From a virus, in IMG/VR virus record IMGVR_UViG_3300042524_000182, positions 1-37,811 of that record: a stretch of 37,811 nucleotides of DNA; one strand, 5' to 3'. The position numbers were made by a program, and so were the translations under genes. The notes beneath the pieces were generated by a model. The model worked only from the letters and a program-made list of their open reading frames with translations, did not search any database and was not told where the DNA came from. Shown here in pieces: positions 1 to 37,811 of this stretch (position 1 is its first letter; the number at the start of each line of letters is the position of its first letter).

Positions 1-44
1 AGCCATGCGGCGGCTTTGGGATCGTGTTCGTTGTAATAGTTCAT
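1..44 (-). CDS. Partial N-terminus of cytosine methyltransferase (left-edge copy)
   Basis: Reading leftward from the ATG at 44-42 gives MNYYNEHDPKAAAW, identical to the first residues of the complete methyltransferase at 36609-37592. The gene runs off the window edge. Its ATG overlaps the TGA of the neighbouring small membrane gene (ATGA), the same junction seen at 37589-37592. I read this as the circular continuation of the same gene rather than as a second methyltransferase, although sequence divergence further right leaves a true partial duplication possible. Confidence 0.75.
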   Translation of the reverse strand, partial: MNYYNEHDPKAAAW

Positions 45-263
45 AGCCTTGGACGAATCCCGCTAAACTCCTCATACGCCCGCTCGTCTTGCGCCCGGCA
101 AGCGTAGATGAAAGCACCACGGGCGAACGATACGGCGGCAATCAGGCCGACCATGGCGAGGATGAACAGCAAGGCCCCGAGAATGGGCATGCTCATAAAC
201 GCGCTGATCGACCAGACACCCACTGCCAGGCTCGCGAAAAAGGATGCCGCTGCCCATAGACCG
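1..263. repeat. Terminal direct repeat, left copy (partner 37549-37811)
   Basis: Bases 1-107 are identical to 37549-37655. From base 108 to 263 the two copies stay collinear without gaps but differ at about 20 positions. Many differences are silent in the small membrane protein. The repeat shows that the window wraps a circular or terminally redundant genome, and the divergence points to two alleles or to a real duplication. Confidence 0.85.
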
Positions 264-304
264 GAGTCGATGGCTTTGGCTTTGAGTCGTTCGGAGCGTT
301 TCAT
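41..304 (-). CDS. Small two-pass membrane protein
   Basis: The protein has 87 residues: a basic N-terminus, then two hydrophobic stretches at about residues 15-37 and 40-62, and a charged C-terminus. I do not recognise a family. The start at 304 was chosen because its ATG overlaps the stop of the next upstream gene (TGA 303-301); reading further upstream only adds basic residues from another frame. Its own stop overlaps the methyltransferase ATG. A diverged copy with at least seven amino-acid changes begins at the right edge of the window. The position between early-operon genes suggests an accessory membrane role, for example exclusion, but nothing in the sequence proves this. Confidence 0.6.
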   Translation of the reverse strand: MKRSERLKAKAIDSGLWAAASFFASLAVGVWSISAFMSMPILGALLFILAMVGLIAAVSFARGAFIYACRAQDERAYEEFSGIRPRL

Positions 305-402
305 TGCCGGCCTCCTCCCATTGTTACGAAGGCGTGCCAGACGGCGACGGTCACGCAGATAACTGCGGCCCACGATAGGATTACGATTTCGATGGTTGTC
401 AT
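301..402 (-). CDS. Tiny membrane protein, 33 aa
   Basis: The frame from the ATG at 402 encodes MTTIEIVILSWAAVICVTVA followed by 13 residues, a single transmembrane helix with a short hydrophilic tail. Its ATG overlaps the upstream stop (399-401) and its TGA overlaps the next ATG (302-304). This two-sided ATGA coupling is the main evidence that so short a frame is a gene. Function unknown. Confidence 0.5.
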   Translation of the reverse strand: MTTIEIVILSWAAVICVTVAVWHAFVTMGGGRQ

Positions 403-644
403 TTGCGTGATAAGTTAAGTTTGCGCCGGGTGGCCTCGGCATGCGCCTCGGAGAGCTTGATGTCTTTCCAGGTGCCGAGGTGGCTTGATGCCTCCAGGGT
501 GGCGATGCGCTCGATCAACTCGGGCGTGGTTAGTGCGGTTGGGTGCTTAAATGCGGGGATGCTCACGGTTTGGAATTGTTCGGGGTTGGCGATGTGATCA
601 AGCACAAGCTCGGCATCGCGGAAGAATTGGTAGGAGTCATTCAC
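399..644 (-). CDS. Hypothetical protein, GTG start
   Basis: An 81-residue soluble protein starting MNDSYQFFRDAELVLDH. No family recognised; residues 36-70 are predicted helical and charged. The chosen start is GTG at 644, overlapping the upstream gene's stop by eight bases, because no ATG in frame gives a sensible product. The stop overlaps the ATG of the 33-aa gene. It belongs to the leftward operon. Confidence 0.55.
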   Translation of the reverse strand: MNDSYQFFRDAELVLDHIANPEQFQTVSIPAFKHPTALTTPELIERIATLEASSHLGTWKDIKLSEAHAEATRRKLNLSRK

Positions 645-900
645 GGACGGATTTTAGGAAGTCGAGAACCTCGCTGGTTTTGTATCTGATCAGGGTTTTC
701 GGGATGAGGACGTAGCGTTTGATCGGTAGCCTCTCCAGCGTGTTGGATCGTATATCTAGCATACCGCAAACCTCCATTTGACTCATCCACTCGCCACGCT
801 CGCGGGTTCGTTTCCTAGCCTCCTCAGCGGCAGCGAATGCCGCAGCAGCTTTAGCAGCCGCGAAAATCTCCGCCTCTTGGGCGGGGCTGAAGATCGTCAT
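637..900 (-). CDS. Excisionase-like helix-turn-helix protein
   Basis: This is an 87-residue protein. Residues 1-36 form an Ala/Glu-rich helix. Residues 39-85 (MSQMEVCGMLDIRSNTLERL through IRYKTSEVLDFLKS) match the pattern of MerR/excisionase-type winged HTH domains: a helix with the 'evc..L.i....' core, a wing with 'IRYK.SEV', and a final 'FL.S'. Such proteins bend DNA for prophage excision or act as regulators. It starts with an ATG overlapping the upstream TGA at 897-900. It is a candidate excisionase but lies 2.4 kb from the integrase gene, so a regulator role is equally possible. Confidence 0.6.
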   Translation of the reverse strand: MTIFSPAQEAEIFAAAKAAAAFAAAEEARKRTRERGEWMSQMEVCGMLDIRSNTLERLPIKRYVLIPKTLIRYKTSEVLDFLKSVRE

Positions 901-1076
901 GGTTCAGCGTCCTCCTCGGTGGTTTCGATTGCGCCGGGTTCGGCCAGGAACTCTTCCAGCGAGACGAACAGGGAGGAGTCCCATTCGGGGTCAAACTGGT
1001 GACGCTGGACCGGTGCTTTGCCGGGGGCGAATTTCCAGAGCATGCGACCGGAGCGGAAATAGCGGGTGGTTGTCAT
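897..1076 (-). CDS. Hypothetical protein, 59 aa
   Basis: The frame from ATG 1076 encodes MTTTRYFRSGRMLWKFAPGK and continues to an acidic tail (ETTEEDAEP). It is preceded by a leader ending AATATAAACCA, the AACC-type leader common in this phage, and its stop overlaps the next ATG. No family recognised. Confidence 0.55.
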   Translation of the reverse strand: MTTTRYFRSGRMLWKFAPGKAPVQRHQFDPEWDSSLFVSLEEFLAEPGAIETTEEDAEP

Positions 1077-1133
1077 TGGTTTATATTGGGTTGAGTTCCG
1101 CGTGTGGGATGCGCGGCCCCCGTGTGGCTCACG

Positions 1134-1991
1134 TTAGTTTTTACCGGGGCGCAGCAGTTTGATTTCCGCCCTTACTGATTCGATGAATTTTCTTTGCTTT
1201 GCTCTGAAAATATTTATCCCCTCGGACCCACGTTTCACGGAGCTTAGTTGCCGACCTGATACAAACGCGTTCATGCAATTAAAAAGCGATTCATACGCCC
1301 CTGCTTTATACGATGTTAAAAGGTGCTGGCTGCTTCCAGAGATGAGCCAATTCCTAAAAGTTAGAGCCGGGTTCCCTTTTTTTGCATCTTCCCCGGTAGC
1401 CACGATATGCGCAAAGTCTTCAATTTGAGGGCAGGACTTTTGGGCAAAAGCAATCGATCCGATAATCCACGCCTTTTTTGCTGGTGGGGTTTTGGCAAAT
1501 AGATAGGCGTTTTCGTTTACTAATGACCCAAAGGAATCAATTCCGATCTTCATCAATTCAGCTCCGATCACATAGTTCTGGAAGCTAAAGGAAAGACTGA
1601 AAATTGCCTTGGTTGACGCGCAAACGACGTTAGTGTTTTTGACGCCGTGATGGAGGTGCATGAAGTCTGCAACGCTGCGCTTTGCGCCAACATCTATTCC
1701 CGCCATTGCGGACGGAGACACACCCCTGACGACAATCATATCCAAGGTTACACCGCTCTGAATAATAGCGTAAAGGCGGTGCTGTCCGTCGCCCAACGAT
1801 CCGTCATCAAGGAATACAATACCCTGCCCAGTTGAGTGCCACCTTCCAAGCGTCATGGCCGCTGCGTATTCGTCAACCTTGCTCTGCCTTACATTTCGGT
1901 TGCATGTATTGGCTTCCAGTATCTTTTTCGCTTTTTCTGGGCCTATTTTCTCAATTGTTATTTTCATTTCTGTGCTTTGTGTTGGTTTCAT
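1134..1991 (-). CDS. ParB/sulfiredoxin-fold (ParB-like nuclease) protein
   Basis: The product has 285 residues. Residues 31-80 contain NRNVRQSKVDEYAAAM, then 'GRWHSTGQGIVFLDDGSLGDGQHRL', the pattern of the ParB N-terminal/Srx-like fold, where DGQHRLYA (about 68-75) corresponds to the GxxR nucleotide-binding motif. The rest (80-285) is mixed alpha and not recognisable. Phages commonly encode such proteins; proposed roles are DNA or nucleotide binding or nuclease activity. The start at 1991 overlaps the upstream stop (ATGA). A second ATG at 1967, preceded by AAACCAACACAAAGCACAG, fits the phage's usual leader and may be the true start. Local base composition is more AT-rich than in the neighbours. 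Confidence 0.65.
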   Translation of the reverse strand: MKPTQSTEMKITIEKIGPEKAKKILEANTCNRNVRQSKVDEYAAAMTLGRWHSTGQGIVFLDDGSLGDGQHRLYAIIQSGVTLDMIVVRGVSPSAMAGIDVGAKRSVADFMHLHHGVKNTNVVCASTKAIFSLSFSFQNYVIGAELMKIGIDSFGSLVNENAYLFAKTPPAKKAWIIGSIAFAQKSCPQIEDFAHIVATGEDAKKGNPALTFRNWLISGSSQHLLTSYKAGAYESLFNCMNAFVSGRQLSSVKRGSEGINIFRAKQRKFIESVRAEIKLLRPGKN

Positions 1992-2602
1992 TTGCTAGAT
2001 GCCCACGCCAAAAACGCTGAGCGGTCTTTTTTACTGGTGTTTTTCCACGTGGATTTTAACAGCCAAAGTTTATCGCTTTCCTTTTCGGCAGCGTCGCCTT
2101 TTGCTTTTGCTTCGTCGCTTAGCGTTGGGTTGGGAATGGCGAATTTCACCCCATCCACGACCACGGTTTCGGGTTCCTCCTTCATTTCTTCCTTTGGCAT
2201 AACTTCCAGCACAGCCGCTTCCACGTGGCGGGCGGCAACGGGCTTACCTTCTTCCTTGGCGATCTCTTGCGCCTTCTCCCATGCGGCGGGCTGTTGCTCT
2301 GCGGGGAGCTTTGCTAGAGGGCGGGCTTGCGCTTCGTTGGTAGGTATCGTTTGTGCGCAATTGCGCACATTTTCAACAACCTTGGCTGATTCTATTAGTT
2401 GATAGACGTGCCGCTTTTCCCATCCAAGCTTTTCGCGGCAATAGTCCTCGAAAGTCTTGTGGGTTGAACGGTAGAGCTTACCGACCTGAATTCTTCCAAA
2501 GGCAGCTCCGACATCCACAAATGTCTGCTTGCCCTTTTCGATTACAGCTTCCAGTGCCGCCAACTCTTCCGACTCGGCGGGGGTGATGAGTTCGGCGCTC
2601 AC
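1988..2602 (-). CDS. Phage DNA-binding protein, ParB-like/HTH type
   Basis: A 204-residue protein. Residues 30-75 (VDVGAAFGRIQVGKLY, FEDYCREKLGWEKRHVYQLI) resemble the HTH region of phage and plasmid regulators related to ParB and DUF3102-type proteins. The middle is Ala/Glu-rich and the C-terminus (TWKNTSKKDRSAFLAW) is basic. It lies directly before the ParB-like gene, suggesting that they work together. The start is GTG at 2602, overlapping the upstream stop (GTGA). Confidence 0.55.
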   Translation of the reverse strand: MSAELITPAESEELAALEAVIEKGKQTFVDVGAAFGRIQVGKLYRSTHKTFEDYCREKLGWEKRHVYQLIESAKVVENVRNCAQTIPTNEAQARPLAKLPAEQQPAAWEKAQEIAKEEGKPVAARHVEAAVLEVMPKEEMKEEPETVVVDGVKFAIPNPTLSDEAKAKGDAAEKESDKLWLLKSTWKNTSKKDRSAFLAWASSK

Positions 2603-2694
2603 TTCCCCACCTCCCGAGCTTCGATCTTGTCGAGGATGGCGGCGAGACGCTCGGCGGTGGCCATGGCCTCGGCGATCATTTCGTCGAGGGTCAT
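2599..2694 (-). CDS. Very small helical protein, 31 aa
   Basis: The frame MTLDEMIAEAMATAERLAAI continues to REVGK and is one amphipathic helix. Its ATG overlaps the stop of the RHH gene and its TGA overlaps the GTG of the next gene, so it sits exactly in the coupled chain. Function unknown. Confidence 0.45.
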   Translation of the reverse strand: MTLDEMIAEAMATAERLAAILDKIEAREVGK

Positions 2695-2885
2695 TGTGAT
2701 ACCCCTCCCATTTTGGTTCTCAGTGCATCCTCAACCCACGACGAGAAACTAACCTTCTCGGCGGCGGCTTGTTTCTTGGCGATTTTGAGGAGCCGGATGT
2801 CGATTGAAAGTGACGGCTTGGTTTTGGTTTCCCCGGTCGGCGGGCGTCCCGGCTTGCGGGTGATTGGTTTTGGTTTTGCGCTCAT
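2691..2885 (-). CDS. Ribbon-helix-helix regulator 1 (first gene of leftward operon)
   Basis: A 64-residue protein. Residues 1-22 are basic with a GRPPTG motif like an AT-hook. Residues 24-58 (KPSLSIDIRLLKIAKKQAA, SFSSWVEDALRTKM) are a ribbon-helix-helix fold: a beta strand, helix A, then the S-x-x-x-W/V-x-x-A-L helix B. RHH proteins bind operators as dimers through the strand. It is the first gene of the leftward early operon and faces a second RHH gene across a repeat-rich 118-bp gap, so it probably controls both promoters. The start at 2885 is chosen over an upstream one because it begins the domain and leaves the operator region free. Confidence 0.75.
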   Translation of the reverse strand: MSAKPKPITRKPGRPPTGETKTKPSLSIDIRLLKIAKKQAAAEKVSFSSWVEDALRTKMGGVSQ

Positions 2886-3003
2886 TGCTGAGGGCAAGAA
2901 ATACCCAAAAAATACCCACGTAAACAAAAATCGTCTTTTGGGTTAAAAATGGGCAGGAAAATTATTTGAAACCGTTGGGTTTTTGGGTTATCAACACGGT
3001 GTT
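2886..3003. promoter_or_regulatory. Divergent promoter/operator region between two RHH genes
   Basis: TTTTGGGTTA occurs at 2936-2945 and again at 2981-2990. Its near reverse complement ATACCCAAAA is at 2901-2910, with a further ATACCC at 2912-2917 (11 bp, one helical turn, from the first). TTGGGT is also at 2975-2980. A rightward promoter fits TTGAAA (2966-2971), 17 bp, TATCAA (2989-2994), so two operator copies lie between -35 and -10. A leftward promoter may use TTGTTT or TTTACG with TATTTC near 2898-2903, overlapping the ATACCC copies. This layout suits an autoregulated two-repressor switch. Confidence 0.6.
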
Positions 3004-3264
3004 ATGAAAGAAGAACAACCAAAGAAACCCGGCGGACGCCCAAAAATGAACGAGGCCGAGAAGCGCAGAAAGCCAGATATCTCACTGTCCAAGGAGGTGA
3101 TTGCGGCGGGGAAGGATCACGCAAAAGCATGCGGGATGTCGTTCTCAGCATTCGCGGAATCAGCCATACGCGAAAAACTGGCAGCTTGCCCAGTCCAGCC
3201 GCTGCGCCCCCTGAGGCAGTCCCGCACAGTCAACCCGAACCGAGGAAATACCGACCGCGCCTGA
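3004..3264 (+). CDS. Ribbon-helix-helix regulator 2 (divergent)
   Basis: An 86-residue protein with a basic GGRPKM-containing N-terminus (8-14), an RHH core at about 27-62 (KPDISLSKEVIAAGKDHAK, MSFSAFAESAIREKL), and a proline/arginine-rich tail. It resembles RHH1 in layout but the core is diverged. Its start at 3004 lies 38 bp from the -35 box, so its message would have only a few leader bases. It precedes the integrase in the same direction, a position typical of a lysogeny-side regulator. Confidence 0.7.
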   Translation: MKEEQPKKPGGRPKMNEAEKRRKPDISLSKEVIAAGKDHAKACGMSFSAFAESAIREKLAACPVQPLRPLRQSRTVNPNRGNTDRA

Positions 3265-3317
3265 TCATGCTTTGCCGTTCTACCCGGCAGATAACAAATT
3301 AACAGATAAAAATCCCG

Positions 3318-4439
3318 ATGACCGCCCAGCCCGTCAAATACCGCTCCGTCTCCATCACCGTTTACCCCATCACGCGGGCAGACGGCGGGACCTACTGGCA
3401 ATTTAAGCGGCGCAACGGGATCCGGGTCACGCGGGCGACTCTCCCGAAGATCAAAACCGAGGCGCTCAAAGAGGCGCAGACGCTCTACAAGGGCGGGCTG
3501 GAGATTGACGACCTAACCCCGGACCAGATCCGCGCCATCAAACGGATGTTGGAGGCCGATCCAGAGCTTCGCATGGTCGATGAGTTCATCCTCTGGCACT
3601 CCCGGCGAGCACCGAAGAAAAACCTGGGGGATGCGCTCGATGAGTTCCTGGCGGCGAAACTCTTAAATCAGGGGCGGTCGGCGCAAAACGTGAAAACGCT
3701 CAGGGCGAGACTGAAACCGCTGGATCCGCTGCGGGGTATGCTGCTCAGTAGCGTATCGGTGCAAGACCTCCCCGACCTCGTGGGCGAGCCACGGACGCGA
3801 AAAAACGTGCGGGCGGCGTGGATCACGTTTTTCCGTTGGTGCGCGGAAATGGAGTTTTTGCCTCACGGAGAAAAGACGGCACCGGAACGTCTCGGCAAAC
3901 CGATTGCCCGACGCAAGGTGCCGTCCACCTATACGCCTGCGGAGCTGGCAATCCTCCTGGGCGGTGCCAGTCCCAAATTTTTGCCATGGATCGCCTGCGG
4001 GGCATTTGCGGGGACCAGGACCGATGAGGTTTACCCGCTGCCAGGCGGCGAAAAATCCCCGCTCGATTGGTCAGATTTCGATTGGCCGGCGAAGATTATC
4101 AGGATCCGGCCCGAGACGGATAAAAACGGGCATGGTCGGATTGTGCCGATCCTTCCGGCGCTGCGGGCATGGCTCTACCCGGCGCGGAAGAAATCCGGCC
4201 CGCTGATCTCCTGCCTGCCGTCATCGGGTAATGAGCCGGAGACGAAGCGGCTGGGGACGCTCATCGGAGGGTGGAAGGCAAACGCCCTGCGGCACTCCTA
4301 CATCAGCTATCGAGCCGCCGAGGTGGGGCTGGCCCAGACGGCCATGGAAGCAGGCAACTCGGAAAGCGAAGCGCGGAAATCGTATAACGATTCCAAGTCC
4401 CCGGCGGAGGCCAAGGCTTGGTTCGGGGTAGTGCCCTAG
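3318..4439 (+). CDS. int: Tyrosine recombinase (phage integrase)
   Basis: A 373-residue protein with a SAM-like core-binding domain at about 101-180 and a catalytic domain at 203-373. Visible active-site residues are Arg234 (GTRTDEV), Lys269, Arg325 (NALRHSY) and the nucleophile Tyr356 (KSYND). The two classical histidines are Asn322 and Asn347 (EAGNS), a variant I associate with integrases of Verrucomicrobiota and relatives. The extreme C-terminus has the WFG motif of that group. It catalyses integration between attP and a host site, probably the tRNA-Ser-like sequence at 5891-5922. It follows RHH2 by 53 bp and ends in a hairpin shared with the convergent gene. Confidence 0.92.
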   Translation: MTAQPVKYRSVSITVYPITRADGGTYWQFKRRNGIRVTRATLPKIKTEALKEAQTLYKGGLEIDDLTPDQIRAIKRMLEADPELRMVDEFILWHSRRAPKKNLGDALDEFLAAKLLNQGRSAQNVKTLRARLKPLDPLRGMLLSSVSVQDLPDLVGEPRTRKNVRAAWITFFRWCAEMEFLPHGEKTAPERLGKPIARRKVPSTYTPAELAILLGGASPKFLPWIACGAFAGTRTDEVYPLPGGEKSPLDWSDFDWPAKIIRIRPETDKNGHGRIVPILPALRAWLYPARKKSGPLISCLPSSGNEPETKRLGTLIGGWKANALRHSYISYRAAEVGLAQTAMEAGNSESEARKSYNDSKSPAEAKAWFGVVP

Positions 4440-4457
4440 CCGGGGATTGAACCCGGC
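4439..4457. terminator. T-arm-like hairpin between convergent genes (copy D)
   Basis: On the minus strand the sequence reads GCCGGG-TTCAATC-CCCGGC: a perfect 6-bp stem with a 7-nt loop matching the tRNA T-loop consensus TTCRANY. It overlaps the integrase stop and precedes the 4464 gene's stop, so it could end transcription in both directions. There is no T-tract. Confidence 0.5.
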
Positions 4458-4463
4458 GGGGGG

Positions 4464-4763
4464 TTAGGCGGCTTGAAAAACAAAGTCTGAAGGGTAAAAT
4501 CCGAAGCGTTGGGCGGCGGCGGTTGCAGTGTGAAACTCGCGAACTTTGGCGCGGCGGATAATGTTTTCAGCGCCGACGCGGTAGCTTTTGCCGGAATAGC
4601 TGAGGGGCTTAGTCAGAACCTTGTTGAAGCACTGGGCACCGACCGTGCGGCCATCAGCAAGGCGGATTCCGTGGACTAATCTTTTTCCGCAGCATTCGCA
4701 AACGGTCTCGGTATCGTAGCCGGTGATTGTCAGCGTGGCGGATTCGGTTGCGGTGTTGGACAT
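4464..4763 (-). CDS. Small zinc-ribbon-like protein
   Basis: A 99-residue protein. CECCGKRL at about 22-29 and a later Cys (AQCFN, about residue 45) look like a metal-binding knuckle; the pattern CGKRL..G....DGR..G..C is seen in many uncharacterised phage and bacterial proteins. The C-terminal half (YRVGAENIIRRAKVREF) is basic and helical. Start at ATG 4763, directly at the predicted transcription start of its own promoter. Function unknown; location between integrase and attP places it at a prophage end, where accessory genes are often found. Confidence 0.6.
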   Translation of the reverse strand: MSNTATESATLTITGYDTETVCECCGKRLVHGIRLADGRTVGAQCFNKVLTKPLSYSGKSYRVGAENIIRRAKVREFHTATAAAQRFGFYPSDFVFQAA

Positions 4764-4814
4764 GCGCAAACCCTACGGTGTGATTCTTATTCTGTCCACA
4801 ATTAAATAAGAGGG
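4764..4814 (-). promoter_or_regulatory. Promoter with conserved upstream block; predicted leaderless
   Basis: On the minus strand CTTATTTAATTGTGGAC is followed 30 nt later by the ATG, with TAGGGT at -12 to -7. The same block precedes the gene at 5698. TGGAC begins 35 nt before the start codon, so transcription should begin at or next to the ATG. Confidence 0.5.
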
Positions 4815-4822
4815 ATGACGAT

Positions 4823-4990
4823 TTATTTTTCCGGCAGGATTTTAGCGATGAATACCCCGCGGCTGTCAGTCCCGCGGAGCCGGTCGAGACGGTCCCATTC
4901 GGCGGGCGGCATCGAGACGCTGCGGGTCACGACCGTCTTCCCGGTTGGCTTCCTGCCGCCGCCGGGAGCGCGTTTGCGTGGCGGGGTCAT
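4823..4990 (-). CDS. Ribbon-helix-helix protein 3, 55 aa
   Basis: The frame from ATG 4990 reads MTPPRKRAPGGGRKPTGKTV, then TRSVSMPPAEWDRLDRLRG and SRGVFIAKIL. The basic GGRKPTG N-terminus matches the style of the other two RHH proteins here, and the 'SVSMPPAEWDRLD' strand-helix start is typical RHH. It is short, with helix B ending close to the C-terminus. Its ATG overlaps the stop of the upstream gene (ATGA). Probably a regulator of the accessory cluster. Confidence 0.6.
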   Translation of the reverse strand: MTPPRKRAPGGGRKPTGKTVVTRSVSMPPAEWDRLDRLRGTDSRGVFIAKILPEK

Positions 4991-5211
4991 GCGTTTTCTT
5001 GGGTGATGGCTTCAAGCGTCCCGGCTGGCGCTTCGTATTCGTCCAGCGTGTGACTGAGCGCGCGGAGAAAATCACCGTAGATGGTTTTCATGTCTGAGAT
5101 AACGTCGCCATTTTCGAGGGATTCCGCGAGGCGCTCACGGATGCGGGCGCGAAATTCGCAGTAATCACCTTCAAGGCTGGCGGGCATGTTTTCGATTTGG
5201 TCTGAGTTCAT
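4987..5211 (-). CDS. Hypothetical protein, 74 aa
   Basis: Starts MNSDQIENMPAS after the leader CACGAAACCA. It is acidic and helical (FRARIRERLAESLENGDVIS). The opening (MNSDQIEN) resembles the neighbour at 5255-5488 (MNASQIEN), hinting at a common origin or translation-start module. Function unknown. It is translationally coupled to RHH3. Confidence 0.55.
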   Translation of the reverse strand: MNSDQIENMPASLEGDYCEFRARIRERLAESLENGDVISDMKTIYGDFLRALSHTLDEYEAPAGTLEAITQENA

Positions 5212-5227
5212 TGGTTTCGTGGGTTGC

Positions 5228-5244
5228 GCCGGGGTGGAACCGGC
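5228..5244. terminator. T-arm-like hairpin (copy C)
   Basis: Minus strand GCCGG-TTCCACC-CCGGC, 5-bp stem, 7-nt loop, lying between the stop of the 5255 gene and the start of the 5211 gene. Followed by the leader AACCCACGAAACCA. It may be an attenuator or RNA-processing signal. Confidence 0.45.
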
Positions 5245-5254
5245 TGGGTTGGGG

Positions 5255-5488
5255 TTAGGCGGCAAATACGGCTTCGATGATTTCGGACGGTGCTCCGATG
5301 GCTTGCAGCTCGTGAAGGACTGCGCGGCGAGCGGCAGCGAGATACTGGCGGGCAAACTCCACTGGGCTTCCATTTTCCAGCTCTTCCGGCAGGCAACCGG
5401 CGAGGTAATCCCGCTGGTAGCTGTATTGGCTGGAGTGAATTTCCAGATCTTCGGATTCAATGGCGTTTTCAATTTGGGATGCGTTCAT
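5255..5488 (-). CDS. Hypothetical helical protein, 77 aa
   Basis: Starts MNASQIENAIESEDLEI and continues with predicted helices (FARQYLAAARRAVLHELQ). No family recognised. The leader CCGAAACCAACAAA lacks a Shine-Dalgarno site. Ends FAA-TAA followed by the copy C hairpin. Confidence 0.55.
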   Translation of the reverse strand: MNASQIENAIESEDLEIHSSQYSYQRDYLAGCLPEELENGSPVEFARQYLAAARRAVLHELQAIGAPSEIIEAVFAA

Positions 5489-5517
5489 TTTGTTGGTTTC
5501 GGTTGGGGTTGGATTGC

Positions 5518-5534
5518 CGGGGGATTGGACCCCG
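5518..5534. terminator. T-arm-like hairpin (copy B)
   Basis: Minus strand CGGGG-TCCAATC-CCCCG, 5-bp stem with a 7-nt loop, between the stop of the 5546 gene and the start of the 5488 gene. Same design as copies A, C and D. Confidence 0.45.
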
Positions 5535-5545
5535 CTTGGTTTTGA

Positions 5546-5698
5546 TTACAGTCCGCGGAGCTTTTTGCTGAGTTCGTCACGCTTGGCTTGAAGTTCGATC
5601 ACTGCTTGGTGCTCTGGCTTGAATCCTGCATCATAGAGATCCATGATTTCGTTGCTGATTTTTGCGATTTGGCTGAGGAGTTGGTTGGTGTTGGACAT
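5546..5698 (-). CDS. Small coiled-coil protein, 50 aa
   Basis: The frame from ATG 5698 begins MSNTNQLLSQIAKISNEIMD and ends DELSKKLRGL; it is predicted to be almost entirely helical, with heptad-like leucines and isoleucines. The first four residues (MSNT) match the 4763 gene, which has the same promoter. Function unknown. Confidence 0.55.
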   Translation of the reverse strand: MSNTNQLLSQIAKISNEIMDLYDAGFKPEHQAVIELQAKRDELSKKLRGL

Positions 5699-5748
5699 GC
5701 ACGACAACTACCGCCCGGAACCCCACTCGTCAACAATTAAATAAGGGG
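5699..5748 (-). promoter_or_regulatory. Promoter with conserved upstream block; predicted leaderless
   Basis: The minus strand carries CCTTATTTAATTGTTGAC, nearly identical to the block at 4794-4814. TTGAC starts 35 nt before the ATG at 5698, and TAGTTG occupies -12 to -7. It reads into the five-gene accessory cluster. Confidence 0.5.
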
Positions 5749-5837
5749 AAATGAAAATAATTTCGCATGGTCATTTCGTCGGGGTCTGAAATCCTCCCAG
5801 CGCGGGCGGAAAGCCAGCGTTTGCAAGCGGGAAATTC

Positions 5838-5861
5838 AAGCGGTCAACTCGTGGTCAACTC
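5838..5861 (+). repeat. Arm-type repeats GGTCAACTC, left of attP
   Basis: GGTCAACTC occurs at 5842-5850 and 5853-5861 (11-bp spacing). The longer form AAGCGGTCAACTC at 5838-5850 recurs right of the core at 6031-6043. Such paired short repeats on both sides of a core are typical arm sites for integrase or its helpers. Confidence 0.5.
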
Positions 5862-5890
5862 CGAAGAATCTCTTTGATTTTCAACGACTT

Positions 5891-5922
5891 AAGGGCGGAG
5901 GGGGTGGGATTCGAACCTACGA
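5891..5922 (-). other. attP: Probable attP core: 3' end of a tRNA-Ser gene
   Basis: The minus strand reads GTAGG-TTCGAAT-CCCAC followed by CCCCTCC-G-CC. This is a T-arm, the 3' strand of the acceptor stem, discriminator G and most of CCA, as in bacterial tRNA-Ser. No 5' half of a tRNA is present. Phages using tyrosine integrases often carry such a fragment to restore the host tRNA on integration. One A-C mismatch in the T-stem suggests the phage copy is not under tRNA selection there. Confidence 0.6.
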
Positions 5923-5938
5923 TTTGGATAAATTTCCG

Positions 5939-6043
5939 GATTCACCGTGATTCACCGTGAATCCATGACGCTGATTCACAGTGCTTTACGGTGATTCACT
6001 GTTTCATGGCGGGATCGTGCGAATCCAAAAAAGCGGTCAACTC
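5939..6043 (+). repeat. Arm-type repeats GATTCACNGT and GGTCAACTC, right of attP
   Basis: GATTCACCGT is at 5939-5948 and 5949-5958, GATTCACAGT at 5973-5982 and GATTCACTGT at 5993-6002. A copy of AAGCGGTCAACTC follows at 6031-6043. The spacing and the position beside the tRNA-like core suggest integrase arm-binding sites. Confidence 0.55.
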
Positions 6044-6234
6044 CCGCTCAACTTTTCCTCTTGGTGGTTTCGGAAAATCGGGTAGCGGTGGCGGCGTCAG
6101 GAGCAACCGATTGGAAACCGGCCTGGCATTTCATCGAAATGCAAAACCACCAAATATCCTCCTATTCTCTCCATCCGCCCGTTGTCATTTCCGGGGTTTC
6201 CACGGGTGGGGAGAGTCGGGGGATTTTTGATTCT

Positions 6235-8427
6235 ATGAACTACGATAAATTCATCCTCGCAAAAAACCGATCACACGTTGCCGCCGGATTCGACCCCCGC
6301 CCCATAACCGCCCCGCTTTTCGACTGGCAAGCTCACGTTGTCCAGTGGGCATGCCGCACGGGGAAAGCAGCTCTATTTGAGGACTGCGGACTAGGCAAGA
6401 CTCTCCAGCAGCTTGAATGGGCGCACCAGGTCGTGATGGAAACCGGAGAATCGGTTATTATCCTGACCCCGCTAGCCGTTGCCCATCAAACCGAAAATGA
6501 GGCGCGGAAATTCGGCATTGCGGCAAAAGTGGTTGCATCGCAAGCCGAATGCCAAGAAACGGGAATCTACATCACAAACTACGAAAAAATTGACCATTTC
6601 GATTGCTCGCAATTCGTCGGGGTAGTTCTCGACGAATCTTCCATTTTGAAAAATTTCACCGGAAAGCTTCGCCGGAAACTCACTGATTCATTCGCGCAGA
6701 CTCCCTATCGGCTTTGCTGCACTGCCACCCCATCACCCAACGACTACACGGAGTTCGGGCAGCATGCTGATTTTCTCGGGGTATGCACTCCCGCGCAGAT
6801 GCTCGCCACGTTCTTTATTAACGACACTTTCAACACTGGCGACTGGCGTTTGAAAAAACACGCTGAATCGCATTTCTGGGCATGGGTCGCATCATGGGCG
6901 GCATGCGTTTCTAAGCCTTCTGACATCGGCTATGATGATGCGGGATACATACTGCCGGAACTATCGCTCCACAGCATCACAGTTGATGTGGACGAGGTGA
7001 CAGGCGCGGGCGACGAAGAGCTTTTCCGCCATGCCACGATGAGCGCAACCACGATGCATAAGGAAATGCGGATGACCTCGCCAGCACGGGTAGCTAAGGT
7101 CGCGGAACTGGTTAACGGATCGGACGAGCAGTGGATTGTATGGTGCAATACTAACGATGAATCTAGCCAGCTCAAGGCGGCGATTCCCGACGCTGTGGAG
7201 GTTCGTGGTAGTGACACGGGCAAGAAAAAGGAGGATTCCGCGGATGGTTTCGTTGACGGCTCGATTCGCGTTCTTATCAGTAAGGCCGGGATTTTTGGCT
7301 ACGGCTTGAATTTTCAGAACTGCCGAAACGTCGCTTTCGTCGGTCTGTCTTATTCTTTCGAGGACTTTTACCAGTCGCTCCGCAGGTCATACCGATTCGG
7401 CCAAACCCGCGAGGTCAACGCCTACATCGTCCAGGCGTCCACCGAGGGCGCAATCGTCCGATCCATCAACCGCAAGATTGCTCAGCATAAAGAGATGCAA
7501 GATCGCATGAAACTGGCAGCAGCCGCATTTGTCGAAAACGAAAACAAACAACACCGCATGAAAACAGATATCAACACAGCCACCGGCGACGGATGGGAAA
7601 TCCACCACGGAGATTGCGTCAGGGTCGCAAAACAGATCGAGGACGAATCAATTGACTTCTCGATTTTCTCCCCGCCATTTGCGGACTTATTCACTTATTC
7701 CGACGACTTACAGGACATGGGCAACTGCTCGGACATGGAAGAGTTCAAAGCGCATTTTGAAATCCTCATTGAAGAAATGGCGCGTATTATGAAACCTGGT
7801 CGAGAGGTTGCCGTGCATTGCGTGGATTTGCTAAGCACAAAGTGGAAGCACGGGAAAATCGAGTTCCAAGATTTCAGCGGGGAGATAATCCGTATGTTTT
7901 GGAAGCACGGATTCCTGTTTCATTCGCGGATTTGTATCTGGAAATCACCAGTGACGGAAATGCAGCGGACGAAGGCGCACGGGTTGCTCTACAAGACGCT
8001 CAAGGCTGACTCATGCGACTCCCGCGTCGGTTGCGCGGATTACCTGATCGTTTTCCGTAAACCCGGCGAGAATCCAAACCCGGTTACTAAAGACCCTGAC
8101 AAATACCCGGTGGACTGGTGGCAAGAGGTCGCATCCCCTGTATGGATGACGGTGGACCAGGGTAACGTCCTGAATAAAAATGGAGCGCGTGACCATGCCG
8201 ACGAGCGCCACATTTGCCCTCTCCAGTTGGACGTGATCGAGCGGGCGGTTGAATTGTGGACGAACGAAGGGGAGTTGGTTTACTCGCCGTTCACGGGCAT
8301 TGGCAGCGAAGGAGTGACTGCGCTGGAACTGAACCGGCGATTTGTCGGGAGCGAGTTGAAAGAGTCGTATTTCAACCAGTCCGTGCAGAATCTCAAAAAC
8401 GCGAAAAGTCAGCTCTGCCTGTTTTGA
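6235..8427 (+). CDS. SNF2-type helicase fused to N4/N6 DNA methyltransferase
   Basis: A 730-residue fusion. Residues 25-410 are a superfamily 2 helicase: motif I GLGKT (52-56), motif II DESS (133-136), motif III CTATPSPND (162-170) and a C-terminal lobe with YQSLRRSYRFGQ (motif VI). Residues about 442-730 are an amino-methyltransferase: SPPF (479-482, catalytic motif IV) precedes the AdoMet-binding FTGIGS (686-691), the circularly permuted beta-type order. The start at 6235 (MNYDKFILAKNRSH) is preferred because the upstream extension is Ser/Pro-rich non-domain sequence. Probable roles are DNA modification against host restriction or remodelling of replicating DNA. The Walker A is degenerate in its first half (EDCGLGKT), as in SNF2-like phage helicases. 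Confidence 0.85.
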   Translation: MNYDKFILAKNRSHVAAGFDPRPITAPLFDWQAHVVQWACRTGKAALFEDCGLGKTLQQLEWAHQVVMETGESVIILTPLAVAHQTENEARKFGIAAKVVASQAECQETGIYITNYEKIDHFDCSQFVGVVLDESSILKNFTGKLRRKLTDSFAQTPYRLCCTATPSPNDYTEFGQHADFLGVCTPAQMLATFFINDTFNTGDWRLKKHAESHFWAWVASWAACVSKPSDIGYDDAGYILPELSLHSITVDVDEVTGAGDEELFRHATMSATTMHKEMRMTSPARVAKVAELVNGSDEQWIVWCNTNDESSQLKAAIPDAVEVRGSDTGKKKEDSADGFVDGSIRVLISKAGIFGYGLNFQNCRNVAFVGLSYSFEDFYQSLRRSYRFGQTREVNAYIVQASTEGAIVRSINRKIAQHKEMQDRMKLAAAAFVENENKQHRMKTDINTATGDGWEIHHGDCVRVAKQIEDESIDFSIFSPPFADLFTYSDDLQDMGNCSDMEEFKAHFEILIEEMARIMKPGREVAVHCVDLLSTKWKHGKIEFQDFSGEIIRMFWKHGFLFHSRICIWKSPVTEMQRTKAHGLLYKTLKADSCDSRVGCADYLIVFRKPGENPNPVTKDPDKYPVDWWQEVASPVWMTVDQGNVLNKNGARDHADERHICPLQLDVIERAVELWTNEGELVYSPFTGIGSEGVTALELNRRFVGSELKESYFNQSVQNLKNAKSQLCLF

Positions 8428-8429
8428 CC

Positions 8430-9149
8430 ATGAAGCTCCCCGCCTTCCAATTCTACCCCGGCGACTGGCGCAAAGATCCAGGCGTTCAAGCTCTCGATTT
8501 CCACGACCGGGGAGTCTGGTTTGAAGTCCTATGCCTGATGCATGAGTCGGAAGAGCGGGGAAAACTCACCCTCAACGGAGCACCGATGCCGGAAGACGCG
8601 CTCGCCCGGTTGCTCGGTTTGGATAAGCAAATCCTAACCACCACGTTAACCACCCTCTTAACCTACGGGGTGGCGTCAAGGTGCGATGAGTCAGGCGCGA
8701 TTATCTGCCGCAGGATGATTCGGGACGAAAATCTCCGAAAAATCCGTGCAAATGCCGGAAAAATGGGCGGAAACCCTGTTTTGCTTAAGCAAAATCCAAC
8801 CACCCACCTTAAGCAAATTCCAACCCCTTCATCTTCATCTTCATCTTCAGCTTCGACTGCTATTTCTACTATCGTAGAAATAGAAGACACCCCCTCTGTG
8901 AAAATCAACAAAGCGAGGGGGACCATCGAAGATCTGAAATCCTTTGCGCTCGAAATCGGACTGGCTGAATCCGACGGCGAGAACTGCTTCTGCAAATGGG
9001 AGTCCACCGGATGGAAGGGTATCAAGGATTGGCGGATGAAGATCAGGACATGGAAGCACGAGGGGTTTCATGCCAGCCAGAAGAACGGATCCAACAAAAC
9101 CCACCGCAAAAACGAATATCCGCAAGAAACCCTCGAACTCCCAGATTGA
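8430..9149 (+). CDS. Replication initiator (lambda O-like / DUF1376-type)
   Basis: A 239-residue protein. Residues 4-100 (FQFYPGDWRKDPGVQALDFH, RGVWFEVLCLMHES) match the DUF1376-type winged-helix domain found at the N-terminus of phage replication proteins. A Ser-rich linker at about 130-145 is followed by a C-terminal domain that probably binds the helicase loader encoded next. The linker-coding DNA carries iterons, a palindrome and a hairpin, as lambda's origin lies inside gene O. The start at 8430, two bases after the upstream stop, begins at the conserved domain. Confidence 0.8.
   Translation: MKLPAFQFYPGDWRKDPGVQALDFHDRGVWFEVLCLMHESEERGKLTLNGAPMPEDALARLLGLDKQILTTTLTTLLTYGVASRCDESGAIICRRMIRDENLRKIRANAGKMGGNPVLLKQNPTTHLKQIPTPSSSSSSSASTAISTIVEIEDTPSVKINKARGTIEDLKSFALEIGLAESDGENCFCKWESTGWKGIKDWRMKIRTWKHEGFHASQKNGSNKTHRKNEYPQETLELPD
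8635..8883. other. Candidate replication origin inside the initiator gene
   Basis: Three TAACC units recur at 12-bp spacing (8635, 8647, 8659). CTTAAGCAAAATCCAACC at 8784-8801 recurs with one change at 8808-8825. TTTTGCTTAAGCAAAA (8779-8794) is a perfect 16-bp palindrome. A TCTTCA repeat follows (about 8828-8852), then a perfect 10-bp stem CTATTTCTAC / GTAGAAATAG with loop TATC (8860-8883). Position and structure resemble lambda ori. Confidence 0.5.
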
Positions 9150-9153
9150 AACC

Positions 9154-9822
9154 ATGAACCTAGAAACATTTTTTTCTGATATCGACGCACTCATCGACGC
9201 TGCGCCTGACGACGTGGAGGCCACACAAGAGCAAATTGACGCCATCCGACTGGAACAGGACCAGAAACGGCTTCGGATTGCTCACAGACGCGCCCTAGGC
9301 CCAAGGACGGGCTGGCCCGAGAAATACCTTGATGCCGTTCGGGTCAACCCAACCGGCGATGAATGGATCAATGCTTTTGGGCTAGCCATGGACCGAATCA
9401 GGAAAAAGGGGATCGTGGTGCTCTACGGCAAACGAGGATCGGGCAAGACCCGGATGGCGGCGGAAATCGCGGTCGCCGTTGGGGATTCCCGCTACCGAAC
9501 CGCGATGAGGTTTTTCCTGGAGGTTCGAGCGACATTCCGAAAAGGGTCTGAGCGGTCGGAAATGGAGGTTATCGACGAATTGTCACACGCCCCGGTGCTG
9601 ATCCTTGACGAGATCCAGGAGCGCGGAGAAACGGCTTTTGAGGATCGGCTGCTGACTCATGTGATCGACGCCCGATACGCCGCGATGCGACCAACGATCC
9701 TGATTGCCAATCTCGACAAATCCCAACTGGCTGAGTCCCTCGGGAAATCCATCGTGGATCGCGCCCGCGAAAACGGGAAATCCATTGAGTTTAACTGGCC
9801 ATCCTACCGCGTCCAGCCATGA
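9154..9822 (+). CDS. DnaC/IstB-like AAA+ helicase loader
   Basis: A 222-residue ATPase with Walker A GKRGSGKT at 92-99, Walker B VLILDE at 148-153, sensor 1 (TILIAN) near 186 and an arginine-finger region (IVDRARENGKSIEF). It probably loads the host replicative helicase at the phage origin together with the O-like protein just upstream. The start MNLETFFSD follows the initiator stop by four bases, with leader GAAACC. The N-terminal 40 residues are acidic and probably contact the partner. Confidence 0.85.
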   Translation: MNLETFFSDIDALIDAAPDDVEATQEQIDAIRLEQDQKRLRIAHRRALGPRTGWPEKYLDAVRVNPTGDEWINAFGLAMDRIRKKGIVVLYGKRGSGKTRMAAEIAVAVGDSRYRTAMRFFLEVRATFRKGSERSEMEVIDELSHAPVLILDEIQERGETAFEDRLLTHVIDARYAAMRPTILIANLDKSQLAESLGKSIVDRARENGKSIEFNWPSYRVQP

Positions 9823-10052
9823 GCCGCCGAATCAACCGCCCGCCAATCCGCGACACGAAGCCCAAAGGTCGGCAAATCGACATCGGCCTTGCTGTGGCCG
9901 GCGCGACTCTTCCGCCGGGTCAATGCCGGGACCTGTCGGAGATCGCGGCTTATTGCGGATGCTCGCGGCAACTCATCCACACGATACAAAATCGAGCGGT
10001 TGCGAAAATCCGCGATGCACTAACACCAATTTCCAACCAAAAAACAAAATGA
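9819..10052 (+). CDS. Sigma-70 region-4-like HTH regulator
   Basis: A 77-residue protein. Residues 37-67 (CRDLSEIAAYCGCSRQLIHT, IQNRAVAKIRDAL) closely follow the sigma-70 region 4.2 pattern (EIA..LGVSRERIRQIE.RAL.KLR), the part that binds the -35 box. The N-terminus is basic and there is no region 2, so it cannot be a complete sigma factor. It may act on phage promoters, possibly the TTTGAC late boxes described here. Overlaps the upstream stop (ATGA) and the next start. Confidence 0.7.
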   Translation: MSRRINRPPIRDTKPKGRQIDIGLAVAGATLPPGQCRDLSEIAAYCGCSRQLIHTIQNRAVAKIRDALTPISNQKTK

Positions 10053-10411
10053 ACGAACTGATCGAAAAAGTGAAAATGTGGGGGATCTCCAAGGGGATCA
10101 CCGGGCCGAACGGCAAGGGGACGCTGCTGGCGCAGTTGAGCAAAACGCAGGAGGAGCTAACTGAGACGCGGGATGCTGCGGTCGTCATATCGTCATTTGG
10201 TGAATATGCCGACGATGACAATTTCTCCCTCTTGGTGGACTCAGCGAGGCTCGATCTGATCGACGGCTTGGGCGACACTTGCGTCACCTTGATCCTCGCT
10301 GCCGAAATGGCCGGGCTTGATTTCCAAGACTGCCTCCAAGCGGCTTACGATGAGATTTCCGGCAGGACCGGGAAAATGATCGGTGGACAATTTATTAAGG
10401 ACAAACCATGA
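10049..10411 (+). CDS. MazG-like nucleotide pyrophosphohydrolase
   Basis: A 120-residue protein. The string LLAQLSKTQEELTETRDA, then DLIDGLGDTCVTLILAAEM, shows the EExxE..(E/D)xxD pattern of the all-alpha NTP pyrophosphohydrolases (MazG/dUTPase-like), and KMIGGQFIKD near the end is typical of phage members. It probably hydrolyses non-standard or alarmone nucleotides in the infected cell. ATGA-coupled on both sides. Confidence 0.75.
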   Translation: MNELIEKVKMWGISKGITGPNGKGTLLAQLSKTQEELTETRDAAVVISSFGEYADDDNFSLLVDSARLDLIDGLGDTCVTLILAAEMAGLDFQDCLQAAYDEISGRTGKMIGGQFIKDKP

Positions 10412-10707
10412 AAACACCACTACAAGCAATCGCCGCAACCTCGCGGATATTGGATTATCTGCGCGAATTCGGGCTACCAGACAACCAGCGGGCAGACATC
10501 GCCGAAATCATCGCCCGCGAGATGGGCGGATGGATGCCGATTAAGGAGGCCCCGAAGGATCGGGATATTATCGTCTATTGCCCGCCCGCTCACGGACTCG
10601 ACCACATGGCCAGCGTCTGCGCATGGCACGAGGACGCGGGCTTTTCCGTCTGCGAACTACGCCACCCAACCCACTTTCATGAACTCCCATCACCACCAAC
10701 CAAATAA
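10408..10707 (+). CDS. DUF551-type phage protein
   Basis: A 99-residue protein. Residues 41-95 (GWMPIKEAPKDRDIIVYCPP and W(H)xDAGF) fit the DUF551 family common in phages, whose function is unknown. The N-terminal 40 residues are a separate helical segment (SRILDYLREFGLP). Leader GGACAAACC, ATGA overlap with the upstream gene. Confidence 0.6.
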   Translation: MKTPLQAIAATSRILDYLREFGLPDNQRADIAEIIAREMGGWMPIKEAPKDRDIIVYCPPAHGLDHMASVCAWHEDAGFSVCELRHPTHFHELPSPPTK

Positions 10708-10708
10708 C

Positions 10709-10918
10709 ATGAAACCTTACCACTACGTTTTCCGCGTCGGGGGCAGTAATCCCTGGATTAAGCACGAGACACTCCAAGCGGCCACCGCCGAATCAGAGCG
10801 ACTAGCCGCGCAACATCCCGGCGATTCGTTTGAAATCCTCCTGTGCATGGGCGTAACACGCACCACCACACCGCAGACATTCTGGATGGACGGCGTGACG
10901 TTTGAAGAAATAATCTAA
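10709..10918 (+). CDS. Hypothetical protein, 69 aa
   Basis: Starts MKPYHYVFRVGGSNPW after CCAACCAAATAAC, a leader typical for this phage. It is compact with mixed beta/alpha prediction; the middle (TLQAATAESERLAAQHPGD) resembles small phage proteins that modify surface interactions, but no family is certain. The ATG at 10679 was rejected because it would overlap the upstream gene and add only a His/Pro-rich stretch. Confidence 0.55.
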   Translation: MKPYHYVFRVGGSNPWIKHETLQAATAESERLAAQHPGDSFEILLCMGVTRTTTPQTFWMDGVTFEEII

Positions 10919-10931
10919 CCAAATAAACCAA

Positions 10932-11285
10932 ATGCAACGACTCAAAATTGACTTCTTGAAATTCACAGGCGCAAAACGATTCATGGCCAAGGACGGCACG
11001 GAGTTTGTCGCGATCCCTCTCGCGGCGAACAACATCTTCATCGGCACGAAGACGCTATCGGGGGATGTAACGCTGATGGACAACAGGGACGGGCCAGATC
11101 AGTATGACAATGACGGCTTCGCATCTGTCGATGTCGGAAAGGCACGGCGCGAGGCTGGCGAGCGCGGGCCGATCATCGGGAATTGGAAGCACATTGGGGA
11201 GCGACGGTCACCGAACCAAAATACCGCGCCACCACCGACGACTGATCATGTGGGGAATGACGATGTGGATGATATCCCGTTTTGA
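10932..11285 (+). CDS. Probable SSB-like single-stranded DNA-binding protein
   Basis: A 117-residue protein. The C-terminus ends DDVDDIPF, the acidic tip through which bacterial SSBs recruit partners, preceded by a Pro/Asn-rich flexible linker. The N-terminal 70 residues are predicted beta-rich (LKIDFLKFTGAKRFM, GTEFVAIPLAANNIFIG) but lack clear sequence similarity to standard OB-fold SSBs. Position in the replication cluster fits. Leader CTAACCAAATAAACCAA. Confidence 0.6.
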   Translation: MQRLKIDFLKFTGAKRFMAKDGTEFVAIPLAANNIFIGTKTLSGDVTLMDNRDGPDQYDNDGFASVDVGKARREAGERGPIIGNWKHIGERRSPNQNTAPPPTTDHVGNDDVDDIPF

Positions 11286-11305
11286 GGTATGGACGAGGCG
11301 ATGAG

Positions 11306-11334
11306 TTGACGTTTCACAATTTACAACTTGCCAT
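11306..11334 (+). promoter_or_regulatory. Possible promoter before the 11364 gene
   Basis: TTGACG (11306-11311) is followed after 17 bp by TGCCAT. The -10 is poor; TTTATC slightly downstream is an alternative. It would give a leader of over 20 nt, unlike the leaderless set. Confidence 0.3.
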
Positions 11335-11363
11335 TTATCAGTGATTTCCCCTCTTTTAGTGTT

Positions 11364-11549
11364 ATGGCAAAAAAGAGGGGGAGTTACTCACGAAGGGCAA
11401 CGGAACCGCATGCAAGGCTTGATGAAGAGCGTTCATGCTTTTGGGAGATGCATGAGAAATCAACTGCGAGAAAAGTTAAAATCGCATGCGATGAGTTTTT
11501 GAGGGATCGAGAAAACAAGGAACCAGAAAACACCGAAAATGACAAATGA
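11364..11549 (+). CDS. Small basic protein, 61 aa
   Basis: Starts MAKKRGSYSRRATEPHARLD and ends in an Asn/Glu-rich tail. Strongly charged and helical. I do not recognise it. Its position 5' of the packaging genes and its basic N-terminus suggest nucleic-acid binding. It overlaps the next gene by 11 bases. Confidence 0.5.
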   Translation: MAKKRGSYSRRATEPHARLDEERSCFWEMHEKSTARKVKIACDEFLRDRENKEPENTENDK

Positions 11550-12207
11550 CCTAGACACCAGCATCAGGCCGGGGAAATGGATAAAGCGCGGACCTCAGCC
11601 AGAGGTTCCAGCCACTCCACCACTCCCAAGCATCGCCATTGCGAAACTCCTGGCTGAGATCAGGGAATGCACAAACCCAAAAGAGAGGGAGATTCTGGAG
11701 GCGAAATTCAACACTGAGTGTGCGACCTATGACGCATTACACCCAGACTCCTTGCCGATTGATGCGAAGAAACTTTGTGAGGACTTCACGGCATCTCTGA
11801 GGCCGATCATCGGCGCAGACTTCGGGTTATCCATTTCAGAGAACGCAACCCAGCATGAATGGGTGGCGATGCATCACCAGCTTTTGCAATGCAAGCGGCA
11901 TGCTGCTCAATGGTTGAGTAAGTCCCGCAAATTTGCATCTGACAAATGGGGGGTTGATTTCGTCGCTGAGTCCGAGGCGCAGCTTGAGCTTGAGCTTGGC
12001 ATTGAGCGCAAGCCAACGGTGATCGAGGATGATGTTGGGGTCATGGTGCTGGCTAAGGCGCATCGAATCGCCTCGATGGTCGCTGGCATCTCCAAAGGAC
12101 TAGGAGGTAGCGCGGTCACCATACCATCTAGGGTCATGGGCGATATCAGGGTGGCAATGCGCCCAGTGGGGGAGTTTCTCGCGATGTTGGAAGAGGTGAG
12201 TGAGTGA
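11539..12207 (+). CDS. Hypothetical protein, 222 aa
   Basis: Starts MTNDLDTSIRPGKWIKRGPQ. Predicted mostly helical, with a Pro-rich opening and a C-terminal helix-rich region. The sequence shows no catalytic motif I can name. Being the last gene before the packaging region, it may be a late-early regulator or packaging accessory. Confidence 0.5.
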   Translation: MTNDLDTSIRPGKWIKRGPQPEVPATPPLPSIAIAKLLAEIRECTNPKEREILEAKFNTECATYDALHPDSLPIDAKKLCEDFTASLRPIIGADFGLSISENATQHEWVAMHHQLLQCKRHAAQWLSKSRKFASDKWGVDFVAESEAQLELELGIERKPTVIEDDVGVMVLAKAHRIASMVAGISKGLGGSAVTIPSRVMGDIRVAMRPVGEFLAMLEEVSE

Positions 12208-12353
12208 GAAAGCCTAACAGTCTCACAAACGCCTCAAAATCAACCCCCTAGTGGGAACCCTACGGATCAGGCGTGAAAAGGGCGCGGACGCGTCGCGCGG
12301 GATAGATCTACCATTCCCAGCCCGTAACACCGTAACGATCAACAACTTAAAAA
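12208..12353 (+). other. Non-coding gap before terminase; candidate cos site
   Basis: A 146-bp gap directly upstream of the small terminase, where lambda-like phages place cos. It contains the GC-rich block GGGCGCGGACGCGTCGCGCG with an exact palindrome GACGCGTC at 12287-12294, followed by an A/T-rich stretch and the leader AACAACTTAAAAA. No read-end evidence is available, so cos is only a suggestion. Confidence 0.35.
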
Positions 12354-12893
12354 ATGGCAGCGAAAAAACAGAAAACCGTCCGGGTCATCGCGGCTGAATT
12401 AGGCATGTCGCTGGGGCAAATCAACGAGGCGAAAAAGGCAGGAATCGACGCCCACGACGTTAAGGCGCTCCGCAAATTCAAGGCCGGCATTCCACCCCGC
12501 GTCGATTCCCGGTCGGAGTATTCCTCGCCATCGAAACCGGGGCCATCCTCCGAGATGACGCTGGATGAAATCGAGCGGGCGCTGATGGCAAAGGGAATCT
12601 CGGTCGCGGAAGCCACCACGCTCAAGCGACAGCTAGAAGGTCTGAAACTTGCCGCCGCCGTGCGCAAGGAAATGAATCAATTACTATCCCGCGATGAGGT
12701 TGGGCAACGAGACATCCGAATCGGTGCCGCCGTCTCCGCAGCCCTCCGCGTGATGGAGTCCGAAATTCCCCAGCTTTGCCTTGGTCTGCCGCTTGAGCGA
12801 AGCCGGCCACTCGTCAAAGAGCGGATCCGTGCAATTCAGGGACAACTAGCAGACGGCCTTTCTCAATTCTGGGCAGAGCATCCCGAGCAATGA
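12354..12893 (+). CDS. terS: Terminase small subunit (Nu1-like)
   Basis: A 179-residue protein. An N-terminal HTH (residues 9-30, VRVIAAELGMSLGQINEAKK) precedes a linker and a helical oligomerisation part (about 65-130). It recognises the packaging site and recruits the large subunit, whose gene overlaps its stop (ATGA). Order, length and the HTH support Nu1-type assignment; sequence identity is low. Confidence 0.75.
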   Translation: MAAKKQKTVRVIAAELGMSLGQINEAKKAGIDAHDVKALRKFKAGIPPRVDSRSEYSSPSKPGPSSEMTLDEIERALMAKGISVAEATTLKRQLEGLKLAAAVRKEMNQLLSRDEVGQRDIRIGAAVSAALRVMESEIPQLCLGLPLERSRPLVKERIRAIQGQLADGLSQFWAEHPEQ

Positions 12894-14659
12894 GCGCAGA
12901 ATTTCGCACCGCCGTCTCTCCCCCCTCCGACCTCCACCCGGCGGAATGGGCGGCGTTGCATGTCCCCGTTGAAAACTCGGAACGCTCGGGTATGTTTGAC
13001 CCGTCGCAAACCCGCTGGTTGGTCAAGCCAATGGGATGCATGGGTGACTATGTGACCCGCCACATGGTGATGCTGTTTCCGACCGGAGCGGGGAAATCGA
13101 CCTTCTTTGAGGCGATCACATGTTGGATCGTCTCCGAGTCTCCCGGCTCGACACTCTACGCATCACAGACGGACTCCGACGCGCAGCTATGGGCTGAAAC
13201 CCGACTCATTAAATCACTCCGTGGATGCGAACCGATCAAGCCGCTGTGGCCGTCGCAACTCCGAAACTCCGTGCGGAAGGATGCCATCGTTTGGCCGCAC
13301 ATGTTCCAACTTTTCGGCGGGGCGAACATGAGTAACTTCCAAGAAAAATCCATTACCTTTGGACTCGGGGACGAGGCATGGAAATGGAAGCACGGCATGG
13401 TGCGCGAGTGGCTCGGGCGATCTCACAACCGCGAAAACCGGAAGTTCGTTCTAGCATCCCAAGCGGGTGAAATCGCAACCGAGGACGGCATCGGTCAAAC
13501 CTCAGAACTCCACCTGGAGCACGATAAATGCCGCAAGTGGGATTTCGCATGGCAATGCCCTTCCTGCGGATCCGTTCACCCGTTCAAATTTGAACAGCTC
13601 GCATGGGACGAAATCAAGCGCGAGAACGGCACACCCGATGACCAGGCGACCGCCGACACCGTGCGCCGGATCTGCCCGAATGAGGAATGCAAAGCGGAGT
13701 TTGCCGACACACCTGCGAACCGACGCTTACTGCATGACTCCTACCAAGAGAACGACGGATATTTACTGACTGACGACAACGGCTTGCGCGGCTACGAGGG
13801 CTTCCACCTCGACGCCGGTGGGATCTGGTGGATCCCATGGGCGGAAGATGTGCTGCAAAAGATCGTCGCTGACCGACAAATGGCGATTGGCGACCACACC
13901 CAGCTCAAGCAGTGGTTCCAGAAGCGGCGGGCTATCGGTTGGAACGAATCCCAAGGCGTGAAAACAATCACGATCCGGCAATCCGGCTACACCCGCTCCG
14001 ACTACGAGGAAGCGCGGAAAATCGACAACGAGAAAATGCGCTTCTGCACCATTGATGCGGGCGGTGATCACTTCTGGCTGGCAATCCGCGCATGGGCAGA
14101 GGGTGGCGATTCAAGGTTGCTCTATTGCGGCTATGAACCATCCGAGGCGCAATGCGAGGAAAAGCGGCTCATTTATGGCGTCTTACCGGATCTGACATTT
14201 CTCGATGTGGGATTCGATCAAGAACGCATGGCCGGCATCATAACCACATACGGCTGGCAAGGCATCAAGGGTGATGGCAACCGGAAGAGTGGATGGGAAT
14301 GGGAAATCAAAGCAGGACCAAAACGCGGCCAAAAGGAAACCCGACTCTATTCCCGTCCATGGCACGCGAAGGCTAAAAACGGAGCGAGGGCGAAGTGTTG
14401 GCACGTCTCAACCACGCAACTCCAATACATCCTGCAACGCCTCATCGACGGGCAAGGCGCGGAATGGCTAGCCTATGACGACGCCCCACCGGCCTACGCG
14501 AAACAACTCAACGGCGAGCGATTGATGACGAAAAAAGACGCCCGTGGGCGCGATGTGGAGGAGTGGACACGCGTCGGGGCTAACCATTTTAGAGACACGG
14601 AGGTCTATTCGCTCGCCGCCGCGCTGATGTATCGGGTGTTCGCTCCGGTTGTGGATTGA
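12890..14659 (+). CDS. terL: Terminase large subunit (GpA family)
   Basis: A 589-residue packaging motor. Walker A FPTGAGKST at 63-71, Walker B ending DEAW near 161-164, and a zinc-finger-like Cys cluster (CPSCG around 223 and CPNEEC around 263) seen in GpA-type terminases. The C-terminal nuclease part includes CTIDAGGDHFWL and FLDVGFD with acidic residues. It cuts concatemers and drives ATP-dependent packaging into the prohead. Confidence 0.92.
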   Translation: MSAEFRTAVSPPSDLHPAEWAALHVPVENSERSGMFDPSQTRWLVKPMGCMGDYVTRHMVMLFPTGAGKSTFFEAITCWIVSESPGSTLYASQTDSDAQLWAETRLIKSLRGCEPIKPLWPSQLRNSVRKDAIVWPHMFQLFGGANMSNFQEKSITFGLGDEAWKWKHGMVREWLGRSHNRENRKFVLASQAGEIATEDGIGQTSELHLEHDKCRKWDFAWQCPSCGSVHPFKFEQLAWDEIKRENGTPDDQATADTVRRICPNEECKAEFADTPANRRLLHDSYQENDGYLLTDDNGLRGYEGFHLDAGGIWWIPWAEDVLQKIVADRQMAIGDHTQLKQWFQKRRAIGWNESQGVKTITIRQSGYTRSDYEEARKIDNEKMRFCTIDAGGDHFWLAIRAWAEGGDSRLLYCGYEPSEAQCEEKRLIYGVLPDLTFLDVGFDQERMAGIITTYGWQGIKGDGNRKSGWEWEIKAGPKRGQKETRLYSRPWHAKAKNGARAKCWHVSTTQLQYILQRLIDGQGAEWLAYDDAPPAYAKQLNGERLMTKKDARGRDVEEWTRVGANHFRDTEVYSLAAALMYRVFAPVVD

Positions 14660-14689
14660 CCGATCCGCCCAGCCCGGTTAGGTGCATGC
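14655..14689 (+). promoter_or_regulatory. Predicted leaderless promoter (TTGACC) overlapping terL end
   Basis: TTGACC starts at 14656, exactly 34 nt before the ATG at 14690, with TTAGGT at -12 to -7. Same geometry as the three TTTGAC boxes further downstream, although the flanking CATTCGCG part is absent. Confidence 0.4.
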
Positions 14690-14857
14690 ATGGTAAGCAC
14701 AAAAGAATCGAAGCCCCCAACCCTCGCCGAAATTGCGGAGTCACTGGGAATCCCCAGGTGGAGAGCGAACCAGTTCCAAGCTCAGGGTATGCCGATTGAT
14801 TCCATTGAATCGGCTCGGGCATGGTGTGAATCCAAAGCGATGAAGTTTTACGAGTAA
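14690..14857 (+). CDS. Small HTH protein, 55 aa
   Basis: Encodes MVSTKESKPPTLAEIAESLG then IPRWRANQFQAQGMPIDSIE and SARAWCESK. The order helix, turn, helix, then 'GMP(I)DS...A..W' is like the N-terminal DNA-binding part of Nu1-type terminase small subunits and other winged-helix phage proteins. It lies between terL and the head-joining gene and is followed by a strong terminator, so it forms a one-gene unit. Possibly a regulator of late transcription or a second packaging-site binder. Confidence 0.55.
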   Translation: MVSTKESKPPTLAEIAESLGIPRWRANQFQAQGMPIDSIESARAWCESKAMKFYE

Positions 14858-14873
14858 CACCCATGCAGTCAAT

Positions 14874-14907
14874 ATCCCCGCCGGTTCATTCCGAGCGGGG
14901 ATTTTTT
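14874..14907 (+). terminator. Rho-independent terminator
   Basis: Stem ATCCCCGC / GCGGGGAT (8 bp) with a 13-nt loop followed by TTTTTT. Placed after the small HTH gene and 8 bases before the TTTGACATTCGCG box that starts the next unit. Confidence 0.8.
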
Positions 14908-14914
14908 ATGCGCC

Positions 14915-14949
14915 TTTGACATTCGCGCCACGGTGGGGATTGCAAGCCC
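14915..14949 (+). promoter_or_regulatory. Late promoter TTTGACATTCGCG, predicted leaderless
   Basis: TTTGACATTCGCG at 14915-14927 is followed by exactly 22 nt and then the GTG start codon at 14950. GATTGC lies at -12 to -7. The same box at the same distance precedes genes at 19077 and 26643. Confidence 0.6.
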
Positions 14950-15225
14950 GTGAACGTTGCCAGCCTTGGAAATACCATTTACTCCGCCATTTACGGCGAT
15001 GCTGCCGCCCAAGCGAAAATCCGGGGCGAGTTCTCAACGCTGGCAGTCCTGATTGCAACCGACCCCAACGCATCCGCCCGCATCACAAGTGCAACGGTGA
15101 ATGGCCAGACATTCACATCGCAAAGCGCGATGACTAATGGTCAGCGGTTGCAACTCCTGCGCTGGGTTGTCGCCTGCATTGATCGAGGAAGCCCGATCTC
15201 CACCACCCAGATTCCAACGTTCTAA
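14950..15225 (+). CDS. gpW-like head-joining protein (probable)
   Basis: A 91-residue protein between terL and portal, the lambda W position. The C-terminal half (ARITSATVNGQTFTSQSAMT, then LRWVVACID) resembles the beta-hairpin/helix of gpW, which joins head and tail. The GTG start coincides with the predicted transcription start. Identity is inferred from position and pattern, not from strong similarity. Confidence 0.5.
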   Translation: MNVASLGNTIYSAIYGDAAAQAKIRGEFSTLAVLIATDPNASARITSATVNGQTFTSQSAMTNGQRLQLLRWVVACIDRGSPISTTQIPTF

Positions 15226-15227
15226 CC

Positions 15228-16739
15228 ATGGCCATCCTCAACGAATTCGGGCAACCCTACACCTTCGCGCATGCCGCCGACCGATCCAATCGGCGCGGCC
15301 CGCAGCACCAGGTGAGGAATGATGACATCGACAAGCTGATTCCGTCGCATGACCGCAGGACGCTTTGCAGCCTGTCAAATCGGCTGTTCATGAATATGGG
15401 TGTGCCTCGCGCATGTATCCTCCAAAAAGCGGATTTCGCCACGGGTGAGGCATGGATTCCATCCTACATCGGGCCTGACGCAGACGCCGGGAAAGCCATC
15501 TCAAAATTCATGGCGGACGTTTGGTATCCCCAATGCGACACACGCGGAGGGATTTTCGATTGGTGGAAAATGCTGGAGCTTTCCAGCGTCTCAATCGACC
15601 GCGACGGCGAGATTTTCTGGCTGATGGTCAAGGGTGATGACGGGTTTCCCCGGATTCAGCTCATCCCCTCGCATCGCTGTTATTCGGCCCACTCAAGCGA
15701 CGGAATCGTCGCAGATGATGGACCGTTTAAAGGCTACCGCATCAACGACGGAATCATCTACTACCGCAGCGGTCGCCCCGCTGGCTACCGCTTCAACATT
15801 GGCACGATGGGAAGCCCGGTCTTCAAGGATGTTCCCGCCGCTGAAGTCATCCATCTTTTCGACCCGACGCACTGCGAGCAGGGGCGCGGACTCCCGGCCT
15901 TCACGCATGCGCTGGAGTCGCTGAAAATGTCGCTTTTCTCGACCGAGGACGAGCGGATACGCCAGCAAATCATCTCACGGCTCCACCTAACGATTTTCAA
16001 CGACAGCGGCGGCCCCGATCTAGATGACCCGGTCAACAGCCTGACAGGCGAGGCTTCGTTAGAATCCGGCTTCTCAAGCAAGGCATTCCCCGGCGGCGTG
16101 ATGTATCTCCCCGCCGAGGGCAATCAGCGCATCGAGCAGATCAAGCACGACAACCCCGGCCCGATTTGGGATTCTTTCCAAGACCGCATCGTGCGTGACG
16201 CCGTGATTTCCGTCTGGTCTTACTCCGTATGGAAAGGCGCGGGACAAGGCACCGCAGAGCGTGGCGAGGTACTCAAGTGCCGCCGTTTCGTGACCAAGCG
16301 CCAAGGTCAGCTCTGGTATGGTGCCAAGCGTGCGTTTGCATGGGCTTACTCGGTTTTCGCGGAGTCTGGCAGATTCGCCCCACTGAAAAACCCGACCGCA
16401 TGGAGCTTTTCCTATCCGCCCCGACTAACCGTTGACGATGGCCGGGAATCCAAGATGGAACTCGATGAACTGGTCACCGGATCGCGCAACCTGGGCGAAG
16501 TGCTCGGTGCTCGTGGACTAACCGAGGATGAATTTCTCGACCAACGCGCCCGATCGGTGTGGCTGCGTAAATGGAAAGCCCAGAGCATTTCCGACGAACT
16601 CAACGCGAAACACGGTGCGGAAATCACCGTGGAGCCTCGCGAGATGTTCATGCAGACCGCAAACGAGATGGGCGAACAATCCGAAAAGGAGGCGCCTGAA
16701 CCCCCAACCACTCAAACGAATGAACCTGATTCAGACTGA
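15228..16739 (+). CDS. Portal protein (GpB/lambda family)
   Basis: A 503-residue protein. The order after terL/W and the N-terminal run (DDIDKLIPSHDRRTLCSLSN) fit lambda GpB-type portals; the core (DRDGEIFWLMVKGDDGFPRI, VPAAEVIHLFDPTHCEQGRG) includes the clip/stem region, and the C-terminus is acidic and disordered. It forms the dodecameric portal ring through which DNA passes and to which the connector binds. Leader TTCTAACC. It overlaps the protease gene by 20 bases. Confidence 0.85.
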   Translation: MAILNEFGQPYTFAHAADRSNRRGPQHQVRNDDIDKLIPSHDRRTLCSLSNRLFMNMGVPRACILQKADFATGEAWIPSYIGPDADAGKAISKFMADVWYPQCDTRGGIFDWWKMLELSSVSIDRDGEIFWLMVKGDDGFPRIQLIPSHRCYSAHSSDGIVADDGPFKGYRINDGIIYYRSGRPAGYRFNIGTMGSPVFKDVPAAEVIHLFDPTHCEQGRGLPAFTHALESLKMSLFSTEDERIRQQIISRLHLTIFNDSGGPDLDDPVNSLTGEASLESGFSSKAFPGGVMYLPAEGNQRIEQIKHDNPGPIWDSFQDRIVRDAVISVWSYSVWKGAGQGTAERGEVLKCRRFVTKRQGQLWYGAKRAFAWAYSVFAESGRFAPLKNPTAWSFSYPPRLTVDDGRESKMELDELVTGSRNLGEVLGARGLTEDEFLDQRARSVWLRKWKAQSISDELNAKHGAEITVEPREMFMQTANEMGEQSEKEAPEPPTTQTNEPDSD

Positions 16740-17778
16740 AAACAAAGCAGGCAAGGTCAAACTGACTGACGCAATCATGCCTTGGTCCGTTGAAAAACTA
16801 ACCGAGGACATCGGCAAACTTTTCGGCGCAAAAGCCGCAGCAGAGGGCGCGGACTTCGGCGCGATCACGAATTACGCGGAGAACGCCGTGGATACGCTCG
16901 AAATCGAGATCAACAGCCCCGGCGGCAGCATTTTTGATGGTTACAACATTTACAATGAGATCATATCTCTGCGTGAGCGTGGCGTTGTCGTGACCGCAAC
17001 CGTCACCGGGATGGCTGCTTCGATGGCGAGCGTGATTTGCATGGCGTGTGATGTGGTCCGCATGGTGCCACACGCCCGCATGATGATCCATGACGCATCG
17101 CAGGCCGTCCAAGGCAACGCTGAAAAACTACGCAAAGCCGCAGACCTACTCGACGGGCTATCTGCTGACATCGCGCAGACCTACGTTAACCGCACGGGCA
17201 AGCCGCTGGATGAAATCCGCGCCATGATGAAGGTGGAAACATGGATGACTGCCAAGCAAGCGGTCGACCTCGGCTTCGCAAACGAGGTATTTGACATTCG
17301 CGGGGTAAAGCCGAAAGCAGAGTCCATGAGCATTCTCTCAAAGCTATTTCCCGGCAACGATGAGGTTTCCAAGCTGGAAGCGTCTTTCGCTGAAAACGAT
17401 TCCCTCCGCAACGACCTGACCGCCGCACAAGCTCGCATCACCGAGTTGACCGGACTGGCAGAAGCTAACGCATCGCTGCAATCCGAGGTTTCGGAACTCA
17501 CCACCGCCAAGGCTGATCTCGACGCCGCGCTTGTGACTGCATCCGCTGAACTCGCCGCAAAGGATCTGGAAATCGAAGCCGCCAAAGCATCCGCTGGCCA
17601 ACTCGCCACCCAGACGCTGGCATCTATCGGGCAACCTGAGCCGCTGAACATCGAACAGGGCAACAACACCCCGACCGACCTTCTCACGCAATACGAGGCA
17701 CTTAAGGGTGCCGACAAACGCAACTTCCTCGCCAAGCACGCAGTCGAAATCCGTCAACTCGCGCTTGCGAAAGGCTAA
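16720..17778 (+). CDS. ClpP-like head maturation protease with scaffold domain
   Basis: A 352-residue protein. Residues 15-200 are a ClpP-type serine protease: INSPGGSIFDGYNIYNEI, nucleophile Ser101 in GMAASMAS, and His124 in MMIHDAS. Residues 203-352 form an Ala/Glu/Leu-rich coiled coil resembling a scaffold (lambda C/Nu3 arrangement). It matures the prohead by cleaving scaffold and capsid proteins. The start at 16720 (MNLIQTENK) begins the domain; the longer frame runs inside the portal gene and was dropped. Confidence 0.88.
   Translation: MNLIQTENKAGKVKLTDAIMPWSVEKLTEDIGKLFGAKAAAEGADFGAITNYAENAVDTLEIEINSPGGSIFDGYNIYNEIISLRERGVVVTATVTGMAASMASVICMACDVVRMVPHARMMIHDASQAVQGNAEKLRKAADLLDGLSADIAQTYVNRTGKPLDEIRAMMKVETWMTAKQAVDLGFANEVFDIRGVKPKAESMSILSKLFPGNDEVSKLEASFAENDSLRNDLTAAQARITELTGLAEANASLQSEVSELTTAKADLDAALVTASAELAAKDLEIEAAKASAGQLATQTLASIGQPEPLNIEQGNNTPTDLLTQYEALKGADKRNFLAKHAVEIRQLALAKG
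17326..17778 (+). CDS. Possible nested scaffold protein (internal start)
   Basis: In-frame ATG at 17326 (Met203 of the protease gene; MSILSKLFPGNDEVSKLEAS onward) would give a 150-residue coiled-coil protein, as lambda Nu3 is made inside gene C. TTTGACATTCGCGGGG lies upstream, 35 nt from TTGACA to the ATG, the spacing of the late promoters, and 16 bases are identical to the box at 26608. The same bases also encode FDIRG, so coincidence is possible. Confidence 0.45.
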   Translation: MSILSKLFPGNDEVSKLEASFAENDSLRNDLTAAQARITELTGLAEANASLQSEVSELTTAKADLDAALVTASAELAAKDLEIEAAKASAGQLATQTLASIGQPEPLNIEQGNNTPTDLLTQYEALKGADKRNFLAKHAVEIRQLALAKG

Positions 17779-17806
17779 TCTCCAAACCATCTAACCACCC
17801 AATCAA

Positions 17807-18703
17807 ATGGCTAACTCCATCACCGGTGTCAACGACGACATCATCTCGTCCAATGTTCTTTCCGGCTTCATCTCCGGCATCGCTCCAATCATGGCCCTCG
17901 CTACCGATTTTTCGGCAGACGCGGCCAAGAAAGGAGATAAAATTTCCATCCTTCGCGACAACACCGCGATTGATGCCACCCAGACCAAAGTCACCCACGG
18001 CGCATATGCAATCCAAGACGCGGATTCCGACGCTATCGAGATATCGCTCGGCCAACCGAAATACGTTTCTTGGAGCCTGGACGACACATCGATTGCCCAA
18101 AGCTCGGTTGTGAACCTTGAGGTTTTCGGTCGCCGCAAAGGGCACGCGCTCGCCGCCGGCATCCTTGGCGATATCCTCTCGCCGATTACCGCCGCCAACT
18201 TCGGTGCCGCCGCCTTCACTGGCCTCGCATCCACCTTCGACGCGGACGATGTGGCAGATATTAAAAACGCTGCCGACGTTGCCAACTGGGGCGACGAGGA
18301 CCGCTACTTAGTGATCTCCGCTGCTTACTACAACGCGCTCTTGAAAGACGGTGCTATCCAAGCCGCTGACGCATTCGGCAGTATCGACGCGATCCGCAAC
18401 GGCAAGGTTCCAACATTGATGGGCTTCAAGCTCATCATGAGCAACCTCATCCCTGCCAACGGTCAAAACCTCGTAGGCTTCGCTAGCTCGGGCATGGGTC
18501 TTGCCTCCGCGTTCCGGTATCTGCAACCGCAGGAAGGCAATGCCTACAACCGCGCAGAACGTCTCACCGACCCAAGCGGGATGACCCTAGGTCTTCGCGA
18601 TTGGTATGACAATGGCACCGGCGTCCGTAATCGGGTTATCGAATCGGTTTACGGCTACCAGGTCGCACTTCCGACCGGCATCCTGCGCATGGTTTCCGCC
18701 TGA
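17807..18703 (+). CDS. Major capsid protein
   Basis: A 298-residue protein directly after the protease/scaffold gene. Features typical of HK97-fold coat proteins are the N-terminal helix (GVNDDIISSNVLSGF), a central domain with IADAADVANWG-like stretches, and the P-loop-proximal FRYLQPQEGNAYNRAERLTD. It assembles the icosahedral head. The leader is CATCTAACCACCCAATCAA with no Shine-Dalgarno site although the protein must be abundant. Confidence 0.85.
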   Translation: MANSITGVNDDIISSNVLSGFISGIAPIMALATDFSADAAKKGDKISILRDNTAIDATQTKVTHGAYAIQDADSDAIEISLGQPKYVSWSLDDTSIAQSSVVNLEVFGRRKGHALAAGILGDILSPITAANFGAAAFTGLASTFDADDVADIKNAADVANWGDEDRYLVISAAYYNALLKDGAIQAADAFGSIDAIRNGKVPTLMGFKLIMSNLIPANGQNLVGFASSGMGLASAFRYLQPQEGNAYNRAERLTDPSGMTLGLRDWYDNGTGVRNRVIESVYGYQVALPTGILRMVSA

Positions 18704-18711
18704 TCCATCTT

Positions 18712-18743
18712 AGCCCGCCGGATTCATCGGACTCCGGCGGGCT
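18712..18743 (+). terminator. Strong hairpin after the capsid gene
   Basis: Perfect 11-bp stem AGCCCGCCGGA / TCCGGCGGGCT with a 10-nt loop, 8 bases after the capsid stop. There is no T-tract, so it may attenuate transcription or protect the abundant capsid message from 3' decay. Confidence 0.65.
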
Positions 18744-18766
18744 TCATCCTCACCATTCAAAACTTT

Positions 18767-18982
18767 ATGTCAGCATACGCAATTCTCGTCGGACTCAAGG
18801 GCAGCAAAAGGGAAGCTGTTTTGGTCGATGCTCCCGATCTCGTAAGACTCGCATTCAAGGAGGAAATCCTGAAAGGCCCCGCATGCAAGTTCGATTCTAT
18901 CGAGCTTGTGGACACCCGCCAAGGACGATCTAAACGCTGGCGGAACACCAAGGCCGAAAAGCCGGTTCCGAAAGCTAAGTAA
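18767..18982 (+). CDS. Hypothetical protein, 71 aa
   Basis: Starts MSAYAILVGLKGSKREAVLV after CATTCAAAACTTT. Beta-rich first half and a basic, Lys/Arg-rich tail. It lies between capsid and the first connector, the position of small head-completion proteins. The identity is not recognised. Confidence 0.5.
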   Translation: MSAYAILVGLKGSKREAVLVDAPDLVRLAFKEEILKGPACKFDSIELVDTRQGRSKRWRNTKAEKPVPKAK

Positions 18983-19012
18983 TTCTCTGTTGGTATTGTT
19001 GGTTTCATGCAG

Positions 19013-19044
19013 CCGCCGCCTCTGGAAACAGGGGCGGCGGTTTT
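19013..19044 (+). terminator. Rho-independent terminator with GAAA tetraloop
   Basis: CCGCCGCCTCTG / CAGGGGCGGCGG forms a 12-bp stem (one T-G wobble) closed by GAAA and followed by TTTT. The T-tract is at the same time the start of the TTTGAC promoter box. Confidence 0.85.
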
Positions 19045-19076
19045 GACTTTCGCGGAGAGGCGATGATACGAGGCAC
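19042..19076 (+). promoter_or_regulatory. Late promoter TTTGACTTTCGCG, predicted leaderless
   Basis: TTTGACTTTCGCG at 19042-19054 is followed by exactly 22 nt and the ATG at 19077, with GATACG at -12 to -7. It reads into the connector/tail genes and overlaps the preceding terminator. Confidence 0.6.
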
Positions 19077-19388
19077 ATGAGCATCGTTTCCAGTTACGCC
19101 CGCAGTATGGCGTCACAAGCTTTTCCTATGATCGGCGAAGAGGTTGTCACCATTGGTGTAGTCTCGCTCTCATGCGTCATTAATAGCGCAAGGCATGGCA
19201 AGGACTTCTCAAGCGGTGGATTTGAAACGACCCGTAGCTTAACCGCGGTCTGTCGAAGTTCAGCGATGCCGGGCACTTCCATCCTTAAGAAATCTGCCAC
19301 GGCTCGCGGTCAGGCATACAGGGTCGAGACTGTCGAGCCAAACGGAGACTTTACCACGATCACATTGGAGCAAGTCGAAAAGGCATGA
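19077..19388 (+). CDS. Head-tail connector (probable)
   Basis: A 103-residue, beta-rich protein (EEVVTIGVVSLSCVI; GDFTTITLEQVEKA). Size, fold prediction and order (capsid, small protein, this, Z-like, U-like) suit a lambda FII-type connector. No strong motif. The start codon is the predicted first transcribed base. Confidence 0.45.
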   Translation: MSIVSSYARSMASQAFPMIGEEVVTIGVVSLSCVINSARHGKDFSSGGFETTRSLTAVCRSSAMPGTSILKKSATARGQAYRVETVEPNGDFTTITLEQVEKA

Positions 19389-20083
19389 ACGCCAAATTCG
19401 ACATGCCCAAGCTTGAGCGCAGCATCAAGCGTTTCGCAAATGATTTGGGCGACAACAACGCGCAGGCGATTGCCAGATGGGGTGTGCAAACGTGCCGCGA
19501 ATTAGCAGGATCCACCCAGGCTTTCGGAAAGACGACAGCATCCAAGAAAAAGCAGTGGAACAGCATCGAAGCGGGGGCGCGAACCATCCTTAATATCGTC
19601 CCGAGCCTAGGAAAGAAAAAGGTCCGGGTATTACGGACAGTTTCGGAAGCCTCTGCATATATCGACTCAAAAAGAACCAGGCGCGGCAGGACTCGCCCCG
19701 TCCCGATTCATCACCGACCATTTATCACTGAAAAGCTTTTCGCTGACACTCTGAAGTCGCGGCGACTTCAAGCAGGTATCGCAAAAGGTGGTTGGCTCGG
19801 CGCAGGTCAAGATATCGCCGCCGCTCAGAAGGGATCCGACCGCATCAACATCGGCAAGAACTTCCTCGGCTACGCGCAGAAACATAGCGCATTCGGCAAA
19901 TCGACCCACCCGGTAGCGGGTTGGAGCCCATCCGCGAAGCTTACCAACAAGGCGAGCCACGTTGCGTCGAATCACGTCCTCAAAAGCTCCCACATCGAAT
20001 CTGCGGTGCAGTGGGGACTACGGAAAACCCTCACTTGGTATCGGTCGGCGCTCCGACGCCAAAACCAGAAGCAAAAAGTATGA
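19385..20083 (+). CDS. Tail completion/minor tail protein (gpZ-like)
   Basis: A 232-residue, basic, helical protein starting MNAKFDMPKLERSIKRFAND. Size, basicity and order before the tail terminator are as in lambda Z and related minor tail proteins that act at the head-proximal tail end. ATGA-coupled to its neighbours on both sides. Confidence 0.5.
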   Translation: MNAKFDMPKLERSIKRFANDLGDNNAQAIARWGVQTCRELAGSTQAFGKTTASKKKQWNSIEAGARTILNIVPSLGKKKVRVLRTVSEASAYIDSKRTRRGRTRPVPIHHRPFITEKLFADTLKSRRLQAGIAKGGWLGAGQDIAAAQKGSDRINIGKNFLGYAQKHSAFGKSTHPVAGWSPSAKLTNKASHVASNHVLKSSHIESAVQWGLRKTLTWYRSALRRQNQKQKV

Positions 20084-20514
20084 CTGTCATCACATCACTC
20101 GCGGAATGGATCGCGCTCAAACAGGTTTACCTCCCATCCATTGAATCACTGCCCATCGTTAAGATGGGCGACGACGGCGACCTATCCCCGCCGTTCCTCG
20201 GCATCATGGAGGAGTCATCGAGCGACCATGAAACCAACGGCGTCATCCTGCGGGGGGTCACCGACTATCAAATCGTGTGCGAACTCCACACCTTGCCGGC
20301 GGATGAGGATAACGACGGCACATCACCGGAGGATGAGCGGCAGATGCGTCGTGACCTTTACGATATCATCGGAGACGCGGGAGCTATCACATGGATGGAT
20401 GGGCGGAACAATTCCCGCATATTTGACATTCGCACCGCAGCCCCGACGACAGAGGCAAGCGATGGGCGAAGGGTTTCCCGGTGGAACCTTCATATCGTCG
20501 CATGTCCCTCTTAA
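20080..20514 (+). CDS. Tail terminator protein (gpU-like)
   Basis: A 144-residue protein starting MTVITSLAEWIALKQVYLPS. Strand-rich C-terminus (RRVSRWNLHIVACPS) and position before the tail tube gene fit the tail terminator, which caps the growing tube and fixes its length. Overlaps the preceding stop by ATGA. Confidence 0.55.
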   Translation: MTVITSLAEWIALKQVYLPSIESLPIVKMGDDGDLSPPFLGIMEESSSDHETNGVILRGVTDYQIVCELHTLPADEDNDGTSPEDERQMRRDLYDIIGDAGAITWMDGRNNSRIFDIRTAAPTTEASDGRRVSRWNLHIVACPS

Positions 20515-20526
20515 CTACCTTTTACC

Positions 20527-20952
20527 ATGGCCGCAACAGTTCACGGAGCATCCCGATTTGGCATCGCAGACGATTCAGCATCCACCGGGCTTCTGCTTGG
20601 TGACCTGTCCTATGACTACAGCGTCGAAATCACCTACGCGATGAATCATGTGGGCAACAAGGTTTCGATGGCGCTACTTAATGATATGACGGAGGTCACT
20701 GCTTCCGGCGTCGTTGCTGTCAAAGCTACCGGGATGATTGTTGACCTGGGGGATGCGCTGACACTCGCCAACGCCACCACTGACGGTCTGAATCTCAACT
20801 CTCAGAACCTCATCTCCACGCCAGTCGCCAACGCTGGAACTGTCATTTCCGGCGCAAGCCTAAAGCGGGTTAATTCCGACTTCGAGAGCGGTGAAATCAA
20901 GGCGATCTTCAATCCCCTCATCGCCACCAACTCACCTTCGACCGTGAGTTAA
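20527..20952 (+). CDS. Major tail tube protein (probable)
   Basis: A 141-residue protein rich in Ala/Gly/Thr/Asn. Strand-rich segments (LLLGDLSYDYSVEITYAM, VSMALLNDMTEVTASGVVAV) and the position between tail terminator and chaperone genes are those of a tail tube subunit. Leader AACTACCTTTTACC. Confidence 0.5.
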   Translation: MAATVHGASRFGIADDSASTGLLLGDLSYDYSVEITYAMNHVGNKVSMALLNDMTEVTASGVVAVKATGMIVDLGDALTLANATTDGLNLNSQNLISTPVANAGTVISGASLKRVNSDFESGEIKAIFNPLIATNSPSTVS

Positions 20953-20965
20953 CGGAGCATCCACC

Positions 20966-21547
20966 ATGACAGGAAAAAAGACATTCGGCAGTGGGGACCT
21001 CAACCTCGCCGCCGCCATCCTGACAATGGGAGTTCCCCCCGAACGCCCAGACCTACGCGATTCAGTTAGCCTCATCGCACGCGATAACGGCAAGGACTAC
21101 ATCCGCTTCCATTTCAGCGAGGAATCCCCCTGCGGCTTCTACACCCCGGAGGCACTCTCGCACGCATGGTCCAACGTCGAATCGTTCAAGGTGGAACATC
21201 CCGGCCATGCATTTGGCCTGCTGATGGACTTCATCGCGCATCGCCCGAATGGCTGCACATCGCAGGACGACTGGATCGCGCACGCGGCGGCGTTCCTTGG
21301 GCTTCCGATTGACGGAGTGCGCAAGACCTTCCGGGACATTGGCCGGGTCTGTATGGCATCGCCTGAGTCTCCGGTTTCCTACGTCTGCGCGTTCATACGC
21401 AACCGTATCGACTGGATTTGCGCGGCCAAAGATAAGCAGAAGCGCGGGGCATTCATCAACATGCAGGACCGGAGCAAATCCATCTCGATGATCCCAGCAA
21501 AAGCCCCGAAGCGCATCCGCGATTACCTGCTTTCCCATATCAGATAA
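20966..21547 (+). CDS. Hypothetical tail-region protein, 193 aa
   Basis: Starts MTGKKTFGSGDLNLAAAILT. One of few genes here with a Shine-Dalgarno-like GGAG upstream (12 nt). The C-terminal half is basic and helical (RNRIDWICAAKDKQKRGA). It sits between tube and chaperone genes; I do not recognise it. Possibly a second chaperone or a scaffold for tube assembly. Confidence 0.5.
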   Translation: MTGKKTFGSGDLNLAAAILTMGVPPERPDLRDSVSLIARDNGKDYIRFHFSEESPCGFYTPEALSHAWSNVESFKVEHPGHAFGLLMDFIAHRPNGCTSQDDWIAHAAAFLGLPIDGVRKTFRDIGRVCMASPESPVSYVCAFIRNRIDWICAAKDKQKRGAFINMQDRSKSISMIPAKAPKRIRDYLLSHIR

Positions 21548-21551
21548 GACC

Positions 21552-21929
21552 ATGACACCAAAAAAAGCACAGCATCAATCCGTCATCGACGCACCGAAGC
21601 AAGTCGGAAAATTCACACTTTATCCGCTGACATTAGGGCTTGGTGAGTGGTTGACCCAAAGAGCATCAAAAAACAAATTCAAAGACGGCGAAGTATCACT
21701 GAGTTACGCGCTTGAGCTTTGCTTTGCGTTCACATTACCATCAATCGAACTTTGCGCGATGACTCCCGCAAAGATCAATTCGGAGATATTAAAGCTCAAG
21801 CATTCAATCACCCCTGAAGAATACGCGATCCTTGAGGGACACGCGATGGGCGAGATTAACAAAAGAGAGAAAACCGCCGTCGTCCCCAAAAAAAAAGCGA
21901 CTCCACCCCGGCAGAAAGTCAAGAGATAG
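21552..21929 (+). CDS. Tail assembly chaperone G-type, short product
   Basis: A 125-residue protein (MTPKKAQHQSVIDAPK onward) with a globular helical domain and a Lys-rich tail VVPKKKATPPRQ. It corresponds to lambda gpG, the more abundant of two products. The slippery stretch CCCCAAAAAAAAAG lies near its 3' end. AT-rich compared with its neighbours. Confidence 0.65.
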   Translation: MTPKKAQHQSVIDAPKQVGKFTLYPLTLGLGEWLTQRASKNKFKDGEVSLSYALELCFAFTLPSIELCAMTPAKINSEILKLKHSITPEEYAILEGHAMGEINKREKTAVVPKKKATPPRQKVKR

Positions 21930-22159
21930 ACCCATGCAGCACCGCATCCATCATATTCATCCTCGGGCAATGCGGTGTGTCATGGCGCGATGCGCTTTAC
22001 GAAATGCCGGTGGGGTTAGCGCATCAACTCATGGCATGCCACTGGCTATCCCTCGGGCTGGAAATCGAGTCACCCGCCGCGTCGGACATGACCAGCAATC
22101 TGGAAACCTTTAACGAACTTTCTAACCGGGAACACTCATGGCAGTTGGAACAACTTTAA
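21888..22159 (+). CDS. Tail chaperone extension (T part) via -1 frameshift at A-run
   Basis: Nine A's at 21888-21896 contain the slippery heptamer A-AAA-AAA (21890-21896). Shifting -1 there opens the frame S-D-S-T-P-A-E-S-Q onward to the stop at 22159 with no interruption, giving a fusion of about 202 residues. The extension includes LGQCGVSWRDALYEMPVGL, typical of gpT-like parts. This mirrors lambda G/GT, in which the frameshift product binds the tape measure and tube. Confidence 0.65.
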
Positions 22160-23400
22160 AAATCAGCTTCGACGGTGCCGCCGTGCAACGCGGACTCGCG
22201 AGCCTTAACGCCGGATTCACAAACATCGCCAAGATCGGCGTGACGGCGTTTAAGGCTATCGGCGTTGGCGCTATCGCTGGCGTTGCAGGTATCGCCGCGC
22301 TAGCTATCAAGTTAAACGCCATCGGTGAGGCCGGAATCTCTGGCGACCGCGCCTTGCAGAACGTCGCAAAACAGATGGGGCTTTTCGGTGATGAAACCGA
22401 CAAGGTGACCAAGCGTCTGATTGACTTCGCGGATATCACAGCAAGGCAGGCAGGACTCGACGGTGCCGCGCTAGGTGCCACCCAAACCAAACTCCTGACA
22501 TTCAAAGAACTGGCGAAGAGCGCGGATGTTGCCGGGGGGGCGTTCGACCGCGCAACCATAGCGGCGTTTGATATGGCAAGCGCAGGATTCGGCACGGCGG
22601 AAACCAATGCGGTGCAGCTAGGCAAGGCACTAAACGATCCAATCAAGGGCATTAACTCACTCACCCGAAGCGGTATCACATTCACCGCCGAAGAGAAAAA
22701 GATGATCGCGGCCATGGTTGAGGGTGGCGATATGATGAAGGCTCAGAACGTCATACTCAAAGCCATCGAGACGCAGGTGGGCGGAACAGCGATGGCAACC
22801 GCTGACGCCAGCAAGCAAATCAAAGCTTCGTTTGAGCAAATCGTGGATGCGTTCGCGGAACCATTTTCAACGGGATTTAGTTCACTTCCGGGCCAGCTGG
22901 AAAGTGTATTTTCCACCATTGTAGCACAGGCCGAGAGGTTCGGAAATCTGTTCGCAAATGCCATCAGTGATTCCATCGGTGGGAATCACGATAAGTTTAT
23001 AGCTGCGGGCAAACTCATTGGTGACACGATGGCGGCGGCGACGGAGGCGGCGTATCAATCAGGAATCATGAATATCCATAAAGGAATTATGAAGTTTCTT
23101 GAGGATATCAACCCAATCCGAAGAATGTCCGAGGCTGTCGGTTACGAGGGGGAGCGGGGAAGCCAATGGCAGACCCCCGGCTTTGATGAACTGCTAGAAG
23201 CACATATGATCAATCGGGGCATCAAGCAGCAGGCGCAATCCGTCATACAGGGCAATCAAGGCATGGTCCCAGGATCCGGCGGGCGCTTCCAATTCGCCCA
23301 ACCCGGCAGCAACTCACCACTCTCAGACGCCAACGGAAACAAGGTTGTTGAGGTTCTCGGCAAGATTGAAAACAACACCGCGCAAGGCGCAAAAATGTAA
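22138..23400 (+). CDS. Tape measure protein (short)
   Basis: A 420-residue protein: hydrophobic segment at about 40-60 (IGVGAIAGVAGIAALAI), and the typical phrase ALNDPIKGINSLTRSGITFT near 165-184. Short for a tape measure; at about 1.5 angstrom per residue the tail would be roughly 60-65 nm. It overlaps the frameshift extension by 22 bases. The C-terminus is Gly/Gln/Asn-rich. Confidence 0.8.
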   Translation: MAVGTTLKISFDGAAVQRGLASLNAGFTNIAKIGVTAFKAIGVGAIAGVAGIAALAIKLNAIGEAGISGDRALQNVAKQMGLFGDETDKVTKRLIDFADITARQAGLDGAALGATQTKLLTFKELAKSADVAGGAFDRATIAAFDMASAGFGTAETNAVQLGKALNDPIKGINSLTRSGITFTAEEKKMIAAMVEGGDMMKAQNVILKAIETQVGGTAMATADASKQIKASFEQIVDAFAEPFSTGFSSLPGQLESVFSTIVAQAERFGNLFANAISDSIGGNHDKFIAAGKLIGDTMAAATEAAYQSGIMNIHKGIMKFLEDINPIRRMSEAVGYEGERGSQWQTPGFDELLEAHMINRGIKQQAQSVIQGNQGMVPGSGGRFQFAQPGSNSPLSDANGNKVVEVLGKIENNTAQGAKM

Positions 23401-24251
23401 TGGCCAAACTCTACGGACACGCACCAAACACCATCGTCCCGCAGGATGATTTTAACGCCGCCCAGAACGAGAACGGCGGCTGGAAAGCCACGCAGTCCTT
23501 TCGCATCCGCAAGGGTGATATCGACAACTACAGCGTCAAGGAGGCATTCCCGAGCGGAGCAACGCTGCAATCACTTGATAAGAGTTGCGACGATCTCTTT
23601 GCGTTCATGCGCTTGGCCACCATCAAAGGGATTCAAAACATCCCCGGCGGCTGGCAGCAAATCACGGTGGAGTTTGTCGGATTCACCAATGGATCGACAT
23701 CGGAGTTTACGCCACCGGAAACGGCGGCAAGACCGACCTATGGTAAGCGCGGAACATTGAAGGATGCCCCGCTTTATGAGCATCCGAAATGGAAGGCTCT
23801 TGAACCTGCGGAGCGATGGGCGCTTGGCTTATTTCTGAAGGGGGACTTCCAATCAAACAGTGCGCTCAACTCGGTTGGAACGTATGAGGAATACGATCTC
23901 CGCAAGACTTTCTATCCGGCTATCGACAACGACGGAGACGCGATCACATTTTCAGAAGACGCCATCAAGTTCATTGAGCGCATCGCACAAGGAAGGACGA
24001 CCTACGAAATGGCGACCTATCAGCACCACCACCGCTGGCAGGGCAACAAGGGGATTACATCCGCGCAACTCAATAAGCTGGGCAAGATCGACACACCCAG
24101 CGGAAACCCTCCGACACCCGGCACCGGGCGCGACTGGCTGCTTATTGGCGCGGACGAGGAGCAAAACGGCAGCGGGGATTTCCTGTTCGACAACGTGCTG
24201 ACCTACCTGCTCTCCGACGAGGGTGGGCATGACGAATTCTTGCAAAGCTAA
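23400..24251 (+). CDS. Tail tip protein, 283 aa
   Basis: Starts MAKLYGHAPNTIVPQDDFNA, overlapping the tape measure stop (TAATG). Soluble, mixed alpha/beta, acidic C-terminus. Position after the tape measure corresponds to distal-tail/M-L-type proteins; no motif confirms it. Confidence 0.5.
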   Translation: MAKLYGHAPNTIVPQDDFNAAQNENGGWKATQSFRIRKGDIDNYSVKEAFPSGATLQSLDKSCDDLFAFMRLATIKGIQNIPGGWQQITVEFVGFTNGSTSEFTPPETAARPTYGKRGTLKDAPLYEHPKWKALEPAERWALGLFLKGDFQSNSALNSVGTYEEYDLRKTFYPAIDNDGDAITFSEDAIKFIERIAQGRTTYEMATYQHHHRWQGNKGITSAQLNKLGKIDTPSGNPPTPGTGRDWLLIGADEEQNGSGDFLFDNVLTYLLSDEGGHDEFLQS

Positions 24252-24254
24252 CCG

Positions 24255-24866
24255 ATGATTATCCGACCACGAGGAACCGTCACCCTACCGAGACGCTCGC
24301 ACGCAGGACTCGCCTTGATTGGCTGGTGCAAAGATGTTGACCGCGCCCTTCAACAACTTCGTGACCGGGTGTTTGAGGTTCCGGCAGGTGGCAGAGGTGG
24401 AGGTGTGAAAGCGTCCACTGGTTGCCCATTTGGAGAAATCATCACATGGACAGTCGGCGAAACCACCACGACCGGCATCCGTGGCGGATTTATCCAAGCG
24501 GGCATCAAAAATTTTAACGTCCCCAACAAAGAACTCAACCCCGCCTCCACCGGAGTCACCCTGATCTATCTGGAAATCGCCGTAACCGCGAACAACGACG
24601 ACGCGGGTGAAATCCTGCTTCCCGGCATCGAAACCAGCACCGAAACCACCCCCTCGGGATTCTGGAAATCCGTCTCCTGGACGGCGGAACCGCTGACCCA
24701 ATACCCCGCAAACACCCGCCCGTTAGTCACGACCGGCGTCGGCAAGATCATCATCCCGATTGGCAAGCTTACCATTGCGGCGGGCGCGGCCACGCTTGAA
24801 GCGGTCGGCTGCGGCAATATCACGATCAACCACTGCGGCGGAACCCTAACGGCAGCGCGAGGATGA
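24255..24866 (+). CDS. Tail protein, 203 aa
   Basis: Starts MIIRPRGTVTLPRRSHAGLA after AAAGCTAACCG. The second half is strand-rich (GVTLIYLEIAVTANNDDAGE; VGKIIIPIGKLTIAAGAATL). Two cysteines near the end (VGCGNITINHCGG) resemble a disulfide or metal site. Unrecognised; probably part of the tail tip. Confidence 0.5.
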   Translation: MIIRPRGTVTLPRRSHAGLALIGWCKDVDRALQQLRDRVFEVPAGGRGGGVKASTGCPFGEIITWTVGETTTTGIRGGFIQAGIKNFNVPNKELNPASTGVTLIYLEIAVTANNDDAGEILLPGIETSTETTPSGFWKSVSWTAEPLTQYPANTRPLVTTGVGKIIIPIGKLTIAAGAATLEAVGCGNITINHCGGTLTAARG

Positions 24867-26446
24867 ACGTCCTGACCTCGCAAGACGTGACCGCGATTGG
24901 ATGCTGCCCCTGCCAGCCGGATGCCTGCGAGGCACCGAGGAAGGAATGTCAGAGCATCAGCGTTGCGGCATCCAGTGCGGATGACGACTACACCGACGAC
25001 ATCGCGGAATGGGAGGCTGGCGGCGAGGTTGGCGATCCCCCACCGGAGCCGGAAGGATACGGTGATGTTACTCATGGCAGTTGGGCCCCGTTCGTGCAGC
25101 CGATGGGTGAGTTAACCGATGAAATTCCGACGCTTTACCGTGAGCTTGCCAGCGTGACCGGAGAGGTGGTCTACACGGGAGACATCAAATTTTATTATGC
25201 TATTTCTGGAAGTGAATACGAAACATCCGTCAACCAGTTCGTGCATTGGACCGCAAATGGCACGGGATTCGACTTCACGGCAATCCAACGCGTTTATGAC
25301 TTTGGGATTGATATAGGTGCAGACGGTGGGTGGGCTGTCCGGGTTGTTATCGAGGACGAGGGGTCCGAAGGATTCCCCAGTATCCCCGCGCCATTTGCAT
25401 GGGTTGAAACCGACCCTCCAGAATCCCCGCCATGCACGGCAACACTCAAGATCGTAGTCACGCTGGACCGCTCCGCTGAGGATGCTGGCAGCGCGGTGGA
25501 TGTGCCGACGCTGCCCATCACCGAAGACCCAGAGGGTGACGACCATCCGGCTGGATGGGATGCTGCGGACGACTGGCAATGGACTAACCTGACGGAGAAA
25601 ACGCAGGACTCGGCGGAACTTGGCGAAGGTGTGGACAAGGACGCTGTTATCGCCAGAGCGACCGAAAAAATGCCCGATGGATGGGACGATCCCGATGGTG
25701 ATGCATGTTCATCGTCTGTCGTCACTGCATGGCCGAAGATCGGGGATTTACTATCAGGCGCAGACCCCGAAGCGGATCCGCCAGTTGCGGCAAGCTGGCC
25801 AGCGTGCAGTTCGGAAGAATTACCAATCTCGGCAACCGGAAGCGCCACCGTCACCAAAGCCCGCTACCGCGTCGGTATTCCCGCCGGCGCACGCTGGGAC
25901 GCGACCACCGCCGAATGGCTGGCTTGGGACGCGGCAGGCGAGGAGGACGAAGAGCGCGGCGATGAACCCCCGAAAACCACGCTCGACGCCGCGCATGCCG
26001 CGTGGGAGATCGCGCATGCCGCCTGGACTGCCGCCGACCCGGACGAACGCGGCGAGGAACCGTTGGAGCCGACGAAGCGGACCACCTACGAACTCCAGTG
26101 GGACGAAGTGTTCTTCCCGGCGGAGTGGGAGGCATGGAAAGCCCTATCAGACGCCTTCGATGCCGCGACTGCCGCACATGCAATCTGGGAGGATGCCGAC
26201 CCCGACGACCGGGGCGACGAACCCGTCATCCCCGATGACCCAGGCGCGGAACCCTCGCCCGCGCCATCGTTGGTCACCTCGCGCTCGTGGGTTTACGGTG
26301 GGGTTGATGAATGGTCTGGCTGGTTCGAGATCGCGATTCCCGAAGGCCCAGGTGAAACCCGGGTGGTCAATCAACTCGTCATCTGCTACCGCTCCGCATC
26401 CTTAGGCCAGAAACCCACCGCGCACGGGGAGGTGTATGAACTCTGA
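24863..26446 (+). CDS. Large acidic tail tip protein with W-DPDERGDEP repeats
   Basis: A 527-residue, very acidic protein. The N-terminus has a Cys cluster (CCPCQPDAC and a further Cys). The region 350-455 carries three degenerate repeats of the form (A)xW-x-x-A-D-P-D-E-R-G-D-E-P. The C-terminus (about 470-527) is beta-rich (SGWFEIAIPEGPGETRVVNQ). Size and place after the tape measure suggest a central tail-tip or host-contact role. ATGA overlap with the upstream gene. Confidence 0.55.
   Translation: MNVLTSQDVTAIGCCPCQPDACEAPRKECQSISVAASSADDDYTDDIAEWEAGGEVGDPPPEPEGYGDVTHGSWAPFVQPMGELTDEIPTLYRELASVTGEVVYTGDIKFYYAISGSEYETSVNQFVHWTANGTGFDFTAIQRVYDFGIDIGADGGWAVRVVIEDEGSEGFPSIPAPFAWVETDPPESPPCTATLKIVVTLDRSAEDAGSAVDVPTLPITEDPEGDDHPAGWDAADDWQWTNLTEKTQDSAELGEGVDKDAVIARATEKMPDGWDDPDGDACSSSVVTAWPKIGDLLSGADPEADPPVAASWPACSSEELPISATGSATVTKARYRVGIPAGARWDATTAEWLAWDAAGEEDEERGDEPPKTTLDAAHAAWEIAHAAWTAADPDERGEEPLEPTKRTTYELQWDEVFFPAEWEAWKALSDAFDAATAAHAIWEDADPDDRGDEPVIPDDPGAEPSPAPSLVTSRSWVYGGVDEWSGWFEIAIPEGPGETRVVNQLVICYRSASLGQKPTAHGEVYEL
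25922..26224 (+). repeat. Three degenerate coding repeats in acidic tail protein
   Basis: Units at 25922-25969, 26021-26062 and 26180-26224 encode AWDAAGEEDEERGDEP, AWTAADPDERGEEP and IWEDADPDDRGDEP. They share a Trp, an acidic run and RG(D/E)EP, and two are preceded by AHA. Spacing is irregular, so the intervening helices differ. Confidence 0.6.
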
Positions 26447-26612
26447 ACCGACGCTATGGCCGCGCCCGCGCAAGCGTGACACGAAGCCCCCGACGTATGC
26501 CATGGGGACGCCAGAGAAGCCCGTGGGGGTGGTTATCACCCCGCCCGTCAAGGGATCGTCCACGGTGGCGCGATGCAAGACCTGCGGACCAGCCAAGCAG
26601 CCCGCGCTTTGA
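26436..26612 (+). CDS. Small protein with CxxC, 58 aa
   Basis: The frame MNSEPTLWPRPRKRDTKPPT continues to VARCKTCGPAKQPAL. Basic, proline-rich, with one CxxC. Its ATG overlaps the end of the acidic tail protein in a different frame, and its stop overlaps the TTTGAC promoter box. Possibly binds metal or the tail tip; function unknown. Confidence 0.45.
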   Translation: MNSEPTLWPRPRKRDTKPPTYAMGTPEKPVGVVITPPVKGSSTVARCKTCGPAKQPAL

Positions 26613-26642
26613 CATTCGCGGGGCATTGGCGACACCCTGCGC
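26608..26642 (+). promoter_or_regulatory. Late promoter TTTGACATTCGCG, predicted leaderless
   Basis: TTTGACATTCGCG at 26608-26620 is followed by exactly 22 nt and ATG 26643. GACACC is at -12 to -7. No hairpin terminator is visible before it. Confidence 0.55.
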
Positions 26643-27530
26643 ATGGCTAAGATTTCAGACGCACGGGCGACTTATGGGCTACAGGCGGCAGGGATTCACA
26701 CATCATCCGGCGTCAGCGGCTCAGTTCAAATCGGAACCCAGCAAACACAGGTTAGATTCCCGACCGCCGACGTTGCTTATTCGATTCGGGCTATTTTCGC
26801 AGGAACCGCAGACAATTTGGTCATTGACCTAACCGACTGCGACACGACCGGAAGCACGGCGTTCGTGGCCGGCACCGCACAGGTCGAAACTGCCACCATC
26901 ACGGCAGCATCCGGCGCGACGACCGGCACGATGACGATGGTTTTGACCGCAGCAGGGATGACCGGCAGCCCGCTCAACGTCCCGGTTGCGCTCGTCACTG
27001 GCACGCACACTACCGCAGCTCTAATCGCATCCGCCGCCCGCGCTGCCCTATCCGCAAACGCTGTGGTCGACGCCCGCTTTTCCATCGGTGGAACCGGTGC
27101 AAATATCGTGCTGACCCACAAACCAACTTCGACCCACAGCGTCCCGACCGGAACGCTCAACCTCTACGCTGCAAACGATACCACGCTCAACCTTGCGATT
27201 CCAGCGGGCCTCGGCGTGACACTCGCCGCCACGTCCGCAAACACAACCGCGGGAGTTGTCAGCGATGGGGTGAAAATTTACGATGGGGATGGGAAGGATT
27301 TCGAGGGGGATGCTCTCGCAACTATTTCGGCTTTCTACGGATTGTTGATTAGCGCGATTGGACCAGTTACTTATCAATCAGGTGCTTCGGCTTACAAAGG
27401 TGAAATAATCGACGGGGGCATTCTTTTGCAATCCGTTTTTGGTGATGCCATCGGTGACATGCCGATAACCTTTACCGCGCAAGAAGACGGCGCGGAACTA
27501 ACCATCACCGTAATCGGAGCATCCGCATAA
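26643..27530 (+). CDS. Virion surface/tail fibre-associated protein, 295 aa
   Basis: Thr/Ala/Gly-rich, strand-rich sequence (VETATITAASGATTGTMTMV; GTHTTAALIASAARAAL). The composition resembles beta-sandwich virion decoration or tail proteins. The start codon is the predicted first transcribed base, so this gene may begin its own late transcript with the fibre genes. Confidence 0.45.
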   Translation: MAKISDARATYGLQAAGIHTSSGVSGSVQIGTQQTQVRFPTADVAYSIRAIFAGTADNLVIDLTDCDTTGSTAFVAGTAQVETATITAASGATTGTMTMVLTAAGMTGSPLNVPVALVTGTHTTAALIASAARAALSANAVVDARFSIGGTGANIVLTHKPTSTHSVPTGTLNLYAANDTTLNLAIPAGLGVTLAATSANTTAGVVSDGVKIYDGDGKDFEGDALATISAFYGLLISAIGPVTYQSGASAYKGEIIDGGILLQSVFGDAIGDMPITFTAQEDGAELTITVIGASA

Positions 27531-27895
27531 TGTCCTGCAACCACCTAGCTGTAACCCTGCCCGACGTGTTCCAGTCCGAGACATGGGACGGTATCACATG
27601 GGCCATTGAATCCGTTGACGTCGGGGAAACTGAGTTCGCATCCACCCTCGCTTCCGCCCGCTTCCAAATGCAGGACACATCCGGCAACGTGGCGCTCGAC
27701 CTAACCACCGCCACCGCCGGCCAAGTCACCATCAATGAATCCGCCGCGAACGCTTGGAGCGTTACGGTCGAACCTCGCGTCCTCACCCTATCTAGCGGCG
27801 TTTATTCGTGGGGGCTAAAAACGACCGACTCGGAAGGCGTTGAGGATATCCCCTTCGCTGGAACCATTAAAATCAAAAGAAGTCCAGTAATCTAA
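27530..27895 (+). CDS. Baseplate/tail protein with Ig-like pattern, 121 aa
   Basis: Starts MSCNHLAVTLPDVFQSETWD; strand-rich. The stretch LSSGVYSWGLKTTDSEGVED-IPFAGTIKI resembles immunoglobulin-like domains found next to tail fibres in many phages. TAATG overlap with the upstream gene. Confidence 0.5.
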   Translation: MSCNHLAVTLPDVFQSETWDGITWAIESVDVGETEFASTLASARFQMQDTSGNVALDLTTATAGQVTINESAANAWSVTVEPRVLTLSSGVYSWGLKTTDSEGVEDIPFAGTIKIKRSPVI

Positions 27896-27897
27896 TT

Positions 27898-29847
27898 ATG
27901 GCAACTCAAATCACAGGCACGGTTAAATACACCCTAACCACTGGAGCGCGGGGACCGAAAGGGGATTCCGGGGAAGCTGGCGAAACCGGACCACAGGGGG
28001 TGATCGGCGCGACTGGACCACAAGGTCCAACTGGAGCCACGGGGGCAACTGGTCCCGCACTCAACCTCACCGCAGGCCCAGTCCGCAGCACCGCCGGAAC
28101 CTCAAGCATCGCCGACGGGGAGCTTTCCATCGCGAAAACCTCGGGGCTGCAAGCCGCGCTGGATGGGAAGGCCCCCCACACAAACATCACGTCGCACGGA
28201 GCTGTTAGCGGTCAGCTTTGCGACGAGGCCATTGCTGCCGCAATCACCGCCGCAGTCTCGGCAGGCCATCGAACGGTTTATTTTCCGGCAGGAACGTGGA
28301 ATATCAACGCTCCTATTGCGATCAACGTCGCGCAACTCCGCTTTGTTGGAGAAGCTGGTGCCACCATCGTGCAAACGACAAGCAACCACGGTATCGAGCT
28401 ATCAGGAACATATGGCGCGGCCCGGGATTTTTCGATTTCCGGCGTGAACATCACTGGCCCCGGATGGGAAATCGACAAATCAGGCATTATCTGGTCAAAC
28501 GGAGGGACATACCTCGGAGACACTTTCAACATTGAAAATTGCGGAATTGGTGAGTTTGGAAATGCTCTTAATCTAGGAAATGTCAACAAAGTCTATGCGA
28601 AGAATTTCAGCTCAGTGCGCTGCCGCGTAGGGGTAAGAATGGCATCCACGCAAACGTGGATTTTTACTGACTGCCGAATCGTAGGCGGCAATGCGGCATT
28701 GGCGGACATGCCGACCTCGGCCTGCTTTAACATCAGCGGTACGATGTTCAGTGGCGTGGTAGTTGGTGGCGAGTTCGGGGGGGCTAATATCGAACGCTTT
28801 GCGGATATGTCAGGCGGAATTCTCGATGTTTACTCCGCCAACCTAGAGGCCTTTCTTTCAAACCAAGTCATCAACTGCACCGGCACGGCAGCGAAACAAA
28901 TCGGCCTAGTCAGCGTTCGATTGTCCTATGCGTTCAGCGGGACGAAGGCTTTAATATCTGCTCACTGCACAGGCAACGTCGGGATTCCGACTCTGAAGAT
29001 TTCCGGCCTTCGGGATTTCTCTGGAGCCGCTCAGGTTGAGCTGTGGGGTGAGGCGCTTCGCGGTCCGGAACTATCTGGCGAACCTGTGGCTGGGTCATTT
29101 GCTCTTACTCAAGGCGGCACCCCTCTAACGAATTCAGGTTTTCAGTTTTTGCCGGGAATGAGGCAAATCAGGGGAACTGGAAATTTACCTAATTCCGGTA
29201 TTCAAATTTGGGAGCTGGCAGGTAACCAGACAAACGATACATTGCCGGATACGTGGGCGACGAATCCCGTGATGCGATACCTCAACCATCACACAGGAGC
29301 GGCGGCGAGAAGCTCACTATTGAATGACATACTTTCGAAAGTTTTATTCGTCAGTTATAATGATTTCCCCACGGTTGGCACTACTGAAACGGACCTCATC
29401 CGCGACACTGACAACCACTCACCGTTTTCAGTCCGCTCGTCGGGTTTTTCAATACCGATTGGATCGTTTGTGACTTACGGCGAATCCGTTAAGGTAATCG
29501 CCCATGGAAAGTTTGCCGCTACTGACAACAATAAGACCATTAAGGTGATCGTCAGCGGAACCGGAGGCGCTGGACTAACGCTTGATTTCGGCGCTGTAGT
29601 TGCCAGCGGTGAGGCGTGGACCGTGGAAATCGAAATGATCCGTGGATACGGCACCGGAAACGCTATCAAGGTTTTCGCCACACTACGAACATCGACAATC
29701 TCAAAGGTTTTGGAAGGGGTATCCACTAACAACGTGACTAGCGCGGTTTTGTTAAGACTCACCGGAACCGGCACAGACAACGGGGATATCATAGGTAGAT
29801 CGGGAAAAGCGGTTTGGAATCGCTCACCGAAAGCATCAAGTTTTTAA
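27898..29847 (+). CDS. Tail fibre with collagen repeat and beta-helix (pectate-lyase-like) domain
   Basis: A 649-residue protein. Residues about 16-53 are Gly-X-Y collagen repeats (GARGPKGDSGEAGETGPQG onward). Residues about 100-380 are a right-handed beta-helix with the polysaccharide-lyase phrase VYFPAGTWNINAPI at about 125-140. The C-terminal 200 residues are beta-rich. This suggests a trimeric host-binding fibre, perhaps with glycan depolymerase activity. Middle region is more AT-rich than the structural genes before it. Confidence 0.75.
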   Translation: MATQITGTVKYTLTTGARGPKGDSGEAGETGPQGVIGATGPQGPTGATGATGPALNLTAGPVRSTAGTSSIADGELSIAKTSGLQAALDGKAPHTNITSHGAVSGQLCDEAIAAAITAAVSAGHRTVYFPAGTWNINAPIAINVAQLRFVGEAGATIVQTTSNHGIELSGTYGAARDFSISGVNITGPGWEIDKSGIIWSNGGTYLGDTFNIENCGIGEFGNALNLGNVNKVYAKNFSSVRCRVGVRMASTQTWIFTDCRIVGGNAALADMPTSACFNISGTMFSGVVVGGEFGGANIERFADMSGGILDVYSANLEAFLSNQVINCTGTAAKQIGLVSVRLSYAFSGTKALISAHCTGNVGIPTLKISGLRDFSGAAQVELWGEALRGPELSGEPVAGSFALTQGGTPLTNSGFQFLPGMRQIRGTGNLPNSGIQIWELAGNQTNDTLPDTWATNPVMRYLNHHTGAAARSSLLNDILSKVLFVSYNDFPTVGTTETDLIRDTDNHSPFSVRSSGFSIPIGSFVTYGESVKVIAHGKFAATDNNKTIKVIVSGTGGAGLTLDFGAVVASGEAWTVEIEMIRGYGTGNAIKVFATLRTSTISKVLEGVSTNNVTSAVLLRLTGTGTDNGDIIGRSGKAVWNRSPKASSF

Positions 29848-29857
29848 CGGAAAGCCC

Positions 29858-29926
29858 ATGAAAACCATTATCCTCATCCCGGTCTATCTCTATTGCCTCG
29901 CAGCATCCGCTCCCACCCACCCATGA
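29858..29926 (+). CDS. Very small hydrophobic peptide, 22 aa
   Basis: MKTIILIPVYLYCLAASAPT followed by two residues. GGAAAG precedes the ATG at about 9 nt. Its TGA overlaps the next ATG. It could be a membrane peptide or simply a start-up peptide coupling translation to the lysis genes. Confidence 0.35.
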   Translation: MKTIILIPVYLYCLAASAPTHP

Positions 29927-30039
29927 CCCTCACCGCACAACTCACCGCCGCCGCCGTCGTCCCCTCTCTGCCATCGCTGGCGGTCACGCTCACGCTCATC
30001 GAGCTGGCCTTTACAAAATCACCCACCACCACCCCATGA
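29923..30039 (+). CDS. Small membrane peptide, 38 aa
   Basis: The frame from 29923 has one Leu/Val/Ala-rich segment (residues 8-31) and a Thr/Pro tail. ATGA junctions on both sides place it in the lysis cassette. Candidate holin-type peptide; unproven. Confidence 0.4.
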   Translation: MTLTAQLTAAAVVPSLPSLAVTLTLIELAFTKSPTTTP

Positions 30040-30236
30040 CAATCCCGACCGAATGGATCCTGATGGTCCTCATCGCCCTCGCAACCGCCATCTCGACGCT
30101 GGCGGCAATCATCTACCGCTCGCTCGCCACCGAGATTGCCAACCTCCGCAGCATCGTCTCCAAGCTTCAGGACGACGTGGACCGACTCAGTAAAGGCTGC
30201 GGGCTCGGACAATGCCTCTACAAAAACCGCCAATGA
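30036..30236 (+). CDS. Membrane-anchored coiled-coil protein (i-spanin-like)
   Basis: A 66-residue protein: TM helix at residues 7-28 (ILMVLIALATAISTLAAIIY) then a coiled coil IANLRSIVSKLQDDVDRLSK. N-in anchor plus coiled coil is the layout of inner-membrane spanins or of holin accessory proteins. Followed by the lipoprotein gene two genes downstream. Confidence 0.5.
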   Translation: MTIPTEWILMVLIALATAISTLAAIIYRSLATEIANLRSIVSKLQDDVDRLSKGCGLGQCLYKNRQ

Positions 30237-30400
30237 ACACCACCATCCTCGGACTGCTTGCAGCCGTCGCAGCCACCATCCAATCCACCCTACAGCAAGG
30301 CCACATGCTCACCGACTGGAAAACATGGATCCTCCCCGCCGCGCTCGCCGCTTTGGGCTACCTCGCCAACGACTCAAAACCACCGACATCACAGCCATGA
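30233..30400 (+). CDS. Holin-like protein, 55 aa
   Basis: MNTTILGLLAAVAATIQSTL (TM 1), TDWKTWILPAALAALGYLAN (TM 2), then a short polar tail. Two-TM small proteins before a lysin are usually holins, which time lysis by making holes in the inner membrane. Overlaps neighbours by ATGA. Confidence 0.6.
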   Translation: MNTTILGLLAAVAATIQSTLQQGHMLTDWKTWILPAALAALGYLANDSKPPTSQP

Positions 30401-30549
30401 AAACCATCGCCATCACCATCATCGCCGTCTGCCTCACCTCGTGCGCCGGGTTTAATATCTCCGCAATCACTCCATGGGGAGACGTGCAATCTATCGACGG
30501 CGCAACCGTCATCACCGCCAAACCCGTCGTCATTCCGTCGCGTAAATGA
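30397..30549 (+). CDS. Lipoprotein, o-spanin-like, 50 aa
   Basis: MKTIAITIIAVCLTSC carries a signal peptide with lipobox LTSC (Cys16 lipid-modified). The short mature part (34 residues) ends VVIPSRK. In phages of Gram-negative hosts such proteins are outer-membrane spanins that fuse the membranes at lysis. It lacks the usual proline-rich stretch, so o-spanin is an inference. Confidence 0.6.
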   Translation: MKTIAITIIAVCLTSCAGFNISAITPWGDVQSIDGATVITAKPVVIPSRK

Positions 30550-31091
30550 TCGTCATCCTCGACCCCGGCCATGGACTCAGCAACCGCAGGGCTGGCGTTT
30601 ACGACCCAGGTGCATGCTCTGAGGAGCATTGCGAGGCGACGATTGCGATGGCATGGGCTAACGAGTTGCGGTGCATCCTGCTCGCCGCTGGGCATCGCGT
30701 GGTGAGGACTCGCGTCGATCACAAAGACCCCGCACCAGTCGGGCAGCGTGCAGCCATTGCCAGCCGCCACCATGGCGACATCATGCTTTCGATCCACTGC
30801 AACGCCGCCAACGGCACAGCCAACGGCACCGAGACGTTTTATCGCGGGGCGGAAAACAAAGCCAAGGCAGCAAGGCTCAACCTCGCCGTTGTCAACTCAC
30901 TCCGCACACTCAGCAGGGGCATCAAAGTTGAAAGCGACAGCCAGCATGCCCGCCTCGCAGTGATGTCATTTCAACCCTGCTTTTTGCTTGAGCTTGGATT
31001 TATCGACAACGCCAGCGACCGCGCCAAGATGCTTAATCCTGATCTGCGGCGGCTGGCGTGTGATGCGCTGGCTAAGGTTTTGATTGGCTAA
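30546..31091 (+). CDS. Zn-dependent N-acetylmuramoyl-L-alanine amidase (endolysin)
   Basis: A 181-residue amidase_3 domain: zinc ligands His9 (DPGHG), Glu27 and His84 (LSIHCNA), with catalytic Glu149 (LLELGFID). It cuts the amide between muramic acid and the stem peptide. No signal peptide or wall-binding domain, so it depends on the holin. Its 3' end overlaps the convergent 31072 gene by 20 bases. Confidence 0.9.
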   Translation: MIVILDPGHGLSNRRAGVYDPGACSEEHCEATIAMAWANELRCILLAAGHRVVRTRVDHKDPAPVGQRAAIASRHHGDIMLSIHCNAANGTANGTETFYRGAENKAKAARLNLAVVNSLRTLSRGIKVESDSQHARLAVMSFQPCFLLELGFIDNASDRAKMLNPDLRRLACDALAKVLIG

Positions 31092-31323
31092 CTGGCCGAT
31101 ACCCCTTCGGCATCGCCAGCCGTTCATTCATTCGCGCCCGGTCGGACTCACGGATGATCAAGCCGACCGTTTTCGGCTTCTTGTCTTTGTCTGGGACCGT
31201 GGCGACCCCAAACGGAACCTTGACCATCTTCGCGTATCGCTGGAGGCAATTACCTAGCAGGAGATACATCCCGGCGGGAACAGGATGCTTACTGATATCA
31301 ATGTCGGGGTTGCGGTCGTTCAT
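31072..31323 (-). CDS. Hypothetical protein, 83 aa (end of early operon)
   Basis: Starts MNDRNPDIDISKHPVPAGMY. Basic, mixed structure. Last gene of the leftward operon; its end overlaps the amidase gene. Unrecognised. Confidence 0.55.
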   Translation of the reverse strand: MNDRNPDIDISKHPVPAGMYLLLGNCLQRYAKMVKVPFGVATVPDKDKKPKTVGLIIRESDRARMNERLAMPKGYRPVSQSKP

Positions 31324-31691
31324 GGTTTTGGGGCGGTTAGTGGTGCGGATGCGTCCACATTAGCGTTCGGCAGAGAAGGAAGAGGCATCCAGCGTTTCAG
31401 CGATCCGCGTTTTTCGGTGTCCGTTTCGATCCATGAGTTCGTTGGTCCATCTACCATTGGACTAGCTTGGAGCGTGGCGATGCACCATTGCTCGTCGTAT
31501 TCGTCCCACAGCGCAAAATTTGCCCATGGCCATCCGAAGTCGCCAAGGATGGGCGTTCCATCCAGCGGGGCGGTTTCCGGCGGCAACCAACCAGCCGTGG
31601 GAGCCAACCGATCAGCAGCTTTCTCTTTCGCAGGGCAGTAGTGGACTGACATACTGAGGATGTCTTCGTTGCATTTAGGGCAGTTCATCAT
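31320..31691 (-). CDS. Zinc-ribbon DUF551-like protein
   Basis: A 123-residue protein. CPKCN...HYC at the N-terminus is a short metal knuckle; residues 35-100 (GWLPPETAPLDGTPILGDFG, W...YDEQWCIA) fit the DUF551 pattern, also seen in the gene at 10408. ATGA overlap both sides. Confidence 0.6.
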   Translation of the reverse strand: MMNCPKCNEDILSMSVHYCPAKEKAADRLAPTAGWLPPETAPLDGTPILGDFGWPWANFALWDEYDEQWCIATLQASPMVDGPTNSWIETDTEKRGSLKRWMPLPSLPNANVDASAPLTAPKP

Positions 31692-32014
31692 TGGCTTTTT
31701 CTTTCACTCGGTGGCTCCACATCGGCGTTCTCCCAATTAAAATGGATGCAATCAGGATGACCTCCCGCCAATTTTAGGAAAGATGTCCGAATGTGTTCTG
31801 CGGATATTCTGGCCGCGTCTCGCTGGCGCTCCATCTCGCGGGCGTGCTCCGTCATGTCGATTATAGCCGTGGAGATTCCAGCCACATCATTCCGTTTTGC
31901 ATCTGTTTCTGGCGTATCGGAAACAGAAGGAGAACAAGACGCATCATCCAACGATGACTCGCCTGTTGTTTGTTGATCGCCTTCCGGCTCCGTCGATTGA
32001 TTGTTGGTTTTCAT
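31688..32014 (-). CDS. Hypothetical coiled-coil protein, 108 aa
   Basis: Starts MKTNNQSTEPEGDQQT; Ser/Asp-rich opening, then TPETDAKRN and a helical stretch AREMERQRDAARISAEHIRT. The phrase TPETDA + MERxRD occurs in many small phage proteins of unknown role. I chose the ATG at 32014 because CCACAACAAATCC precedes it; 32038 is an alternative that overlaps the upstream gene by 11 bases. Confidence 0.55.
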   Translation of the reverse strand: MKTNNQSTEPEGDQQTTGESSLDDASCSPSVSDTPETDAKRNDVAGISTAIIDMTEHAREMERQRDAARISAEHIRTSFLKLAGGHPDCIHFNWENADVEPPSERKSQ

Positions 32015-32027
32015 GGATTTGTTGTGG

Positions 32028-32258
32028 TTATCCGTCATCGCGGATGTGCTCTGCGTTCTCCCAAGGGAAAAATAGTCTAGCGGGTGATCCATTTTCGATC
32101 TGGTTCCGCATGTCACGCGCCATTGCACGCGCCTCATCCCGCTCGCGCTCGAGGCGGCGAGCCATTATCCTCATCGCGTGATAGCTCACAACTAAAGGGC
32201 TTTTTTCAGCGTGCAGCTTTTCCGCCATCACGTCAGTCTCCGGTGTTGGTGAGTTCAT
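32028..32258 (-). CDS. Hypothetical coiled-coil protein, 76 aa
   Basis: Starts MNSPTPETDVMAEKLHAEKS and contains ARRLERERDEARAMARDMRN. Shares the TPETD and LERxRDEAR signatures with the gene downstream, so the two are probably diverged duplicates. ATGA-coupled. Confidence 0.55.
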   Translation of the reverse strand: MNSPTPETDVMAEKLHAEKSPLVVSYHAMRIMARRLERERDEARAMARDMRNQIENGSPARLFFPWENAEHIRDDG

Positions 32259-32632
32259 GGTTCTGGTTGTTGCGATTGGGGTTGATATTCTTCCGGCGCA
32301 CCGGGGATTCGCCGCATTTTCAGCCGCCTCTTTTCTCGCTCCGGTAGCCATGACGGCACCAGCATCTCACCGAGCAGTATCCGTTTTTTACCGTGCGACG
32401 GAGTGGAATGAATGACGATTTCCGTGTCCGTCGTCACGGTCTGCCGACGCCTGACGATTTTCCAACAGATCGTAAGCCCTCGCCACCTCGGGAAGTTCTC
32501 GCGGATTATCAGGTTGAATTTCCGCTCGGCCTGTTTGGGCAACGCGAAGCCCTCGGGATAAACGTCATGCCATGCGCCTCCGCTGATGGATGCTTGGACG
32601 TGGTATCGGATTGTTGTTTTTGATTTAGTCAT
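32255..32632 (-). CDS. Hypothetical protein, 125 aa
   Basis: Starts MTKSKTTIRYHVQASISGGA after CCAACCAACCAAAACC, one of the clearest AACC leaders. Basic C-terminus. The longer frame upstream lies inside the resolvase gene and was dropped. Confidence 0.55.
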   Translation of the reverse strand: MTKSKTTIRYHVQASISGGAWHDVYPEGFALPKQAERKFNLIIRENFPRWRGLTICWKIVRRRQTVTTDTEIVIHSTPSHGKKRILLGEMLVPSWLPEREKRRLKMRRIPGAPEEYQPQSQQPEP

Positions 32633-33084
32633 GGTTTTGGTTGGTTGGTAATGCGGCGTCCATACTCCGCAATCAGCAAAGCATCCGCCGTTGCATGCGT
32701 GACTTTCATCGTCGGGAACAATTCCTGCGCCCGCCGTTTTGATACGTTCTTGTCGCCTCCGGTCATGCATCCAAGGGCTTTCTGCCACACCTGCGGACGG
32801 ATCCGCTCAAACGGGATACCAGCGGCTGTCAGTGCCATTTCCAGATGACCGAATCCATTGCCGAAGGTGAATGCCGAGGTCACGCCCATTTGCGGACTGG
32901 ATGAGACTTGCTCGATGTATGCTTTGCATGGCGTGTATCCGTGGTTTGATGTTAGCCCGCAGATACCACCGATCAATTCCCACAGGTCTTGCAACGTGTC
33001 AGGCATTTTTTCGACGCATGGTTTCCCATCGGTGATCCATGCGATTGCGCCATTTTTTCCGGGATCGATTCCGATTGTTTTCAT
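32629..33084 (-). CDS. RuvC-like Holliday junction resolvase
   Basis: A 151-residue RNase H-fold nuclease: Asp7 in IGIDPGKNGAIA, Glu58 in AYIEQV, and Asp134 in THATADALLIAEYG are the metal-binding acids of the RuvC family. It would resolve branched DNA made by the exonuclease/RecT pair upstream in the operon, before packaging. ATGA overlaps on both sides. Confidence 0.85.
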   Translation of the reverse strand: MKTIGIDPGKNGAIAWITDGKPCVEKMPDTLQDLWELIGGICGLTSNHGYTPCKAYIEQVSSSPQMGVTSAFTFGNGFGHLEMALTAAGIPFERIRPQVWQKALGCMTGGDKNVSKRRAQELFPTMKVTHATADALLIAEYGRRITNQPKP

Positions 33085-33287
33085 AATGGATGGCCTCCCT
33101 CGATTAGAAATTCACACCAAAACGCAATGATCGGCGGGGGTGAAATCATCACGACACGCTCGCCACGCGGAGCAATCCGGCGCAAGCATGTTTCGCATCC
33201 TTCGCGCCAGCCAAGCATGCCATCACCGTCGCCAATTCCATCGTGAGTTCCGTCACACCGGGCGGTATCGTTCGGTAGGGTTATCAT
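33081..33287 (-). CDS. Small Cys-containing protein, 68 aa
   Basis: Contains CDGTHDGIGDGDGM then WREGCETCLRRI, a pattern of conserved Cys residues seen in small phage proteins beside recombination genes. May bind zinc. Overlaps exonuclease and resolvase by four bases. Confidence 0.55.
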   Translation of the reverse strand: MITLPNDTARCDGTHDGIGDGDGMLGWREGCETCLRRIAPRGERVVMISPPPIIAFWCEFLIEGGHPL

Positions 33288-34096
33288 GCTGCACCTCCAA
33301 ACTCAGCTTGCCACATCGCGGCGAGCTTTGCCTTCATCTTGGACTTCTCCATCACAAGCACTTTCAAGCCAGACTCCAGCCTCTCGGTTAGCTCGCTCCG
33401 CTGGACTTCCAGCAACAGCGAGGGTTGACCAGGGCAGAAGCTCAGGAAATCCCAGCGATCCAGCCCGGTGACGGCCATGCATGCGTGGACTTGTAGCTCG
33501 TGGATGCCGGGTAGAACGCCGTCATCCAACCAGGCAAGGTGCGTCTCGGGCATCGGACATTTAATCTCGATGCCGTGGGCGTATTGATTCCATTCCGTCC
33601 TCTCGATCTCATCGACCAGAATCAAGCCATCCGGCGAACATCCAAAGCCCCCAAAATCGCTTTCGATAAACCCAACCTCGGTAACAGCAAACCCTGTGCG
33701 CTGCTGATAGTATTCCCTCGCGTGAGGCTCCAATGCGTTACCACGTTGGACCGGGATGTTGTATTCAAACGCCTTCTCAGCCTTCGCGTCCATCTCGGTT
33801 TGCCAAGCGTCTTTCGGGTTGTTTTGCACGATCTTCTTGATGATGGCAGTTCGCGCACCTTCGGACAGTTCGGCGTATTGGTCGAGGTTCGGCAGTAACG
33901 CCAACAGTTCATCGCGGCGGGTTAGCCCCTTGCGCGGGATGCCGTAGCCGTCGAGTTCCAGTTTGAGTTGATCGACGCTGAGCGTCACCTTCACCGGTTC
34001 CAGCGCAAACGGGCCAAGCTCTGAAGCGGTAAAGCATCGACGGCGCAGGTCTAGCCATTCGGGTGTTCCTTGGATAATTTCGGGGTAGAGTTTCAT
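33284..34096 (-). CDS. YqaJ/lambda-type exonuclease with SAP-like insertion
   Basis: A 270-residue exonuclease. GNALEPHAREYYQ (Glu123), FGCSPDGLI (Asp156) and GIEIKCP (Glu177, Lys179) are the catalytic residues of the PD-(D/E)xK YqaJ family. Residues 38-69 (TLSVDQLKLELDGYGIPRKG to ELLALL) resemble a SAP DNA-binding motif placed between the N-terminal helix and the catalytic part. It makes 3' ssDNA tails for RecT. The start at 34096 overlaps the upstream stop. Confidence 0.85.
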   Translation of the reverse strand: MKLYPEIIQGTPEWLDLRRRCFTASELGPFALEPVKVTLSVDQLKLELDGYGIPRKGLTRRDELLALLPNLDQYAELSEGARTAIIKKIVQNNPKDAWQTEMDAKAEKAFEYNIPVQRGNALEPHAREYYQQRTGFAVTEVGFIESDFGGFGCSPDGLILVDEIERTEWNQYAHGIEIKCPMPETHLAWLDDGVLPGIHELQVHACMAVTGLDRWDFLSFCPGQPSLLLEVQRSELTERLESGLKVLVMEKSKMKAKLAAMWQAEFGGAA

Positions 34097-34329
34097 TCTC
34101 GTAATGTTGGGATTAGTGTTTCGATAGCCTCTTTGATCTTCGGCCATTCTTCGGGGGTGATCTGGATTTGTTGTTCTTTGACATCAAGGCTTCCGCTTTG
34201 CTGGGTGATTTGCAGGTATTCACCAGCCGCCTCGTTTTCGATTTCGATATGGGTCACAGCCTCGGAGAATATCGGCTCGTCTCCACGACCCACGCTCAGG
34301 CGTGTGATTCGGATTTCGTAAGGTTTCAT
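34093..34329 (-). CDS. Hypothetical protein, 78 aa
   Basis: Starts MKPYEIRITRLSVGRGDEPI; short beta-rich acidic protein ending in a helix. It lies between recombination genes; unrecognised. ATGA overlaps. Confidence 0.55.
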   Translation of the reverse strand: MKPYEIRITRLSVGRGDEPIFSEAVTHIEIENEAAGEYLQITQQSGSLDVKEQQIQITPEEWPKIKEAIETLIPTLRE

Positions 34330-34556
34330 TCCTCCCCCTTTCCATCGCGGGTGGCAAGCATGGCGTCTGCGTATCTAAACGCTTCGCTAGTCGCGTCCTC
34401 CGCTATCTGGTATGAATATCCGGGTCGGCATGAGGCAAGCATTCCCTGCAAAGCCATCCCGGCGAACCAATCGCGCAGGGCCATCCCGGCGGACGCCCAA
34501 CCGTTCTGATCGTTGCACGGAAAAGCTGGCCCGCCGTCGTTTGTGTTTGTGTTCAT
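34326..34556 (-). CDS. Conserved phage protein (DGGPAFP family), 76 aa
   Basis: MNTNTNDGGPAFP, then MALRDWFAGMALQGM and AFRYADAMLATRD: this layout is common in phages but has no known function. It follows the copy A hairpin and leader TTTACAAAAAT. Confidence 0.65.
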   Translation of the reverse strand: MNTNTNDGGPAFPCNDQNGWASAGMALRDWFAGMALQGMLASCRPGYSYQIAEDATSEAFRYADAMLATRDGKGEE

Positions 34557-34566
34557 ATTTTTGTAA

Positions 34567-34589
34567 ACCGGAGGGGTCGGACCTCCGGT
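34567..34589. terminator. T-arm-like hairpin (copy A)
   Basis: Minus strand ACCGGAGG-TCCGACC-CCTCCGGT: perfect 8-bp stem with a 7-nt loop fitting TYCNAYC. It lies just after the RecT stop. Confidence 0.55.
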
Positions 34590-34595
34590 GAGTGG

Positions 34596-35603
34596 TTAGG
34601 CTTTGAAATCTCCGGTCAGGATCGCCAGGCGGTTATCATGCGCCATCCGCAGCACATCAATCGGCGCTTCGTGCAACGGCACATCGCCGGCCACGACCCC
34701 CGCTTTTTTCGCCCGCCCGCCGAAGGTCGCGAACGTCGCTTCTTGCTCATGGCAGGTGGCTTTGATATCCGCGATCAACTGCGCCCGCTCCGTGGCCTCT
34801 GACACCTCCAACGGTGATTCAGGGACAATTTCAAGCGATTGCTCCGGGGCAAGCTCTGGCAAGGATTCAGGCTCGGTGTAGGGGTTGATCCGGGGGGTAT
34901 CGTTGACGACTCGCCCGGTGGTGACGCGAGGACCATCATCCAGCGAATCCCCATCCTTTTCAAAGGCATCCCGAATCTCGGGCGAGAGTGGTAGCCATTT
35001 GGAAGCGCGGCGGAACACCGTCTTTTTCGCCATCTCGTCAAAGTCGGTGATCCATGGGCCGGATCCGCCGGCGCGGGAACGCTTACGGATTGCGTCAACA
35101 TCGTCGCGGGTCATAACCTCGGACTTTTCCGACCCGTCCTTGAAGGTGATCAGCACATAATAAGCGTAGCTCTCGCCCCGTGGTTTTTTATAGTCAACCC
35201 GGTGGCAGACGATGCTCCCCCGGTTGACCTCGAAGTCATCATTTTCGCAAACCTTGTCTGCGTGGATCGACGCCACAAGGCCGGACCGCATGACGAGTTC
35301 CGCAATGCCCTTGTAGTCGAGAATCAACGTGCATTCCTTTCCGTAGGGAATCAGGTGGGCGCGGCGTCCATCCGGCTCGATACCAAGCGCGGACAGGTCG
35401 AGCAGGCAGCGCATGAATGACTCTGGAGTGCAGTCCTGGAGCTTCGGTGTGCGAGTCAGGGCAGTCAAACAGACACGGGTGAATCGGTCGGAGGTTAGAT
35501 GTTTTGGCAGCGCCAGCGCAAACTGCGCCCGCATTGCATCGGAGTTGATTAGGGCTTTCAGCCCCTGCGGTTTCTTGTCGGTGATTTGTGTGTTCGGATT
35601 CAT
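34596..35603 (-). CDS. RecT-family single-strand annealing protein
   Basis: A 335-residue protein. The region 20-210 (FTRVCLTALTRTPKLQDCTP, MRCLLDLSALGIEPDGRRAH, KGIAELVMRSG) is typical RecT: lengths, order and the EPDGRRAHLIPYGK stretch. The C-terminus is acidic, Pro/Glu-rich. It anneals complementary ssDNA left by the exonuclease encoded downstream. Leader CTCCAAAAAT. Confidence 0.9.
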   Translation of the reverse strand: MNPNTQITDKKPQGLKALINSDAMRAQFALALPKHLTSDRFTRVCLTALTRTPKLQDCTPESFMRCLLDLSALGIEPDGRRAHLIPYGKECTLILDYKGIAELVMRSGLVASIHADKVCENDDFEVNRGSIVCHRVDYKKPRGESYAYYVLITFKDGSEKSEVMTRDDVDAIRKRSRAGGSGPWITDFDEMAKKTVFRRASKWLPLSPEIRDAFEKDGDSLDDGPRVTTGRVVNDTPRINPYTEPESLPELAPEQSLEIVPESPLEVSEATERAQLIADIKATCHEQEATFATFGGRAKKAGVVAGDVPLHEAPIDVLRMAHDNRLAILTGDFKA

Positions 35604-35618
35604 ATTTTTGGAGATTGA

Positions 35619-35876
35619 TTAGTCTAGGATTTCGCGGACTCGGATGGACTCGCGCATCAGCATGTCGCTGTTGGTTGTAAGCACACCCTTCGGGGTGACC
35701 CACATGTCCCACTCCCTCGGCTCGGGCTTGATACGGTAGCTTTCTGGGTAATTACTAAATGCGATTGCATTACCCGGAAGATCAACCCACCCGTCGCAGG
35801 TTTTGTTTTGGATCGTCTTCCCATCTGCTAACGCCTGCACCAGCGGCAGGAAATCTTTTGCGTTCGTGGCGGTCAT
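35619..35876 (-). CDS. Hypothetical protein, 85 aa
   Basis: Starts MTATNAKDFLPLVQALADGK; the motif 'LADGKTIQNK...W' with 'YRIKPEPREW' resembles small phage proteins of unknown role. ATGA overlap upstream. Confidence 0.6.
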   Translation of the reverse strand: MTATNAKDFLPLVQALADGKTIQNKTCDGWVDLPGNAIAFSNYPESYRIKPEPREWDMWVTPKGVLTTNSDMLMRESIRVREILD

Positions 35877-36184
35877 AGTGGCAGGGCAGTTTGATTTTTC
35901 ATCGCCTCGGCAGCGTCGAGCGCATCGGCTTCGGCGAGGAGTTCCACTGCCTTGTCCCGCTTAATCTGGGACTCGCTGCGTCCGTCATCGTTAGCGAGTG
36001 CCTTGGCGATTGCCTCGGGGATGTTCGGGGCGAATTGTGTGGACTGACCCTTGCCAGCGTAGGCGGTGGCATAGATGTCAATCTTACCTCCGCTATTCGT
36101 CGCACTGATGCTGATCGTGGTATATTTCGCATTGGCAAGCAGCCTTACCTGCTCGGTCATGTATTGTTCTAGTTCTTGGGTCAT
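35873..36184 (-). CDS. Hypothetical protein, 103 aa
   Basis: Starts MTQELEQYMTEQVRLLANAK after TAACCAACGAAACC, the typical leader. N-terminal half strand-rich, C-terminal half helical and charged. Unrecognised. Confidence 0.55.
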   Translation of the reverse strand: MTQELEQYMTEQVRLLANAKYTTISISATNSGGKIDIYATAYAGKGQSTQFAPNIPEAIAKALANDDGRSESQIKRDKAVELLAEADALDAAEAMKNQTALPL

Positions 36185-36195
36185 GGTTTCGTTGG

Positions 36196-36516
36196 TTAGT
36201 GTTTGGTTTTCGCAATTTCGGCCCGCAACAGTTTGTTGCATGCCTGTTCCAGTGCCTCGGCTTTGGTGCTTCCTGCGCCGTGGATTTGGAATCTTTGGAT
36301 TTCGTCGCCGTCAACGTGGTGGGTGACGACCGCGCCCTTGTAAACTGGCAGGCGCATCGGGGTCATGACGATATAACCCGCCTGGAAGCGGAACCTTGGG
36401 TCTTTGGATTCGGTCACCTCGCGGATCCAAAAACCGGAGTGGTCCGTGTATTCGCTGAAAATGACGACCTCCGTGTCTTTGCCGGATTCGTCCGGCCTGA
36501 TAACTGTGTTTTGCAT
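36196..36516 (-). CDS. Hypothetical protein, 106 aa
   Basis: Starts MQNTVIRPDESGKDTEVVIF after ATATACAAACCAAC. Beta-rich with a final helix (EALEQACNKLLRAEI). No family recognised. The gap to the methyltransferase gene contains CCGCCCG and CGGGCGG about 60 nt apart, a possible long-range stem. Confidence 0.55.
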   Translation of the reverse strand: MQNTVIRPDESGKDTEVVIFSEYTDHSGFWIREVTESKDPRFRFQAGYIVMTPMRLPVYKGAVVTHHVDGDEIQRFQIHGAGSTKAEALEQACNKLLRAEIAKTKH

Positions 36517-36608
36517 GTTGGTTTGTATATTGGAGAGTTAACCCGCCCGCTGCTTATTCATTACAACCACCTAGGGTAATATGACAGAATGCTTCGGCTG
36601 ATAATGTA

Positions 36609-37592
36609 TCACGGGCGGGGTTTCAATTCCGTCACTCGACGGGGTGAAAGTGTTATTGTTTCGAGATACGCGAGGATGAACTGCGCGGCGACTTGCGGGA
36701 CGATTGCATTGCCGTAGCCCCGCAGGAGTCCCACTCTGCCGGGAACCCCATAAGCCAGCGGGAATGTGCCGGATTCAACGCGCCTCGCTTTTCCGTCGGT
36801 GCATGGGAGGATGTCGAAGGAATCCCAAGCGTGACCTCGCAGTTCAACGGTAACGAGTTCCTGCGGAATTGTGACGGACCCGCGTTGTTTGCTGCGTCCT
36901 GACATGTCGGCGTTGCCCATCCCGCGAAGCTCGCCGCGTGGTTCAGCGTGATATTCGGCGTGGTGAAATTTTCCCCTGGATAACGAACCGAGTCCGTCAC
37001 AGTTGGAGTTGGCCAGCCCGCTGATTGGACCACCGTCTGGAGATTGTCCCCGCCCGTGCCGTGCTCGCCCGCCCCCGTGCTGTTGGATGTTGTTGGAGTC
37101 GGCCACCCAGAAGAGCCGCTGCCGAATGTGCGGTGCGCCCGCGCTCGCAGCGCACAGATCGGCGGCCCCGACGTCATATCCCAGTCCTTCCAAGTCAGTG
37201 CGTATTCCGGCGAGCCATTCGCGCCCAGCCTTGCTTGCAACCTGCTCGCCAAACGTGACTGTAGATTCCCCGAAAGTGATGATATCGCGGAACACGGGCC
37301 AGAGGTGCCGTTCGTCAGCTTCACCTTTACCTTGCCCAGCGACCGAGAACGGCTGACAGGGGCAGCTTCCAGTCCGAACGGGGCGATCTTCTGGCCATCC
37401 TGCCAATTTGAGGGCGAGTGACCATCCGCCGATTCCAGCGAAGAAATGCTGTTGTGTGTATTCGGTAAGTTCATGCGGTTTAACTTCGGTGATGCTGCGT
37501 TCGTCCACGATACCGTTGGGGATATGCCCTCCCCCGATCAACTCACGGAGCCATGCGGCGGCTTTGGGATCGTGTTCGTTGTAATAGTTCAT
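36609..37592 (-). CDS. C5 cytosine DNA methyltransferase
   Basis: A 327-residue Dcm-type enzyme. FAGIGG (51-56, AdoMet binding), Cys79 in GSCPCQPFSVAG (catalytic), FGEQV (about 114-118, the ENV equivalent), APHIRQRLFWVA (target-proximal) and GYGNAIVPQVAAQF near the C-terminus (motif X). It probably modifies phage DNA against host restriction. Its start is the ATG at 37592, overlapping the stop of the small membrane gene. The middle region is unusual because the +1 frame is also open. Confidence 0.9.
   Translation of the reverse strand: MNYYNEHDPKAAAWLRELIGGGHIPNGIVDERSITEVKPHELTEYTQQHFFAGIGGWSLALKLAGWPEDRPVRTGSCPCQPFSVAGQGKGEADERHLWPVFRDIITFGESTVTFGEQVASKAGREWLAGIRTDLEGLGYDVGAADLCAASAGAPHIRQRLFWVADSNNIQQHGGGRARHGRGQSPDGGPISGLANSNCDGLGSLSRGKFHHAEYHAEPRGELRGMGNADMSGRSKQRGSVTIPQELVTVELRGHAWDSFDILPCTDGKARRVESGTFPLAYGVPGRVGLLRGYGNAIVPQVAAQFILAYLETITLSPRRVTELKPRP
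36653..37474 (-). CDS. Overlapping frame inside the methyltransferase gene
   Basis: An ATG at 37474 opens 273 codons in the +1 frame of the methyltransferase. The translation has GLEAAPVSRSRSLGK, then ICALRARAHRTFG, three G-W-(P/A)-T-P-T units and LNPAHSRWLMGFPAEW. I recall proteins of this kind annotated in other phages, but alternate-frame echoes of conserved methyltransferase motifs could explain that. It may be a dual-coding gene or chance. Confidence 0.25.
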   Translation of the reverse strand: MNLPNTHNSISSLESADGHSPSNWQDGQKIAPFGLEAAPVSRSRSLGKVKVKLTNGTSGPCSAISSLSGNLQSRLASRLQARLGANGSPEYALTWKDWDMTSGPPICALRARAHRTFGSGSSGWPTPTTSNSTGAGEHGTGGDNLQTVVQSAGWPTPTVTDSVRYPGENFTTPNITLNHAASFAGWATPTCQDAANNAGPSQFRRNSLPLNCEVTLGIPSTSSHAPTEKRGALNPAHSRWLMGFPAEWDSCGATAMQSSRKSPRSSSSRISKQ

Positions 37593-37811
37593 AGCCTTGG
37601 ACGAATCCCGCTAAACTCCTCATACGCCCGCTCGTCTTGCGCCCGGCAAGCGTAGCTCATTGCGCCACGGGCGAACGACACGGCGGCAATCAGGCCGGCC
37701 ATGGCGACGATGAACAGCAAGGCACCGAGAACGGGCAGGCTCATAAACGCGCTGATCGACCACACCCCGACTGCTAGGCTGGCGAAAAATGATGCGGTTG
37801 CCCATAGACCG
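37549..37811. repeat. Terminal direct repeat, right copy (partner 1-263)
   Basis: Same order as 1-263 with no gaps; identical over the first 107 bases, then about 20 differences across the last 156. It shows the genome is circular or terminally redundant, and the divergence suggests population variation or duplication. Confidence 0.85.
37589..37811 (-). CDS. Partial small membrane protein (right-edge copy)
   Basis: The frame matches the C-terminal part of the 41-304 gene (GLWATASFFASLAVGVWSIS onward) with at least seven amino-acid changes, mostly conservative: M-to-L, I-to-V, and FI-to-MS near ACRAQ. Hydrophobic character is kept. It runs off the window. Confidence 0.65.
   Translation of the reverse strand, partial: GLWATASFFASLAVGVWSISAFMSLPVLGALLFIVAMAGLIAAVSFARGAMSYACRAQDERAYEEFSGIRPRL

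Follow-up and report, generated by a model that had tools for sequence, protein, structure and literature searches.

Primary immunity switches, as presented in textbooks, are built on helix-turn-helix (HTH) repressors, and pairs of ribbon-helix-helix (RHH) proteins have been described in phage P22, in its accessory immI region, where the genes mnt and arc are divergently transcribed. This region is a secondary one, located within the late operon and controlling the antirepressor gene ant, and P22 has in addition a primary immunity that depends on the HTH protein C2. Mnt and Arc are small, related RHH repressors that control the expression of one another and have a bearing on the choice between lysis and lysogeny (PMC11016777, PMC7549136). 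RHH proteins with a suspected role in prophage regulation have also been described in SPbeta (YosL) and in Pf prophages (Arc-family proteins) (PMC10516654, PMC7549136). All of these are encoded by single genes standing beside other master repressors, in contrast to the divergent pair of RHH genes considered here.

The window analysed in this work (the whole stretch of DNA under study) is an IMG/VR virus record of 37,811 nt. Its ends share 263 bp (1-263 and 37549-37811) at 93% identity, the first 107 of which are exact, and a near-identical contig, L005, continues from the right end of the window into its left end, which makes the genome in effect complete and circularly permuted. The imperfection of the terminal repeat suggests assembly from a mixed population. 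Searches with the integrase returned 21 viral contigs and 3 bacterial contigs, and since the latter are labelled Verrucomicrobia, Prosthecobacter and Akkermansiaceae, the host probably belongs to the Verrucomicrobiota; the phage is probably a temperate, siphovirus-like one. The genes relevant to the locus are as follows:

637..900, minus strand: small gene in the leftward operon, putatively DNA-binding and a candidate excisionase (weak phrog_668 match)
2597..2695, minus strand: small 33-aa gene overlapping the stop of RHH-L; left border of the cassette exchanged in relatives, conserved up to 2698 in the relative L006
2691..2885, minus strand: RHH-L, 64 aa, heading the leftward early operon; basic N-terminal PGRP arm, then ribbon-helix-helix
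2886..3003, no strand: putative intergenic operator/promoter region of 118 bp; G+C 38% versus 56% for the window
3004..3264, plus strand: RHH-R, 86 aa, gene preceding the integrase, in the slot held by HTH or CI-like repressors in relatives
3318..4439, plus strand: integrase (phrog_1 integrase, E 4e-18)
33284..34147, minus strand: YqaJ-type exonuclease, in the same leftward run as RecT
34596..35603, minus strand: RecT, part of this leftward run, which crosses the contig ends

The arrangement agrees with that claimed in the initial annotation, namely two divergent RHH genes around 118 bp, the leftward one heading a long early operon and the rightward one preceding an integrase. Genes, strands and the gap (2886-3003) are all as described. 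Together with the 33-aa gene that it overlaps, RHH-L is the first member of a tight minus-strand run that reaches position 1 and goes on from 37811 down to ~31072, encoding past the contig ends a C5 methyltransferase, RecT, the YqaJ exonuclease and a RuvC-like resolvase. RHH-R starts at the ATG at 3004 and ends 53 bp upstream of the integrase gene. Two other observations concern methyltransferases of this genome. Two long overlapping minus-strand frames, 36609-37592 and 36653-37474, both look protein-like and may represent dual coding, one specifying the C5 cytosine methyltransferase (327 aa) and the other a 273-aa product with WATPTCQDA and RWLMGFPAEWD motifs; and a single open frame at 6178-8427 joins SNF2/helicase domains to an N6/N4 DNA methyltransferase.

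That the two proteins are RHH rather than Cro/CI HTH proteins, as had also been proposed, is supported by structure prediction. AlphaFold models, built from shallow alignments and with no formal strand assigned in the monomers, consist of an extended segment followed by two helices (residues 30-42 and 47-60 in RHH-L, 30-43 and 47-61 in RHH-R), with core pLDDT above 90. In Foldseek searches with both models, MazE, CopG and Arc chains rank first, with probabilities of 0.9-0.99 and weak E-values (> 0.1), as expected for only ~40 residues. Pfam scans gave no match above the cut-off to a curated RHH/Arc family model, the best matches below it being DUF6364 and CopG_antitoxin. Membership of the RHH (MetJ/Arc) superfamily is thus supported by the predicted models at the level of fold only. 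Sequence comparison shows RHH-L and RHH-R to be homologues (33% identity across 52 aligned residues; shuffle z 10.5), and in each of them the N-terminal arm is basic and contains PGRP or GGRP, which appears to resemble an AT-hook core. Searches of known phages with either protein, or with the DNA of the switch region, returned no match.

The presence of MazE antitoxins among the best fold matches, and weak Pfam/PHROGs hits on CopG and HicB-like antitoxins, would suit a different reading, in which each protein is the antitoxin, or an autoregulated partner, in a toxin-antitoxin module, the two modules standing back to back by chance. However, the downstream neighbours are the 33-aa gene and the integrase, with no toxin match, and PADLOC gave no match either. 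The exchange with HTH/RHH cassettes beside the integrase, described below, would also be unexpected for such a module. As neither RHH gene adjoins a toxin gene, this highly improbable reading was dropped.

Within the intergenic region, the following elements were located:

2892..2906, no strand: GGGCAAGAAATACCC, an inverted but imperfect repeat; read on the minus strand, it is one base off GGGTATTTCTTACCC of the relative L029, whose 7-bp arms are perfect
2901..2910, minus strand: repeat ATACCCAAAA, with half-site GGGTA on the minus strand
2912..2917, minus strand: second ATACCC half-site
2936..2945, plus strand: repeat TTTTGGGTTA, copy 1, exact
2966..2994, plus strand: promoter-like site TTGAAA-17-TATCAA (-35 TTGAAA at 2966-2971, -10 TATCAA at 2989-2994; 9/12 matches)
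2975..2981, plus strand: TTGGGTT variant copy, within the promoter spacer
2981..2990, plus strand: repeat TTTTGGGTTA, copy 2, exact

The hexamer TTGGGT occurs four times in the 118 bp (P = 0.006) and the 8-mer ACCCAAAA three times (P = 0.002), both against dinucleotide shuffles in which any best motif on both strands was counted; elsewhere in the window, no stretch of that length contains more than one TTGGGT. The repeat pattern had been described previously as two copies of a repeat, its reverse form, a second ATACCC one helical turn away, and two copies between -35 and -10 of the rightward promoter, and most of this description stands. The only two occurrences of TTTTGGGTTA anywhere in the window are those at 2936 and 2981, and the second ATACCC lies 11 bp further on from the first. 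The reverse form is present as ATACCCAAAA, but differs at one base from the exact reverse complement of TTTTGGGTTA. Similarly, the 17-bp spacer does hold two TTGGGT, but only one exact TTTTGGGTTA, which runs into the -10; the remaining exact copy is 5' of the -35. The promoter-like site itself is a weak match, missed by a strict promoter scan, and its start point would fall just 5' of the RHH-R ATG, so the RHH-R message would be nearly leaderless. No leftward promoter was recognised in the region, which counts against a primary switch.

Since RHH-R adjoins the integrase and the repeats cluster beside it, one of the two proteins might instead be an accessory factor of integration or excision, and the repeats arm-type or recombination sites rather than transcription operators. 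We consider this very unlikely, as the repeats sit between two divergent starts, the RHH pair of the relative L013 is ~1.4 kb away from the integrase, and the small DNA-binding gene at 637-900 is a better excisionase candidate; tblastn found homologues of that gene in L006, L012, L027, L029 and L036.

The layout resembles that of the CI/Cro region (immC) of phage lambda, as in both a divergent pair of DNA-binding proteins lies over common repeats, with one gene heading the early operon and the other on the integrase side. It differs in that RHH replaces HTH on both sides, an S24 domain is missing, the half-site geometry is another, and the integrase is directly downstream of the CI equivalent. 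In comparison with the divergent operators and promoters of lambda, the window phage has repeats above chance and only one weak promoter-like site.

Comparative evidence for a switch comes from what relatives carry in the same place. The contigs L006 and L007, whose integrase is 84% identical to that of the window phage, follow the window as far as 2698 and rejoin it at the integrase ATG (3318), whereas 2699-3317 is replaced. In L006 the flanks are 88-89% identical, and identity within the cassette is 64% (59% with shuffled sequence). The replacement is a divergent pair in which one gene encodes an HTH_3 protein and the other a small RHH-like protein distinct from those of the window phage; the palindromes CTTTCCAAAAAAGGAAAG and ACTTTCTAAAAATAGAAAGT lie in between. 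Cassettes of this HTH/RHH class were also found in L008 and L012. They share with the window phage the slot, the divergent pair and the repeats or palindromes between the genes, and in L006 also the flanks; they differ in that the right-hand protein is of Cro/CI-type HTH, the left-hand one is RHH-like of another subfamily, and the palindromes are others.

In L010 and L011, the slot of RHH-R is occupied by an S24 CI-like repressor (Pfam S24 1e-8; phrog_4 1e-11), and in L009 and L036 by longer proteins with an HTH-like start. In the L036 protein, the tail is similar to the left-hand protein of the same pair (z 9.4). In the right-hand repressors of L036 (5060-5365) and L009 (2079-2489) the HTH-like start is followed by an RHH-like part, and in L010 (4901-5758) an S24 peptidase follows HTH-like and RHH-like parts, which suggests possible HTH-RHH-S24 repressors. 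In L010 and L011, the stretch from repressor to integrase also contains ~12 copies of CAGCCTCT in tandem, ~200 bp before the integrase gene.

Mapped on the integrase tree, the RHH/RHH label requires 6 changes, of which well-supported branches force at least 5; switch types are scattered and cluster no more than shuffled labels. Because the label is unclustered, we conclude from these sequence comparisons that whole switch cassettes are exchanged, in the manner of immunity regions. The RHH/RHH module seems to be exchangeable, with the usual helix-turn-helix repressor in its place in a close relative.

Divergent RHH/RHH pairs were found in seven viral lineages, namely the window phage, L013/14, L027, L029/32, L030/31/37, L034/35 and L076, and in one chromosome-borne prophage, in genome G091, where RecT lies leftward and a 31% identical integrase is near by. 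Among 388 Verrucomicrobiota genomes, a two-row RHH profile found nothing, and a six-row profile yielded G091 as the one convincing prophage; the other divergent pairs looked at seemed chromosomal. Such pairs outside obvious prophages in some chromosomes count against the primary-switch reading. Two chromosomal divergent pairs, at ~8680-9015 of L069 and ~7254-7700 of L070, stand beside a 6-pyruvoyl-tetrahydropterin synthase-like gene with no phage genes near by. The left-hand proteins form one family, and the right-hand ones are more divergent. Within most pairs the left and right proteins are similar to one another (shuffle z of 8.2 in L013, 7.3 in L029, 4.1 in L030 and 3.1 in L034); those of L027 are not (z 1.6).

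Operator-like motifs accompany several of these pairs. Between the two RHH genes of L013, the near-palindrome GTTTATTAAAC is present in three exact copies (P < 0.001), the intergenic regions of the window phage and L029 align within the left cluster (GGG-A...TACCCA...ACCCAC), and TGCGCA and GTGTGTA are common to L030, L034 and L076. In L027, L034 and L036 the repeats between the genes do not exceed chance expectation, and in some other relatives they are only marginal, which also weighs against the primary-switch reading. The strand residues S-S/T-D go with GGGTA (window phage, L029) and N-x-N with TGCGCA and GTGTGTA (L030, L034, L076). Such a pattern would fit a correspondence of strand residues with operator type; shared descent may also explain it, because the intergenic regions concerned are alignable as well. 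The motif GGGTATTTCTTRCCC was rejected as a switch signature: it matches viral contigs at large and, among the matches listed, an RHH protein of this family was present only in the L029 contig.

Another way to read the locus is as a secondary pair similar to P22 immI, with mutual control and an accessory function (e.g., the timing of integrase and recombination), primary immunity residing in another gene. Mnt and Arc provide the precedent, being small RHH repressors of each other in a secondary immunity region (PMC11016777, PMC8022706), and the window phage likewise appears to have two related RHH genes around one control region. Some RHH/RHH relatives also encode an HTH_3 protein elsewhere; the strongest caution comes from L013, L030 and L034, in which the RHH pair might be secondary, like mnt/arc, because an XRE-type HTH protein is carried elsewhere in those phages. 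In the window phage, by contrast, a search of the whole phage for an HTH_3 or S24 repressor gave no match, while control genomes do match, and Pfam scans of its other plausible small genes gave only a weak piece of sigma-70 region 4. The protein concerned (9819-10052) is a possible late-gene regulator. Moreover, the pair has no Pfam Arc match and lies at the junction of integrase and early operon, the slot of HTH/CI-like repressors in relatives, with the integrase and the 33-aa gene as its neighbours and no antirepressor gene beside it. A secondary role is, in our judgement, unlikely here.

We therefore regard it as likely that 2691-3264 is the primary lysogeny switch of this phage, operating as follows. 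RHH-L and RHH-R would have arisen from an old gene duplication and would act as dimers of dimers on GGGTW half-sites within the 118 bp, both proteins binding the same repeats. RHH-R, transcribed toward the integrase, would be the CI equivalent by position, and in the lysogen it would repress the leftward promoter and keep RHH-L and the recombination operon off. RHH-L, the first early gene, would be the Cro equivalent: by repressing the rightward promoter, with two half-sites in its spacer, it would turn RHH-R off and commit the phage to lysis. We infer DNA binding, the assignment of proteins to repeats, the direction of control, promoter use, the protein that maintains lysogeny and the loss of function on induction. 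The absence of an S24-type domain from the RHH proteins speaks against a primary switch. The initial proposal of a lysogeny switch of two RHH proteins nevertheless gains support, at the sequence level, from the HTH/RHH and S24 cassettes in the same slot, the recurrence of RHH/RHH pairs, and the lack of HTH_3 and S24 matches in the phage.

If so, this switch would be a novel form of the divergent double-repressor type, most like Mnt/Arc in its logic. As far as our incomplete coverage of the open-access literature extends, no description of an RHH/RHH primary switch was found. More tentatively, and with real doubt on our part, phages of Verrucomicrobiota could possess a class of exchangeable primary switches in which a duplicated RHH repressor and counter-repressor compete for the same half-sites, possibly as mixed dimers, without an HTH repressor. 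If the proposed reading is true, the architecture of the lysogeny switch would be conserved while its DNA-binding fold is replaceable, with RHH/RHH and HTH/RHH cassettes trading at one site, and this would make it easier to annotate lysogeny genes where a phage yields no hit to CI-like proteins.
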